A stretch of DNA of 64,000 nt, taken from Candidatus Gastranaerophilales bacterium (GTDB taxonomy: Bacteria; Cyanobacteriota; Vampirovibrionia; Gastranaerophilales; Gastranaerophilaceae). Positions 1 through 64,000 of the stretch are shown here, piece by piece. The notes below the pieces were generated by a model, which was not told the DNA's origin, did no database searches, and saw nothing but the letters and a program-made list of their open reading frames with translations. Positions within the stretch are counted from its first letter, which is position 1, and each line of letters starts with the position of its first letter. The stretch is taken from the NCBI GenBank assembly GCA_947624975.1, contig CANQMP010000005.1:1-64000 (forward strand), read 5' to 3'. A program made the translations under genes and the position numbers.

Positions 1-16
1 GGGGGGGGGGGGGGGG
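1..16. repeat. poly-G homopolymer (at least 16 G) at window edge
   Basis: First 16 bases are all G; the downstream flank CACTCTCGTAGCAACGG resembles the flanks after the poly-G tracts at 17645 and 34643. Confidence 0.6.
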
Positions 17-65
17 CACTCTCGTAGCAACGGTTTAAGCCACATTAAAGGCTTGGGAGGTTGCT

Positions 66-1079
66 GTGACTAAAGTATCGGTAATTGTCCCTGTATATAA
101 CGTTGAAAAATATCTTTCAAAATGTTTGGACAGTTTGGTTAATCAGACTTTGCGGGATTTGGAAATCATTTGTATAAATGACGGTTCGACAGACAATTCT
201 TTAAAAATTTTGCGACAATATGCCTCAAATGACAGTCGGATTATTGTAATAGACCAAAAAAACAGTGGTACGGGAAGTGCAAGAAATCGAGGTTTGAAAG
301 TTGCAAAAGGTGAGTACATTGCATTTGCCGACCCTGATGACTGGCTTGAATTGAATGCTTTTGAAGAATTGTATAAAAAAGCAAAGGAATTAAATGCGCA
401 GATTTTAATGTTTGATTATAATATTGCGAGTGACAAAAAAACTAAATATCGCTGTCAAGCAGATGTTTTAAAAGAAAAATTTAACTTTGACTTATGTGAA
501 AAAAAATATCTTGATAAAAATGATATAAAAAAATTCTTTTGTGATATTTCAGTATATGTTTGGTGCAAAATTTATCAAAAGCAATTTTTAGATGAGCATA
601 AGATTTACTTCCCTGAAGTTTATTTTAGTGAAGATCATTTTTTTACTTGGTTGTGCTTATATAATGCAGAAAAAATTTATTATATGAATAAAAGTTTTTA
701 TTACTATTATATGAGGTTAACTTCAGCAGTAAATTCATATTTTGATCCGACTTATTCTGTATTTGATGTGACAATAAGTATGAAAAAATTTATCTATGAA
801 AAAATGCCTGAATTTACGGAACGCATCGAGGACCTTTGTTATTATAATTTTGTTCATTTGTATAATGCTATGCCGTTTTATGCATTTTTTAAACGCAGAA
901 AGTTTTTGAAAAAATATTATGAATATTTCGGAAAAGAAAAATACTCAAACCTTATAAAAAAGCTTGATGAGTCAAAAAAGCCTTTTTACAGGGAAATTTT
1001 TTCCGTCCAAAATAAATTTTACACTTTTAAAGTTAAAGAAATAACAATTCTGGGATTTAAGTTCCGGTATGAGAAATAG
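66..1079 (+). CDS. glycosyltransferase family 2
   Basis: N-terminus VSVIVPVYNVEKYLSKCLDSLVNQTLRDLEIICINDGSTDNS and ADPDD motif; GTG start with GGGAGG SD at 55-60. Confidence 0.93.
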   Translation: MTKVSVIVPVYNVEKYLSKCLDSLVNQTLRDLEIICINDGSTDNSLKILRQYASNDSRIIVIDQKNSGTGSARNRGLKVAKGEYIAFADPDDWLELNAFEELYKKAKELNAQILMFDYNIASDKKTKYRCQADVLKEKFNFDLCEKKYLDKNDIKKFFCDISVYVWCKIYQKQFLDEHKIYFPEVYFSEDHFFTWLCLYNAEKIYYMNKSFYYYYMRLTSAVNSYFDPTYSVFDVTISMKKFIYEKMPEFTERIEDLCYYNFVHLYNAMPFYAFFKRRKFLKKYYEYFGKEKYSNLIKKLDESKKPFYREIFSVQNKFYTFKVKEITILGFKFRYEK

Positions 1080-1119
1080 AGTTTTAAAAAGATGTGTTTT
1101 GTGATAGTATTAACCTGTA

Positions 1120-2106
1120 ATGACGCAAGGACAGATTTTAAAAATTCATTCCGATTTTTACTACGTTGATGACGGTGTAAATATCGTCGAATGCAAAGTC
1201 AGAGAGGTTTTAAAAAAACAGCGGGAAAAAATTCTCGTCGGCGATTTTGTTGAGTTTGAAAACGGTGCAATAACTGAAATTATTGAACGAAAAAATTACA
1301 TAACCCGTCCGAGTGTCGCAAATATCGACCAAATTATTATTGTTTCGGCACTTAAAGAGCCGGATTTGGACTTACATCAGCTTAACCGCTATATTGCCCT
1401 CGCAAAATATTACAATATCCCCACAATCCTTTGTTTTAACAAAGAAGATTTAAAATGGGACAGGAAATTGGGCGAAAAAATAAAAAATATATACACGAAT
1501 TTTGAAATAGTTTTCACATCGGCAACCGAACACAAAGGTATTCGTGCCTTTGAAAAACTTCTTAAAGGTAAAACAAGCGTATTATGCGGAAATTCTGGCG
1601 TCGGTAAATCGAGCCTCGTAAATTCCATTAATCCCGACTTGAATTTACGCACAAAAAAAGTCAGCGAAAAAACTCTCAGAGGAACTCACACAACCAGACA
1701 TTGCGAGATTATAAAAATTGATGAAACCTCAAAAATCGTCGACACTCCGGGGTTTTCAAACGTAAAATTTGATTTTATTCTTCCCGCCGATGTCGATTTG
1801 CTTTTTGATGATATTTCTAAATTCCGTGACTATTGCAAATACTCAGACTGCCTTCATATCAATGAGGACGGCTGTGACGTTCTTGCAAATATTGACAAAA
1901 TCGACCCCACACGCTACGAAAGTTATCTGGCATTCGTTGATGAGGCAAGAGAATACAAAGAACGCATAAAATACGAGGGTAAAAAACAGGAACTTTCCAA
2001 AAAAACAATTCACAACAAAGAATTTGCAAAAATCAGCGAAAAGAAACGCCAAAGTGCAAGAAATACGTTAAAACAGAGAGTTTATAAGGATATTGAAAAT
2101 GAATGA
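1120..2106 (+). CDS. rsgA: ribosome small subunit-dependent GTPase A
   Basis: Circularly permuted GTPase: CFNKEDL, GNSGVGKSSLVN, DTPGF, C-terminal Cys/His zinc motif. Confidence 0.95.
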   Translation: MTQGQILKIHSDFYYVDDGVNIVECKVREVLKKQREKILVGDFVEFENGAITEIIERKNYITRPSVANIDQIIIVSALKEPDLDLHQLNRYIALAKYYNIPTILCFNKEDLKWDRKLGEKIKNIYTNFEIVFTSATEHKGIRAFEKLLKGKTSVLCGNSGVGKSSLVNSINPDLNLRTKKVSEKTLRGTHTTRHCEIIKIDETSKIVDTPGFSNVKFDFILPADVDLLFDDISKFRDYCKYSDCLHINEDGCDVLANIDKIDPTRYESYLAFVDEAREYKERIKYEGKKQELSKKTIHNKEFAKISEKKRQSARNTLKQRVYKDIENE

Positions 2107-2983
2107 TTTAATTGAACTTGTGAATAAAAAATTAGACGAATTTATGCCGATTTGTTATCCGCAGAAAATATTTAAAGCGATGAAATATACGGTAACGCTT
2201 CCAGGAAAACGTTTACGTCCGATACTTTGCCTTGAATGCTGCAGAGTTTTCGGCGGAAAAATCGAAGATGCTATCCCGACTGCGTGTGCAATAGAGATGC
2301 TTCATGCACAAACCCTTATCCATGACGATTTGCCCTGTATGGATAACGACGATTACAGACGCGGAAAACTCACGAACCACATGGTTTTCGGCGAAGCAAA
2401 TGCTGTTCTTGCAGGTGACGCACTTTTGAGCTTTGCTCCGCAAATTATTCTGAAAAATTCAAAATCTCTAGGCAGTGAAAAACTCGTAAAAATTATGGAA
2501 GAATACTGTCAAGCGGCAGGTGCTTACGGGGTTATAGCAGGACAGGTAGTTGATATTGAAAGCGAAAAACTGTATTCAAATTTTGATGACGATGAACAAA
2601 CTCCCGAAATTTTAAACTTTATTCACGAGCATAAAACGGCGGATTTGTTCAAACTTGCACTAAGAACAGGTGCGATAATTGCCGATGCGGATGAAAAACA
2701 GCTTCAAGCCGTAACCGATTTCGCTCAAAACCTCGGAATTGCTTTCCAAATCGCCGATGATATTTTGGATGAAGTATCAACCTTTGAACAAATGGGAAAA
2801 ACTTTGGGCAAAGACAAAAATTCAGGAAAATTAACTTATGTAAGCCTTTACGGTTTGGATAAATCAAAAGAGGATTTGAAAAAATACATTGATACTTGCC
2901 GAAATATTTTGGTTGAAAACAATATTAAATCCGAAATATTTGAAGAAATTCTTGATAAAACGGCAAAATCGGTTAACAAATAA
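2093..2983 (+). CDS. ispA: polyprenyl (farnesyl/geranyl) diphosphate synthase
   Basis: GKRLRP, DDLPCMDNDDYRRG and QIADDILDE motifs. Confidence 0.93.
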   Translation: MKMNDLIELVNKKLDEFMPICYPQKIFKAMKYTVTLPGKRLRPILCLECCRVFGGKIEDAIPTACAIEMLHAQTLIHDDLPCMDNDDYRRGKLTNHMVFGEANAVLAGDALLSFAPQIILKNSKSLGSEKLVKIMEEYCQAAGAYGVIAGQVVDIESEKLYSNFDDDEQTPEILNFIHEHKTADLFKLALRTGAIIADADEKQLQAVTDFAQNLGIAFQIADDILDEVSTFEQMGKTLGKDKNSGKLTYVSLYGLDKSKEDLKKYIDTCRNILVENNIKSEIFEEILDKTAKSVNK

Positions 2984-3108
2984 ATCAGTTCCATGTTTTC
3001 GTAAACATAAACGCCCGCTTATCTTTTTGTTACAAATATTTGAAATTTTGAATATTTATGCTATTATCTCAATAGCATTAGTAATATATTTTAAAAAGGG
3101 GAATAAAT

Positions 3109-3666
3109 ATGATTTCAGTAAACGATTTAAAAACAGGCTTAACATTACAGCTGGACAACGGGTTATGGTCTGTTGTTGAATTTTTACACGTAAAACCTGG
3201 CAAAGGTGCTGCATTTGTAAGGTCAAAACTTAAAAACGTAGAAACAGGTCAGGTTGTTGAAAAAACTTTCCGTGCAGGTGAAAAAGTTGCAAAAGCAATG
3301 CTTGACAGACGCGAAATGCAATACCTTTACAAAGAAGGCAGTGAATACGTTATGATGGATAACGAAACTTACGAACAACTGCAAATTCCTGCCGAAAACA
3401 TCGGTGACGGTATTAAATACTTGAAAGAAAATATGGTTGTTCAAGTTTTGATGCACGATTCAAGAATAATTGGTATTGACCTTCCCGCTCACGTTGTTTT
3501 GGAAGTTGTTGATACACCGCCTTCGGAAAAGGGAAACACGGCACAGGGAGGCACTAAGCCCGCTACTCTTGAAACGGGTGCGGTAGTTAACGTTCCGTTC
3601 TTTATTTCTAACGGCGACAAAATCAGAGTCGATACGAGAACTAACGAATATCTTGACAGGGCTTAA
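3109..3666 (+). CDS. efp: elongation factor P
   Basis: [18 protein letters not shown] motif; about 185 aa. Confidence 0.96.
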
Positions 3667-3684
3667 TAACTGAAAGGAAACCAA

Positions 3685-4113
3685 ATGAAATTTGATATTG
3701 ATTACGTTGAAAAACTTGCAAAAGTATTAACAGATAACTCATTAACGGAAATCTCTTTAGAGGATGGCGAACAGGCTATTACACTGCGAAAGGAAGTTCT
3801 TGGCGTTGCACCTGCGGTTTCAATGCCTGCTGCAGCGCAAAGTTCTTTGCCGACGGAGAAAAAAGAAGAAGTTAAAAAAGGCAAACCGCTTACATCTCCG
3901 ATGGTTGGAACTTTTTACAAAGCTTCATCGCCCGATGCAAAGCCTTTTGTTGAAGTCGGTCAGACTATCAAAGAAGGAGATGTCGTTTGTATCGTGGAAG
4001 CAATGAAACTTATGAACGAGATAGAAGCCGAATTTGGCGGTAAAGTTCTTGAAATTTGCGTTTCGGACGGTCAGCCCGTAGAGTTCGGACAAGTGTTAAT
4101 GTATATTGAATAG
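3685..4113 (+). CDS. accB: acetyl-CoA carboxylase biotin carboxyl carrier protein
   Basis: Biotinylation motif [13 protein letters not shown]; directly upstream of accC. Confidence 0.96.
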
Positions 4114-4125
4114 TCAAGGTAAGAT

Positions 4126-5481
4126 ATGTTTAGAAAAGTTTTAATTGCAAACCGTGGAGAAATTGCGGTAAGAATTATAAGAGCGTGCAGAGAAATCGGC
4201 ATTCCGACAGTTGCGATTTATTCGCAGGCGGACGCAAATTCCCTGCATGTCAGACTTGCTACGGAGGCTTACTGTATCGGCCCTGCACAAAGTGCAAAAA
4301 GTTATTTAAGCATTCCCGCAATAATTTCAGCTGCGATCGTTTCGGGTGCGGATGCAATTCACCCGGGTTACGGATTTATGTCGGAAAGAGCCGATTTTGC
4401 GGAGATTTGCGACAAACACGGGATAAAATTTATCGGACCAACGGCTGATGCTATGCGTAAGATGGGCGATAAAGCGACAGCTCGCAAAACGATGATAGAA
4501 AATAATGTTCCTGTTACTCCGGGAACGGGAATTTTGAAAACGCCCGGGGAAGTAAAGGAATTTGCAAACAAAGTCGGTTATCCGATTATACTTAAAGCGA
4601 CTGCCGGCGGCGGCGGAAAAGGTATGAGAATTGTGCGTTCGGATGATGAGGTTGAAACCAATATGAACCTTTGTCAAAGCGAGGCACAAAATTTCTTTGG
4701 AAACCCCGATGTTTATGCGGAAAAGTTCCTTGAAAATCCGCGTCACATTGAAGTTCAGATACTTGGCGACAGGTATGGCAATGTAGTTCACTTAGGTGAA
4801 AGGGACTGTTCTATTCAAAGACGTCACCAAAAACTTTTGGAGGAAGCACCTTCACCTGCGATAGATGAGGCAACCCGTAAGGAAATGGGAGCAGCGGCTG
4901 TCAGAGCTGCCAAAGCGATTAATTACGAAGGTGCGGGAACTTGTGAATTTTTGCTTGACCACGACGGCAAGTGGTATTTCATGGAAATGAATACGAGAAT
5001 TCAGGTTGAACACTGTGTTACGGAAATGATATCCAATGTTGATTTAGTCAGGGAGCAAATTCTTGTGGCATCGGGAGAGAAACTTGATTTTACACAGGAT
5101 GACATTGTACTTCGCGGGCATGCTATCGAATGTCGAATTAATGCAGAAAATCCCGAAAAAGATTTTATGCCGAACCCCGGACAGATAACGGGTTACGTCA
5201 CACCGGGCGGATTTGGAGTAAGGGTTGATTCGCATGCTTATCAGGATTATACGATTCCGCCTTACTATGACAGTATGATAGGCAAGTTAATCTGCTGGGG
5301 CAGAACTCGAAACGAGGCAAGACGCAGAATGTATCGAGCTTTAAAAGAGTATGTCATAACGGGTGTTGAAACGACGATACCGTTCCATCAGGAGATTATA
5401 GAAGACCCTGTTTTCATGAGCGGAAAATTTAACACAGGCTTTATCGAAGATTTTTACAAAAGAACGGGAAAAGAGAATTAA
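4126..5481 (+). CDS. accC: acetyl-CoA carboxylase biotin carboxylase
   Basis: [44 protein letters not shown]. Confidence 0.97.
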
Positions 5482-5483
5482 TT

Positions 5484-5972
5484 GCTTTCGCCCTCCCTTT
5501 ACAAGGGCTAGGGGTGGGTTTAATTCTCAGCATGAAATCTTAAAATCAGACGTCATTGCGAGCGAATGCCTCAGCTAGTCCCCTCTCCCGCACGGGGAGA
5601 GGGGATTATATTTTCTGCACGAAGTGCCGATACGAACTTTTCACCTTTCACTTCTCTCTTTTCACCTTTTAATAACTTGTTGGGGTAAAACCCCAACTTA
5701 CACTTTATTTCTAGCCAATCACCCTAACCCTCTCCCGCAGGGGGCGAGGGGGGATTTTTGTGCAAGGGGCGAGGGAATTTATATTTTTTTGCACGAAGTG
5801 CCGTAAAGAGCTGCTTGGTTGCTCGCGTTTAACGGGTCTGCGGTTGACGTCTGCAATTACTTCGTCATTTCGACGTCAAGCCTCGTCCTCTGCTCGCAAT
5901 CCGCTTTTCGCTTTTCACCTCTCACTTTTCACCCAAAGAATAACGTACTGGCTCAGCCTGCCAGTTCTCACA
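5484..5972. repeat. mosaic intergenic repeat island A
   Basis: Contains blocks shared with islands B, D and E: TTTAATTCTCAGCATGAAATCTTAAAATC, CATTGCGAGCGAATGC, GCACGAAGTGCC, CACTTTTCACCTCTCACTTTTCAC. Confidence 0.85.
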
Positions 5973-7880
5973 TCAGCAATAGGGCGGGAAAACTTCATCT
6001 ATATACTCTTTGTAACTCTCAGGCTCAAAAAATCCCGCGGAAAACTCAGCACAATTATATCCGAGCTGTTGAGCATCTTTTACCTCAAACGGCGGGCCTG
6101 CAGGCGTTGAACGTGACGGATTTTGAGGGGTTGAAATAACTCCCGAACTCCTCAAAAGCGTTATCAGAATTGATTTTCCCCTAACCTCATATTCCGTTAA
6201 CCCTTGTGTGATAATTCCAAAACCTTGCGTTCCGACGTATCTTTGCATCGGTGCGAAGTTAGTTTTTACCTCTATCCCTCGAGTTTTGGGTAGATGTTTC
6301 CGCATATCGTAATCAGGACTGAATTCTCGCCTTATAAGAGTGTTCATATCCTCGCTGAATGTTTCGTTTACGGGAGATTTCAGGTTAAATTTAACCTGCC
6401 AAAGCTTATTTTTTAACTTGTTATCCCATTCGATTTTAAAATTCACCATTTTGCCGATTTCGACCTGAACATCAAAAAAACTCGTCTTTATTGTCCCGTT
6501 TTTAAACGAGTAAATTTCGGCGGTTTCTCCTTTGTCGGTTTCGACTGCCCCGAAATTGTACGTGTCGCCTTCATCTTCAAATCGCACAAATTCCATTTCG
6601 ACATTATTTATTTTGATTTTGCCGTTTTTAACTTCAAACTTTATGTCCGATTTCTCAAACGACGCTTTTTTAAGCGTGTAAATATCCGTGAAATCCTCTG
6701 TTACGGGTATTTTTTGAGTGTTATAAAGCAGAGAATTCTCCACCCCTAAGTGTTTTGAGGTGATTTTATATTCAGGCAAAAGCTCTTTGCTTTGCATTAC
6801 GGGCGTTTTAAAGTTGTGTTCAAGCCTTAATTCTTCAATAATCGTGTTTGCTATTTGCAGAATTTTTTCATATCGCATGACATTTTCTCTATGCACCAAA
6901 TCCGTTGAACAACCGCAAATCCCGTCGTGTGCAAGGTTTTGCAGTAAAAGTTTGTATGCGTATTCTATTGCGGAGTTGTATTTTGAACCGTATTTTTGCT
7001 GTAATTTATCTGCTTGTTCAAGCAGGTATGAGCATTTTACGTTATATTGTTTAAGCTTTGTTCTTGCGGAATAAGCACCTTGGAGGATAAAGGTTTTTGA
7101 ATTATCCCGCAATTCGTCGTTCCATTCAAAGCCGTCGAAACTTACTTTTTCAAAGTATTCAAACGGGTTTGAGAGTTTAATTTCGTAATCCGTGAGGAGT
7201 GAATTAACTTTTTCTATTTGTTCCGTGATATCGGGTTCGACGCCGAGGTGGTCTGCACCTATTGGCAAAAGCAGGTATTCGCCCGATTTTTGGGAAATTT
7301 TGTCCAAATTGGTTTTAAGTTGTTCTGCTTTTTGTTCAATGGTTAAGTCGGCGGAAAAAATGTCCGTAAAGTAGCCGCGGATAAGGTTTACGGTGTTAAT
7401 TCCGTTGAATTTAAACTCTGCGGGGAAATCTCCGCAGCCTCGCCAAACAATACATTTATCAATGCCGAATTTTTTAAGGATTAACGGGACATTTTTGCTG
7501 TGTCCGAAAGTGTCCGCAAGATATCCGATAAAATCGGTACAGCCGAAGTCTTTGGAGATTTTTAAGCCGATTTCGAGATTTTTTTTAAAAGCTATTTTGT
7601 CGGTTAAGAATTCGTCAATAAGCGTGTAAAAAGGCCCGATAAAAAGTCGTTTTTCGGCAATAAACCCGCGAATTTGCTCCTCTTTTTCGGGTCTTAGTTC
7701 AAGATAATCAAGCAAAGCCGCTGTTTGACCGTCAAAATAAAACGAGGGGATTTTGTTATTTTCAAGCAAATCAAGGACATTATCAAAAACCCTTAAAAGT
7801 CTTAGCCTGAAAACCTCAAATTCCCTGTACCATTCTCTGTCCCAGTGTGTGTGAAGATATGCGATAACTTTTTTCTTCAT
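5973..7880 (-). CDS. glycoside hydrolase family 38-like alpha-mannosidase, possibly C-terminally shortened
   Basis: AYLHTHWDREWYREFEVFR, FDGQTAALLDYLE, YLADTFGHSKNVPLILKKFGI; stop abuts repeat island A. Confidence 0.85.
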   Translation of the reverse strand: MKKKVIAYLHTHWDREWYREFEVFRLRLLRVFDNVLDLLENNKIPSFYFDGQTAALLDYLELRPEKEEQIRGFIAEKRLFIGPFYTLIDEFLTDKIAFKKNLEIGLKISKDFGCTDFIGYLADTFGHSKNVPLILKKFGIDKCIVWRGCGDFPAEFKFNGINTVNLIRGYFTDIFSADLTIEQKAEQLKTNLDKISQKSGEYLLLPIGADHLGVEPDITEQIEKVNSLLTDYEIKLSNPFEYFEKVSFDGFEWNDELRDNSKTFILQGAYSARTKLKQYNVKCSYLLEQADKLQQKYGSKYNSAIEYAYKLLLQNLAHDGICGCSTDLVHRENVMRYEKILQIANTIIEELRLEHNFKTPVMQSKELLPEYKITSKHLGVENSLLYNTQKIPVTEDFTDIYTLKKASFEKSDIKFEVKNGKIKINNVEMEFVRFEDEGDTYNFGAVETDKGETAEIYSFKNGTIKTSFFDVQVEIGKMVNFKIEWDNKLKNKLWQVKFNLKSPVNETFSEDMNTLIRREFSPDYDMRKHLPKTRGIEVKTNFAPMQRYVGTQGFGIITQGLTEYEVRGKSILITLLRSSGVISTPQNPSRSTPAGPPFEVKDAQQLGYNCAEFSAGFFEPESYKEYIDEVFPPYC

Positions 7881-7927
7881 ACATAATATTTAGCATAATA
7901 TTTGGATATTTGCAAATTTTACAAGTT

Positions 7928-9664
7928 TTAGAGGTTTTTCTTAATATTTTCGATAAGTTTTTCTACGGCTTTTTCAGGTGAAAGTTTTTCCTGCTCGCCT
8001 GTTTGCCGAACTTTAAACTCAACAAGTCCTTCGCTGATAGTTTTTCCGACCGTAACTCTGTACGGAAATCCTATTAAGTCGGCATCTTTGAACTTCACTC
8101 CGGCTCTTTCATCTCTGTCATCGAGAACAACTTCAATTCCGGCTTTTTGCAATTCCTGATACATATTTTCGGCAATTTGCATTTGCTCGTTATCGTTAAT
8201 ATTTACGGGTACTATCACGACATGATACGGCGCAATAGCCACAGACCACTTAATTCCGTACTCATCATAGTGAGCTTCGACTGCTGCGGCTGCGGTTCTC
8301 GAAATTCCTATTCCGTAACAACCCATAACATAAGGATGAGTTTTGCCTTCGATGTCTGTATATACCGCATTCATCGGTTTTGAATACTTTGTACCGAGCT
8401 TAAATATGTTGCCGACTTCAATTCCTTTTGTTACAAATAAAGGTTTACCGCACTGCGGACAGAATTCACCTTGTTCAACAAGTCTTATATCGGCATATTT
8501 AAGGTTTTCAATGTCCAAATCGCTGAGATTAGCTCCGACAAGGTGTTTATCGGTTTCATTAATCCCGACGACGAAGTTTTTCATATCTTTCACGGTTTCA
8601 TCGGCGATTATCGGCACATTTTTCATGCCTTTCGGTCCGATAAATCCGGGGATGGCATCAAAACCGTGTTCCGCCATAAGCTCTGCAATCTCGGCAGATG
8701 AGGCTATTCGGATATCAATACCGCCTATAGCGTTCATTAATTTTGTTTCTTCGACCGCTTTGTCCGCTCTGATTAAGGCTATAACAGGCTTTTTATCTAT
8801 TATGTAAACCAAAGATTTTAAAATAAGAGTTGAAGGAATTTTTAAAAATTCGCTTAATTCTTCTATCGAATGAGTATTCGGGGTGTCTAAAACTTTTGTT
8901 TCAGCGAAATAATTTTTACCGTCGATTACGGCATCGGGCAAATTTGACACGGCATGGTTTGAATTTGCCGAGTAATCGCATGAATTGCAATAAAATACAT
9001 CGTTTTCGCCTGCGTCGGTGTCTGTAATAACCATAAATTCGTGCGAAACGCTTCCGCCGATCGCACCCGAATCCGACTGAACCATTTTGGTTTCAAGTCC
9101 GCAGCGTTCAAAAATTCTTTTGTAAGCCTGAGCCATATTTTGATATTCTTTATCAAGTCCTTCTTCGTCCAAATCAAAGCTGTAAGCGTCTTTCATGATA
9201 AATTCCCGACCTCTTAGCAAGCCGTAACGTGGTCTGATTTCATCCCTGAATTTTGACTGGATTTGATAGAGATTTACTGGAAGTTGTTTGTAAGATTTAA
9301 GGCTGTCTCTGGCAACGGACGTGATAATTTCTTCGTGAGTAGGTCCTAAACACATATCTCTGTCATGCCTGTCTTTAAGCCTCATTAGTTCTTTTCCGTA
9401 AACTTCCCATCTTCCTGATTCTTCCCAGAGTTCTTTTGGCTGAACAAACGGCATCAAAAGTTCTTGAGCGCCTGCTCTGTCCATTTCTTCCCTGACTATG
9501 TTTTCGATTTTCTTTAAAACTTTCCACATCAGTGGCATAAAAGTATATATGCCGGGGGCGAGTTTTTTTATAAACCCTGCTCTGCCAAGCATTTTATGCG
9601 AAATAACTTCCGCATCCGACGGAAATTCCCGCAAAGTTTGAACGAATAATTTCGACATTTTCAT
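7928..9664 (-). CDS. proS: prolyl-tRNA synthetase
   Basis: Class II aaRS: LGPTHEEIIT, RDEIRPRYGLLRGREFIMKDAYSFD, GCYGIGISR. Confidence 0.97.
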   Translation of the reverse strand: MKMSKLFVQTLREFPSDAEVISHKMLGRAGFIKKLAPGIYTFMPLMWKVLKKIENIVREEMDRAGAQELLMPFVQPKELWEESGRWEVYGKELMRLKDRHDRDMCLGPTHEEIITSVARDSLKSYKQLPVNLYQIQSKFRDEIRPRYGLLRGREFIMKDAYSFDLDEEGLDKEYQNMAQAYKRIFERCGLETKMVQSDSGAIGGSVSHEFMVITDTDAGENDVFYCNSCDYSANSNHAVSNLPDAVIDGKNYFAETKVLDTPNTHSIEELSEFLKIPSTLILKSLVYIIDKKPVIALIRADKAVEETKLMNAIGGIDIRIASSAEIAELMAEHGFDAIPGFIGPKGMKNVPIIADETVKDMKNFVVGINETDKHLVGANLSDLDIENLKYADIRLVEQGEFCPQCGKPLFVTKGIEVGNIFKLGTKYSKPMNAVYTDIEGKTHPYVMGCYGIGISRTAAAAVEAHYDEYGIKWSVAIAPYHVVIVPVNINDNEQMQIAENMYQELQKAGIEVVLDDRDERAGVKFKDADLIGFPYRVTVGKTISEGLVEFKVRQTGEQEKLSPEKAVEKLIENIKKNL

Positions 9665-9769
9665 AAGTTTAAGACCTCATTTCTTTAACTATATTAGCAT
9701 AAAAAAAATAAAGGGCTTGCAATATTTTTAAAATCGGATGTTAGCTTTTTGTTTTTTACTTTTTTAAAT

Positions 9770-10375
9770 TTGTGAAAAGTGAAAGGTGAAAGGTGAGAGG
9801 TTTGTTAAGGTACTTCGTGCGAAAATAGTCCCCTCCCCTAATGGGGAGGGCTAGGGTGGGGTGTAGTCAATTCCCTCTCCCCTTGCGGGAGAGGGAGCAG
9901 TTGTATGAGCGTAAGCGAATTACGAATGCGGGTGAGGGGTTATATTATATCAGATGGTTGATGGGTGAAATGAAAATCGTTTCACCCATCCTACTTTACT
10001 CCCTCCCTTTTTAAGGGAGGGCAGAGGTGGGTTTAATTCTCAGCATGAAATCTTAAAATCTGACGTCATTGCGAGCGAATGCGAAGCAATCCAGCTTATT
10101 AATCTGCACGAAGTGCCTAAACGAACCTTTCACTTTTCACCTCTCACTTCTCACTTTTAAAAAATTTGTTGGGGTAGAAACCCCCAACTTACACTTTATT
10201 TCTAACCCCTCACCCTAACCCTCTCCCGCACGAAGGTCAATTCGACGGGGAGAGGGGATAAACCCACCCCTAGCCACTCCCTTACAAAGGAGGGGGAATT
10301 ACCCACCCCAGCTCTCCATTACAAAGAGAGGGAGTATGAACCAATGCCCTTTAAAGGGAAAAAGTTATTCTGTCG
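9770..10375. repeat. mosaic intergenic repeat island B
   Basis: 57-nt block 10026-10082 matches 5513-5569 with one mismatch; multiple GGGGAGGG inverted repeats and GTGARARG-type tandem units. Confidence 0.85.
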
Positions 10376-10423
10376 ACTCTTTTAAAATATTGATAATTGA
10401 TATAAAATAATTAAGTAGTTATT

Positions 10424-10915
10424 ATGATAAAAAAATTAATCACATTATTGATACTTTTAGTCGGTTTAACTGTTTCGGCGGAAACCTTAAAAGCGGGAAT
10501 CGCCAAAATTGATGCACTTCCAAACACTTTTTACGGAAGCTGGAGAGTGCTTGCTAAAGTCGATAAACAAACAGGAAGTATAAATTTTCGACCTCAGACT
10601 GTCGACATTTGGAACTTATCACGTGTCGGCGACGTCATAAATTTAAATAATCCGTTTACAGGAGCGAGTGCTTCTGTTAAACTTGATTATGTTGAGGGAA
10701 ATATTATAAGATTTACCAAAACAGGAGAGTACGACCGAAACAAAAAACTGACCGATACGGTTGATTTGAAGCTTAACGGAAATACTTTCACAGGGATTAA
10801 TTACATAACCCTTGAAACTTTTTCGACTTATGACAATTCGCTTATAAAAAAAGATACGGCGATATATATTCTGAGAGGTGAAAAGATTTCAGGTACAAGC
10901 ATTACGGGAAAATGA
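10424..10915 (+). CDS. exported hypothetical protein
   Basis: Signal peptide-like MIKKLITLLILLVGLTVSAE. Confidence 0.6.
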   Translation: MIKKLITLLILLVGLTVSAETLKAGIAKIDALPNTFYGSWRVLAKVDKQTGSINFRPQTVDIWNLSRVGDVINLNNPFTGASASVKLDYVEGNIIRFTKTGEYDRNKKLTDTVDLKLNGNTFTGINYITLETFSTYDNSLIKKDTAIYILRGEKISGTSITGK

Positions 10916-10921
10916 GGATTA

Positions 10922-11863
10922 ATGGAAAAACTTAATTTTGACACAATTATTCTTGGCGGCGGCCCTGCGGGACTTTCTGCCGCTATCTATGCAAGCAGAG
11001 GTGCGGTTTCAACCGCAATTATTGATTTAAATATGCTCGGCGGTCAGCCATCAAACTATTTGGAACTTGAAAATTATCCGGGATTTCCGCTTGTCGGAGG
11101 TTACGATTTGATGGAAAAGTTTGAGGAGCATGCAGATAAATTCGGGGTTCAGAAATTCCCCATGCAGGAAATTCAAAGCATTGATTTGAAATCAAAAAAA
11201 ATTCTGACGAATGATTATGAATTTCAGGCAAAAACAATTATTATTGCTACCGGTGCTCAGCCGATGAAGTTAGGTGTTCCGGGTGAAAAAGAGTTTGTGG
11301 GACGAGGCGTTAGCTATTGTGCCGTTTGTGACGGGGCTTTTTATAAAGATAAAGTCGTTGCGGTTGTGGGCGGAGGCAACTCTGCGGTCGAAGAAGCAAT
11401 GTATTTAACTAAGTTCGCCTCTAAGGTTTATTTAATCCACAGACGAAACGAGCTTAGAGCTGATAAAATCGTTCAGGAACGGGCATTCAAAAATGAAAAA
11501 ATTGAATTCATCTGGGATTCCGTTGTAAAAGAAATAAAGGGCGATAATCTTGTCAACACGCTGGTTTTGGAAAATGTGAAATCGAAAGAGCTTTCTAATC
11601 TTCAGGTTAACGGGGTTTTCCCGTACATCGGTATTACTCCGAATGTCGATAACATATCGGGTCAGTTAGAGCAGGATGCGGCAGGTTTTATTATTACTGA
11701 TGAAACCATGTCGACTTCGCTTGAAGGCGTTTTTGCTGCGGGTGATGTCCGTAAAACTCCTTTGCGGCAAGTTATTACGGCTGCATCGGACGGGGCCGTT
11801 AGTGCTGTGTATGCGGTTAAATATGTTGAAACGCATAAAGAAGCGGTTAAATCTGCGGTTTAA
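10922..11863 (+). CDS. trxB: thioredoxin reductase
   Basis: GGGPAGLSAAIYASRG, CAVCDGAFYKDK, AAGDVR motifs. Confidence 0.96.
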   Translation: MEKLNFDTIILGGGPAGLSAAIYASRGAVSTAIIDLNMLGGQPSNYLELENYPGFPLVGGYDLMEKFEEHADKFGVQKFPMQEIQSIDLKSKKILTNDYEFQAKTIIIATGAQPMKLGVPGEKEFVGRGVSYCAVCDGAFYKDKVVAVVGGGNSAVEEAMYLTKFASKVYLIHRRNELRADKIVQERAFKNEKIEFIWDSVVKEIKGDNLVNTLVLENVKSKELSNLQVNGVFPYIGITPNVDNISGQLEQDAAGFIITDETMSTSLEGVFAAGDVRKTPLRQVITAASDGAVSAVYAVKYVETHKEAVKSAV

Positions 11864-12157
11864 TTTCCTGTCAAATACTCTTTCTGATAAAAAATTCCTT
11901 TCTATAAAAAATTGTTACAAAAATTTACAATTATTTTTGGTGCGAAAACTTAAGTTTTTGCACTTTTTATTTATTATTTTTATGTTTTTTATGCTAATTT
12001 CAAGAAAATTGTTTAAAATCTCTCTATTTTTAATAAAAAATGCAAAAAACCGTCTTAATATATCCTTAACATTTTAGTCAAATCAGGCAATTTTTTTCTT
12101 TCACCGCTTTTATTATAAATATGTCATTGTTATAATAAGTGTAGACCAGACAATATT

Positions 12158-13771
12158 ATGATTGAACGAATTAGTGTAGATACAAAAGATACCCCAAAGG
12201 GGACAGTTATGCGCCAAAATCCCGCATTTCAGGGTTTGGGCGATGCTGCCGTGAAGCTTATACAACAATGCGAACGTCAGCCGATGGTTAATGTCAGCGT
12301 GCTTGATTTGTCCACCGCTATTGTTCCGCGTTCTATCGTTGAAACTTGTGCAGGCTCTAAAAAGAAAGACGAAAACGGTAACGACATAAGAGAATTTAAC
12401 GTTTATGCGGGCATGGAAGCTTTCAGACGTGAATCTTCGGGGTTAATCGTTAACTGTCTGATTCCGAGTTTCATTGTCATGGGTGCGGCTTCAATTCTGC
12501 AAAAACCGATTATGAAAGGTTTTGGTAAAGCAAATATTGCTAACCTCTGGGCAAACGAAGAATCTTTGAAAATTGTTCCGAACTACCTGATTAATGCGTC
12601 GGGCAAAGGTTCGCAAAAACTTGAAAATGCAATAAAAGCTTTCTTGAATGATTTGTCAGGTGTTGACGGAGAGGCACATAAAGCGTTCAAAGATTGCAAA
12701 CGCGTACAAATTGGGGCAAAACAGATTGCAAAATCCACAATGTTGAAAAACCCGAAAAAACTTTTCAATAAGGGTTACGAAACAATAATAAAAGCTTCTC
12801 GCATGTCTGAAAACCTCATGTTAAAAGACAGAAAAGGTTATCTGTCCAAAAACTTGAAAGGCTATTTGGAAGATTTTGTAAATATTCACAAAGCATTTGA
12901 AAAAGAAGGAATAAAAACCTCCGAACAGGCATCAAAATACGTATCTAAAGCGATAAAACTTGTTAACGCAAAGAGTATTGCAGGTTTAGGAGTTATTATT
13001 CCGCTTGCGATATCCATGCAGCCTATTAACAGATGGATTACACGTAAAATGTCAGGAAAAACAGGTGCTCCGATTTATAACGATTTCGCGGACAGAAAGG
13101 AAGATAAAGTTCTTTCACCGAAAGAAAAACGTGAACTTCTAGCGCAAAAATTCATCTCAATCGGCTCAATGCTTGGTGTTACCGGCTTGTCAATGTTTAT
13201 GGACAGACCTGTTTTGAAAAATATTTTTCAATTCAAGGGACTTTTCCCGACAATGGATCAGGCAAGAATTATCTCAACGGCTACATTTGCAAGTCGTATG
13301 GCAGCATCCGAGGACAGAAACGAACTCAGAGAGGCTACCGTCAGAGATATAGCTACATTCTCAAGTTTCTACTTCTTAGGTGATTACGTTGCAAAAGGTA
13401 TCGCAACACTGATACAGAAGTTCAAAAAAGATGTACATTTAATCAATACTCTGCAAGAATGCAAAAAGAACGCTAATCCGATAGAAAAATTCTGGCATTG
13501 GGCAAAACATACCGCTCTTAAATCTTCCGATGAACTTTTGAACGTAAGAGATAAACGTTTCAGAACTTTGTGCCAGATAGGCAATATGGCGTTCTCGCTG
13601 TTGGCATTGGGCGTGTTTATCCCGCTTTATACAAGAACTCAAACAAACAAAAAGCATGCGGCAGAACTTGCACGTACAAAATCACAAGAAAATACCCCCC
13701 AAGCCGGAGATGATTTCACAAAATCATTTATTAAAGGCAAAACGGCCTTCAGCTCATTTTTAACCCCCTAG
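12158..13771 (+). CDS. large lineage-type protein of unknown function (paralog 1 of tandem pair)
   Basis: Shares VPRSIVETC/GMEAFRRESSG, SIAGLG..MQPIN, FKGLFPTMDQ, ASRMAASEDRNELREATVRD with the next ORF. Confidence 0.8.
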   Translation: MIERISVDTKDTPKGTVMRQNPAFQGLGDAAVKLIQQCERQPMVNVSVLDLSTAIVPRSIVETCAGSKKKDENGNDIREFNVYAGMEAFRRESSGLIVNCLIPSFIVMGAASILQKPIMKGFGKANIANLWANEESLKIVPNYLINASGKGSQKLENAIKAFLNDLSGVDGEAHKAFKDCKRVQIGAKQIAKSTMLKNPKKLFNKGYETIIKASRMSENLMLKDRKGYLSKNLKGYLEDFVNIHKAFEKEGIKTSEQASKYVSKAIKLVNAKSIAGLGVIIPLAISMQPINRWITRKMSGKTGAPIYNDFADRKEDKVLSPKEKRELLAQKFISIGSMLGVTGLSMFMDRPVLKNIFQFKGLFPTMDQARIISTATFASRMAASEDRNELREATVRDIATFSSFYFLGDYVAKGIATLIQKFKKDVHLINTLQECKKNANPIEKFWHWAKHTALKSSDELLNVRDKRFRTLCQIGNMAFSLLALGVFIPLYTRTQTNKKHAAELARTKSQENTPQAGDDFTKSFIKGKTAFSSFLTP

Positions 13772-13779
13772 GAGAAATT

Positions 13780-15351
13780 ATGAAAATACAGCCGATTATC
13801 CCACAATTAAACAACAACAACCAAACCCCGCAATTTACGGGCGGATTTGATGCGTTTACATCCGTATTGCGTTTTTTGGATACAAATCAGGCATGGGGTG
13901 CTAATTCGGTTGACTTGTGTTCGATGGTTATACCGAGAACGACTATTGATTTTGTTAACAGAGGCCCTGACGCAGGTTTGGAAACCGGCCGCCGTGAGTC
14001 TATGGGAACTTTCAACCATTCAATGGTCGGAGTTTACGGTTCTGTTGCAGGTTTTGCTCTGGCTCACATGCTTAATAAAAACTTCGGAATAAAGGCTCAT
14101 AAGATTTTTGCGGATAATGAGGCGTTTGAATTCATCGCTAATTCTTATAAAAACAATGCAGACGTAAACTATGAAAAACATTTTAAAAATATTTTCAAAA
14201 ATCTTGAAACCATGGTTGACGGCGAAGTTAAACATATTGCCGAAAAAGACGTTAATACTCTCGCCTCTAAGTTTAATCTCGCAATGGTTAATAATCAGGC
14301 ACCAGAGTTTATTAATAAAGAACTTTTAAAATATACAAAATCTGTTATCACTCAATCTGCCGGTTCAGAAAACAATTTCAAATTTTCGGGTTCAAAAAAT
14401 ACCTTCTCGCTTGAAAACGGAATAAAAAGTATCTACAACGTTACGAAAGCGGCGATTTTGAAAGATGAAAAAGGTATTTCTACCGATGAATTTATAAGAT
14501 ATATGAAACGCTTTAATATCAAGCGTTCGGTTGCGGGACTTGCGATAGCGGCAGGAATCGGTATGTCTACTCAGCCGATTAATATGTATTTAACAAAGAA
14601 GAAAACGGGAAGCGACGGATTTGTCGGCGTTGAAGGACGTAAAAAAGATACATCGAAAGGATTTTTCTTTAAGAAAGTTCTTAGTGCTTCGGCATTTGCC
14701 CTCATGGCACTTTCGACGATTACGACAAAACCGTCTAAACTCTTGAATAAAATCCAATTCCAGGGGCTTTTCCCGACGATTTCGCAGTTAAAGCTTGTTT
14801 ACGGTTTAACGATCGCTTCTCGTCTGCTTTCAGCTCGTGACAAAGACGAACTTCGAGAATCCACGGTTAAAGATACTTTAGGATTTTTGAACCTTCTTGT
14901 CCTCGGAACACTTGTTACTAAAGGTGTTGCAAGATGCTTTAACAAGTCTTTAATTAATGTTGCAAAAGAAGATTCAAAAAACTTCTTTAAATGGCTTACA
15001 AAATCATCTCTGAAAACTCGTGATGAAGTTTTGTATACGGCACTGAAAGAAAAAGGCATTTCAACCGTTAAGGACGGAAAGCTGATGAAGTTTAGCGAAC
15101 TTGTGAAATTAGCCGATAAGGATACCAAAGCAAAACTCAGAGCCTTGAACATTTCTCAAATTGCAGGTTATTTGTATTCGGCACTTGTTCTCGGTATCGG
15201 TGTACCCAAGCTTAACATCTGGATGACAAATAAATCGGAAGCCAAACGCAAAGCACTTCTTGAAGCACAAAAAGGAAAGCCTGACGGAAATAACACTTTT
15301 ACCCAAATGCTTAAACCCGAAAATCTTGAGTTTCTCAGCAGGGCAATGTAA
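13780..15351 (+). CDS. large lineage-type protein of unknown function (paralog 2 of tandem pair)
   Basis: IPRTTIDFV/GLETGRRESMG, SVAGLA..TQPIN, FQGLFPTISQ, ASRLLSARDKDELRESTVKD; 8 nt after previous stop with SD GGAGAA. Confidence 0.8.
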   Translation: MKIQPIIPQLNNNNQTPQFTGGFDAFTSVLRFLDTNQAWGANSVDLCSMVIPRTTIDFVNRGPDAGLETGRRESMGTFNHSMVGVYGSVAGFALAHMLNKNFGIKAHKIFADNEAFEFIANSYKNNADVNYEKHFKNIFKNLETMVDGEVKHIAEKDVNTLASKFNLAMVNNQAPEFINKELLKYTKSVITQSAGSENNFKFSGSKNTFSLENGIKSIYNVTKAAILKDEKGISTDEFIRYMKRFNIKRSVAGLAIAAGIGMSTQPINMYLTKKKTGSDGFVGVEGRKKDTSKGFFFKKVLSASAFALMALSTITTKPSKLLNKIQFQGLFPTISQLKLVYGLTIASRLLSARDKDELRESTVKDTLGFLNLLVLGTLVTKGVARCFNKSLINVAKEDSKNFFKWLTKSSLKTRDEVLYTALKEKGISTVKDGKLMKFSELVKLADKDTKAKLRALNISQIAGYLYSALVLGIGVPKLNIWMTNKSEAKRKALLEAQKGKPDGNNTFTQMLKPENLEFLSRAM

Positions 15352-16114
15352 ATATCTTTTCGGTGTTAGCTTCCGTAGCTTCAATTATTTCTTCAACGCT
15401 TGTTTCGCGTAAATCAGCTATTTCCTGAGCAATACATTTGAGATAAGCAGGCATGTTTGCGTTTCCTTTGAACGGTTGCGGCGTTTGGAACGGAGTATCC
15501 GTTTCAATTAAAAGTCTGTCAAGCGGAACCATTTTTGCGACTTCTTTCACTTTAACCGTATTTTTAAATGTAACCATTCCGCTAATAGACAAATACCAGC
15601 CTTGCTTCAGACATTCTTTTGCGAATTCGGGACTGCCTGAGAAAGAGTGCAGCACAACTTTTGAATCTTTGTTATATTTTTTAAGAATATCAAAAGTGTC
15701 CTGATGCGCCTCTCTGTCATGTATACACATCGGCAAATTAAGCCGATTTGCAAGTTCTATTTGTTTTATAAATACTTCTTTTTGAACATCAATAAACTTT
15801 TTGTCCCAGTAATAATCTAATCCGATTTCGCCGATTCCGACAACTTTCTTTTCTTTTGAGTATGCGATAATCTTTTTTTCGATATAATCAGACCAGTTAC
15901 GAGCTTCGGTCGGGTGAATTCCCAAAAGAGCGTATACATTGTCATATGTGTCAGTAATTTCCATAACTTCTTCAATGTCTTGCGGACAAGAGCATGGATG
16001 AATAATTTTCCGTACGCCTGCTGCTTTGGCGTCGTTGACGACATCGTCGAGTTTAATACCTCTTATTTCATTTAGGTGAGCATGTGAATCTATCATAATT
16101 TGATTATACCACAA
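15335..16114 (-). CDS. tatD: TatD family metal-dependent hydrolase/DNase
   Basis: MIDSHAHLNE, GIHPTEA, IGEIGLDYYWDKK, IHDREAH, LLIETDTPF. Confidence 0.94.
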   Translation of the reverse strand: MWYNQIMIDSHAHLNEIRGIKLDDVVNDAKAAGVRKIIHPCSCPQDIEEVMEITDTYDNVYALLGIHPTEARNWSDYIEKKIIAYSKEKKVVGIGEIGLDYYWDKKFIDVQKEVFIKQIELANRLNLPMCIHDREAHQDTFDILKKYNKDSKVVLHSFSGSPEFAKECLKQGWYLSISGMVTFKNTVKVKEVAKMVPLDRLLIETDTPFQTPQPFKGNANMPAYLKCIAQEIADLRETSVEEIIEATEANTEKIFTLPC

Positions 16115-16137
16115 GATAGTGATATAATCATGATATC

Positions 16138-16860
16138 ATGTTAAAAATTTCTGTCGGACATCTTTATCCAAAACTATTAAATTTATACGGTGATATGGGA
16201 AACGTGATAACCCTTGAAAGACGGTGCGTTTGGCGTGGTATCGAATTTGAATATAACGAGATAAATTCTGGCGACAAAATCGGACGGCATGACTTTTATT
16301 TTATAGGAGGCGGTCAAGATAAGCAGCAGCAGGATGTTTCAGTCGAACTTTACAAAAGTAAACAATTTTTATGTGACGAACGTGATCGAGGCGCGGTTTT
16401 TTTGGGGATTTGCGGAGGATATCAGTTGTTCGGACATTATTATCAACCGTTTGACGGGGATAAACTCTTGGGAATAAGCTTGATGGACGCTTATACCGTT
16501 GCGGGAAAGAAAAGATTTATCGGTAACGTGACCGTTGAAACTGATTTTCTTACCCCTAAAACGCTTGTGGGATTTGAAAATCACAGCGGATTAACCTATT
16601 TGCAGGGAGAAACAAAACCTTTAGGAAGAAATATTGTCGGAAACGGCAATAACGGTCGGGATTTTGAGGAAGGCGGAAGGTTTAAGAATGTATTCGGAAC
16701 ATATTTACATGGCTCGCTTTTACCTAAAAACCCTCATTTTGCGGATTATTTGATTAAACTTGCATTGAAAACCCGTTATGGTGAAGGTATTGAGTTGAAT
16801 AAACTTGATGATGAAATTGAATTAAAGGCGCATAATTCATTGGTCGGAAAGGCTTATTGA
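16138..16860 (+). CDS. gatD: GatD-like type 1 glutamine amidotransferase (lipid II isoglutaminyl synthase subunit)
   Basis: LYPKLLNLYGDMGNVITLERR, GGGQDKQQ, GICGGYQLFG, GTYLHGSLLPKNP. Confidence 0.85.
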   Translation: MLKISVGHLYPKLLNLYGDMGNVITLERRCVWRGIEFEYNEINSGDKIGRHDFYFIGGGQDKQQQDVSVELYKSKQFLCDERDRGAVFLGICGGYQLFGHYYQPFDGDKLLGISLMDAYTVAGKKRFIGNVTVETDFLTPKTLVGFENHSGLTYLQGETKPLGRNIVGNGNNGRDFEEGGRFKNVFGTYLHGSLLPKNPHFADYLIKLALKTRYGEGIELNKLDDEIELKAHNSLVGKAY

Positions 16861-17267
16861 TGAATTTGTGGTTTAAAATTCCTGATAAAATAAGGTTTTT
16901 AATAGTCGGCGGTTATAACGCGCTTTTTTCATATCTTATTTTTGCTTTAGCCTTGCATATTGCGGGAAATGAGCATTATCAACTTTGTGTCGCATTGCAG
17001 TGGATTATTTCATCGGTGTTTTCGTTTACTCTGCAAAAGTTGCTTGTGTTTTGTACAAAAGGAAATTGGGTTCGTGAATATTTAAAATGTTGTACGACCT
17101 GGGCGGTAAGTTATTTGTTTAACGTTATTATACTTGAATTTATGGTGCGATATGTAAGTAAGAATGTTTATATCGGGCAATTTGTGTCTTTGGTAATTGT
17201 TTCGATACTGACTTATGTGTTGTTTAAGTATTTTGCATTCAGACAGGGACGTAATTCGGTTGATTAG
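16857..17267 (+). CDS. GtrA-like small multispanning membrane protein
   Basis: IRFLIVGGYNALFSYLIFALALH and C-terminal KYFAFR; four hydrophobic segments. Confidence 0.8.
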   Translation: MMNLWFKIPDKIRFLIVGGYNALFSYLIFALALHIAGNEHYQLCVALQWIISSVFSFTLQKLLVFCTKGNWVREYLKCCTTWAVSYLFNVIILEFMVRYVSKNVYIGQFVSLVIVSILTYVLFKYFAFRQGRNSVD

Positions 17268-17274
17268 AAGGGGA

Positions 17275-17515
17275 TAATGGCGGGTTGAATATGGGTGAGA
17301 AATGGCAGACTGAGTCAGTACGGAATCTTTAAGTGAAAAGTGAGAAGACCGTATCGGCACTACGTGCAAAATTATAGGCTGGTGCATTCGCTCGCAATGA
17401 CAGTCTTACTCCCTCCCCTAATGGGGAGGGTAGGGGTGGGGTGCAATTATTTTGGTGCTTTAGCACCCGAAAAGGTCTTCTCACTTCTCACCTTTCACTT
17501 TTTAAATTTTTGTTA
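17275..17515. repeat. mosaic intergenic repeat island C
   Basis: GTGAGAAATGGCAGACTGAGTCAGTACG, GTGAAAAGTGAGAAG, CTCGCAATGACAG, CTCCCTCCCCTAATGGGGAGGG. Confidence 0.8.
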
Positions 17516-17548
17516 ACATTTTTTAAAAAATTTCCATTTCCCCCCCCC

Positions 17549-17577
17549 TTGCATTTTTTTTGAAAATCGTTTATAAT
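17549..17577 (+). promoter_or_regulatory. sigma70-like promoter of phase-variable pseudopilin copy 1
   Basis: TTGCAT-17 nt-TATAAT, preceded by a 9-C run abutting the -35. Confidence 0.75.
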
Positions 17578-17609
17578 GAGAATGTATAGAAAAACGAAAG
17601 GAAAAAACT

Positions 17610-18585
17610 ATGAAGAAGATGACTATTAGTGCATTAAACCCATCGGGGGGGGGGGGCATTCCTTTGTGGTAAGGCTTTTGGGCAAATCAAGACATTAGTT
17701 TTTAAAAAGAAAAAATTTTCAAAACTTTTTTGGGTTGAGGAAAATGCCCTCATTCAAGAACCCGTCGCAACTAACCTTTTCAAAAAGATAGGAAACAAAT
17801 ATATTCCTTTTCTTGAAAAGGGGATATTTGAACATGGCAAACCTAAAAAAGTTGCCTTCACTTTAGCAGAAGTTTTAATTACTCTTGGCATAATCGGAGT
17901 TGTGGCGGCTTTGACAATTCCGACATTGATTAGCAAATATCAAAAAATGGTTTTTGTTACTAAAGCCAAACAAATATATAGTATTTTGTCCAATGCTTTA
18001 GTAACTTCTGTTGCTGAAAACGGACCTATGAGTGATTGGGTTTACGGTAGTGATAAAGAAAAATATAGTACAGATACGGAAAACGATTTAACATATATTG
18101 TTAATACCTATTTCAAACCTTATTTTAAAGTAGCGGAAGACATCGGGTATGATAAAGATATTGGTAATCGCTATTCTCTTTTACTGAATAATGGTATGAC
18201 TTTGACTTTTTCGTTAGACGGAAGTACAAACCCTATTACGAAAAAGTATCAATATCATGCTATATGGATTTTGGTTAGCAATAATAGAAATGCCACTTAT
18301 TTCACAGACAAAAGTCATGACTATTCAAGACATGACATGATGTTTGCTGTAGTCAAACCCACTATCAGTAAAAATTATAATAATGCTGTTTATCCTTTTG
18401 CATACTTCGATTCAGATAATTCTGCTTCGGCGTCGTATAGTTATACTAAAATCAAAAGCCGTGATGAACTGATAAATGGTAAGAAATATGGATGTAATAA
18501 AAATATAGATAAAAACAAAAGAGTAAATTGTACTGCATTAATGATGTGGGATGGCTGGCAGATAAAAGACGATTATCCATGGTAA
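17610..18585 (+). CDS. type IV pilin-like pseudopilin, leader separated from body by G12 frameshift (phase OFF as assembled)
   Basis: ATG at 17610 MKKMTISALNPSGGGG; with G14 (or G11) the frame is open into VAFTLAEVLITLGIIGVVAALTIPTLI...DGWQIKDDYPW; track ORF 17902-18585 is the body only. Confidence 0.8.
17645..17656 (+). repeat. intragenic poly-G tract (G12)
   Basis: Directly counted CATC-G12-CATTCC. Confidence 0.9.
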
Positions 18586-18613
18586 ATTTTCATGATCTTT
18601 TTCATAACAATAA

Positions 18614-18644
18614 TAAAAAAGTCGGGTTGAAACCCGACTTTTTG
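18614..18644 (+). terminator. rho-independent terminator after pseudopilin copy 1
   Basis: AAAAAAGTCGGGTTGAAACCCGACTTTTTG. Confidence 0.9.
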
Positions 18645-18649
18645 TTGTA

Positions 18650-19150
18650 TAACTCACTCCTATCCCCTACCTTGAGAAAAGGGAGGAAGTAAAACTGTCA
18701 TTGCGACGAATGCCTCAGCTTATTTGTTGCTCTAATTGCCGATTTATTAGACCCCTCACCCGAATTTCTAAGTTCACTGCGTTCACTAAGAAATTCTTCC
18801 CTCTCCCGCAGGGGGCGAGGGGGGGGTGTGCAAGAGGTGAGGGAATTTATATTTTTTTCCGCACGAAGTACTGTAAAGGTCTGCTTGGTTGCTCGCGTTT
18901 AACGGGTCTACGGTTGACGTCTGCAATGACTTCGTCATTTCGATGTCAAGCCTCGCCCTCAGCTCGCAATCCGCTTTTCACTTTTCACTTCTCACCCATT
19001 TAAACCCACCCCTCCCCCCTCCCTTGCACAGGGAGGGGAAAAACAGCACCCCACCCCATCCCTCACCGTCTGGGGAGGGAGCTATTTTCCGCACGAAGTG
19101 CCGTAATGAACCTCTCACTTTTCACCTCTCACTTCTCACTTTTTAAAGTT
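18650..19150. repeat. mosaic intergenic repeat island D
   Basis: 18800-18998 is a near-identical direct repeat of 5731-5935; 18750-18850 is an inverted copy of about 34335-34442. Confidence 0.88.
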
Positions 19151-19203
19151 TGCGTATTATTTTTTTTTTTGTTAGAATTGTCAGGGAAAAGGAATAAAGA
19201 AAT

Positions 19204-20979
19204 ATGATTAAAACAAAACTTAAAGATCACAACTGCGGAGAGCTTAATTTAAACAATTTAAACGAAGAAATTACACTTTCCGGCTGGGCGTCCACTATTC
19301 GTGATTTGGGCGGAATTTTGTTCGTCGAATTGCGTGACAGAACAGGATTTTTCCAGCTCGTTGCTAACCCGCAGATTAACCCCCAAGTACATAAGGTTTT
19401 TGAAAAAATTCGATCAGAATACGTTATTACGGTTAAGGGCAAGGTTTCTAAACGACCCGAAGAAACTTATAACGAAAAGTACCCGACAGGTCAAGTCGAA
19501 ATGTATCCCGAACAAGTCGAAATTCTTTCGGAGGCTAAAACTTTGCCGTTCGTGCTTGACGATGAAAATGTTTCGGAAGATGTACGTTTAAAATACAGAT
19601 ATCTTGATATAAGACGTGAAAGTATGCTCCATAACCTGACTTTACGTCATAAAATTTGTCAGGCGGCAAGAAGTTATCTCAACAGTCAGGACTTTTTGGA
19701 AGTTGAAACGCCTATCCTGATTAAAACTACTCCCGAAGGCGCAAGGGATTACCTTGTCCCCTCACGTGTTCAGGAAGGTAAGTTTTACGCTCTGCCGCAG
19801 TCACCGCAGATTTTTAAACAATTACTTATGGTCGGCGGTATTGAAAGATATTATCAAATAGCAAAATGTTTCCGTGATGAGGATTTGCGTGCCGACAGAC
19901 AGCCGGAATTCACTCAAATCGACCTTGAAATGTCTTTCGTTGAACAACAGGACGTTATAAAATGCGTTGAAGGCTTGATAGTGGAAACGTTTAAGGCTGC
20001 GGGTGTCGAGGTTAAACCGCCGTTTATTCAAATGCCATGGCAAGAGGCTATGGACAGATTCGGTTCTGACAAGCCCGATACACGTTTCGGACTTGAATTG
20101 TTCGACATCGGCGATATAATTTTGCAGTCGAATTTTGATATTGTTAAAAATACTCTGTTAAACGGCGGTATTGTCCGCGGTATCAGGATTGAAGGCGGTG
20201 CGAAGTATTCAAGAAAAGATATTGACGATATTACAAAACTTGCCGTATCTTTCGGAGCGAAAGCACTTGCCAATATTATTTATCTTGAGGACGGCACGGC
20301 AAAATCTCCGGTTTTAAAATTCGTCACGGAAGAACAGGCTAAACAAATTCAGGAACGCGCAGGGGCGAAAGCAGGTGATATAATCTTCTTTGTCGCTGAT
20401 AAACCTAAACTTGTTTATGACATTATGGGAAGATTAAGACTTCATTTCGGAAAAACGCTTAACCTTATTGACGAAAGCAAACACAATTTATTGTGGGTTG
20501 TTGATTTTCCGATGTTTGAATGGTCTGACGAAGAAGGCAGATTTATGGCAATGCACCACCCGTTCACATCACCTTGTATTGAGGATTTGGATAAGCTTAA
20601 ATCGGGTGATTTGGGTAATGTTAAGTCGATAGCTTACGATATCGTTTATAACGGTACGGAACTCGGCGGAGGGTCTGTGAGAATTCACTCATCCGAGGTT
20701 CAGTCCGCAATATTTAAGGCTTTGGGTTTGACCGAAGATGAGGCGAAAGAAAAATTTGGATTTATGGTTAACGCTTTACAGTACGGTACACCGCCTCATG
20801 CAGGGCTTGCTATCGGTTTAGACAGACTTGTTGCTTTGCTTTGCAGAACGGAAAGCATTAGAGATGTAATCGCTTTCCCGAAAAATTCGGGTGCTAAAGA
20901 TTTGATGAGCGAAGCTCCAGGGGAAGCTTCAATTCAGCAGTTGAGAGAACTTCACCTGAAAAGCACGGCTCATAAATAA
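19204..20979 (+). CDS. aspS: aspartyl-tRNA synthetase
   Basis: YRYLDIRRESM, PQSPQIFKQLLMVGGIERYYQIAKCFRDEDLRADRQPEFTQID, GLDRLV. Confidence 0.97.
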   Translation: MIKTKLKDHNCGELNLNNLNEEITLSGWASTIRDLGGILFVELRDRTGFFQLVANPQINPQVHKVFEKIRSEYVITVKGKVSKRPEETYNEKYPTGQVEMYPEQVEILSEAKTLPFVLDDENVSEDVRLKYRYLDIRRESMLHNLTLRHKICQAARSYLNSQDFLEVETPILIKTTPEGARDYLVPSRVQEGKFYALPQSPQIFKQLLMVGGIERYYQIAKCFRDEDLRADRQPEFTQIDLEMSFVEQQDVIKCVEGLIVETFKAAGVEVKPPFIQMPWQEAMDRFGSDKPDTRFGLELFDIGDIILQSNFDIVKNTLLNGGIVRGIRIEGGAKYSRKDIDDITKLAVSFGAKALANIIYLEDGTAKSPVLKFVTEEQAKQIQERAGAKAGDIIFFVADKPKLVYDIMGRLRLHFGKTLNLIDESKHNLLWVVDFPMFEWSDEEGRFMAMHHPFTSPCIEDLDKLKSGDLGNVKSIAYDIVYNGTELGGGSVRIHSSEVQSAIFKALGLTEDEAKEKFGFMVNALQYGTPPHAGLAIGLDRLVALLCRTESIRDVIAFPKNSGAKDLMSEAPGEASIQQLRELHLKSTAHK

Positions 20980-21014
20980 TAACAGAAAGCTCTGCCTTTT
21001 TTAAAAGGAGTGTC

Positions 21015-21755
21015 ATGCCTCATTTTTTCATAAATTCAAAAGATGTCAAAGACGGTGTGGTTGTTGTTTCGGACAAAGAAAATTACAATCATATTGCTAA
21101 GTCTTTGCGGATAAAAAAAGGTGAAAAACTTCTTTTAATTGACGAAAATCAAATTCAATACGAAACTGTTGTTGACAATGTTACGAATAAGGAAATAACG
21201 GTTAATGTTGAAAATAGTTTTAAGTCTGACAGAAGCCTTGATTTTGGATTATATCTTGCACAGAGTCCGCTCCGCAGTGACGCACAGAATTTCGTCGTTG
21301 AAAAATCTACGGAACTCGGAATTGAAAGGTTATATCCCGTTCTTACTGATAATTGTGCTGTTAGCGGAAGTGTTATTGAGAAAAAAATTCCCAAATGGCA
21401 AAGGATTATGTACGAAGCTTCCAAACAGTGTGAAAGAGCTTATATCCCGACTTGTTGTGAGCTGACGGATTTGAAAACAGTTCTCGAAATGAAATCGGAG
21501 TGTAAAGTTATCGCATTTTGCGAGCGGTTGTCACGGATGAATTTAAAGGAATATTTTTTGCAAAATCCGATATCAAAGGGCGATAAATTGGTCGTAATTA
21601 TCGGTCCTGAAGGCGGTTTTTCGCAAAGAGAGTTTGAATTGTTTGAAAAGTACGAAATCCCGATGCTTACGCTCGGAAATCTTATCTTGAAGGCTGAAAC
21701 GGCAGTAATTGCTGCGTTAGGAAACATTATTCATGAATATTATTCAAAATATTAA
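21015..21755 (+). CDS. rsmE: 16S rRNA m3U1498 methyltransferase
   Basis: KSTELGIERLYPVLTD, IGPEGGFSQREFE, LGNLILKAETAVIAAL. Confidence 0.92.
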   Translation: MPHFFINSKDVKDGVVVVSDKENYNHIAKSLRIKKGEKLLLIDENQIQYETVVDNVTNKEITVNVENSFKSDRSLDFGLYLAQSPLRSDAQNFVVEKSTELGIERLYPVLTDNCAVSGSVIEKKIPKWQRIMYEASKQCERAYIPTCCELTDLKTVLEMKSECKVIAFCERLSRMNLKEYFLQNPISKGDKLVVIIGPEGGFSQREFELFEKYEIPMLTLGNLILKAETAVIAALGNIIHEYYSKY

Positions 21756-23133
21756 ATCCGATGAAATATTATCCAAAATCGCCGAAAGCTTTGATAATAA
21801 GGTTTATGTGGTAGGCGGAACGGTGAGGGATTATTTTTTTGATAAAAAAAGTCATGACCGTGATATTGTTGTTATTGATGAGGATGCACGGGAATTTGCC
21901 CTTAAACTTCAAAAATTGTTTAAAGCCTCTTTTGTTCCGCTGGATGAGGAAAATAAGATATACAGACTTGTTTTGCCCGACAAAATAAATTACATTGATG
22001 TTACAAATCCCGTGGGAGGCTCTATTGAAAAGGATTTGCAGCGAAGAGATTTGACGATTAACGCAGTTGCCGCCGATATTAAAACAGGTGATGTTATTGA
22101 TATTTTCGGCGGTGTAACGGATATTAAAAACAAATGTATTAACTATATTTTGGAGCAAAATTTTGAGGACGACCCGCTTAGATTATTGAGGGTGTACAGA
22201 TTTCAGGCATTATACGGGTTTGAGCTTTCTTCAGATACGGTTCATACCGTCTGCAAGTATGCAAAACTCGTGAATAAGCCTGCAAATGAGAGAATTATAT
22301 ACGAATTACAAAAACTCTTTGGCGGGAAATACACCCCTAAAGCACTTGAAAATATGGATAAAACAGGAGTTTTGGAGAAAATTTTCCCGTTTGTGAAGGA
22401 GTTAAAAAAAGTTCCGCCGAACTCTCATCATCATTTGGATTTGTTTCACCATTCGCTTGAAACTGTTCGACAAATTCAGTTTTTGTACGAGCAGGCATGT
22501 GATGAAGTTAAGGAACATCTTGACACGGTTGATTTTGGCGGATTTCCACGTCTTGTATATTTAAAACTCGCAGGTTTTATGCATGATATCGGAAAGTTTT
22601 CCGTTTGGACGATAGAAAATGGTCGTCACAGATTTATCAAGCATGATGATGTCGGGGCAAAGCTGGCTGCAAAACTGCTTAAAAAAATGAATTTTTCAAA
22701 CAAGGTTACGGAATATGTTTCGACAATGGTTAAGTATCATATTTATCCGTCGCATGTGGTTTCAGCGCCTGATGTTTCGGAAAAAACGATGATGCGGTTT
22801 GTGCGAAAATCCGATAAAAACGCTATTGATAATATTGTTCTTGCGATGGCTGACAGATTGTCCGCAAGAGGCCCTGAAATTACCGATGAAATCGTCAAAA
22901 ATAACATCGACTCGTTAAAAAAACTTCTGGATTTTTATCTTGAAAAACGTGAAACGCTTGAACCTTTGCCTAAATTGCTTGACGGAAACGATGTTATGAA
23001 ACTTTTAAACATCAAGCCGTCGCCGAAATTGGGCAAAATTCTTGATGCACTTTATGAAGCACAGCTTTCGGGAAATGTTACAACATTTGAGCAGGCACAA
23101 GAGTTTGTCAAAAACATGGGTAATCATCTTTAA
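21733..23133 (+). CDS. cca: CCA tRNA nucleotidyltransferase/poly(A) polymerase family with HD domain
   Basis: VYVVGGTVRDYFFDKKSHDRDIVV, RRDLTINAVA, FMHDIGK. Confidence 0.9.
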   Translation: MNIIQNIKSDEILSKIAESFDNKVYVVGGTVRDYFFDKKSHDRDIVVIDEDAREFALKLQKLFKASFVPLDEENKIYRLVLPDKINYIDVTNPVGGSIEKDLQRRDLTINAVAADIKTGDVIDIFGGVTDIKNKCINYILEQNFEDDPLRLLRVYRFQALYGFELSSDTVHTVCKYAKLVNKPANERIIYELQKLFGGKYTPKALENMDKTGVLEKIFPFVKELKKVPPNSHHHLDLFHHSLETVRQIQFLYEQACDEVKEHLDTVDFGGFPRLVYLKLAGFMHDIGKFSVWTIENGRHRFIKHDDVGAKLAAKLLKKMNFSNKVTEYVSTMVKYHIYPSHVVSAPDVSEKTMMRFVRKSDKNAIDNIVLAMADRLSARGPEITDEIVKNNIDSLKKLLDFYLEKRETLEPLPKLLDGNDVMKLLNIKPSPKLGKILDALYEAQLSGNVTTFEQAQEFVKNMGNHL

Positions 23134-23785
23134 ATTCCCAGCCGTCCAGCATTAATAATACTCCGCATGCATTACATTTGGTTTTATTACAAGCGGCAAA
23201 CATCTTTTTCGTATTAGCTTCCAAATACTCGTAACCGTTAAAAATTTCCTCGCGGGTTAAGTTATCTTTCCAAGCTACGGGATAAAGACCTTTATTATTA
23301 ATAACGAAATAAAACTTATTTTTTCCCCATTTCTTCTTACCTCCTCCTATTCCAAAAACAACAGGATATAAGAAATCAACTTTTTGGTCTAATGCACCGC
23401 CTAATCCGAGGCTTATGCCATTATTCAATCTATAACCGACATCAAACTTACTTATGCCGACATAGCACTTAGAGTCCTTGTCGGGACATTCCGTATAATT
23501 TTTTAAGTAAGGGAGAATGTATTTTTCTGCGAATTCTCTATTTGATTCTTCAGATGAAGGATAACTATATGACCAGCAACTTATTGGTCCGTTATCAATT
23601 TGTGAAAGCCTTAAAGCCTGAGATAAAATTGAATATGCTTGTTTAAGACGTATAGCGACAGCTTTTTTCTCATAATTGCGAATTAATGTCGGAACTGTCA
23701 ACGCTGCCACAATGCCGATAACGCCTAGTGTTATTAAGACTTCGGCGAGTGTAAAACCTGTTTTTCCAGTGTTTTTATTAATCAT
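23108..23785 (-). CDS. type IV pilin-like pseudopilin
   Basis: MINKNTGKTGFTLAEVLITLGVIGIVAALTVPTLI; C-terminus LDGWEFKDDYPCF; SD AAAGGAG before the internal ATG at 23785. Confidence 0.85.
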   Translation of the reverse strand: MINKNTGKTGFTLAEVLITLGVIGIVAALTVPTLIRNYEKKAVAIRLKQAYSILSQALRLSQIDNGPISCWSYSYPSSEESNREFAEKYILPYLKNYTECPDKDSKCYVGISKFDVGYRLNNGISLGLGGALDQKVDFLYPVVFGIGGGKKKWGKNKFYFVINNKGLYPVAWKDNLTREEIFNGYEYLEANTKKMFAACNKTKCNACGVLLMLDGWEFKDDYPCF

Positions 23786-23800
23786 TCTAGCTCCTTTCAT

Positions 23801-23862
23801 AACCTGTTTATAACATGTTATAGTATAATACTTTTCTCATTTTTTGTAAAGTACATGTTATA
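23801..23862. promoter_or_regulatory. candidate operator palindromes between pseudopilin and AbrB-like gene
   Basis: Perfect 14-bp palindrome TATAACATGTTATA 23809-23822, related AACCTGTTTA 23801-23810 and ACATGTTATA 23853-23862. Confidence 0.65.
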
Positions 23863-23882
23863 GACATTGTTTAAGAGGTAAC

Positions 23883-24053
23883 ATGGAAAGAAAATTATTC
23901 AGAACAGGAAACGGGTGGTCATTATTTGTTCCGAAAGTTATTATCGAACTGTTGAAAATTGACCCCGAAAATGATTTAATTGAAATGCAAGTTGAAAATG
24001 ACATTTTGAAAATTAAAAGAGTAAATAATGAAAGCACTGATTCAAAGAGTTAA
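23883..24053 (+). CDS. small AbrB/MazE-like DNA-binding protein (56 aa)
   Basis: [56 protein letters not shown]; below the ORF track cutoff; SD AAGAGG upstream; overlaps dtd start. Confidence 0.7.
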
Positions 24054-24465
24054 AGATGCCTCGGTGACGATTAACGGGGAACTTTTTTCCTCAATTCGGC
24101 AAGGATTGCTGGTTTTTCTCGGCGTTGAGAAAAATGATGAGAAAATTAACGCCGAAAAACTCGCTGATAAAATCTTAAAGTTACGAATTTTTGAAGATGA
24201 AAACGGAAAAATGAATCGCTCAATAAATGAGCTTAACGGAGAAATTCTTGTGGTTTCCCAATTTACCTTGTGCGGTGACTGCAAAAAAGGCACAAGACCT
24301 TCTTTTGACAACTCCGCAACTCCCGAAAAAGCCGTAAAACTTTATGAATACTTTGTCGAATGCGTTAAACAAAGCAAATTAAATGTTCAAACAGGCAAAT
24401 TCCGCGCCATGATGGATGTTAAGCTTACGAATGACGGCCCTGTAACCTTTTTTATAGAAAAATAA
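24028..24465 (+). CDS. dtd: D-aminoacyl-tRNA deacylase
   Basis: [42 protein letters not shown]. Confidence 0.95.
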
Positions 24466-24584
24466 TAATATTACTTGCAAAAATTTTTGAACTGTGGTAT
24501 TATATAATATATTATTATAATAATTTTCCATTTTGATTGAGGAGAAATTTAACCTGGAATTACTTAATTAAGAGGCTTATCAAT

Positions 24585-25466
24585 ATGTATGTAAACAAGT
24601 GTATCAAATGTGGTCGTGAGTTTGAAACCAAAAACCCCAAAAGAGTCATATGTCCTGACTGTCTTTATCCCGATAAGAGCATGATGCTTACTTCGGGTTC
24701 ACAAACTCCCCCCGAAGAACCCCTAAAAGGCTACAGTGCCGGAGGCAGTGAAGAAGCGCCCCGCTATTACAGTGCAGGCGGTGACGAGGAACAACAACAT
24801 TTTCAGAAAAGACCGTATAACAACCCGAATAACAGAAATCGCCAACAGCAAAACAGAGGCGGATTCAACAGAAATCAGGGCGGTTACAACAGAAACCGTC
24901 AGGGCGGAGGATTTAACAGACCGCAAGGTAACAGAAACGGCGGATTTAACAGAAATCAGGGCGGATTTAATAAAAAACGCCCGCAGCAGCGTAAAGCTCC
25001 GAAACAGTTACTCGTAAGTAAAGAACAACTTGAACAAATCGAAACACTTTATAGAGCCATGCTTCCGCTTCCAAATCCGGACTGCCACGAAGTTATCGGT
25101 GAAAAAATCGGACTTGAACCAAGAAAAGTGTTCTTCGGTATTAATCTCGTAAGACAAAAAATGATGCTTCCGAAATTGCCGTTCCCGAAACGTAAACTCG
25201 CAATTTCGCCCGATCAGCTTTTTGCGATTAGAAATTTGTATGAACCTTTACTTCCGCTTCCTCCTATCGGATGCCATAAAATTATTGCGGCTCAGTTGAA
25301 AATGGATGAGTGGAGAGTTCACGTCGGAATAGCTCTTGTACGTTCTCAAATGGGACTTGAAAGATGGAATGAGGACAGAACGGATATTCCCGAAGAACTG
25401 AAAAAACGTATGAAAAAATCCGAAGATGAAACCAAAAAAGCCGACAAAACAAAAGAAGATGTCTAA
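24585..25466 (+). CDS. zinc-ribbon protein with Asn/Gly/Arg-rich linker and duplicated C-terminal domain
   Basis: CIKCGREF...CPDC; GGFNRNQGGYNRNRQGGG repeats; two copies of xxQLxxIxxLYxxxLPLPxxxCHxxI. Confidence 0.75.
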   Translation: MYVNKCIKCGREFETKNPKRVICPDCLYPDKSMMLTSGSQTPPEEPLKGYSAGGSEEAPRYYSAGGDEEQQHFQKRPYNNPNNRNRQQQNRGGFNRNQGGYNRNRQGGGFNRPQGNRNGGFNRNQGGFNKKRPQQRKAPKQLLVSKEQLEQIETLYRAMLPLPNPDCHEVIGEKIGLEPRKVFFGINLVRQKMMLPKLPFPKRKLAISPDQLFAIRNLYEPLLPLPPIGCHKIIAAQLKMDEWRVHVGIALVRSQMGLERWNEDRTDIPEELKKRMKKSEDETKKADKTKEDV

Positions 25467-25973
25467 ATGGAAAATTATGTTTCTGTTGGAAAAATTCTGA
25501 ATTTTCACGGGATTAAGGGGCATGCCAGAGTCGGTTATTCAAGAAAAGATTTTTTGGCATCGCTTATTGATGTTTTTATAAAGTCAGGAAGTGATTACCT
25601 GCCTTTTGAAATTGAAGATATTAGGTTTCAGAAGAATTTCGCAATAATAAAATTCCGTGAGATAAATTCAATTAATGATTTATTGCCCTATAAAGGCTCT
25701 TTTATCTGTGTAAAAGAGGAGGTCGTTCGGGAAAATCTTGAAGATGATGAGTTTCTTATTGATGAGCTTGTGAGTCTTGAGGTATTTGACGAAGAAGGCA
25801 AAAAACTCGGATTTGTTGTCGGAGTTTCCAACAACGGGGCAAACGATTTGTTATCCGTGAGAACAAATTCCAAAAAAGTCGCACTAATCCCGTTTGTTAA
25901 AGCTATTGTTACCGATGTCAGCATAAAAGAAAAAAGAATTACGATTAACAACATCGAGGGGCTTTTGCAATGA
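25467..25973 (+). CDS. rimM: ribosome maturation factor RimM
   Basis: VGKILNFHGIKGHARV, C-terminal PRC-like region; upstream of trmD. Confidence 0.9.
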   Translation: MENYVSVGKILNFHGIKGHARVGYSRKDFLASLIDVFIKSGSDYLPFEIEDIRFQKNFAIIKFREINSINDLLPYKGSFICVKEEVVRENLEDDEFLIDELVSLEVFDEEGKKLGFVVGVSNNGANDLLSVRTNSKKVALIPFVKAIVTDVSIKEKRITINNIEGLLQ

Positions 25974-26668
25974 GATTTGAAGTCATGACATTATTTCCCG
26001 AAATGATTCAAAGTGCATGCTCATTCAGTATTATGAAACGTGCTGTTGAAAACGGAGTTTTTGACGTAAACACGGTTAATCCGAGAGATTTTACTCTTGA
26101 TAAACATAAAAAAGCCGACGATACGCCTTACGGCGGAGGTGCGGGCATGGTGTTGAAGGTTCAGCCGTTTGTTGATGCTTTCGAAAGTATTCAAAAAACC
26201 GATAATTCAATAACAGTAATGCTTTCCCCTCAAGGTAAACCGCTTGATGATGCAAAAGTTAACGAACTTGCAAATTATAATCAAATAATCTTGATTTGCG
26301 GACATTACGAGGGTTTTGATGAAAGAATAAGAGAAATAATTAAACCCGTTGAAGTTTCTGTTGGGGATTTTGTGATGACGGGTGGGGAGCTGCCTGCACT
26401 CTGCCTTATTGATGCGGTCAGCAGAAAGCTTGAAGGGACTCTGGGAAAAATCGAATCCGCTTGTGAAGATACGTTTTCCAACGGACTTGTTGAATATCCG
26501 CATTACACAAAGCCCAGAGAATTCAGAGGTCTAAAAGTTCCCGAGGTTCTCTTAAACGGTAATCACAAGGAAATAAATGAATTCCGACTTCAAAAAAGTC
26601 TTGAACGCACAAAAGAGAAACGCCCCGACCTTTACGAAAAATATTTGAAAAATCACCTTGATAAATAA
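25970..26668 (+). CDS. trmD: tRNA (guanine-N1)-methyltransferase
   Basis: MRFEVMTLFPEM, DDTPYGGGAGMV, CGHYEGFDERI, SVGDFVMTGGELPA. Confidence 0.97.
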   Translation: MRFEVMTLFPEMIQSACSFSIMKRAVENGVFDVNTVNPRDFTLDKHKKADDTPYGGGAGMVLKVQPFVDAFESIQKTDNSITVMLSPQGKPLDDAKVNELANYNQIILICGHYEGFDERIREIIKPVEVSVGDFVMTGGELPALCLIDAVSRKLEGTLGKIESACEDTFSNGLVEYPHYTKPREFRGLKVPEVLLNGNHKEINEFRLQKSLERTKEKRPDLYEKYLKNHLDK

Positions 26669-26715
26669 TCCTTTAGGTCAATTTTTTTTGCGTTTTGCGG
26701 TGGTTAAATTTTTGT

Positions 26716-27273
26716 ATGAAGAAATTAATTTTAATGATTTTGGCATTGTTTTGTTCGCAAATTACGACATACAGCGAGCAAATCCATTTTGATAACGAAG
26801 TTTATGAATTGAAATTCAGTGCAATAGCACCAAACACCGGCGGTTACGGTAACGAATATTACAAAAATTCCGAAAACGTTGCCGATTGGACAAAAATGGT
26901 CGGGGTTTATTATTATCCGAACGAAAATAACCCCGTTAAATACGCTCAAAATTTTGATACAACCGTTGAAAACACTGATAACAGCGTACTTTTAAAACTT
27001 ATTGAAAATAAAAAAAGCGATAAAGCCGTTATAAGTTTTCTTGTTAACGGGTGCGAAAACTCAAAAAAGTTCTTTGAATACGATGTTTATAAATTTGAAA
27101 AACATCCGACAAAAGGCATGGTTGTTTCAAAATACGCTTCAAAACACTATTTTACCGATGAATCGGAAATCACTGCGATAGCTCAAGATATAAAAGAAAA
27201 TAATGATAAATACCTTGAAATGTTGATTATGTCGCCTGTACCGTCCGTTATTGAAAAAGATATAAATTATTAA
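26716..27273 (+). CDS. exported hypothetical protein
   Basis: Signal peptide MKKLILMILALFCSQITTYSE. Confidence 0.6.
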   Translation: MKKLILMILALFCSQITTYSEQIHFDNEVYELKFSAIAPNTGGYGNEYYKNSENVADWTKMVGVYYYPNENNPVKYAQNFDTTVENTDNSVLLKLIENKKSDKAVISFLVNGCENSKKFFEYDVYKFEKHPTKGMVVSKYASKHYFTDESEITAIAQDIKENNDKYLEMLIMSPVPSVIEKDINY

Positions 27274-27313
27274 GTTATTTGACAGTATAAGTTATATCTT
27301 ATATTATATTATA

Positions 27314-28111
27314 ATGGTAGTTGAAAGAATAACTGAAATAAAAAATTATTTAACAAAATCAAAACTCAAGGAAGCAAATTACGTTGTTAATCCGTATTCG
27401 GGATGTCCGTGTAAATGTTTGTATTGTTATGCTTCTTATATGGTGAATTTTACGAGGCACCATGAAACATGGGGAAATTTTATCGACGTAAAATATACCC
27501 CCAAAAAGATTAACATATCTAAAATAAGAGATAAAGCAGTTTTTTTCGGAAATGTAACGGAACCGTATAACGAGTTTGAAGAAAAATATCGTGCAAGCCG
27601 TAAATTGCTTGAACAGCTTTCACTTTCCGGTGCTTATATTTCATTATTTACTAAATCCGATATGGTTGTTCAAGATTTGGAATTGCTCAAAACATTTGAG
27701 CATTTGAAAGTGGTAATGTCAATTTGTACACTTGATGAAAATTTAAAAAGTAAATTAGAGTTAAATACCTCCTCTATAGCATCAAGAATTGAGGCTTTGC
27801 GGGAGTTGAAGAAAAACGGGATTAAAACTGTTGTTTTCATTTCGCCGATATTTCCTTTTATAACGGATTATCAGGGAATAATCGAAGAAACAAGAGATTT
27901 TGTTGATGAATATTGGTTCGATCAGCTTGTTTTAAGATACAATTTTAAAAAACCTGTTTTGAATTTTATCTGCGAGAATTTCCCTATTTATAGCGAAGTT
28001 TACGAAAAAATTTACACGGAAAAGTCTTTTGATTATTTTGCGGAATTGTCGCAGGAAATTGACAGTTATTGCATTGATAACGGTTTAAACTTCAAAAACT
28101 TTATTAAATAG
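27314..28111 (+). CDS. SPL-like radical SAM protein
   Basis: NPYSGCPCKCLYCYASY radical SAM cluster; FGNVTEPYNEFEEKYR. Confidence 0.85.
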   Translation: MVVERITEIKNYLTKSKLKEANYVVNPYSGCPCKCLYCYASYMVNFTRHHETWGNFIDVKYTPKKINISKIRDKAVFFGNVTEPYNEFEEKYRASRKLLEQLSLSGAYISLFTKSDMVVQDLELLKTFEHLKVVMSICTLDENLKSKLELNTSSIASRIEALRELKKNGIKTVVFISPIFPFITDYQGIIEETRDFVDEYWFDQLVLRYNFKKPVLNFICENFPIYSEVYEKIYTEKSFDYFAELSQEIDSYCIDNGLNFKNFIK

Positions 28112-29039
28112 TTACTTCAATTTCTCCGACAACGTCGCCGTGAAGGGTTTTTATGGAAGTATCCGCTTCTATATCCGCCCAGTGAAGATTTTTGAGCACT
28201 TTTAATGTTACGAGTTCTCTGGCTTTCATATCAGCGTCGGCAATTTTAACTACAAAAGCTTCTTCCGTTAACGTATTAACAACTATACATAAACCGCCTG
28301 CACCTACTTTGGCGATAATACCGTCGGAATTTTCCATAATTTTTGTATCGGTACGGTTTTCACCGCCTATAATGTACGGCTCATGCAAAAATGCGTTTTT
28401 GATTTTTTCATACTGCCTGAACAGGTTCAAATAACCTTGCAGCATATTGGATAAAGGCATTGACATAATCGGTACGCCGCATCCGTCTTTGGTTTCGGGG
28501 TATTTTTTCGTAACATTACACAGAGAATTTATTTTTTCTCTTATTGCGATTTGGAGCGGATGTTCGAGGTTATCGTAAGTTTCCGTATCCCAGCCGTTTA
28601 TTTTGCATAATCCGAGCATCATGATATGTTTGCCCGAACAGTTGTTGTGCAGAACATTTACCTTTCTGTTTGAAAGGTCTAATTTTTTCTGTTCCGTTTG
28701 AGAAAGCGGTCTGTGTAAACCGCATTTCAGATAACTCTCGTCAATTCCTATTTTGTTCATAAGGTCATGTGCAATTTCTCTGTGAATATCTTCACCGGCA
28801 TGCGAGGCACAGCAAAGCGCGATTTCTTTGTCGGTCATGTCATAGATTTTGTCCATTTCGTAATCTATGATAAGGCTTGCTTGTAAGGGTTTTGCACACG
28901 AACGAAGATAGAATGGATTCTTTTTCGTGTTTCCGCAAAAATCAAAAGAACGATTTTTATTCGCACGGACTATGTATCCGAAATGTTCCTGTTCGATAAC
29001 TCCGTTTCTGACATATTTAACAAGTAATTCAGCATTCAT
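28104..29039 (-). CDS. asparaginase (L-asparaginase II family)
   Basis: LRSCAKPLQASLIID, CCASHAGEDIH, HNNCSGKHIMMLGLC, DGCGVPI. Confidence 0.88.
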   Translation of the reverse strand: MNAELLVKYVRNGVIEQEHFGYIVRANKNRSFDFCGNTKKNPFYLRSCAKPLQASLIIDYEMDKIYDMTDKEIALCCASHAGEDIHREIAHDLMNKIGIDESYLKCGLHRPLSQTEQKKLDLSNRKVNVLHNNCSGKHIMMLGLCKINGWDTETYDNLEHPLQIAIREKINSLCNVTKKYPETKDGCGVPIMSMPLSNMLQGYLNLFRQYEKIKNAFLHEPYIIGGENRTDTKIMENSDGIIAKVGAGGLCIVVNTLTEEAFVVKIADADMKARELVTLKVLKNLHWADIEADTSIKTLHGDVVGEIEVTI

Positions 29040-29758
29040 TTTTTCACCATAGTTAATAATTGTTCCAACTGTTTTCTTAATTTTTTATTTTCATTTGCAA
29101 GGTTTTCAATCTTGTTTTCATATTCGCTTTTTTTATCGGGAAAAATTTCTTCTGTTTCAGGAATTTTGTTATAGTCAATGATAAAACGTTTTTTAGCCTC
29201 CTCTTTCACGACAAAAAGTGCTTTCAACGCCTTTTCGGGAACGAATTCATGTGCAATAAGAATTTGTCCGATTTTCTTATCGGGATTTTTTTCATTTTCA
29301 TAAATTGCCGTTTTGAGCTGTTCTTCGGAGATTTTACCGCACTGAAGCAGATATTCTCCGACTCTGTATTTTCCCGCAAGATATGCGGCTTCAGCCTCAA
29401 TTTGTTTATCAGGCTTTTCTATAAGGTTTTGTTCAAGACAAAATTCAAAATACTTTGCTGTTTCTTCAAGCGAATAGAAAGAATTCACGGTTATGTCGAT
29501 GATAGAATACCCGTCTTTGCAGTTTTGTAAAAACTTGTAAATATTGGTATCAAATCCGTTTTTTCTGTCTTGAAGCTCGTTTTGTCCCGAAAAAGTCAAA
29601 ATCGGCATGTATCCCGCAAATATTTTGTCGGGAGATGTTCTAACAAAATCTTCGCAAAGATTTTCTCTCATCTCGACGGATAAGCGGATATAAAGAATTT
29701 GCTTTACCCACAAAGGTATATTGATAATCTTTTTCAGGAATAAGTCAAATATATTCAA
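29036..29758 (-). CDS. hypothetical protein with MshEN-like GxxLLxxGxISxEQL segment
   Basis: KYRVGEYLLQCGKISEEQLKTAIYENEKNPDKKIGQILIAHEFV. Confidence 0.55.
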   Translation of the reverse strand: MNIFDLFLKKIINIPLWVKQILYIRLSVEMRENLCEDFVRTSPDKIFAGYMPILTFSGQNELQDRKNGFDTNIYKFLQNCKDGYSIIDITVNSFYSLEETAKYFEFCLEQNLIEKPDKQIEAEAAYLAGKYRVGEYLLQCGKISEEQLKTAIYENEKNPDKKIGQILIAHEFVPEKALKALFVVKEEAKKRFIIDYNKIPETEEIFPDKKSEYENKIENLANENKKLRKQLEQLLTMVKK

Positions 29759-29896
29759 ATCAACCTCTTTAACTTTGATTATACAATAAACTTTTATTAA
29801 TTCAAGAAATTACCCGAAAAGAGAATTTTTTCTCCTGCTTTTTACTATTGATTTATAATAAATTAAATAGTATTATAAGTTTGGAGAAGTAAAGAG

Positions 29897-31075
29897 ATGA
29901 AGAAAAAGATTTTTATTACGGTTTTATCCGTTATCGGAATTATTACTACAGTTAAACTCGCAATGATTTATTACAATGCGAATTTTAATCCTTATGCGTT
30001 ATCAAGTTTTTGTTCCGTGAACGATTTTATAGACTGTGACGGTATTGCAAAAACTTCGGAAGCCCAGTTTTTCGGTATTCCTCTTGCATATTGGGGAATG
30101 TTTTTGTATTTCTTTATATTGTTAATGCTCTGTGTTGACAAATTAAAAAATATAAAATTCCTTAAATTTTTTGAAGTGTTTAAAAATCCGATGGATTATA
30201 TTGCATCTTTAGGATTAATTTCGTTTATAATTTCGATGAGCTTGCTTTGCATAAGCTTGTTTGAAATAAAGAAACTCTGTATTTTGTGTGCGTTTACGTA
30301 TCTGCTTAATCTGTTAATCGGTTGTATTGCGGTTGATTTTAAAAACGGCGGGTTTGTAAAATCCTTCAAACAGAGTTTTACGGATTTTGTCGATGCCGTA
30401 AAAATTAAAAAATATTTAATCGCATTTATTGCCGTAGCGGTTGCTGCTTGTGCATTTTTGACTTATACATCGGTTTCTTATAAATTTGCACCTCAGGTTA
30501 AAAAGCAAAAGGAAATCGATCAGTTCAGAGGTGAGAATAAATACAAGGTTCAAGGAAATGTTTTGGGTGATGAGGATGCTCAGGTAATTGTTTATGCTTA
30601 CTCCGATTACCAATGCCCGATTTGCCCCGTTCATAACAACATGATGCACAAACTTGCGAAAGATTTGAAAAATATTAAAATTGTTCACAAAAATCTTCCG
30701 CTTGACATGTCTTGCAACCCGTACTTGCAATCGCCGTTTCATTACGGTTCGTGTATAGATGCAAAATATGCCGTTGCGGCTGAAAAACAGGGCAAGTTCT
30801 GGGAAATGAACAACATGCTCTTTGAAAAGAAACCGCAAACAGAAGTTCAAATCCTTGATTTGATTCAAGATATGGGCCTTGATATTGAAAAGCTTAAAAA
30901 AGACGCAAACAGTGCGGAAACGGCTTTGAAAGTTAAAAACGATATTGATGACGCTTATAAAGCCAAAATTATCGGAACGCCATCAACTGTAATCGACGGA
31001 AAAATTTACGTCGGCTTGAAGTCATACGGAGAATATGTTGAATGTCTGAAGAAAGCCGGTGCGAAAAAAAGATAA
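29897..31075 (+). CDS. vitamin K epoxide reductase (VKOR)-DsbA-like thioredoxin fusion
   Basis: N-terminal TM bundle with CSVNDFIDC and CILC motifs; C-terminal YSDYQCPICPVHN and GTPSTVI. Confidence 0.88.
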   Translation: MKKKIFITVLSVIGIITTVKLAMIYYNANFNPYALSSFCSVNDFIDCDGIAKTSEAQFFGIPLAYWGMFLYFFILLMLCVDKLKNIKFLKFFEVFKNPMDYIASLGLISFIISMSLLCISLFEIKKLCILCAFTYLLNLLIGCIAVDFKNGGFVKSFKQSFTDFVDAVKIKKYLIAFIAVAVAACAFLTYTSVSYKFAPQVKKQKEIDQFRGENKYKVQGNVLGDEDAQVIVYAYSDYQCPICPVHNNMMHKLAKDLKNIKIVHKNLPLDMSCNPYLQSPFHYGSCIDAKYAVAAEKQGKFWEMNNMLFEKKPQTEVQILDLIQDMGLDIEKLKKDANSAETALKVKNDIDDAYKAKIIGTPSTVIDGKIYVGLKSYGEYVECLKKAGAKKR

Positions 31076-31605
31076 TTCTGCACAGTTGTTGCGCAATATG
31101 TTCGGGATACCCCATATCTTATTTGAAAGATTTGGGGTATCAGGTTTTGGTGTGTTTTTATAATCCCAATATTTATCCCGAAAGTGAATATCAAAAAAGA
31201 CTTGAGGCACAGCGGACTTTGTGTACGCATTTTGAGTGCGAAATTTTTGAATGTGATTATGAACCCGAAAAGTTTTACTCTGCGGCAAGCGGTCTTGAAA
31301 ACGAACCCGAAAAAGGCAAGCGATGCGAAAAATGCTTTGAACTTCGTCTTGAAAAAACTGCTCAGGTTGCTTTAGAGCGTGGAATTAAGGATTTCACGAC
31401 ATCAATAGTTATAAGTCCGCATAAAAACTTTGATTTGGTATCAAAAACAGGTCAAAATATCGCACGGAAATACGGTTTGAATTATCATGCCATAAATTTT
31501 CGCAAACAAGACGGCTTTTTAAAGACAAACAAAATCGCAAACGAACTTGGACTGTACAGACAAAACTATTGCGGATGTAAGTTTTCAATGAAATCATATA
31601 ATTGA
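31042..31605 (+). CDS. queH: epoxyqueuosine reductase QueH
   Basis: LHSCCAICSGYPI, CFYNPNIYPESEYQKRL, KGKRCEKCFELRLEKTA, YCGCKFS. Confidence 0.92.
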   Translation: MSEESRCEKKIILHSCCAICSGYPISYLKDLGYQVLVCFYNPNIYPESEYQKRLEAQRTLCTHFECEIFECDYEPEKFYSAASGLENEPEKGKRCEKCFELRLEKTAQVALERGIKDFTTSIVISPHKNFDLVSKTGQNIARKYGLNYHAINFRKQDGFLKTNKIANELGLYRQNYCGCKFSMKSYN

Positions 31606-31690
31606 ACTATGAATAATTTCCAAAATGTTGTATAATTTATCTGTAAGTTGATTTTTCATAAAATATAATTATAATAAAGAAGGGTAGAGT

Positions 31691-32611
31691 ATGAACAAGA
31701 AATTTATTATATCATTAGCTTTAATATTAATTACATCGTGTTGTGTTTATTCTGCGGAAACCGTTGACACTTCCGCACTTGATAAGGACACGATTTATTA
31801 CCCTAACGCAAATATAAAAAGCGCGGTAGCAAAATATAAAAAAGGAAATTATTCAGGATGTTTGCAGGAGTTATTCTCTTTGACGAAAAAACACCCTGAA
31901 AATGCCGAAGCTTATTATTATATGGCAATAATTTATACTCATTTGGATATGAAAACCGAAGCGATAGAGGCTTATGAAAAAGTTATTTCGCTTAAACCGA
32001 ATACAAGTCTTGCACAATACGCTACAAAAGGCAAAGATTGTTTAACGGGCGGCCCGACATGCGTTGCGGAAAAGGTTACTCCTGATAATGCGGACTCCTC
32101 TGCAAATAAAGTTCTGTCAGAAGAAGAAAAACTCGACAGATTTATTAACGCTCCATACGGAAACGGGCTTTCACCCGAGCTTGACAAAGAATTAAAACAA
32201 AAACAGCTTAACAATTTCCAAAAAACAATTAATCAAAAGAAAAATCTTGAAACGGATGATATTGAAAGACTGAAAAATTTTGATGAAAAATCGGATGCGG
32301 ATAATGAAACCGTAAAAATAGCACAGGTTTCGGATGAAGATGTTTTGCAGGCAGTTAAGACCTTGAAAGAGGCAGGTTTAAACGTTACCGTTCAGTCGCA
32401 AAATCCTTATGCTTACCAGTCTCCCGAAATGATGGAAATGAGCATGCTGCTTGGAAATACAAACAACAATAATAACGGCATGAACATTTTGCCGATGCTT
32501 ATGACAAAAGCTGAAAACGGTGAAAACATCGACCCGAGATTGATGCAGGCGGTCATGATGAATTCCATGCTCCCTGATTTTACTTTTAACAACGATAACA
32601 ACAGATATTAA
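31691..32611 (+). CDS. exported TPR-containing protein
   Basis: Signal peptide; TPR-like AEAYYYMAIIYTHLDMKTEAIEAYEKVISLKPN. Confidence 0.65.
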   Translation: MNKKFIISLALILITSCCVYSAETVDTSALDKDTIYYPNANIKSAVAKYKKGNYSGCLQELFSLTKKHPENAEAYYYMAIIYTHLDMKTEAIEAYEKVISLKPNTSLAQYATKGKDCLTGGPTCVAEKVTPDNADSSANKVLSEEEKLDRFINAPYGNGLSPELDKELKQKQLNNFQKTINQKKNLETDDIERLKNFDEKSDADNETVKIAQVSDEDVLQAVKTLKEAGLNVTVQSQNPYAYQSPEMMEMSMLLGNTNNNNNGMNILPMLMTKAENGENIDPRLMQAVMMNSMLPDFTFNNDNNRY

Positions 32612-32616
32612 TTTTT

Positions 32617-33210
32617 ATGGTTTCAGATTACGAAAGTGCTAAAAAAAGTTTGCTGACGCTCCAAGATTTAAGCGTACGGCAATTTTTCGATCGGCATGGT
32701 TGTGTTCTTGAGTTGGCTTACTGCAAACTTCTTGATGATGATTTGGAAGGAGCAAAGGAACTTTTTGAGCTCAAAAAGGATGAAGATATCAGAGCTCATT
32801 GGGGAGCTATTTTGATTTCGCTTATAAAAAATGATATACGAGAATATCCTTCTTACTTTGAGTTGAGAAATTTTTTGGAAATAGATTTAGACATTCTCAT
32901 AAGTTATTACAAAGGCGATTATGTGGAAAATATTTTAAGATACGCAGATTTTTTGTTTAATATTAACCCCGAAGTTTATAAATTTATCGGCAGAGTTTTG
33001 TATAACAACGGTTTAGGAGAGCAGGCGCTGTTTTTTTTGAGGCGTGCAAAAGATTATTTTTACAACGACCCCGAACTGCATTACCTGCTTGCTTACGTTT
33101 ATTATGAAAAGGGAGATATTCAAAACGCTGTTCATTTTCTAAAAACCTGTTTAAAAGTTCTTCCGCAATATTTTCCCGCAAAAAATCTGCTCAAAAAAAT
33201 TCCAAATTGA
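32617..33210 (+). CDS. TPR-like protein
   Basis: PELHYLLAYVYYEKGDIQNAVHFLKTCLKVLPQY; adjacent to previous TPR gene. Confidence 0.6.
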   Translation: MVSDYESAKKSLLTLQDLSVRQFFDRHGCVLELAYCKLLDDDLEGAKELFELKKDEDIRAHWGAILISLIKNDIREYPSYFELRNFLEIDLDILISYYKGDYVENILRYADFLFNINPEVYKFIGRVLYNNGLGEQALFFLRRAKDYFYNDPELHYLLAYVYYEKGDIQNAVHFLKTCLKVLPQYFPAKNLLKKIPN

Positions 33211-33256
33211 TAACAGTGTCGGTTTGTGCTACCATACTCTTATTAAGGAGAAAATT

Positions 33257-34306
33257 ATGATTATAATAATGGAGCCTAAGGCGACCGATATTCAAATAAA
33301 AAAAGTCATGGATTTTTTATCTGCGAACGGTTTTGAAACGAGATTTAATCGTGGCGAGGTTTACGCGGTCATTGACGCTATCGGAGATAAGACAACGGTT
33401 ACGCCGAACAGAATTTCGGCTTTTGATGGTGTCAGAGAGGTAAAAATTATAAGAGAGCCTTTCAGACTCGCTTCACGTGACAGAAAGCCCGACGATACGG
33501 TAATTGAGTTTTCAAACGGTGTTAAAATCGGCGGCGGGAATAAACCTGTTGTCATGGCAGGGCCTTGCTCTGTTGAGGATAATTACGACGGTCTTTTATC
33601 TGTTGCGGTTGCGGCAAAAGAGTGCGGATGCGAATTTTTAAGAGGCGGAGCGTTTAAACCGAGAACATCACCTTATGATTTTCAAGGATACGGTGAAAAA
33701 GCTTTAAAATCCTTGAGAAAAGCTGCGGATGAAACTGGTTTGTTAACTGTTTCGGAGATAATGGATGCGTCGGATATTGATATGATGTGTGATTATGTTG
33801 ACGTACTTCAAATCGGGGCAAGGAATGTTCAGAACTTCAAGTTATTGCATGCCGTCGGAAAATGTAACAAGCCTGTTATATTAAAACGCGGACTGGCAAG
33901 TACAATTCGGGAATTTTTGCTTGCGGCGGAGCATATTTTATATAACGGTAATTCAAAAGTAATACTGTGCGAACGCGGGATAAGAAGTTTTGACAGTGCT
34001 TTTACCAGAAATGTTATGGATATTGCATCAATACCGGTTATCAAGAAGTATTCACACTTGCCGATAATATTAGACCCGAGTCACGGAACGGGTGAGCGGT
34101 ATTTAATAGAGCCGATGGCGAAAGCGGGTTTGGTAGTCGGGGCGGACGGTGTAATGATAGAGGTTCACCATGATCCTGAAAACGCATTATCTGATGGCAA
34201 ACAGAGCTTACCGATACCGATGTTCAAAGATGTAATGAAAAGGGTAAACCGCTTATCGGGAAGACTTCATTACGAACGTAACTGCCTTTCTGCAAATGTG
34301 GATTAA
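33257..34306 (+). CDS. aroF: 3-deoxy-7-phosphoheptulonate synthase (DAHP synthase)
   Basis: VVMAGPCSVED, RGGAFKPRTSPYDFQG, LDPSHGTGER; N-terminal FLxRE-like regulatory domain. Confidence 0.93.
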   Translation: MIIIMEPKATDIQIKKVMDFLSANGFETRFNRGEVYAVIDAIGDKTTVTPNRISAFDGVREVKIIREPFRLASRDRKPDDTVIEFSNGVKIGGGNKPVVMAGPCSVEDNYDGLLSVAVAAKECGCEFLRGGAFKPRTSPYDFQGYGEKALKSLRKAADETGLLTVSEIMDASDIDMMCDYVDVLQIGARNVQNFKLLHAVGKCNKPVILKRGLASTIREFLLAAEHILYNGNSKVILCERGIRSFDSAFTRNVMDIASIPVIKKYSHLPIILDPSHGTGERYLIEPMAKAGLVVGADGVMIEVHHDPENALSDGKQSLPIPMFKDVMKRVNRLSGRLHYERNCLSANVD

Positions 34307-34307
34307 A

Positions 34308-34505
34308 TGTATCGGCACTTTGTGCAAAAAAAAATATAAATTCCCTCACCACTTGCACAAAAATCCCCCCCCCCTCGCCCCCTGCGGGAGAGGGAAGAAT
34401 TTCTTAGTGAACGCAGTGAACTTAGAAATTCGGGTGAGGGGTCAGGTTTCGCACGTAGTGCCTAAAAGAACCTTTCACTTTTCACCTCTCACTTTTCACT
34501 TTTTA
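34308..34505. repeat. mosaic intergenic repeat island E
   Basis: Inverted copy of island D block, with C10 run; followed by CACTTTTCACCTCTCACTTTTCACTTTTT. Confidence 0.87.
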
Positions 34506-34546
34506 TATTTTTGTTAAAATTTTTTAAGAAATTCCCATTCCCCCTC

Positions 34547-34574
34547 TTGCATTTTTTGAAAAATCGTTTATAAT
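34547..34574 (+). promoter_or_regulatory. sigma70-like promoter of phase-variable pseudopilin copy 2
   Basis: TTGCAT-16 nt-TATAAT in a sequence duplicated from the copy 1 promoter. Confidence 0.75.
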
Positions 34575-34607
34575 GAGAATGTATAGAAAAATAGAAAGGA
34601 AAAAACT

Positions 34608-35494
34608 ATGAAGAAGATGATTATTAGCACGTTTAACCCATCGGGGGGGGGGGGGATTCCGCTCCTATCAAGGTTTTTAACGGTAGTCTAGCTCCCAAAG
34701 ACAAACAATTCTCAAAAATTTTTCGGGTTGAGGGAAATACCCTCATGGAAAAAACCACCCTAGCCCTCCCTTGGAAAGGGAGGGGACAAGAAATTGTTTC
34801 TCACTTTTCACAACACTGTGCGTTTACCATTGCTGAAGTTTTAATTACTCTTGCTGTCATCGGTGTTGTTGCGGCATTGACTATCCCAACGCTTGTACAA
34901 GGTTATAAAAAGCAAGTCGTCGAAACAAGACTTCAAAAATTTTACTCCACTATGAAACAAGCTGTCGAACTGTCAAAAATTGATAACGGAGAAACCCGCA
35001 CTTGGGAACTTGCTACTGAGGATACTGCTGATGAAAAAGAAAAATTTTGGAACACTTATTTTGCACCGTATGTCTCCGTATTAAAAACAGAAAAAATCGG
35101 TAATGATAAATTCTTTATTTATTTCAAGGATGGCTCTGCAGTAAGACTTAATTTAAGAGAAACAGATTGGCAGTATTGTATTAATCCTAGAGATTTAGAC
35201 AAAGGCAAAATCGACACACTTGGTACAAAGTGTTTTTATTTTGGATTTTATCCTCGCTCGCGAGATACATCATTAATAATTACTAATTACTATAACAAGG
35301 GTGTTGAGCCTTACGTCTCAGTTTTTATTAGGGATATAAAAAACGGTACGTATATTCAGGATGAAGGTGGGAATGATTTATTTTTGACTCAGGAACTTAT
35401 AAAAAGTTATTTAGAAATTGAGCCGGCTTTAGCAACTAAAGTAATTCAACTCAACAGTTGGAAAATTCCTAAAGATTATCCTTTTAGGTTCTGA
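34608..35494 (+). CDS. type IV pilin-like pseudopilin, leader separated from body by G13 frameshift (phase OFF as assembled)
   Basis: ATG 34608 MKKMIISTFNPSGGGG; with G14 the frame continues DSAPIKVFNGSLAPKDKQFSKIFRVEGNTLMEK...CAFTIAEVLITLAVIGVVAALTIPTLV; track ORF 34745-35494 is the body from an internal ATG. Confidence 0.8.
34643..34655 (+). repeat. intragenic poly-G tract (G13)
   Basis: Directly counted CCATC-G13-ATTCC. Confidence 0.9.
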
Positions 35495-35508
35495 TAAAAA
35501 TTTTAATA

Positions 35509-35543
35509 CAAAAAAGGCGAGAATTAAATTCCCGCCTTTTTTA
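35509..35543. terminator. bidirectional rho-independent terminator
   Basis: AAAAAAGGCGAGAATTAAATTCCCGCCTTTTTT between convergent pseudopilin and HU genes. Confidence 0.88.
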
Positions 35544-35556
35544 TTTGTTCAAAAAA

Positions 35557-35829
35557 CTATTTTACCAATTCTTTGAATTTTTTACCGGCAGAGAAACCGG
35601 GAACTGTTTTAGCTGCGATTTTCAAAGGAGCACCTGTTTGAGGATTTCTGCCTGTTCTAGCTGCTCTTTTGCGCGGTTCAAAAGTACCGAAACCAACTAA
35701 AGTTACTTTTTTGCCTTTAGAAACTGTTTTTTGGATAGTTTCCAAAGTTGCTGCAATGATGTCAGCAGTAGCTTTTTGTGAAACTTTTGCTTTCTTTGAT
35801 ACTTCTTTTACTAATTCTTCTTTGTTCAT
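35557..35829 (-). CDS. hup: HU family DNA-binding protein
   Basis: MNKEELVKEVSKKAKVSQK...VGFGTFEPRKRAARTGRNPQTGAPLKIAAKTVPGFSAGK. Confidence 0.96.
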   Translation of the reverse strand: MNKEELVKEVSKKAKVSQKATADIIAATLETIQKTVSKGKKVTLVGFGTFEPRKRAARTGRNPQTGAPLKIAAKTVPGFSAGKKFKELVK

Positions 35830-36030
35830 TTAGAACCTCCTTTTTTAACTTGCGCATACAGTAAAATGAAACCATCTCTCTTACGCATGCTTTTTGTATC
35901 GACAGAATTATTATAGCATATTTTTTAAATTTGGCAAGTGTTTTGAAAAAATTTTTTTTTATATATACTGGAGATATGCTAATTACAGCAAAAATAAACT
36001 TGAAAAAGCCGATTATAAAAGCGTTTTGGC

Positions 36031-36894
36031 TTAGTTATAGGACTGCGGATTTACCTTCGCAAATTTTACATCTTTGTAAAAATATTGTAAAATTTGGTAC
36101 GCATTGTAACCTTTTTTTGCTAAATTATTTGCACCATGCTGTGACATGCCAACACCATGCCCGTTTTTTTTGATAGTTTCATCAAAAGAGGGGACTGAAC
36201 GAAGATAGGGCAAATTATTTCCCCAGCTGTTTGTATTGGTTTGACCGCCTGCGGATGCCGAGTAGTAAGCACTTATAACTTTTGTATTGTAGGTTAAAAC
36301 TATGCCTTCCGTGTCTTTAACGGCTGCATTTGTTTGTGCCGTTTCTCCCGATGCACCGTTATATGCCTGATCTTCGGTATTGTCCTTTAAATCGTAGCCG
36401 TATCTTGCCTGTTTGCCTAAATTCGCCAGTGCATAACTTCTTGCGGCAACCGCCTGTGCTTTAAGTGCTTCCATATCCCAGCTTGAAGGCATTTCCGCAG
36501 GCACAACTCCTTTTATGTAATCTTCCAGAGGAACATCGTTGATTACGGTCAGTTTGCCGTTTTTGTTTCTAATGATTATTATACCTCTGTACCATTTTGA
36601 TTTAGTGCTTACAAAGCCCGAATCCAGCGTTTTTATCACTATATTGTTTGAATTTACTTTGTAGTAAGTGCCTTTGTAATTTATTGCCATGACATTGTGA
36701 TAGGGCTTAATTTCGTAGCCTTTCATGGCTTCAAGGTTGCAGATCGTGTGATTTGTGTTTGCGTCGATAATCGTTCCGCTCACGGATGTTCCGATCGATG
36801 CCGTTTGAACATCGGTTTCAAGCCCTATTTTTATTGCATAAGCAGGGCTTGTCACTGCTGTTATGATTAATAAAGCAAAAATTATCTTTTTCAC
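36031..36894 (-). CDS. SpoIID/LytB domain protein
   Basis: VPLEDYIKGVVPAEMPSSWDMEALKAQAVAARSYAL, YYSASAGGQT, GHGVGMSQHGA. Confidence 0.9.
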   Translation of the reverse strand: MKKIIFALLIITAVTSPAYAIKIGLETDVQTASIGTSVSGTIIDANTNHTICNLEAMKGYEIKPYHNVMAINYKGTYYKVNSNNIVIKTLDSGFVSTKSKWYRGIIIIRNKNGKLTVINDVPLEDYIKGVVPAEMPSSWDMEALKAQAVAARSYALANLGKQARYGYDLKDNTEDQAYNGASGETAQTNAAVKDTEGIVLTYNTKVISAYYSASAGGQTNTNSWGNNLPYLRSVPSFDETIKKNGHGVGMSQHGANNLAKKGYNAYQILQYFYKDVKFAKVNPQSYN

Positions 36895-36927
36895 AATCGG
36901 ATTATAGCATGTTTATTACAAACTTTT

Positions 36928-37548
36928 TTAAACCTTTTGATTGATTTTGGGTTCATCGTTGTCTTTTACCCACTGTGCAATGTTTTTACCGATTTTTTCT
37001 CCCGCCGAATAAGAACTTATTGAAGCCGAAACAAATGTCAGTCCTTTGATAATCATTCCGAGTTTACCCGAAAGTTTGTTCTTTTCAATAAATTTGAATA
37101 AGGATTTGAGTAAACCTTTTTCTGATGCTTTTGTAAGGAAATTTTGGAAAGATTTTGAATTAACTGCTTTATCATAATATTTCTTAACAAAACTTTCTCC
37201 GGCAAACATTGTTGTTAAAGCTAAGGTTTCCGTAATTCCTGTAGAAAGCTTATCATCCGCTTTTGCGGTTTTGATTATGCCCGAAACACAAATCAGCGGG
37301 TTAATGTTGTCTACTGCAAATTTTGTGACTTTTCCCGCAACATTGAAAGCTTTATTCTCTTTTGCAAGTTCGGAAAATACGCTGAGTGCACTTCTTGCGG
37401 TTTTTGACGCAAATGTATCATACTTGGCGACTTCCTGTATGACGCCTGCTGTTTGACCTAATGCTACGGCACTTCTTCCGACTTCACCGTTTTTGGTTTT
37501 GTCAAAATTGCGAGCCGCAAATATTGTCGATGCTACCGCACTAAACAC
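36928..37548 (-). CDS. hypothetical protein
   Basis: 206-aa ORF with hydrophobic segments; no family recognised. Confidence 0.5.
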   Translation of the reverse strand: MFSAVASTIFAARNFDKTKNGEVGRSAVALGQTAGVIQEVAKYDTFASKTARSALSVFSELAKENKAFNVAGKVTKFAVDNINPLICVSGIIKTAKADDKLSTGITETLALTTMFAGESFVKKYYDKAVNSKSFQNFLTKASEKGLLKSLFKFIEKNKLSGKLGMIIKGLTFVSASISSYSAGEKIGKNIAQWVKDNDEPKINQKV

Positions 37549-37702
37549 TTACACTTTTCCTTTCTATTTATATTAAGTATTTTTCTTTGACTAAATTGCG
37601 TATGTTACAAAAAATTTTAACATTTGTTACAAAATTAATGAACATTCAACAAATTATTTCGTTATATTTGATATGAACGAAAAAAATGTTATAATTAAGA
37701 TT

Positions 37703-38287
37703 ATGAGAAAATTGTTATTGATATTATGTTTAATATTTTTGCCTGTTGCGGCTTTTGCGGAAGAATTGCCCGATGTGCAGCTTGAAATGCGTGATTATGA
37801 CGTTATTGAAGTTCCGCAGGGAACTTTTATCCCCGTCATGAACGCTCAGGAAATTTCCACTCAATACTGTAGTGAAGGTTATAAAGTAAAATTTATCGTG
37901 ACAAATGATTTATTTATGCATGATACAAATATTATTCCTAAAGATACCGAAATTTACGGCTATATCGAAAAAATTAACGATCCCGTCGTGGGTACTAATG
38001 CAGCCATGAAAATAAGGGTTTCCAAACTTGTTTTCACGGACGGCGTTGAAATCCCTATCAGAGGTTATTTGTATACTTCAAACGATAATGTTTTCGGGGG
38101 CGGAATTTCTGACCCCGTAAAATACATTAAATTGGCTCAAAGACAACTTAGAGTGCGAAAAACGACACTTCAGATAAAACCGTCTTACGAAAGAAAAATG
38201 GGAACTCATGTTACAATTCCGGCAGGTTCCGACGAAATTGTCGTGTTGACCGCACCCGCTCAGATTACACATACCTTAACAAATTGA
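37703..38287 (+). CDS. exported beta-rich hypothetical protein (related to next ORF)
   Basis: Signal peptide MRKLLLILCLIFLPVAAFAE; VPQGTFIP...ISTQY pattern; DGVEIPIRGYL. Confidence 0.55.
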   Translation: MRKLLLILCLIFLPVAAFAEELPDVQLEMRDYDVIEVPQGTFIPVMNAQEISTQYCSEGYKVKFIVTNDLFMHDTNIIPKDTEIYGYIEKINDPVVGTNAAMKIRVSKLVFTDGVEIPIRGYLYTSNDNVFGGGISDPVKYIKLAQRQLRVRKTTLQIKPSYERKMGTHVTIPAGSDEIVVLTAPAQITHTLTN

Positions 38288-38328
38288 CTTAAAATATAAT
38301 ATAAAATAAAATATAATGGAGGTTAGAT

Positions 38329-39060
38329 ATGAGTATTAAGAAAATTTTATCAATGGTATTACTGGTTGCAGGCGCTGCGGTAGTTGCCGCACCGAATTAT
38401 GAGTACGGGCAGAATACTCCCGCTCAAAACACATTCAATTATAATTTGCCCTCGCAAACCGTAAGTGCAAACCAAACTCTTAAAGGTAAAGTCGTTACGG
38501 TACCCGCAGGACAAACAATTTCTGCCGTTGTCATGACTCCTTTGAGTTCGGCTAATTTGGTTACGGGGCAGAGTGTTTCTCTGGCATTGAAATCCGACTT
38601 TTACAGCGGTTCAAGCCTTGTTGCTCCGGCAGGAAGTTCAATTAACGGAACGGTTATAGAAGTTTCAAGTGCAAAACACGGAAGCATGAACGGAAAATTG
38701 CTTATAAGATTTACTCAAATAGTTACACCGTACGGCATACAAATTCCTATTTCTGCGGTTATAAGAACTAACGATAACACGGGAGTTTTAATCGGCGGTT
38801 CAAAAGCCGATGTTGCACTCGATTACGGTAAAGATATTGCCGTCGGCTCCGCTGCAGGAGCTTTGGCAGGCGTTATAATTTCACCGCTTGCGGGCGGAAG
38901 CGTCGGTAAAGGTACTGCTCTGGCTACGGCTGTCGGTGCAGGCGGAGGTATTGTTAAATCGCTCTGGGATAAAGGGAATGATGTGGAAATTCCGGCAAAT
39001 TCCGCTGTGGAACTTGTTTTAACCCAGCCGATTACAGTTAACCCCGCTGTATATAATTAA
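38329..39060 (+). CDS. exported TrbI/VirB10-like beta-domain hypothetical
   Basis: VTVPAGQTISAVVMTPLSSANLVTGQSVSLAL, VAPAGSSINGTVIE, PYGIQIPISAVI. Confidence 0.5.
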   Translation: MSIKKILSMVLLVAGAAVVAAPNYEYGQNTPAQNTFNYNLPSQTVSANQTLKGKVVTVPAGQTISAVVMTPLSSANLVTGQSVSLALKSDFYSGSSLVAPAGSSINGTVIEVSSAKHGSMNGKLLIRFTQIVTPYGIQIPISAVIRTNDNTGVLIGGSKADVALDYGKDIAVGSAAGALAGVIISPLAGGSVGKGTALATAVGAGGGIVKSLWDKGNDVEIPANSAVELVLTQPITVNPAVYN

Positions 39061-39135
39061 TAATTATTAGTAAATCGGGTAATAATTTTATTTTTGTTTT
39101 AAAATAGAATTATTAATAAGATATCGGATAAAAAA

Positions 39136-40314
39136 ATGTCATTGTTGGGAAAATATACGGACAATTTTATAGAGGAGGAAAAATCTTCATACGTTACCCC
39201 TGCGGTATTACGTGATGATGAAGATATCAGTCTGAAAAAATCAATTATAATTTCGGCAATTCTTCATCCGACCGTTGCGGGTGCGATATGGCTCAGTGTG
39301 TTTATTCTCGCTCTGATGGGTATAACATTTACTTTGTTTGAAAAACCTCAACCTAAGTTAAATGATATAGAATTTGTACTTGTCGATAAAGAGGAAACAC
39401 CGATAAATAAAAATACTCCTTATCGTGCGGATATAAATTCCCGTGCGGGCGGTCATCACGACCCGACAAGAAAGGTTTCTATGCCTTCTCCCGCTCTGGG
39501 AACTCCGAAACAGGCTTCACAACCTTCAAAACAGCCTGCAAAGCCTAAAGTATCCAATCCGATACAAAAAATAGTACAGCAGGCAGCACAGCCAAAACCG
39601 GCAAAACAACCTTCGGCGAAACCTGCACAAAAACCCGTTCAGCAGGAAGGTCCTAAAAAACCGCAGCAGGCAAAACCTGCTCCTCCGACGGCTCGTCCGT
39701 CTTTAAAACCGCCGACAACTCCGAAACCTGTGGCTAAACCTTCATCAGCGTTTCATGTTCCCGTTCCGTCGGGCGGAAGCGGTTCAGGCAGATACTCTAC
39801 AGGTCCGATAAGCGGTTCGGGTACATCGGCTAAAGGTGGTGCGGGCGGTTCATCGGGTGCTTCAGGTGCGGGAAAATATTCCCCCGGACCTTCACTTGCA
39901 CCGACCGGCGGAAGCGGAACAAAACTTGCCAAAGGCGGCGGAGGCGGAACAGGCGGGTTGGGTAATCCCGGCCCCGGAAATCCCAACGGCAGACCCGGTA
40001 TTGATGCAATTAGAGAACCGGATTTCGGACCTTATATGAGAGAATTGCAAAGACGTATTAAAATGAATTGGGATCCGCCAAAAGGTAACGAAAGTAAGCG
40101 TGTAGTCCTATTATTCAAAATCGCAAAGGACGGAAGATTACTTTCTTGCAGTGTGTTTAAATCATCGGGCTTGCCCGGTGCGGATAAAGCGGCTATAAAC
40201 GCCGTGCAGGCAACAGCACCTTTCAGACCGCTGCCTGCGGAATTTAAAGGTCAAAGCATTGATATTCAGTTTACCTTTGATTACAATGTTTTTGGAGCGT
40301 CAGGATACAACTAA
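39136..40314 (+). CDS. tonB: TonB family energy transducer with Pro/Lys/Gln-rich and Gly/Ser-rich linkers
   Basis: One TM segment; C-terminal FGPYMRELQRRIKMNWDPPKGNESKRVVLLFKIAKDGRLLSCSVFKSSGLPGADKAAINAVQATAPFRPLP. Confidence 0.87.
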   Translation: MSLLGKYTDNFIEEEKSSYVTPAVLRDDEDISLKKSIIISAILHPTVAGAIWLSVFILALMGITFTLFEKPQPKLNDIEFVLVDKEETPINKNTPYRADINSRAGGHHDPTRKVSMPSPALGTPKQASQPSKQPAKPKVSNPIQKIVQQAAQPKPAKQPSAKPAQKPVQQEGPKKPQQAKPAPPTARPSLKPPTTPKPVAKPSSAFHVPVPSGGSGSGRYSTGPISGSGTSAKGGAGGSSGASGAGKYSPGPSLAPTGGSGTKLAKGGGGGTGGLGNPGPGNPNGRPGIDAIREPDFGPYMRELQRRIKMNWDPPKGNESKRVVLLFKIAKDGRLLSCSVFKSSGLPGADKAAINAVQATAPFRPLPAEFKGQSIDIQFTFDYNVFGASGYN

Positions 40315-40333
40315 AAAAAAGAGGATAAAAACT

Positions 40334-40981
40334 ATGGAACTATTATTACATTCTATTGCTATGGACTGGCCGGTACTTTTACCGATTTTGGTATGCTCAA
40401 TTCTTGTCGTGGGCGTCGTTATTAACAGATTTTCTTTCTACAAGAAAAACAAAAGAGATGTCGTTTTGTTTATTCCGAGATTACAGAAAGAGCTTGTGAA
40501 AAATAATCTTGACGGTGCTCAAAACCTTGCGGTACAATGCGGAGGTGTAATCGGCGAAGTCACCGAAGAAGCCGTCAGAATTTTCTCCGAGCAAAAAAAC
40601 GGTTTTTCCCGTTCTTTTGATATTGCAGCTTCGCTTGCTACAAGAAAACTCGAAAGCCACCTTACAATTTTAGGTACAATCGGCGGTGTCGCTCCGTTTT
40701 TAGGTTTGTTCGGCACGGTTGTCAGAATTCTTTATACATTTCAGGATTTGGCAACACAGGGTAATCAGTCCGCTGCGGTTGCAATGGGTATCGGTTCTGC
40801 ATTGATAGCTACGGCTTTCGGTTTGGGAGTCGCAATCGTTGCGGTTATTTTCTATAACTCGTTCCAGTCTATCGTAAAACGCTACGAGGATGATTTCCAG
40901 TTAATCAAATTACTGTTCTTGAGTTTCGTTGATTCAAACGACGAATCCACTACTCCAAGCAACGCAAACATATCATTATGA
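40334..40981 (+). CDS. exbB: ExbB/TolQ/MotA family proton channel
   Basis: LTILGTIGGVAPFLGLFGTVVRI, GIGSALIATAFGLGVAIVAVIFYN. Confidence 0.92.
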   Translation: MELLLHSIAMDWPVLLPILVCSILVVGVVINRFSFYKKNKRDVVLFIPRLQKELVKNNLDGAQNLAVQCGGVIGEVTEEAVRIFSEQKNGFSRSFDIAASLATRKLESHLTILGTIGGVAPFLGLFGTVVRILYTFQDLATQGNQSAAVAMGIGSALIATAFGLGVAIVAVIFYNSFQSIVKRYEDDFQLIKLLFLSFVDSNDESTTPSNANISL

Positions 40982-40993
40982 GAACTATAAACT

Positions 40994-41446
40994 ATGGCAA
41001 TGAAAACAAATAAGGGCAAAGATGCTCTGTTTACGGAAATAAATATAACACCTTTAACGGATATCTTTTTGGTACTGTTAATCATTATGATGGTTGTAGC
41101 ACCTACGTTTCAGTCTACGGACAGTTCAATTACAATTCCCGAGATAAACAGCGGTGTTGCTATCGAGCAGCGTAATGCAACGGTTTCCGTAACAAAAGAG
41201 GGAAATATTTATCTCAACGGTAATCCCGTGAGTGAAGATAATCTTGCAAGCGAATTGGTTACGCTTAAAGAAACTCTTGAAAAGCCCGAAGTTGTTGTAA
41301 AGGCTGATGAAAGGGTTAGAAGTGCCAAGATTATGGAGATTATGAATGCCGCTCAAGAAGCCGAATACAAAAAACTTATCGTCGCAGGCGAGCCGTTGAG
41401 TAAAAAAGAACAAAAAGATTTGGAAAAGAACAGGGCAAGAGGTTAA
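40994..41446 (+). CDS. exbD: ExbD/TolR biopolymer transport protein (copy 1)
   Basis: FTEINITPLTDIFLVLLIIMMVVAP. Confidence 0.92.
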   Translation: MAMKTNKGKDALFTEINITPLTDIFLVLLIIMMVVAPTFQSTDSSITIPEINSGVAIEQRNATVSVTKEGNIYLNGNPVSEDNLASELVTLKETLEKPEVVVKADERVRSAKIMEIMNAAQEAEYKKLIVAGEPLSKKEQKDLEKNRARG

Positions 41447-41449
41447 AAT

Positions 41450-41842
41450 ATGTCTAAAAACAGAGATACTTTCAACGAAATAAACATAACGCCGTTAACG
41501 GATATTTTTCTTGTTCTGTTAATCATAATGATGGTTATCGCTCCGATGCTTGACCAGCAGGGGTTGAATTTGACCGTTCCTGAAAATGTCGCCGAAGAAC
41601 AGGTTAAAAATACCGAAACAAAAATTATGACAATAATGGTTTCCTCGGATGACAGATTTTATCTTGACGGTGAGGAAATTACCGTTGATAATTTGGAAAA
41701 TTCAATAAAAGCACAAGCCAAAAACTATCCTGACGGACTTTTGATAAAAACAGACTCTGATTCTTCACACGGTGCAATGGTTAAGGTTATGGACAGTGCG
41801 AGAAATTCCGGTATTACAAGTATCTCGATAGATGAAATTTAA
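41450..41842 (+). CDS. exbD: ExbD/TolR biopolymer transport protein (copy 2)
   Basis: FNEINITPLTDIFLVLLIIMMVIAP. Confidence 0.92.
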   Translation: MSKNRDTFNEINITPLTDIFLVLLIIMMVIAPMLDQQGLNLTVPENVAEEQVKNTETKIMTIMVSSDDRFYLDGEEITVDNLENSIKAQAKNYPDGLLIKTDSDSSHGAMVKVMDSARNSGITSISIDEI

Positions 41843-42012
41843 ACCTTCCAGCCGTTTCCGTCCGCTACGTCGAAAAATTTTCGCATTTTATCGGCAACGC
41901 TTTCGTCTTTTTCTTTCGGAAAAATCAAATCAGGCTTTGACATGTCAACTTGTGCCATGTTATCAAGCTTGTCTACATATTTTTTGAAACTTTTAAAATC
42001 TACTATCTTCAT
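41839..42012 (-). CDS. small hypothetical protein
   Basis: MKIVDFKSFKKYVDKLDNMAQVDMSKPDLIFPKEKDESVADKMRKFFDVADGNGWKV; convergent with exbD. Confidence 0.45.
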   Translation of the reverse strand: MKIVDFKSFKKYVDKLDNMAQVDMSKPDLIFPKEKDESVADKMRKFFDVADGNGWKV

Positions 42013-42254
42013 TTTATCTCTCTCATATAAATAAAATATTTTTGAAAAAGTGATTTTCAAAAAATTTGTATTTGTTTACAAAAGTATACACAAATTTAAC
42101 GATATCCGTTTAAAATGCTACATCAAATGTATGATTTTATGCGGTTATGGCTGTATGTTCGGAGATTAATACCGTATAATAATTTGTAGTAATGTTGACT
42201 TTTAAAAAATCATCATTATAGACAAGACAGATAGTAATAAGAGGAGATAACTCT

Positions 42255-43613
42255 ATGGGTATGGCAGCATCACAAGCCAGATACTTAGGCTTGACGGCAA
42301 GAAAAACTAACGTAGAATATGAAGGACAACAGGTTAACCAGGCACGTACGGCACTTGCAAACCAGAGTGCGAACACATTTAATGATTTGCTTGCCTTAGA
42401 AGTTCCGACTGCTCCAAGTACGCAAGATTACACTACTTTACAGTATTCTTATCAAGATGGATTAACGACTGAAACAATATCAAATATGTCGGAACTAATT
42501 AATGATCCCGACGGCTATAATTATTTAATTACACATTACCATTATTCTGATATTTATACAGGTATAAGAATAAAAAGAGATAATCCGCAAGTTATTTTGG
42601 AAGACAATCCTGTTGAAAAAAGCATTAGTGTAAATGGTGAAAATGATGAAAAAATCACTGTAACAAAAAAGAATGGTAGTGACGACGACGATGATAACCA
42701 AGGATATTCAATTAATGGTCATGATTTAACTAAATATGATCCAAGTGAGAATACAGATGAAAAAGTGACTGGAGCTTTTAATAAACTCAAGGAACAATAT
42801 TCGAATTTGGATGAAGATAAAACTTATTACATGATACAAGATGGCGATCAGGTTTATTTCTTTGATGAGGATACTTTAAAGGCATTGTCTGAAACTTCGG
42901 AAACCGGTGACACCGATGCAGATTCAGATACTGATGCTGATAGTGATGCTGAGGCAGTAAATGAATTAAAATATTACACTGTAGAACCCGGTGTACCAAA
43001 GTATGTAGGCAACTCTCAGGTTCGTAAATACGATCCTACCAATACATCGGAGAAAGCAGCTTATGAACAGATATGTAAAGATTTACCTGATGAATCATTT
43101 GCAAAAGCTGAGGAATCCGATATTTATGTTTGGGATTATCAAGGCAGGACTTATTTCGGAACTTATGATGATTTAGTTGCTACAGCTAAAAGTGCACCCG
43201 ACCCTTCTAAACCCACAGAAAATCAAAGTAAGTTGACGGAATATTATGCAGAAAACGTATCTACTAAGATTGAACGTCAGGAAAAGGCATTTGTTGATCT
43301 TGATGATAAAGGACGTCCCCAATCAATCAGGTTTGAGGATAGTACTGCTACTTACGCTTTGAGTACTGAAACCAAAACGGACGAAGCTGCCTATCAAGAT
43401 GCGATGAACCAATATAACTACGATATGCAGGTTTATGAAAAGAAAATTGCAGATATCAACGCTAAAACGAAAAAAATTCAGGAACAGGACAGAACTCTTG
43501 AACTTCGTTTAAGACAGCTTGACACGGAGCAAGAGGCACTTCAAACCGAAATGGAAGCGGTTAAAAAAGTTATTGATAAAAACATTGAATCAACATTTAA
43601 AACATTTGAATAG
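42255..43613 (+). CDS. coiled-coil protein with ASQARYLGLTARK N-terminus and acidic central insert
   Basis: N-terminal MGMAASQARYLGLTARKTNVEYEGQQVNQARTALANQ; C-terminal long helix ending KKVIDKNIESTFKTFE; SD GAGGAG. Confidence 0.75.
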   Translation: MGMAASQARYLGLTARKTNVEYEGQQVNQARTALANQSANTFNDLLALEVPTAPSTQDYTTLQYSYQDGLTTETISNMSELINDPDGYNYLITHYHYSDIYTGIRIKRDNPQVILEDNPVEKSISVNGENDEKITVTKKNGSDDDDDNQGYSINGHDLTKYDPSENTDEKVTGAFNKLKEQYSNLDEDKTYYMIQDGDQVYFFDEDTLKALSETSETGDTDADSDTDADSDAEAVNELKYYTVEPGVPKYVGNSQVRKYDPTNTSEKAAYEQICKDLPDESFAKAEESDIYVWDYQGRTYFGTYDDLVATAKSAPDPSKPTENQSKLTEYYAENVSTKIERQEKAFVDLDDKGRPQSIRFEDSTATYALSTETKTDEAAYQDAMNQYNYDMQVYEKKIADINAKTKKIQEQDRTLELRLRQLDTEQEALQTEMEAVKKVIDKNIESTFKTFE

Positions 43614-43621
43614 AGGTTTAT

Positions 43622-44434
43622 ATGGCATATAAAAATGATAGTTATCTTGTAATAGCAAACAAATTTGGATCGGCAAGTTCCGATGCAAAGGCTCAGTTAT
43701 GGGAAACGTACGATAAATTAAGAGATTTAACGGTTTCAGGCAGCGGCATGGGAACAGGTTTTGAGGCAACGGGCGGATTTTTGTATAATTTGGCAAGTTT
43801 GTTTTGTCCGTCTGCTTTTTCAACGGTCTTTGGCGCATCGGAAACCATGAATATCCCCGGAACTTCTTACGCTTCAAAATTCAACGGCGGGTCATCCTTC
43901 GGAATTGACTCTTTATACGGTTATTCGGGTTTTCCGGGCGGTGCCGCACCGATTTCTTGGAGCGGTTTTGCAACAGGCGGTGCTTCATCAATTTTTAACG
44001 GATGGGGAACCGACAGAGGTGTTGCAACGGGTTATGCATCAGGTATAGGCGGAATAGCCGATGTTGCAAGTGCTGCCGCATACGGACTCGGTGCCGCTAA
44101 CGGTTACGGGTTTTCCATGAAGAATTTGGTACTGCCTTTAGCAGGTATAATTTCAGGTTGGGGCGGTATTTTGCAGGCTGCAGCACCTTATCTCGGTGAA
44201 TTCGGGCTGCCTTCTATCGTTATGGGTAACTTGATGCAAGGTACAACATCCGCTGCGTTGGCTGCTTACCAGAATGTGACAGGAAACGTCACGGCAAATG
44301 CGGATTCAATACTTTCAAATAAAGTCCGAAATATTGAAACCGTTTGCAAAATGCTCGATACTCAAGGCGATGTCGTTAAAAAGATGCTTAAAGAATCAAT
44401 CGAAGGCGACAGCAAAGCTATTCAAAACTTGTAA
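43622..44434 (+). CDS. Gly/Ala/Ser-rich hydrophobic protein of unknown function
   Basis: 270-aa ORF directly after previous gene; GGxxS/GFGT-rich composition. Confidence 0.65.
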   Translation: MAYKNDSYLVIANKFGSASSDAKAQLWETYDKLRDLTVSGSGMGTGFEATGGFLYNLASLFCPSAFSTVFGASETMNIPGTSYASKFNGGSSFGIDSLYGYSGFPGGAAPISWSGFATGGASSIFNGWGTDRGVATGYASGIGGIADVASAAAYGLGAANGYGFSMKNLVLPLAGIISGWGGILQAAAPYLGEFGLPSIVMGNLMQGTTSAALAAYQNVTGNVTANADSILSNKVRNIETVCKMLDTQGDVVKKMLKESIEGDSKAIQNL

Positions 44435-44456
44435 ACTTTGTTTACAAGTTTTTTTC
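44424..44456 (+). terminator. terminator hairpin overlapping stop codon
   Basis: AAACTTGTAAAC-TTT-GTTTACAAGTTTTTTTT; stop codon TAA 44432-44434 lies in the stem. Confidence 0.85.
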
Positions 44457-44603
44457 TAATAATTAAAGTTTTTTTAAACTTTGACCGTTATAAAAAATAC
44501 TTAGACCAAATATTAAGACATGTAAACTAAATTTACAAATAAAAGCAATTATTTACGTTCAGTTGTTTTAATATACATGTAGGTCTAAAGTGTAAGGAGA
44601 AAA

Positions 44604-44876
44604 ATGCTTCGAGAAACTTTAGAAATGAATATAAAAAGATTAATGGACTTCTTGATATATTCAAAAAACTTTCTGATAAGAAAGAATCCTATAAAATCAA
44701 TGTCAAATTCTTTTATGGAAGGTCTTAGAGAATTTTTGACAATGAACAAGAAACGAAAGATGGCACAGTACAGATTAAATTATCACCGCCATCAGTTTCA
44801 AAAAATGGAACAGTTGATTGCACAAAATAATCAACACACATTTCTAAAGGGTAAAAACCTTAACGAAACAAGATAA
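44604..44876 (+). CDS. small basic hypothetical protein
   Basis: 90-aa ORF, SD AAGGAG; repeated NK-rich helices. Confidence 0.5.
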   Translation: MLRETLEMNIKRLMDFLIYSKNFLIRKNPIKSMSNSFMEGLREFLTMNKKRKMAQYRLNYHRHQFQKMEQLIAQNNQHTFLKGKNLNETR

Positions 44877-44888
44877 AGGAAACAGAAA

Positions 44889-45221
44889 ATGGGTTTATGT
44901 GTAGCGCAAATCAGAGTAATGTATCTTTTAAGGGCAAGACTTGATTTGGAATACAAAATTATGCTTGTCACTCAGGCAAAATCAAACTTGTCAGCTTCCG
45001 TAACCGATTTAATGCAAATCGGTAATGATATGTCTGATCCCGATAACCCGACTGCAAAACTTTTACAGCAGCGTCAGGCAAAACTTAAAGTTTTGGAAGA
45101 AAAACTTGATGCACAACTGGCTGCTTATAATACAAGATTAAAAATGATAGAAACAGAATATGAATCCGCCGTAGCTGTTCGTGATAAAAATATTGAGCGC
45201 TCATTCTCTTACGGCAGATAA
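44889..45221 (+). CDS. 110-aa coiled-coil protein, short paralog of the 42255 gene
   Basis: MGLCVAQIRVMYLLRARLDLEYKIMLVTQAKSNL...VRDKNIERSFSYGR matches both ends of the 452-aa protein. Confidence 0.65.
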   Translation: MGLCVAQIRVMYLLRARLDLEYKIMLVTQAKSNLSASVTDLMQIGNDMSDPDNPTAKLLQQRQAKLKVLEEKLDAQLAAYNTRLKMIETEYESAVAVRDKNIERSFSYGR

Positions 45222-45222
45222 G

Positions 45223-46449
45223 TTATTCATACCTTAACGCATCAATAGGATTCAATAATGAAGCTTTATATGCGGGGTAGTAGCCGAAAAGCACTCCGAT
45301 AAAGCCCGAAAATCCGAGTGAAAGCAATATTGAAAATAGCGAGATAGACACATTCATCGTACTTGCCATCTGCATAATTTGCGCTCCGGTTATGCCCGTT
45401 ACAACCCCTATAAGTCCGCCGACTATCGAAAGCAGAAAGGATTCTATTAAAAATTGAATTCTTATATCCGACGGTTTTGCACCGATAGCCATTCTTATAC
45501 CGATTTCTTTAGTCCTTTCGGTTACGGATACGAGCATGATGTTCATAATTCCGATACCGCCGACTAACAATGAAACCGATGCTATTGATGCAAGAAGAAT
45601 TGCAAATGTTTGAACGGTAGATTCTAATTTTTCCTGAAATTCCGCTGAATTTCTTATTTCAAAATCGTTATCCTGATTTTTACCTATTCTATGGCGTTGG
45701 ATTAAAAGGTCTGTGATATCTTTTTCCGCAAGACCGACATCTTCGGGAGTATCGCCTTTTACGACTATCATGGAAACCGTTCCGGGAAAACTTGTTCCGA
45801 AAACTTTTTTCTGAGCGGTGGTTATCGGGATAAATATTAAATCGTCCTGATCCATAGGCCCCATGCTGCCTTTTGATTTTAGTGTTCCGACTACTTTAAA
45901 AGGTATTCCGCCGACTCTTATTATTCTGCCTATAGGGTCTAAATCTCCGAAAAGTTCCGTCGCAACAGTTGAACCTATTACGGTAACTTTTGCGGAATTT
46001 TTAACATCTTCGGCTATCAAACCTCTGCCCAAATCGACTTCATAATTTTTTATATAGAAATAATCAGGTTCCGTGCCGTAAACAGTTGATGACCAGTTCT
46101 GGTTAGAATAAGTTAACTGTTTTCCTTCCGTGCTTACTGATGCTGCTGCGGAAACTCCTCTTGCAGTCTTTTTTATTGCAATTTCGTCTTTCAAAGTTAA
46201 TGTCGGACGTGTTCCAGCTCCCATTCTTACACCGCCTGATTTTGCAGATGCGGAACGAATTGTGAGCATGTTGCTTCCCATGGATTCCATATCTTTTTGA
46301 ACTTTTTCGCTTGCTCCCGTTCCGACTGCAAGCATTATAATAACGGCACTTACACCGATAATTATACCTAAGCTCGTAAGCATCGAACGCATTTTGTTTA
46401 TTTTTAGCGAAACTATCGCCATTTTTACGGTTGATTTGAAGTCTATCAT
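45223..46449 (-). CDS. macB: MacB-type ABC transporter permease
   Basis: MRSMLTSLGIIIGVSAVIIMLAVGTGA, LLVGGIGIMNIMLVSVTERTKEIGIRMAIGA, YYPAYKASLLNPIDALRYE. Confidence 0.93.
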   Translation of the reverse strand: MIDFKSTVKMAIVSLKINKMRSMLTSLGIIIGVSAVIIMLAVGTGASEKVQKDMESMGSNMLTIRSASAKSGGVRMGAGTRPTLTLKDEIAIKKTARGVSAAASVSTEGKQLTYSNQNWSSTVYGTEPDYFYIKNYEVDLGRGLIAEDVKNSAKVTVIGSTVATELFGDLDPIGRIIRVGGIPFKVVGTLKSKGSMGPMDQDDLIFIPITTAQKKVFGTSFPGTVSMIVVKGDTPEDVGLAEKDITDLLIQRHRIGKNQDNDFEIRNSAEFQEKLESTVQTFAILLASIASVSLLVGGIGIMNIMLVSVTERTKEIGIRMAIGAKPSDIRIQFLIESFLLSIVGGLIGVVTGITGAQIMQMASTMNVSISLFSILLSLGFSGFIGVLFGYYPAYKASLLNPIDALRYE

Positions 46450-46456
46450 TTTTCCT

Positions 46457-47161
46457 CTAGTATGGAATTGTTGTACTGGTATTTATTTCATCTGATATAA
46501 TATTTCCGTCTTTAAATTTTACCACTCGTTTGCAATATTGTGCAATATCGGGTTCGTGGGTTACAAGTACGATAGTTTTGCCCATATTTTTGTTTAAGTT
46601 TACAAAAAACTCCATAACCTCAATACTTGTTTTGGTGTCTAAGTTACCGGTCGGTTCGTCGGCGAGAATTAGCGGAGGGTCATTCACTATCGCACGTGCT
46701 ATGGCGACTCTTTGTTGTTGACCGCCTGACATCTGGTTTGGCATGTGATCTTCCCGTTTGGAAAGTCCCACAATTTCCAATGCTTTTTTTGCACGAACAA
46801 CACGTTCTTCCTCGGGTATTCCTTTATAAATCATCGGAAGTTCAACGTTTTCCAACGCGGTTGTTCTTGATATAAGGTTAAAACCCTGAAATACAAACCC
46901 CATTTTCTCGTTTCTTACCCGTGAGAGGTTGTTGCAGTCTAAGGATAACATATCAATTCCGTCGAGAAAATATGTGCCTGAATTAGGTTTGTCGAGAGTT
47001 CCGAGCATGTTCATAAATGTCGATTTACCCGAACCTGATGCACCCATTATTGCGACGAATTCGCCCTGTTCTACCGATAGCGAAACGCAATTTAGTGCAT
47101 TAAAGCTTTCTTCACCTGTTTGATATGTTTTTACGGCATCTTTTACTTCTATAAGTGACAT
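46457..47161 (-). CDS. MacB-type ABC transporter ATPase
   Basis: GASGSGKSTFMNMLG, QMSGGQQQRVAIARAIVNDP, ADEPTGNLD. Confidence 0.95.
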   Translation of the reverse strand: MSLIEVKDAVKTYQTGEESFNALNCVSLSVEQGEFVAIMGASGSGKSTFMNMLGTLDKPNSGTYFLDGIDMLSLDCNNLSRVRNEKMGFVFQGFNLISRTTALENVELPMIYKGIPEEERVVRAKKALEIVGLSKREDHMPNQMSGGQQQRVAIARAIVNDPPLILADEPTGNLDTKTSIEVMEFFVNLNKNMGKTIVLVTHEPDIAQYCKRVVKFKDGNIISDEINTSTTIPY

Positions 47162-48331
47162 TTATAACCTCGGCATCGGCGTTCTGCCGCTTTTTGAATT
47201 TTTTGAATTTTTACTGTCCGCACTCAAGATAACGAGTTCACCTTCTTTAATATCTCCCGAAAGAATTTCGGTGGAAACATCGTTACTTGCACCTGTTTCT
47301 ATTTCTATGCGTTTTGGTTTTCTGTTTTCCAAAATCCAAACACCCTGCTTTTTAAATCTTTCTTTGTTGTCTTGGGGTGTAAATTTAAGTGCCAAATTCG
47401 GTACGCAAATCACATCCTCGCTCTGGCTTGTTATGATGGAAACATTGGCGGTCATTCCGGGTTTAAGCTTTAAATCCTCGTTATCAACGTCAACGATTAC
47501 CGTGTAGGTTACGACGTTTGAAACAGTTGTCGGTGAAAGTCTAACCTGAGTGACTTTTCCATCAAATTGGCTGTCGGGGTAGCCGTCGAGCGTATAAGTA
47601 ACGTTTTGACCTTCTTTAACTTTTCCGATATCGGCTTCCGAAACGCTTACTTCAATTTGCATTTTTGTTAAATCCTGAGCGATTGTGAACAATTCGGGAG
47701 CCTGAAAACTTGCGGCAACCGGCTGTCCGAGGTCAATTTCTCTTGAAATAACCGTTCCGTCAACGGGTGCGATAATTTTTGTGTATCCGAGGTTTGTCTG
47801 AGCCGTTCTCAATGATGCCTGATACTGGTTGATTTGAGCTCTTGCGGCACTGATTTGTGCCAAATCGGATTTATAAGTGCTGTATTTTTCGTCAAGTTCG
47901 CTTTTCGCAACGAAATTTTTTGCATAAAGATTTTTGTATCGTTCGTATTGTTTTTGGTCATAATCCGCTATTGCCTGTAATCTCGCAAGATTAGCCGTTG
48001 CGTTGCCGATTTGAGCCTGATTTTGCTGAACCTGAGCTTCAAAATTTGCAGGGTCAATTTGAGCTAAAAGCTGACCTTTTTTGACTTCCGAGTTGAAATC
48101 GACATATATTTCTTTTATAAGTCCCGATACTGTTGAACCGACCGAAACCGTGTTTACGGGGTTAATCGTTCCTGATGCTTCAACGTACTGCGTAATTGTA
48201 CAGCGTTTTATTTTTCTCGTGGTGTATTTTATTTGTTTGCTTTTTATTATTCCGATAAGTGAAAATGCCAATACCCCCAAAAGTATTGCCAGTGCTATAT
48301 ATCTTTTTTTACCCTTTAATTTTTCTAACAT
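47162..48331 (-). CDS. macA: MacA-like periplasmic adaptor (HlyD/RND MFP family)
   Basis: YVEASGTINPVNTVSVGSTVSGLIKEIYVDFNSEVKKGQLLAQID, APVDGTVISREIDLGQPVAASFQAP. Confidence 0.92.
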   Translation of the reverse strand: MLEKLKGKKRYIALAILLGVLAFSLIGIIKSKQIKYTTRKIKRCTITQYVEASGTINPVNTVSVGSTVSGLIKEIYVDFNSEVKKGQLLAQIDPANFEAQVQQNQAQIGNATANLARLQAIADYDQKQYERYKNLYAKNFVAKSELDEKYSTYKSDLAQISAARAQINQYQASLRTAQTNLGYTKIIAPVDGTVISREIDLGQPVAASFQAPELFTIAQDLTKMQIEVSVSEADIGKVKEGQNVTYTLDGYPDSQFDGKVTQVRLSPTTVSNVVTYTVIVDVDNEDLKLKPGMTANVSIITSQSEDVICVPNLALKFTPQDNKERFKKQGVWILENRKPKRIEIETGASNDVSTEILSGDIKEGELVILSADSKNSKNSKSGRTPMPRL

Positions 48332-48334
48332 TTT

Positions 48335-49768
48335 CTAATCCTCTATTGAAGTTGTTACACTCTGCGGTAATGCGATGGCTTTTTCCAAATTAGCCCTTGC
48401 CACATTATAATTATACACGGTTTGAACGTAATTTACCTGTGCATTGTTATAATTTACTTTAGCATCCTGAAGTTCAATGTAATCCCCGAGTCCGACGGCG
48501 TATCTGCCGTCAGCGAGTTCAAAATTCTCGAGAGTTTGTTTAACCTTTACCGCAAGAAGCGGAATTTGTTTTTCAAGTTGAACCATGTTTATGTACAAGT
48601 TTTGAACTTCAAAATAAATATCCTGTTTCGCCAAATCAATATCGTTTTCCGCCATTTTAACCTGAATTTTTGCGTTGTCGATACGGTGTTTTTGACCTTT
48701 TATGTTAACCGATGATGACAAATTTACTCCGACATTAAAGGAGTTTGAATTGTACATATCTCTGTATCCGTAACCTGCGGATGCACTGATTTCAGGCAAA
48801 TATTCACGTTTTGCATACTTTAAAGATTCTTTCATTGCCTTTAAAAGTGCATCATAGGCCATTAAGTCGGGTCTGTTTTTGTATGCGAGTTTCACGGATT
48901 CTTCAAATGTGTACGGGAAAGGTTCAAATTTGTAATTTTCAAGTACGTCAATTTTTTCAACCTGAGAGGTTAAGAATGCGTCTGAAACTTCCTTTGGCAG
49001 TGTGCTTAAATCCGATTTATCATCTATTTTTTCAAGACTTACGGGGGCAAGATTGTTTGTAAAATTGAATGTTTCCGTGTTTTCTATTTCATATTCCGGT
49101 GCAAACGCAACATACATCGAGTTATTAAGCTTTACTATCGCATTTTGGTATGACTTTTCGGAATCAACAAGCGTGACTTTTGAATCGCTCAGATAAACTT
49201 CAGCGTTAACCAAATCAATTTTAGACCTTATTCCCTCATCAAAATAGGCTTTTGTCCTCTGGTAATTTCTTTCGTTAATTTGTACATTTGCTCTGTTGAT
49301 GTCGAGGGTGGCTTTTGCGGCAAGTACACCGTAATAGTTTGTTTTGACGTTAAATATCGTATCCAGAACGATGTCGTTAAAATCGTATAATGATGCAATT
49401 CTGTTGAAATTATACATTCTTATGTTTGCGTTTGTTTTGCCGAAGTTCCAAATTAATTGTCTTATATTGGCTTCAGCCGAATAAACATTTGAGCTGGTGT
49501 TCATTCTGTCTGTTCTGTTGTCGGTTAAGTTGTAGCCTGTTCCTATTCCGAGTGTCGGAAAATATTCGGATTTTGCTATTCCTACATTTCCTTTTGCAAG
49601 TCCGTAATTGTATCTTGCTTTTTTGATGTTGGGGCTGTTTTGCAGTGCTAAACTAATACAGTCTTTTATACTTAAAACAGCGTGTTTTTCCACGCTCATT
49701 TGCTCCACGGCATAACTTGGCAGTGAAATTAAACAAAATATTACTATTATTTTTTTTATAAAATTCAA
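48335..49768 (-). CDS. tolC: TolC family outer membrane efflux protein
   Basis: SIKDCISLALQNSPNIKKARYN, AYKNRPDLMAY, coiled-coil YVQTVYNYNVARANLEKAI. Confidence 0.92.
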   Translation of the reverse strand: MNFIKKIIVIFCLISLPSYAVEQMSVEKHAVLSIKDCISLALQNSPNIKKARYNYGLAKGNVGIAKSEYFPTLGIGTGYNLTDNRTDRMNTSSNVYSAEANIRQLIWNFGKTNANIRMYNFNRIASLYDFNDIVLDTIFNVKTNYYGVLAAKATLDINRANVQINERNYQRTKAYFDEGIRSKIDLVNAEVYLSDSKVTLVDSEKSYQNAIVKLNNSMYVAFAPEYEIENTETFNFTNNLAPVSLEKIDDKSDLSTLPKEVSDAFLTSQVEKIDVLENYKFEPFPYTFEESVKLAYKNRPDLMAYDALLKAMKESLKYAKREYLPEISASAGYGYRDMYNSNSFNVGVNLSSSVNIKGQKHRIDNAKIQVKMAENDIDLAKQDIYFEVQNLYINMVQLEKQIPLLAVKVKQTLENFELADGRYAVGLGDYIELQDAKVNYNNAQVNYVQTVYNYNVARANLEKAIALPQSVTTSIED

Positions 49769-49813
49769 GTTAAATTCCTTATATATTAGTAACGATTTTC
49801 ATGCAAATTTTGT

Positions 49814-50443
49814 TCAATTTGCATCTTTGAGTACAACGATAGTATCTTCAATTTCCGTTTTCAAGTAATCCAGTTGCTGATTTATGACATTTTCGTTGTA
49901 AAGATATCCAGCACCCGTGTATGCAAGATATGGTCTGTATTTTTCGGCTTCCGCCCTGAGCGTTGCAACCGATTTTGTATAAGTGTTCAGTTCAAGAAGC
50001 TTTTTGAACGAGAAATAACTGCTTTCGGGCTTGCCGTTGTATTTATCGGATAAATAATCAACGGTTTTGTTTAAGAAATAAACTTTTGCATTAAACATTT
50101 GTACCGATTCATCGTTTTCAATGCAGGTCAAAATGTTTTCCAAAAGCGGTAAAAGGTCGTTAATATCGTTCAAATACGGAGAATTTTTATCCGTTTTGAG
50201 AATTATATTGACAAATGCCGGATTTTCACGCGGTGCAGGCTTAATTTCGCTTGAAGAATTAAAATCTTTTGTTTTTTCGTATATCGGCTTTGTGTTTTTA
50301 GGTTCGGATGTTGCAAAACCCTTTGTTAAATCGGGCAGCGTGCCGACATAACCCTTGCCCTCATTGGCATCAGGAGCTTTTGCCAACACGGGGCATGCCA
50401 AAAAAGTTATAATAATTGCTATTATAAAATTCTTCATACACAC
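49814..50443 (-). CDS. exported hypothetical protein
   Basis: Signal peptide; no family recognised. Confidence 0.5.
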   Translation of the reverse strand: MCMKNFIIAIIITFLACPVLAKAPDANEGKGYVGTLPDLTKGFATSEPKNTKPIYEKTKDFNSSSEIKPAPRENPAFVNIILKTDKNSPYLNDINDLLPLLENILTCIENDESVQMFNAKVYFLNKTVDYLSDKYNGKPESSYFSFKKLLELNTYTKSVATLRAEAEKYRPYLAYTGAGYLYNENVINQQLDYLKTEIEDTIVVLKDAN

Positions 50444-50484
50444 TATTATAATAATTTTTTTGAAAAAGACATCATTTGTATTAA

Positions 50485-51042
50485 TTATTTTTTATGTTTT
50501 ATTCCGAAAATGTGCCATTTTTTGTGAACGGGACAGAGTGAAGTTTGCTCTGTTTCGTAAACGCCGAAAGGCCTTAAATTCTTATCCTGTTTATATAATC
50601 TTTTGTTTTTACGGCAATTTTTAAGGTCTTTTCGCTGAATTTTTCTTATTGTATTAAGTTTTGATTTTTGATCGGAATTGAGAACGGTTTTAAATTCTTT
50701 ATCGAATTTTTTCCCTGTCTGATTCATACATTTTTCAATATTTTTAATGACTTTTTGCTGTTTTTTTACGGCATTTTTGCTTGCGTTGCCCGATGTAAGT
50801 TTTGAAAGCACGTATTTTTCCTGTTCAAGCTGAATTGACTGCTCTTTTAAAGCTTCATATCTTTTTTTGTCAATGACGTCTTTACACTTAACCTGATCGG
50901 GTGTAAGGTTTAAAACATTGTATAAAGCGGCTCTGTTGTAATACATTGAAGACATGATATCCGAACATTTATCGCATTGTACATCGGCAAACGCTGATAT
51001 CCCTGTAAATAAAATGAGTATTAAAACCGCAAATTTTTTCAT
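50485..51042 (-). CDS. exported Cys-containing protein, weakly Spy/CpxP-like
   Basis: Signal peptide; LNLTPDQ motif and LNSDQKSKL repeat. Confidence 0.45.
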   Translation of the reverse strand: MKKFAVLILILFTGISAFADVQCDKCSDIMSSMYYNRAALYNVLNLTPDQVKCKDVIDKKRYEALKEQSIQLEQEKYVLSKLTSGNASKNAVKKQQKVIKNIEKCMNQTGKKFDKEFKTVLNSDQKSKLNTIRKIQRKDLKNCRKNKRLYKQDKNLRPFGVYETEQTSLCPVHKKWHIFGIKHKK

Positions 51043-51095
51043 AATATTCTCTCTCTAAAGCAGATTTTCTCACAGACAATAAATAAATTCAAGAT

Positions 51096-52565
51096 TTAGT
51101 TTTCCTTTACCGTCCAAAAACTCGGTTGAAGCATAACCAAAAACGGTATTAATTCAAGCCTTCCGACGAGCATATTTATTATGAAAATTACTTTGGTAAC
51201 GATATGAACATTGTCAAAATTCGTCATCGGGCCTGTTGCCGATGTCATGGCGGGTCCGATGTTTCCGAGCGAAGAAATCGCACCCGTCAAACCGACCGCA
51301 CTGTTATGTTCGACTAAAGACATTAACACAGCCGTTACGGCGAAAATAAAAAAGTAGAAAAATACAAAAACAACAATTTGTTTTGTAACTTCTGACGGAA
51401 CAGTTTTGTTTTCAAGTTTTATATTAAATATAGCGTTAGGGTGAAGTATTTTTGAAATCTCGCTTTTCATTGATTTAATGACTACGAGCCAGCGTGCCAT
51501 TTTTATGCCGCCTCCTGCCGAACTTGCACATGAACCCATAAACATTACCAAAAACAAAAGAAGTTCCGATGTATAATTCCACTTTGAAAAGTCCAAACTT
51601 GCAAATCCCGTTGAAGTTGTGACACTTACCACCTGAAATAAAGCATCCGTTATATTTTTATACAGTTGATGTTGGTTGTTAACGCAGAGTGACACGGTAA
51701 TCAACCCGGCCATCAGCAAAACCGCAAATAAATACACCCTGAATTCCTCATTTTTAAACAGTAAAAGAGGATTTTTACGTAAAAATACCCGATATTGCAG
51801 GTTAAAACTTACTCCCGCAAGAAACATAAAGGTTATTATAATCCATGTTATGCAGTTTGAGTTATAACCGCTTATGCTGTTAGGATGCGGAGAAAATCCG
51901 CCTGCGGAAATTGTTGAAAGCGAGTTGCAAAGTGCATCAAATCCAGGCATGCCTGCCCAAATTAAAAGCACTATTTCAAGTAACGTTAAGCCTGCATATA
52001 TGAGCCAAAGTGAAGATGCCGTGTTTTTAATCCTCGGGGTGAATTTTTCCTCCGTAGGCCCGGGGGCTTCCGCGAAAAACATCTGTCTGCCCGCTACCGC
52101 AAACTGAGGCAATATAGCGATAAACAGGACGATTATTCCCAAACCGCCCAGCCACTGTGTAAACGAACGCCAGAAGAAAAGTGCGTTCGGATAATCAAAA
52201 TGCGTGAATATGGTTGCTCCCGTCGTGGTTATCCCTGACACAGCCTCAAAAAGAGCGTTTATCGGTGAAAAACCGTAGAATAAATACGGTATTGCGGAAA
52301 TTACACCGAAAATTACCCATGAAAAGGCGACAATAAACAACGCTTCGGCTTTTTTGATATCGTTAAGGTTTTCCAAAGACGTTGCATCGGGAACCGCTTT
52401 TCTGAAAAAATATCCCAAACCCGCAGAAATTAACGATGCCGTAATAAAGGGCGGAATTGAAGCGTAATCCCCGTAAAACAGGGCAACAAGTATCGGTGTT
52501 AATATTACCGGCCCTATATAAATCATCGTTAAACCTATTGCATTTGCAAGATAATTTAAACGCAT
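51096..52565 (-). CDS. trkH: TrkH family potassium uptake protein
   Basis: GFSPINALFEAVSGITTTGATIF, SWTQWLGGLGIIV-like, MFMGSCASSAGGGIKMAR. Confidence 0.93.
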   Translation of the reverse strand: MRLNYLANAIGLTMIYIGPVILTPILVALFYGDYASIPPFITASLISAGLGYFFRKAVPDATSLENLNDIKKAEALFIVAFSWVIFGVISAIPYLFYGFSPINALFEAVSGITTTGATIFTHFDYPNALFFWRSFTQWLGGLGIIVLFIAILPQFAVAGRQMFFAEAPGPTEEKFTPRIKNTASSLWLIYAGLTLLEIVLLIWAGMPGFDALCNSLSTISAGGFSPHPNSISGYNSNCITWIIITFMFLAGVSFNLQYRVFLRKNPLLLFKNEEFRVYLFAVLLMAGLITVSLCVNNQHQLYKNITDALFQVVSVTTSTGFASLDFSKWNYTSELLLFLVMFMGSCASSAGGGIKMARWLVVIKSMKSEISKILHPNAIFNIKLENKTVPSEVTKQIVVFVFFYFFIFAVTAVLMSLVEHNSAVGLTGAISSLGNIGPAMTSATGPMTNFDNVHIVTKVIFIINMLVGRLELIPFLVMLQPSFWTVKEN

Positions 52566-53906
52566 CTACTTCACCTTAAAAAATTCTTTTATTTCATCTG
52601 CGAATTCGGATGTCGTGAATGTAATAAGCACATCTCCGGTTTTAATTACGCTGCTGCCTTTCGGGATTATAACATTATTTTTTCGCTGAATTACTCCGAT
52701 GATTGCTCTTGCGGGAAACTGTAATTCCATAATCATTTTCCCGTCAAACTCCGGTAAAACGCTGATTTCCAAAACTTCACCCTGTCCTTGTTCAACAGTG
52801 GCAAGGATATCAACGTCATTTTCCTGCAAATCATTTCTTACTTCGTTTATTGCGGAAGTTTTTGATGATATTGCAATATCTATTCCGACCTTTTCGAAAA
52901 GCGGAATGTTTAAAACCTTTGCGGCACGTGCTATTACACGCTTAACGCCGAGTTGTTTCGCAAGAAGTGAGCATAAAAGGTTTCTCTCATCGTTTTTGGT
53001 AACGCTCACAACAACATCGCAGTTTCCGATATCTTCTTCATCAAGAAGCTTCAAGTCCGTGCCGTCGCCATTGATTACGAGTGTGTTTGAAAGTTCTTCC
53101 GCCAAATATTCACATCTTGAATAATCTTTTTCGATAATTTTCGTTTTAATTTTCACCGTTTCAAACGTTTTGGCAAGCATAGCACCGACATTTCCACCGC
53201 CTATTATTGCGGCTGATTTTACGGTTTCTTTTTCGTGGAAAAATGTTCCCGCTAAGATGTCCAGCGAATGAGATGTTCCCATAAAAATTAATTTATCATC
53301 TTCAAGAATTTCGGTTTCACCGTTCGGGATAAAAAGCTTGCACTCCCTTGTCAAACCGACCATAAGCGTATCTTTTGTAAATCCGCATTCTTTTACTTTT
53401 TTGCCGACAATGGAAAAATGAGGCTTAACCTTGAATTCCACAAGCCTTGCTCTGCCGTCTGCGAAATTTTCAACATCAAGTGCGTGGGCAACGGTTACTA
53501 TACGGAAAATTTCCTGAGTTAAAAGTTCTTCCGGCCAAATTATATAATCAATGAAAAATTCGCAGAAACTCTCGCTTTCACGTTCAAAATTCAATGTGTT
53601 TTTGTATTCTTCTTTACTTACGAAACAAATTGTCTTAACCCCGCTGAGTTTTTTAGCGGAAAGACAGGCTACAATGTTAGCTTCATCAACATTTGTGCAG
53701 GCTATAAATATGTCCGCATTTTTTATATCTGCGTTTTTTAAAACGTTAACATCGGATGCGTTGCCTTGAACAAAGCTTATATCAAGCTTGTTAAACTCAT
53801 CTGTTCTGTTTTCTTCTTTATCTATTATAGTTATATCGTGGTCTTCAAAAAACTCGGTTGCCAAAAGGCATCCTATTTCCGTTGCTCCGTAAATTACTAT
53901 ATTCAT
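52566..53906 (-). CDS. trkA: Trk system potassium transporter TrkA
   Basis: Two Rossmann/RCK repeats: MNIVIYGATEIGCLLA, AAIIGGGNVGAMLA. Confidence 0.92.
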   Translation of the reverse strand: MNIVIYGATEIGCLLATEFFEDHDITIIDKEENRTDEFNKLDISFVQGNASDVNVLKNADIKNADIFIACTNVDEANIVACLSAKKLSGVKTICFVSKEEYKNTLNFERESESFCEFFIDYIIWPEELLTQEIFRIVTVAHALDVENFADGRARLVEFKVKPHFSIVGKKVKECGFTKDTLMVGLTRECKLFIPNGETEILEDDKLIFMGTSHSLDILAGTFFHEKETVKSAAIIGGGNVGAMLAKTFETVKIKTKIIEKDYSRCEYLAEELSNTLVINGDGTDLKLLDEEDIGNCDVVVSVTKNDERNLLCSLLAKQLGVKRVIARAAKVLNIPLFEKVGIDIAISSKTSAINEVRNDLQENDVDILATVEQGQGEVLEISVLPEFDGKMIMELQFPARAIIGVIQRKNNVIIPKGSSVIKTGDVLITFTTSEFADEIKEFFKVK

Positions 53907-53961
53907 AGTTGTGATTATATATTAAGTAAATTTTTTTTACAAGTTTTGTTATCTTTAAGAA

Positions 53962-54231
53962 TTATTTAAAGAGAAGCAATATGTAAATAATCAGATAATT
54001 AATAATCTGAAGTGCAATTATCGCAATAATGGGTGAAAAATCCAGCCCGCCGATGGGCGGAACTATCGAACGGAAAAGGTTAAGATACATATCAGTAACC
54101 TCTTTAACGAACGCAAACGGCTGTTTATACCAATCAACCGACGGCACAAAGCTCAAAAGACATCTGACAAGTATCAGCCAAAAGTACAGTTGAAAAAAGC
54201 TGTTTACAACAAATATCAGGTTGTTAATCAT
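53962..54231 (-). CDS. YggT family membrane protein
   Basis: FRSIVPPIGGLDFSPIIAIIALQII. Confidence 0.9.
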   Translation of the reverse strand: MINNLIFVVNSFFQLYFWLILVRCLLSFVPSVDWYKQPFAFVKEVTDMYLNLFRSIVPPIGGLDFSPIIAIIALQIINYLIIYILLLFK

Positions 54232-54240
54232 ATTTTTCTC

Positions 54241-55044
54241 CTACATTTGCGAACTTTTCTTGGTATTCGCACAGTTACAATTTTCCCTTGCGGACGGAAT
54301 ATTTTCAATCATCCTGAATAACAGATTTTTAAGATTAGCCAAATTTGAATTAAACACTTCAATAACTTCATGGTGTGAAACGGGCGGCACATCACCGACA
54401 AGTCCGGCGTCATAATCAGTTATCAAAGAGATATTCAAAGGACACATATCCATTTCCTTAACAAGGTAAGCTTCGGGGAAAGCCGTCATGTTAATAACTT
54501 CCCAGCCCTGATTTGTAAAGAATTTTGATTCCGCTTTTGTTGAAAAACGCGGGCCGTTTATGACAACGACTGTACCTTGTTCATGAACGGTTATACCCAA
54601 ATCTTTTGCCGTTTTAATTGCAAGAGAACGAAGTTCGGGACAGTAAGTTTCCGCTGCCGACGGGTGAGTAACTATCGGACCTTCAAAGAAAGTCGATTTT
54701 CTTCCGTCTGTCCAATCCACAAACTGGTCGCAGATAACAAAATCACCGGGTTTGATGTGTTTTTGCAAGCTTCCTGCCGCACAGGGAGAAATTACCCTTT
54801 CGCAGCCAACAGATTTCATTGCCCAAACATTTGCTCTGTAGTTAAGCAAATGCGGTAATATTGTGTGATTTCTGCCATGTCTTGGCATAAAAGCAACTTT
54901 ATGAGAGCCTATTTGACCGATAAAAAGATTATCACTCGGCATTCCGTAAGGCGTTTCAACCCTTACTTCTTCAATATTATCCAAAAATTTGTAAAATCCC
55001 GAACCGCCAAATACACCGATATCTGCTAATTTTTTGTTGTCCAT
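54241..55044 (-). CDS. mtnP: S-methyl-5'-thioadenosine phosphorylase family
   Basis: IGVFGGSGFYKF, FMPRHGRNHTILPHLLNYRANVWAMKSVGCERVISPCAAGSLQ. Confidence 0.94.
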   Translation of the reverse strand: MDNKKLADIGVFGGSGFYKFLDNIEEVRVETPYGMPSDNLFIGQIGSHKVAFMPRHGRNHTILPHLLNYRANVWAMKSVGCERVISPCAAGSLQKHIKPGDFVICDQFVDWTDGRKSTFFEGPIVTHPSAAETYCPELRSLAIKTAKDLGITVHEQGTVVVINGPRFSTKAESKFFTNQGWEVINMTAFPEAYLVKEMDMCPLNISLITDYDAGLVGDVPPVSHHEVIEVFNSNLANLKNLLFRMIENIPSARENCNCANTKKSSQM

Positions 55045-55107
55045 GTTGCCATCCTTTCGTTTATAAAAAATATACCATAGTATCTTTTAAAAATAAAGAT
55101 AAATTCT

Positions 55108-55683
55108 TTAAATTTTTACGGCACCTTGCCTGAATATTCGGAGTTCATCTCCAAAAACGCCTGCTACCGTCGATTCCAAACCTTTACATTCAAATCCGTA
55201 ATCAGGCACAACCAAATCAACGAATTCCGCCATATTTTCACATGCCTGCTCATAAGTTTTTGCACTGGGTTGATGCGAAAGGTTTGCACTTGTGGTTGCA
55301 AGCACATTCCCCGGTGTGGCCTCACAAATACTTTTGAAAACTTCGTTGTCGGGAACTCTTATTCCGACGGTCTTTAATCCTGAAGTTACGTAATCGGGAG
55401 TTTTGTCGCTTTTTTCTGTCACAATGGTTAAAGCTCCGGGAAAATATTCCTTAATAAGTCTGCATCCGACTTTCGGAACAGGTTTTACATAATCCAGCAG
55501 ATGATAAGTTTCACTTGACATTAAAATCAACGGCTTGTACTGCTCACGTTTTTTTATCTCGTAAATTTTTTTAACGGCTTTCTCTGAATTTGGCAGACAC
55601 CCGAGCCCCCAGACAGTGTCCGTTACAAATGCGATTACGCCGTCGTTTTCAAGAATTTCTTTTATATTTTCATTTATAATCAT
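55108..55683 (-). CDS. TsaC/Sua5 family threonylcarbamoyl-AMP synthase
   Basis: VIAFVTDTVWGLGC, KKREQYKPLILM, LATTSANLS. Confidence 0.9.
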   Translation of the reverse strand: MIINENIKEILENDGVIAFVTDTVWGLGCLPNSEKAVKKIYEIKKREQYKPLILMSSETYHLLDYVKPVPKVGCRLIKEYFPGALTIVTEKSDKTPDYVTSGLKTVGIRVPDNEVFKSICEATPGNVLATTSANLSHQPSAKTYEQACENMAEFVDLVVPDYGFECKGLESTVAGVFGDELRIFRQGAVKI

Positions 55684-57242
55684 TTACCTATCCTTTTCAA
55701 AGCTCTGTTATAAAGTTCGGCCGCATAATCCATTTTGAATAACAGATTTAAACTTGTGTAGCTCAACAAACAAACCAAAGCAACCGCACATATTCTGAGT
55801 AAGCCAACCGGCATGAATTTTGCACATCCGAAACACAAGCCTAATGATATTACACCTGCAATAAGCATTTTTAAAAGGTTTTTGAATAATTCGGCATAAT
55901 CCATTCTGATTTTTTTTGAAATAAATATTCCGAGAATTATTGCGTTAAACAGTGTTACAAGCGAGGTCGAAAGCATTATGCCGCCGACTCCCATGCCCAT
56001 TTTTACAATAAATATAAAGTTGAATAAATATTTTAGAATAATTGACAAAAACGCAACCGTGAAAGGTGTTTTGGAATCGTTAAACGAATAATAAACTCTT
56101 GTTATTGAATCTCTGAAAACGTAAGGCAATATGGATAAAGACAAGAACCATAAAGCTTCCGTCACCATAACCGTTGCGGTTTGGTCAAACGCACCTCGTT
56201 CAAATATGATTTTTACCGCATCATATCCGACAGTTAAAATTCCTATTATAATTGGAATTGACGCAAAAAAGAGAACTCCGACGCCTTTATTAAAGTATTT
56301 TTTTATCCCGTCCAAATCGTTTTCGGCTACAAGTCTTGAAAATATAGGGAACAACGGTACTAAAAATGCCGTAACAAGAATTCCCACGGGAAATTGGAAT
56401 ACTCTGTTTGCGTAACCGACGGCTGTCCAAGCACCTTCGGAAATTGACGACGTAAAAAACATATCGACGTAAATGTGAATTTGTCCGACTGTTGAACTTA
56501 GTATTGCGGGAAACAAAAGCTCATTTATTGCTTTAAAATTTGGGTTGTTCACGAAATCAAAATTCGGTTTCCACCTGAAACCCAGTTTTCTGACGTTGGG
56601 GTATTGAATTATGAGCTGTAAAACAGCACCGAGTGTTGTCGCCCAGCAAAGTGCATAGCCCTTAGAGTCATCGGGAACGGCTATTACAACACCGATTATT
56701 GCCGCACTCATTATTATCGGCGAAAGGTTTGGAAGCATAAACTGCTTATAAATTATCAGTATTCCGTAATAAATTCCGACAATTCCGCCCGTTACAAGCA
56801 AAGGCGTCATGATTTTCAAATGTTCTGCGGCAAGAGAAATCATCTCTGCCGAACCGCCCGAAATTATCCAGCCCATAACCTGACGGGAATATACAAACAT
56901 TAAAATCGACAACGCTACAAAAAATATCGTGGTAGCGGTCATAAAAGTTGAATACAGTTTATTGACATTTTGGGGCGGATTTTCTTTTAAAGATGGTATC
57001 AGTTTTGAGAAAACTGCAACGGTTGCACTGTGAAAAGGCCCGCCAACACCGCCTAAAAGTATCAATGAAAGCGACGGGATTTGATATGCGTAATAATATG
57101 CGTCAGATACCATTGATGCTCCGTAGTAATTTGCTATGACAATATCTCTTATAAAGCCGATTAACTTGCTTATAACGGTTACTGCCGCAATTATCCATGC
57201 CGCTTTCAATACTGATGTTGTTTTATCTTCAAATGTTTCCAA
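55680..57242 (-). CDS. murJ: lipid II flippase MurJ
   Basis: SKLIGFIRDIVIANYYGAS, DAYYYAYQIPSL, FQFPVGILVTAFLVPLFPIFSRL. Confidence 0.93.
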   Translation of the reverse strand: METFEDKTTSVLKAAWIIAAVTVISKLIGFIRDIVIANYYGASMVSDAYYYAYQIPSLSLILLGGVGGPFHSATVAVFSKLIPSLKENPPQNVNKLYSTFMTATTIFFVALSILMFVYSRQVMGWIISGGSAEMISLAAEHLKIMTPLLVTGGIVGIYYGILIIYKQFMLPNLSPIIMSAAIIGVVIAVPDDSKGYALCWATTLGAVLQLIIQYPNVRKLGFRWKPNFDFVNNPNFKAINELLFPAILSSTVGQIHIYVDMFFTSSISEGAWTAVGYANRVFQFPVGILVTAFLVPLFPIFSRLVAENDLDGIKKYFNKGVGVLFFASIPIIIGILTVGYDAVKIIFERGAFDQTATVMVTEALWFLSLSILPYVFRDSITRVYYSFNDSKTPFTVAFLSIILKYLFNFIFIVKMGMGVGGIMLSTSLVTLFNAIILGIFISKKIRMDYAELFKNLLKMLIAGVISLGLCFGCAKFMPVGLLRICAVALVCLLSYTSLNLLFKMDYAAELYNRALKRIGK

Positions 57243-57259
57243 TCTTTTTCCTGCAATTC

Positions 57260-58978
57260 TTATTCAAACCAGTTTCTGTCCTCACGTTTTTTAACCAGTT
57301 CGACGTACAATCTTAAACCTTTATTAGAGCTGTTTTCAAAGTCGGGCGAACTGAAAATAATTGAATTTCGACCTTTTTGAATAAAGTTTGAAATATCAAT
57401 TTCAACATATCTTTTATGTCCGAGCAAATCTTTCGGCAAATCAAAAATCTTTTCACGCCCGTTTATGTCCGCTTTAATTTGATTAACTCCGAATTTATTG
57501 TCAATAATGATTTTAGCGTACTTATCGGGTGCAAAGAAGTTTTGTTCGGCGGTCATTTGTGCATTGTTTGAGGAGATTATAACGGGTTTTGTGCCGAGCG
57601 TAATTCCTGTATAATAGTGCTGTAAAATGTTATCGTATGGTTTATGCAGTTCCGAACCCATAAATCCCGCACCGTACTGGCTCATGCCTGCACCATGCCC
57701 GAAACCGCCTCCGTAAACTTTGAAAATTTGATTATTGCTTTCATCTTGTGTAATTTCAAAAACAGCGTTTGCACTCGGTAAAGCTTTGCCTTTATTTATG
57801 AAAAGCCTTCTTATAACGAGTTCTTTGGATACTTTGTAGGTTTGTGAAGGTGTTACGATTTCAAGTTCAATGATTTTGCCCGACTCACCGCGTTTTAAAA
57901 CGTTGATTTCGGTTATATCGTCGAGTGTGTCGCCTTTGCGGAAAGCGGGTTTTACAAAACCCGTTGCGGACTGTGCGGGCATGGTTGTCAAAAGTGCCTG
58001 TTTAAGCTCGTCAGCTGTCCATTCACGCTCCCATCTGTAGTAAGGCGAGCGGATGTCATAGGAATCGGGCTTGGATTTGTAGTATTCTTTGGCATCTTCT
58101 TCTTTATTCAGCGGAGTTTGACTAATCAAATCAGGTTGTGCGATTAAATATGGCTTTCCTTTTGACGGAAATTCTTTTGTATTCGGGTCAGAAAACACAT
58201 TTGAAAAGCTTTCGGTGTAGCCGCCCGCGGTTGAAGAATATTGTGCAAGGATTAATTCCCAGTTATACAGAACGACAACGCCTTCAGTTTCTTTTACGGC
58301 TATGTCGGAGAGTGTTTTTTCCGTGTTTGCCCCGAAATAAACCTGACTTGCGACACTGTCGACGACATCGTAATTCGGAGAAGATTTTGTTCTGGGGGAA
58401 AGAACGTAATTTCTTGCCGCAACACTTTGTGCTTTCAGTGCTTCAAGCCCGAATGCAACGGGCATTTCGTTCGGGACAACACCTTTCAGGTAGTCTTCAA
58501 CCTCTATCATATTTACAAGATTAAATCCGTCATTGCACTTTTTGAGTTCAAATGCACCGTGATAGAGGGCTTGTTTGCCAGCACGTTTCAGACCCGCAAC
58601 GCCTAAAAGCCCGTAGTTGCTGGTTATTTGTACGGGGCCTGCGACTTTTTCGGGGCTTGAACTTTCATCGGAGTATATATTAAACATGCCGTCAAAAGTT
58701 ATTCTGATGTTTTTGTCGGGTGCAAAGTTTGCGATAAGCATTCCGTTGTCGTAAATTTGCGTGTCGCCCGTCCCGAAAACCGTTATTTCTTTGTATTTAT
58801 AGTTTGAAAAATTTGTATTACCTATTCCGACTCGCACGACTTCTGAGGAAGGTTTTGTGTTTATCGTATTTTCTGCCTCTTTAACGGCATCAACAACCGA
58901 CTGCGGAAAACGAACGAAACATTCTCCGACTGATGTTAAGAATATTGCTGTTATAACTAAGCATAAGAAAAATCTCAT
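57260..58978 (-). CDS. SpoIID/LytB domain protein (second copy)
   Basis: VEDYLKGVVPNEMPVAFGLEALKAQSVAARNYVL, YSSTAGGYTESFSNVF, GHGAGMSQYGA. Confidence 0.9.
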   Translation of the reverse strand: MRFFLCLVITAIFLTSVGECFVRFPQSVVDAVKEAENTINTKPSSEVVRVGIGNTNFSNYKYKEITVFGTGDTQIYDNGMLIANFAPDKNIRITFDGMFNIYSDESSSPEKVAGPVQITSNYGLLGVAGLKRAGKQALYHGAFELKKCNDGFNLVNMIEVEDYLKGVVPNEMPVAFGLEALKAQSVAARNYVLSPRTKSSPNYDVVDSVASQVYFGANTEKTLSDIAVKETEGVVVLYNWELILAQYSSTAGGYTESFSNVFSDPNTKEFPSKGKPYLIAQPDLISQTPLNKEEDAKEYYKSKPDSYDIRSPYYRWEREWTADELKQALLTTMPAQSATGFVKPAFRKGDTLDDITEINVLKRGESGKIIELEIVTPSQTYKVSKELVIRRLFINKGKALPSANAVFEITQDESNNQIFKVYGGGFGHGAGMSQYGAGFMGSELHKPYDNILQHYYTGITLGTKPVIISSNNAQMTAEQNFFAPDKYAKIIIDNKFGVNQIKADINGREKIFDLPKDLLGHKRYVEIDISNFIQKGRNSIIFSSPDFENSSNKGLRLYVELVKKREDRNWFE

Positions 58979-59008
58979 AACTTAATTATATGACAAACTT
59001 TGTTCAAA

Positions 59009-59236
59009 TCAATGCCAATTTGAGCGCGGTTTAAATATGATGTCATATCCGAGTTCATCTGCAATTTCAATTACTTCATTAAAGGAAATTGTTCCGCGTG
59101 AAAGTTTATGCGAAAGACTGCTTGTCGAAATTTTTTTACCATTTTTTTTTAACATTCGTTTTGCATAGTCCTCGTATGTTATGCCCCGCCACGTAAACAG
59201 TGTTTTTATGCGTTCTTTAATTTTCTTATTTTCCAT
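59009..59236 (-). CDS. small helix-turn-helix regulator
   Basis: MENKKIKERIKTLFTWRGITYEDYAKRMLKKNGKKISTSSLSHKLSRGTISFNEVIEIADELGYDI. Confidence 0.7.
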   Translation of the reverse strand: MENKKIKERIKTLFTWRGITYEDYAKRMLKKNGKKISTSSLSHKLSRGTISFNEVIEIADELGYDIIFKPRSNWH

Positions 59237-59288
59237 ATATCTAATAATAATTACAATTTGCCAAATATTGACATTCATTGACGAATAT

Positions 59289-59302
59289 GTCATGATTATG
59301 AC
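59289..59302. promoter_or_regulatory. candidate operator inverted repeat
   Basis: GTCATGATTATGAC in the divergent region, with further TGAC motifs at about 59270 and 59280. Confidence 0.45.
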
Positions 59303-59329
59303 GTATTTGTAATATTAAGGAGATTATTT

Positions 59330-60304
59330 ATGTCAACTGTTTGTATGGAAAAAACGGGGTTTGAAATAATTGATTCTACAAAAGAAGAAATTAGTATATT
59401 AAATTCCATTGATGATTATTATGTAAAATATTCCGAAATGTCACAGCATGACAGAGATTTTTTCAATTCTGTTTTGTTAAGGAAAAAACCGAAAAAAATT
59501 CTTGAAATCGGTGTAGCGAAGGGAGCATCATCAGTCATTATTTTGAATGCAATAAAAGATATTGAAGGCGCTCATTTGTATTCTTGTGACTATAGTGAAG
59601 ATTGTTACAATTTATCGGGAAAGAAAACAGGTTTTGTAGTTGATAATTATCCTGATTTGGCTGAAAAACAGACTTTATATACAGGCGGTCTGACATCCGA
59701 TTTTATTGATGAAATTGACGGTGATATTGATTTATGTTTTATAGACACAATGCATGTATGTCCGGGTGAAATATTGGATTTCCTGCTTATTTATCCATAT
59801 TTGAAACCCGATGCAACAATAATACTTCATGATATAAATTTACAAATGGTGAAGTCTAATTACCCGAATTTTCATGCAACTAATATATTATTTAGTGTAT
59901 TATCGGGTAAAAAGCTTTTACCTCCGCTTGTTTCGCATGAATCTTCGCTTGTAACCGATAAGCTTCCGAATATAGGCGCAATAGAATTGAATTCCGACAT
60001 AAATATACTTGATTTGTTTACAGTTCTTGGCATTCGTTGGAGTTACCGTCTGAAATCCGAAGAAATAAAAAATATCAAAAAACATTTCGCAAGGTTTTAT
60101 GATGAGTATTTATTGAAATATTTTGATGAAATTCTCCTGTATCAGGATTTTGCATTAAGTCACGATTCACGGGAAAAGAACTTTTTTAAAGATTTATTAA
60201 AAACAATATTTTCGGTAAGAAACGGCGTGAAATCGGATGAAAATTATAAACAAAAGATAATTACGTTTTTGGGTATAAAAGTTAGTGTCAAATTAAAAAG
60301 GTAA
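59330..60304 (+). CDS. class I SAM methyltransferase (Methyltransf_24-like)
   Basis: KILEIGVAKGASSVIILNAI, DIDLCFIDTMHVCPGEILDFLLIYPYLKPDATIILHDI. Confidence 0.75.
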   Translation: MSTVCMEKTGFEIIDSTKEEISILNSIDDYYVKYSEMSQHDRDFFNSVLLRKKPKKILEIGVAKGASSVIILNAIKDIEGAHLYSCDYSEDCYNLSGKKTGFVVDNYPDLAEKQTLYTGGLTSDFIDEIDGDIDLCFIDTMHVCPGEILDFLLIYPYLKPDATIILHDINLQMVKSNYPNFHATNILFSVLSGKKLLPPLVSHESSLVTDKLPNIGAIELNSDINILDLFTVLGIRWSYRLKSEEIKNIKKHFARFYDEYLLKYFDEILLYQDFALSHDSREKNFFKDLLKTIFSVRNGVKSDENYKQKIITFLGIKVSVKLKR

Positions 60305-60349
60305 AATTTTTGTCTTGAAAAAGTTCTTTATTTCTAATATAATTTGCCT

Positions 60350-61168
60350 ATGAACAAGATTAAATTAAAAGATTTTGAAATCGGCGGAGATAGGCTTACG
60401 ATAATTGCGGGTCCTTGTGCTGCCGAAAGCGATGAAATACTTGATGTTACGGCAAAGAGATTAAAAGAGATTACGGCAAAACTCGGTGTGAATTTTGCGT
60501 TCAAATCATCTTTTGATAAAGCTAATCGTTCATCTATTAATTCATATCGCGGACCGGGGCTTGAAAAAGGGCTTGAAATGCTGAAAACGGTTAAAGAAAA
60601 ATATAATCTTCCTATCGTAACTGATATTCACAGTCCCGAACAGGCTGAAAAATCAGCCGAAGTTGCTGATATAATTCAAATTCCCGCATTTTTATGCCGT
60701 CAAACCGACTTACTGGTTGCGGCAGCCAAAACGTGTAAAATCGTTAACATAAAAAAAGGTCAGTTTTTAGCACCCGAACAAATGCTTTCACTTATCAAAA
60801 AAGTTGAAGAAAGCGGAAATAAGAACATTTTAGTTACGGACAGAGGCACGAGTTTCGGGTATAATAATCTTGTCGTGGATTTCAGGGGTATTCCGATTAT
60901 GCAAAGTTTCGGATATCCCGTAATATTTGATGCTACGCACAGTGTTCAGCTTCCCGGAGCTAACGGAACATGCTCGGGCGGTGACAGACGCTTTGTTTCA
61001 ACACTTGCAAAGGCAGCGGTTGCGGCGGGTGCTAATGCTCTTTTCTTTGAAGTTCACCCCGAACCCGATAAGGCTAAATGTGACGGGCCGAATATGATTG
61101 AGCTTGATAAGGCGGAAATTCTGTTTAAAAACTGTTTAGACATATTTGATATCGTGAGAAAACAATGA
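60350..61168 (+). CDS. kdsA: 3-deoxy-8-phosphooctulonate synthase
   Basis: IIAGPCAAES, FKSSFDKANRSSINSYRGPGLEKGL, DATHSVQLPG. Confidence 0.95.
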   Translation: MNKIKLKDFEIGGDRLTIIAGPCAAESDEILDVTAKRLKEITAKLGVNFAFKSSFDKANRSSINSYRGPGLEKGLEMLKTVKEKYNLPIVTDIHSPEQAEKSAEVADIIQIPAFLCRQTDLLVAAAKTCKIVNIKKGQFLAPEQMLSLIKKVEESGNKNILVTDRGTSFGYNNLVVDFRGIPIMQSFGYPVIFDATHSVQLPGANGTCSGGDRRFVSTLAKAAVAAGANALFFEVHPEPDKAKCDGPNMIELDKAEILFKNCLDIFDIVRKQ

Positions 61169-61779
61169 TTATAAAACAATTTACGGGCGGCATACTTGAA
61201 AATAACATGTACTTACTTCTTGATGAAACGTCAAAAAAGGCGGTTTTAATTGATGCTCCCGAATTTTTGACGGAAGTTGTCAGTGAGGCTCAGGGTTTTG
61301 ATGTTGAATACATTCTTTTGACTCACGGACATTTTGACCATATCTTAGGACTGGATGAGCTTAGAGCGGCACTCAATGCCAAAGCTTTGATTAATGAAAA
61401 CGATTTAATTATATCCGATAATGTTAATGAGTTTACCGCGATGTTTGCCCTTCCGCCGATAAAAGCTCCTATTTACGACGGTTTGATAGAGGATGGCGAT
61501 GAAATTGACGTCGGCAATATGAAGATTAATGTTATAGCGACTCCCGGACACACGCAGGGTGGTGTTTGCTATCTTATTGACGGGAATTTGTTTTCGGGAG
61601 ATACTTTATTTAGAGAAAGCGTCGGAAGAACGGATTTATTCGGCGGCGATTTTAAAAAACTTAAAAACAGCATAAAGAATAAACTTTTTAAACTTGACGA
61701 TAAAGTAAAAGTTTTCCCCGGACACGGTGGTTCGACAACGATAGGTTATGAGAAAAAATTTAATGAACTTGCGAGGTAA
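61165..61779 (+). CDS. MBL-fold metallo-hydrolase (glyoxalase II-like)
   Basis: LTHGHFDHILG, TPGHTQGGVCYLIDGNLFSGDTLF, VFPGHGGSTTIG. Confidence 0.92.
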   Translation: MIIKQFTGGILENNMYLLLDETSKKAVLIDAPEFLTEVVSEAQGFDVEYILLTHGHFDHILGLDELRAALNAKALINENDLIISDNVNEFTAMFALPPIKAPIYDGLIEDGDEIDVGNMKINVIATPGHTQGGVCYLIDGNLFSGDTLFRESVGRTDLFGGDFKKLKNSIKNKLFKLDDKVKVFPGHGGSTTIGYEKKFNELAR

Positions 61780-61782
61780 ATA

Positions 61783-62817
61783 ATGAAAGCACAACTCGAA
61801 CAAATTTACAAAAGTGCCGAACAGGATTTGGCAAAAGCGGTTTCCACATCGGATATTGATGAAATCAGAAATAAATATTTAAGCAGAAAAGGCGAATTCA
61901 ACGAGATTAAGAAAAATCTTAAAAATTTATCTGATGAAGATAAACGAATTGTCGGTTCTCTGGCAAACGAGATTACCCAAAAGCTTGAAAGTTCTTTAAA
62001 ATCAAAGTTTGATGAATTTTATACGAAAGAATTAAATGAAAAGCTTGCCTCGGAAAGAATTGACGTGACTTTGCCGGGGAAATTCATTCCTCAGGGCAAA
62101 ACACATCTTTTAACCTCAACGACTAATGAAATTGTTTCAATATTTCAGAGTTTGGGTTTTTCTGTTGTTCCTGCCGAACACTCGCCCGAGGTGGAAACGG
62201 AATATTATAACTTTGATATGTTAAATGTTCCCAAAGACCACCCTGCCCGTGATGTTCAGGATACTTTTTATACGGAAATTGCACAAAATGTTGTATTAAG
62301 AAGTCAGACGTCAGGAGCACAAATCCATGCCATGGAGGGTAAAAACCCGCCGATAATGGTAGTTTCTCCGGGCAGAGTTTACAGAAACGAAAATATAAAT
62401 GCACGTAAAAACAACTTTTTCCACCAAATAGAAGGTCTTTATGTTGACAAAGGCATTACGTTCGGCGATTTGAAAGGTGTTTTGAACGAATTTATCCGAA
62501 TATATTTTGGAGCAAGCCGTCCGACAAGATTCAGGAGCAGTTTTTTCCCGTTCACCGAGCCGTCGGCTGAGGTTGATGTTCAATGCATAATGTGTGAAGG
62601 CAAAGGATGCAGAACATGTTCCGGAACGGGTTGGCTGGAGGTTTTGGGTTGCGGTATGGTTGATCCGAATGTATTAAAGGGTGTCGGTATTGACCCTGAT
62701 GTGTACTCGGGATTTGCGTTCGGCATGGGTGTTGAGCGTCTTGCAATGCTAAAATACGCGGTAGACGACATCAGACTGTTTTTCAACAACGACGAAAGAT
62801 TTTTAAAACAGTTTTAA
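61783..62817 (+). CDS. pheS: phenylalanyl-tRNA synthetase alpha subunit
   Basis: DTFYTEIAQNVVLRSQTSGAQ, FRSSFFPFTEPSAEVDVQC, GFAFGMGVERLAMLKYAVDDIRLFFNND. Confidence 0.97.
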   Translation: MKAQLEQIYKSAEQDLAKAVSTSDIDEIRNKYLSRKGEFNEIKKNLKNLSDEDKRIVGSLANEITQKLESSLKSKFDEFYTKELNEKLASERIDVTLPGKFIPQGKTHLLTSTTNEIVSIFQSLGFSVVPAEHSPEVETEYYNFDMLNVPKDHPARDVQDTFYTEIAQNVVLRSQTSGAQIHAMEGKNPPIMVVSPGRVYRNENINARKNNFFHQIEGLYVDKGITFGDLKGVLNEFIRIYFGASRPTRFRSSFFPFTEPSAEVDVQCIMCEGKGCRTCSGTGWLEVLGCGMVDPNVLKGVGIDPDVYSGFAFGMGVERLAMLKYAVDDIRLFFNNDERFLKQF

Positions 62818-62843
62818 AAAAGCTTCCAATTAGGAGCTTTTTT
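62815..62843. terminator. rho-independent terminator
   Basis: AAAAAAGCTTCCAATTAGGAGCTTTTTT between convergent pheS and pseudopilin. Confidence 0.85.
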
Positions 62844-63564
62844 AGTGTGAATACACATACTTTATCATTTGTGACGTGGAGCGTCCGCCCTTTTCTAATG
62901 GCATACAGCCTCCCGAATTTTCAAGGTAAAATTTATTACCGTCAAAAAATAAATAAAAATAAAATACATCATGTCCCCATTTGTTAGGTCCTTTCATCCC
63001 GTTAATGTCAACGATTGTATTTACGGCAATTCGTTGATTTCCATCGCCTACAGAAGGCATTATTATTGTTCCGTCTTGTAAAATATAAGCAGGATAGTTT
63101 TTTAAAGATTCAGAACTTAAGTTTGTGCAGCCTTTCATACTGTTATTTACTTCATCATCATCCATATCAGGATTATTTTCTTTTTTTACTTTTTCCCACC
63201 CTTTGTATTCAGGTATGCATCTATTTTGCATTGCATTATTTCCACAATTTTCAGCTATTTTTAATTGCTCTAAAAATATTTTTGAATAAGTAGGACAATC
63301 GCTATAATTATCTGCATATCCACCGTAGCCATAATAACATAGCGGATTTGTTCCCCATTGGTATCTGGCTGCAACGTGAGCATTACTTAAAGTTGAGTAT
63401 ACTTTTTTAAATTGGTTATTAAAAACATTTTGTTTATAATCGTTTATTAAGCCGGGCATAGTCAGTGCTGCCACAATACCGATAACTGCCAGTGTAATCA
63501 ATGTTTCCGCAAGTGTGAAACCTATGTGTGTTGAAATTCGTTTGCAAAAATTCTTTTTATTCAT
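62842..63564 (-). CDS. type IV pilin-like pseudopilin
   Basis: MNKKNFCKRISTHIGFTLAETLITLAVIGIVAALTMPGLINDYKQ. Confidence 0.85.
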   Translation of the reverse strand: MNKKNFCKRISTHIGFTLAETLITLAVIGIVAALTMPGLINDYKQNVFNNQFKKVYSTLSNAHVAARYQWGTNPLCYYGYGGYADNYSDCPTYSKIFLEQLKIAENCGNNAMQNRCIPEYKGWEKVKKENNPDMDDDEVNNSMKGCTNLSSESLKNYPAYILQDGTIIMPSVGDGNQRIAVNTIVDINGMKGPNKWGHDVFYFYLFFDGNKFYLENSGGCMPLEKGGRSTSQMIKYVYSH

Positions 63565-63588
63565 ATTTTATCCTTTCAAGCATTAATT

Positions 63589-63625
63589 TAATCATTTTAA
63601 TGATTATATTTATCATTATAATGAT
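63589..63625. promoter_or_regulatory. tandem palindromic operator candidates
   Basis: TAATCATTTTAATGATTA (63589-63606) and ATCATTATAATGAT (63612-63625), centres 21 bp apart. Confidence 0.7.
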
Positions 63626-63659
63626 TAAAAACTCGCATGTCAAGTGTTATTATTTAGGA

Positions 63660-63884
63660 ATGAAATATCCTAAACTTATAGAATTCGGAAGAAATTTAAG
63701 AATTACCCGACAGATAAAAGGTTATTCTTTGGAAAAACTTGCCATGCTGGCGAACTTAAATCCCACTCATATCGGGAAAATAGAGCGTGCGGAAATGGCA
63801 CCGACACTTTTGACGATTTTATCGCTGTTAGATGCACTTGATGCAGATTTTAATTCTCTTGTTACTTATGGAAAATATTCTTAA
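63660..63884 (+). CDS. XRE-family helix-turn-helix regulator
   Basis: MKYPKLIEFGRNLRITRQIKGYSLEKLAMLANLNPTHIGKIERAEMAPTLLTILSLLDAL; SD AGGA. Confidence 0.85.
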   Translation: MKYPKLIEFGRNLRITRQIKGYSLEKLAMLANLNPTHIGKIERAEMAPTLLTILSLLDALDADFNSLVTYGKYS

Positions 63885-64000
63885 TAGTTAGGCGATTATT
63901 TAGGCTGATTTTTTCTGCATGAAATGCAAAAATTTCCCTCACTAAGTGAGGGAGTAAGATATTTTATAACATTAAATCGGGTCTTACAGTTTATATGGAT

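Follow-up and report, generated by a model that had tools for sequence, protein, structure and literature searches.

The antitoxin MazE has palindromic sites near its own gene, and MraZ, a two-domain AbrB-fold repressor encoded upstream of rsmH/mraW, has short direct repeats about one helical turn apart in the neighboring promoter. Bacillus AbrB and the cyanobacterial cyAbrB proteins act as global regulators and lack a tight palindromic consensus. Gastranaerophilales, common and hardly cultured gut bacteria that are non-photosynthetic kin of cyanobacteria, carry tens to more than 100 prepilin genes in their small genomes. Pili genes have been described in Melainabacteria (PMC5877343), and pilin expression loci that undergo antigenic variation are known from Neisseria pilE/pilS (PMC4023411, PMC3899283). 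Searching the literature, we found no description of a regulator-pilin module such as the one reported here.

A gene for a predicted 56-aa regulator, divergent from a prepilin gene

The DNA we analyzed (hereafter the window) is a 64,000-nucleotide stretch, C5:1-64000 of a 1.91-Mb draft genome whose close relatives in GTDB are mostly Candidatus Gastranaerophilales (Melainabacteria) MAGs. The initial annotation had pointed to a small 56-aa ORF facing a pilin gene, and we find the two exactly so, with the ORF (23883-24053, +) and the prepilin gene (23108-23785, -) diverging from a 97-bp gap. The features of the locus, in window positions and with loci assigned to regulator clades by N-terminal signature, are:

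23883..24053, + strand: regulator gene, SpoVT-AbrB/MazE-type DNA-binding protein of 56 aa (by conservation, codon pattern and predicted fold)
23108..23785, - strand: prepilin (pseudopilin) gene with FTLAEVLITLGVIGIVAALTVP N-terminus (PF07963, DUF6613, TIGR02532)
24028..24465, + strand: dtd, D-aminoacyl-tRNA deacylase (PF02580, 9.2e-60)
23845..23850, - strand: pilin promoter -35 box TTTACA, kept in 16/17 clade A loci
23822..23827, - strand: pilin promoter -10 box TATACT, with a 17-bp spacer to the -35 box; TATAYT at equal spacing in the clade A loci inspected
23809..23822, no strand: perfect 14-bp palindrome TATAACATGTTATA, center 23815.5, in equal register after the -10 box in relatives
23812-23819, no strand: candidate operator site O1, AACATGTT, inside the 14-bp palindrome and centered on the predicted transcription start
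23801..23808, no strand: candidate operator site O2, AACCTGTT, its center exactly 11 bp from O1
23852..23859, no strand: candidate operator site O-1, TACATGTT, one base upstream of the -35 box and 40 bp from O1
23864..23871, no strand: candidate operator site O-2, ACATTGTT, close to the regulator start (relatives compared)
Regulator paralogs: C5 (window); C2:98617, with the pilin start 77 nt away; C17:37464

The window prepilin matches Pfam N_methyl (PF07963) at 8.9e-5, above cut-off, matches DUF6613 as well, and scores above cut-off for TIGR02532, the prepilin N-terminal cleavage/methylation motif. Its start at 23785 has a Shine-Dalgarno sequence, AGGAGC, at 23790-23795 (minus strand), and a further in-frame ATG upstream, at 23800, adjoins operator site O2. 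As to pilus/secretion machinery, PF00437-type (T2SSE) ATPases account for at least four matches above cut-off in the window genome. On the other side of the locus, dtd overlaps the regulator gene by 26 nt in the window and lies 3' of the regulator in many, not all, clade A loci (other genes take this place in L062, L063 and L068); since it is missing downstream in some of these loci, dtd is probably a bystander of the regulator-pilin unit.

The regulator gene is present in 26 of 33 congeneric genomes and also in Gastranaerophilales species of GTDB, and its protein is 91% identical in the sister species (L055). Searched with a family profile, 149 of 241 genomes in the taxonomic family, from 31 of its 36 genera, contain relatives. 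Within clade A, regulator codons differ at third vs. second positions in a ratio of 2788:268, and single-base codon changes comprise 2048 synonymous and 346 nonsynonymous ones, pointing to purifying selection. Judged by these patterns, the 56-aa ORF is a real gene. Lack of conservation was one of the outcomes that would have refuted the initial annotation, and we found sequence, codon pattern, fold and position beside a pilin gene all conserved.

We modeled the 56-aa protein as a monomer with AF2, which gave only a vague fold from the single sequence and a pLDDT of 85 when run on a 23-sequence alignment. In Foldseek, the alignment-based model matched E. coli MazE (1mvf_D; probability 1.00, rmsd 1.4 Å over 45 columns, TM 0.83 of target) as well as AbrB and VapB, and the top 29 matches are nearly all AbrB-fold or related swapped-hairpin proteins, with E-values kept weak (best 0.04) by the tiny size of the protein. 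The predicted monomer has the beta-beta-alpha-beta-beta swapped-hairpin fold of the SpoVT-AbrB/MazE superfamily, and by this predicted fold we place the protein in the SpoVT-AbrB superfamily, in agreement with the AbrB-like label it had been given from its sequence. Among profiles, Pfam MazE (PF04014) matches 4 of 19 family members (best 4.4e-6) and not the window protein, while NCBIfam TIGR02609 ('putative addiction module antidote') matches the window protein at 0.011, far below cut-off, and a paralog at 1.4e-6.

All three regulator paralogs of the window genome are divergent from a prepilin gene; the one facing C17:37464 breaks off after AFTLAEG, with a second pilin behind it. The genome holds 103 N_methyl prepilin matches, the window prepilin among them, and a chance pilin neighbor is not rare (about 3-6% per gene, with ~1850 genes assumed); we therefore used the regulator family as its own control, counting a locus as paired when a divergent prepilin start lay within 420 nt and covering 141 distinct loci. 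Pairing was found in 50 of 57 loci of clades A-D vs. 1 of 84 in all remaining clades (Fisher p = 3e-29 before correction for relatedness, the loci sharing descent and the counts not being independent). On the regulator tree, which is built from short proteins and has many unresolved forks, pairing occurs at five distinct positions (A, B, C, D and L072) and forces at least nine gains or losses. Comparative evidence strongly supports the local regulator-operator-pilin unit that had been proposed from the window alone, and the initial reading as an autoregulatory pilin switch is borne out in part.

Other members of the family face other genes. A sister regulator clade (MYRKLMRNGNGW; L037-L042, L052) faces rsmH (PF01795, 3e-110), the usual neighbor of MraZ, and has palindromic operator candidates of its own. 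Further mini-AbrB clades (L045, L047, L109, L120, L132, L137, L162 and others) face unnamed 60-80 aa proteins, possibly representing a family of additional regulator-partner pairs.

Predicted promoter and operator sites

Nearly all of the 17 clade A loci share a sigma70-type pilin promoter of the form TTTACA-N17-TATAYT, the exception in the -35 box being L066 (TTTATA). Given the -35 box at 23850-23845 and the -10 box at 23827-23822, the pilin start point is predicted at the palindrome center; AACATGTT-like sites begin 2 nt and 13 nt past the -10 box, and two further sites precede the -35 box. The palindrome and two extra sites had been noted from the window before, and we recover them at the same spacings of 11 bp and 40 bp, the latter involving TACATGTTATA, whose ACATGT is centered at 23855.5, exactly 40 bp from the palindrome center at 23815.5. 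The palindrome is indeed exact, but the fuller picture is that it belongs to an 11-bp array, with four sites or more, that straddles the pilin promoter. In the sister subclade, O-2 is AACGTGTT, 11 bp from O-1. The regulator's own promoter could not be clearly recognized.

Taken alone, the 14-bp palindrome is mildly unusual, expected in roughly 1-2% of gaps with this length and base composition: perfect 14-bp palindromes arose in 66 of 5000 dinucleotide shuffles of the 97-bp gap, and 11 of 659 equally long tiles of the window contain one. The window copy of TATAACATGTTATA is the only perfect one in the genome, and copies with up to two mismatches show no genome-wide excess (31 vs. 39 in a backward control). 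What lifts the palindrome above chance is conservation, with TAAAGTACATG invariant in 17 of 17 clade A loci and AACATGTT-like sites paired at 11 bp (z = -19); clade A site pairs at this spacing average 1.8 mismatches in total, vs. 3.8-5.9 when the spacing differs and 6.2 in shuffled sequence.

Comparing loci across the family, we find that the operator sequence is specific to each regulator clade. ACATGTTA is present in 16 of 17 clade A loci vs. 1 of 124 others, the sole outside locus having a clade-A-type regulator and a glycosyltransferase partner; ATAAGTAT is present in 22 of 26 clade B loci vs. 3 of 115 others, and TGTAACAA in 6 of 6 clade D loci vs. 0 of 135 others. At corresponding positions, clade B has TATAAGTAT-type sites and clade D has GTTATAAC. 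The palindrome goes with the regulator rather than with the pilin, since L089 keeps a clade A-type protein, AACATGTT repeated in 11-bp steps and the clade A promoter with a family 8 glycosyltransferase (GT8) as partner, and since pilins are exchanged behind a fixed switch (next section). L107, from clade B, faces a TupA-like ATP-grasp enzyme.

The initial annotation had also suggested looking for the same palindrome at other pilin loci. A genome-wide search for the palindrome and the 11-bp tandem found none upstream of this genome's other pilins, ruling out a pilin-wide regulon and leaving a locus switch, and most of the other copies examined lie inside genes. One tandem, at G000:C7:56475-56510 (L019:2976-3011), has two AACATGTT palindromes 22 bp apart plus ACATTGTT and is flanked by an Xre-type gene (109 aa) and a 102-aa ORF; it may be another target of the regulator, or an unrelated sequence of similar appearance.

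Exchange of pilins behind the proposed switch

As read from aligned loci, the regulator, promoter and operator are constant and the adjoining pilin has been repeatedly exchanged over evolution. We compared 102 locus pairs in which the promoter side and the post-pilin side were both alignable as DNA. The pilin body was unalignable in 74 of these pairs and conserved in 25, and the promoter and downstream flanks of swapped genes reach 91% DNA identity around unrelated pilin bodies. Across 34 loci in five synteny groups there are 17 pilin types by the DNA criterion, or 15 once borderline diverged ones are merged, and 15 types in five groups imply at least 10 replacements.

The same pattern appears in protein identities. 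In clade A loci with dtd-side synteny, median identity is 0.90 for the regulator, 0.73 for dtd and 0.33 for the pilin body, the last spanning about 0.23 to 0.94. Between the window and its sister L055, identity is 88% in the promoter region, 91% in the regulator, 75% in dtd and 30% in the pilin body, and several non-syntenic pilins of the sister genome (best 44%) are nearer to the window pilin than the syntenic one (36%; C32:6953, assigned by coordinates). In a one-case control, a different window pilin finds a full-length match of 58% in this sister genome. Related pilins are also found behind different switches, as in L065 (clade A) and L141 (clade D), at 80% aa identity, and twice the pilin has been replaced by a surface-glycan-type gene, namely the GT8 gene of L089 and the TupA-like ATP-grasp gene of L107.

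One pair, L110 and L114, places the boundary of a swap: its members are 89% identical in DNA on the promoter side and 91% after the gene, with nothing alignable between except that the first ten codons from FTLAE are 93% identical before identity falls to background, a pattern that places one crossover in or beside the conserved prepilin segment. In the remaining swap pairs, the whole prepilin segment is near the background of 73%. For the swapped pilin L110, the one tested, 10 congeneric genomes yielded no close silent donor (the best other copy reaches 50% aa), and gene conversion from a same-genome silent copy was rejected for it.

Some prepilins have split N-termini (L002:1763-2200, L029, L034, L062, L065, L116, L141 and L166), in which AFTLAE(G) is followed by ~15-200 residues or a frame break and then by a second AFTLAEVLITLG. 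The inserted stretch often comes from dispersed repeats, and it looks like repeats or a donor upstream region have gone into the conserved prepilin segment. A simple insertion that duplicated its target was ruled out as the source of these AFTLAE...AFTLAEVL N-termini, there being no clean duplication because the two copies are not identical.

A further view of pilin turnover comes from two congeneric genomes that are ~87% identical and colinear over 60 kb, G098:C1:180000-239999 (L227, L226, L228) and G174:C5:38000-97999 (L230, L229, L231). Six intergenic gaps of 1.0-1.5 kb, each holding one prepilin gene, are present in one genome only, with no clear mobile-element ends, and of the pilins only the regulator-linked one occupies the same position in both, its body swapped. 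With one query, prepilin matches number 84 in one genome vs. 10 in the other, gain and loss not being polarised. A single pilin query gives about 50 to 155 matches in relatives G253-G264 of the window genome (G000), and several contigs of the G000 assembly end inside prepilin genes.

Candidate mechanism and comparison with known systems

We consider it likely that this orphan, divergently encoded MazE/AbrB-type regulator, probably an autoregulated repressor, guards an expression site for interchangeable surface genes. Locus comparison establishes the gene, its predicted fold, the pairing, the site array, the clade-specific operators and the swapping of cargo, and from these we infer DNA binding, autoregulation, and repression rather than activation. 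In the proposed mechanism, dimers of a stand-alone MazE/AbrB-type protein without a toxin would bind AACATGTT-like palindromes 11 bp, or one helical turn, apart, with one pair of sites spanning the predicted start of divergent pilin transcription and another just ahead of the -35 box, on the side of the regulator's own start. A filled array would shut the pilin promoter and probably the regulator's own as well, giving an autoregulated local switch. The switch would be the constant part, and the gene behind it, usually a prepilin, the interchangeable cargo swapped by evolution.

We favor repression on the grounds that the array covers the start point of a promoter already near consensus. Its main rival is activation from O-1, with the 56-aa protein as an activator (or anti-silencer) of the divergent pilin at O-1/O-2 and with O1/O2 giving feedback. 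O-1 does end one base upstream of the -35 box and holds the most invariant block of the region, but near-consensus -35 and -10 boxes at the ideal 17-bp spacing would need no activator and O1 is centered on the predicted start point in a register shared among relatives, so that we regard activation as unlikely. The palindromes could also be sites of another global regulator (e.g., LexA-like) and not of the 56-aa protein, as the similar tandem with 22-bp spacing between the Xre-type gene and the 102-aa ORF at C7:56475 might suggest; this is quite improbable given that ACATGTTA is nearly confined to clade A loci (16/17 vs. 1/124), that the site stays when the partner is a glycosyltransferase, and that different clades carry different sites in the same position.

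The predicted MazE fold and the weak TIGR02609 match (0.011; paralog 1.4e-6) would suit a degenerate antitoxin of MazE or doc-partner type that retains autoregulation and has the pilin as a bystander. We give this very little credence, since no toxin gene is seen beside the regulator and its downstream genes vary (dtd, alaS and, by eye, convergent ileS- and gyrA-like genes) whereas the divergent pilin recurs in 50 of 57 loci. A toxin-antitoxin pair was ruled out, as no toxin gene (MazF, Doc/Fic, VapC, YhaV) is adjacent; the regulator's neighbors across loci are prepilin genes, dtd or others recognized as non-toxin. Least probable of all is an operon in which the switch serves dtd and the pilin is incidental: the 26-nt overlap in the window and the downstream dtd of most clade A loci favor it, but some clade A loci and clades B-D keep the pilin without dtd downstream, and as a general explanation service of dtd was rejected because dtd is not always there.

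Returning to repression of an exchangeable cargo gene, a broader joint reading seems plausible to us, if a little short of probable. A miniature AbrB-type regulator and its private operator set would own the promoter of a dedicated site into which different pilins, and sometimes surface-glycan enzymes, are recombined, with up to three mutually orthogonal sites per genome, amounting to modular surface-identity switching in a gut commensal with a genome-wide reservoir of up to ~100 or more pilins. If true, MazE/AbrB-type mini-regulators have turned into private guards of surface-gene expression sites, and operator and regulator diversify together, clade by clade. What is new is the replacement, over evolution, of the pilin behind a persistent switch, and the predicted regulator, exact operator and promoter offer a handle on the prepilin genes of Gastranaerophilales.

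Compared with MazE and the TIGR02609 'doc partner' antitoxins, the 56-aa regulator shares the fold (TM 0.83 to 1mvf_D), the size of the DNA-binding half and, as for MazE, palindromic sites near its own gene, but it has no toxin gene, no C-terminal toxin-binding tail beyond about 10 residues, and a prepilin as divergent partner; with no toxin, it is not a toxin-antitoxin pair. It resembles MraZ in its AbrB fold, in short repeats about one helical turn apart in the adjoining promoter, and in having a sister clade that faces rsmH. MraZ itself has two tandem AbrB domains and is co-directional with rsmH in the dcw cluster, whereas the window regulator is a single, divergently encoded 56-aa domain with palindromic AACATGTT sites in place of MraZ-type direct repeats, and with one domain and the other orientation it is not MraZ. 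With Bacillus AbrB and cyAbrB it shares the DNA-binding fold and, through its phylum, kinship with cyanobacteria, but it appears local, with one operator set per paralog. Like Neisseria pilE/pilS, finally, the locus combines a conserved promoter and prepilin N-terminus with replacement of the pilin body between constant flanks (74 of 102 pairs, between species); same-genome silent donors, sought for one pilin (L110) in 10 congeneric genomes, did not emerge. Unlike in Neisseria, the whole-body replacement is seen here between species, and the locus has a dedicated local regulator.
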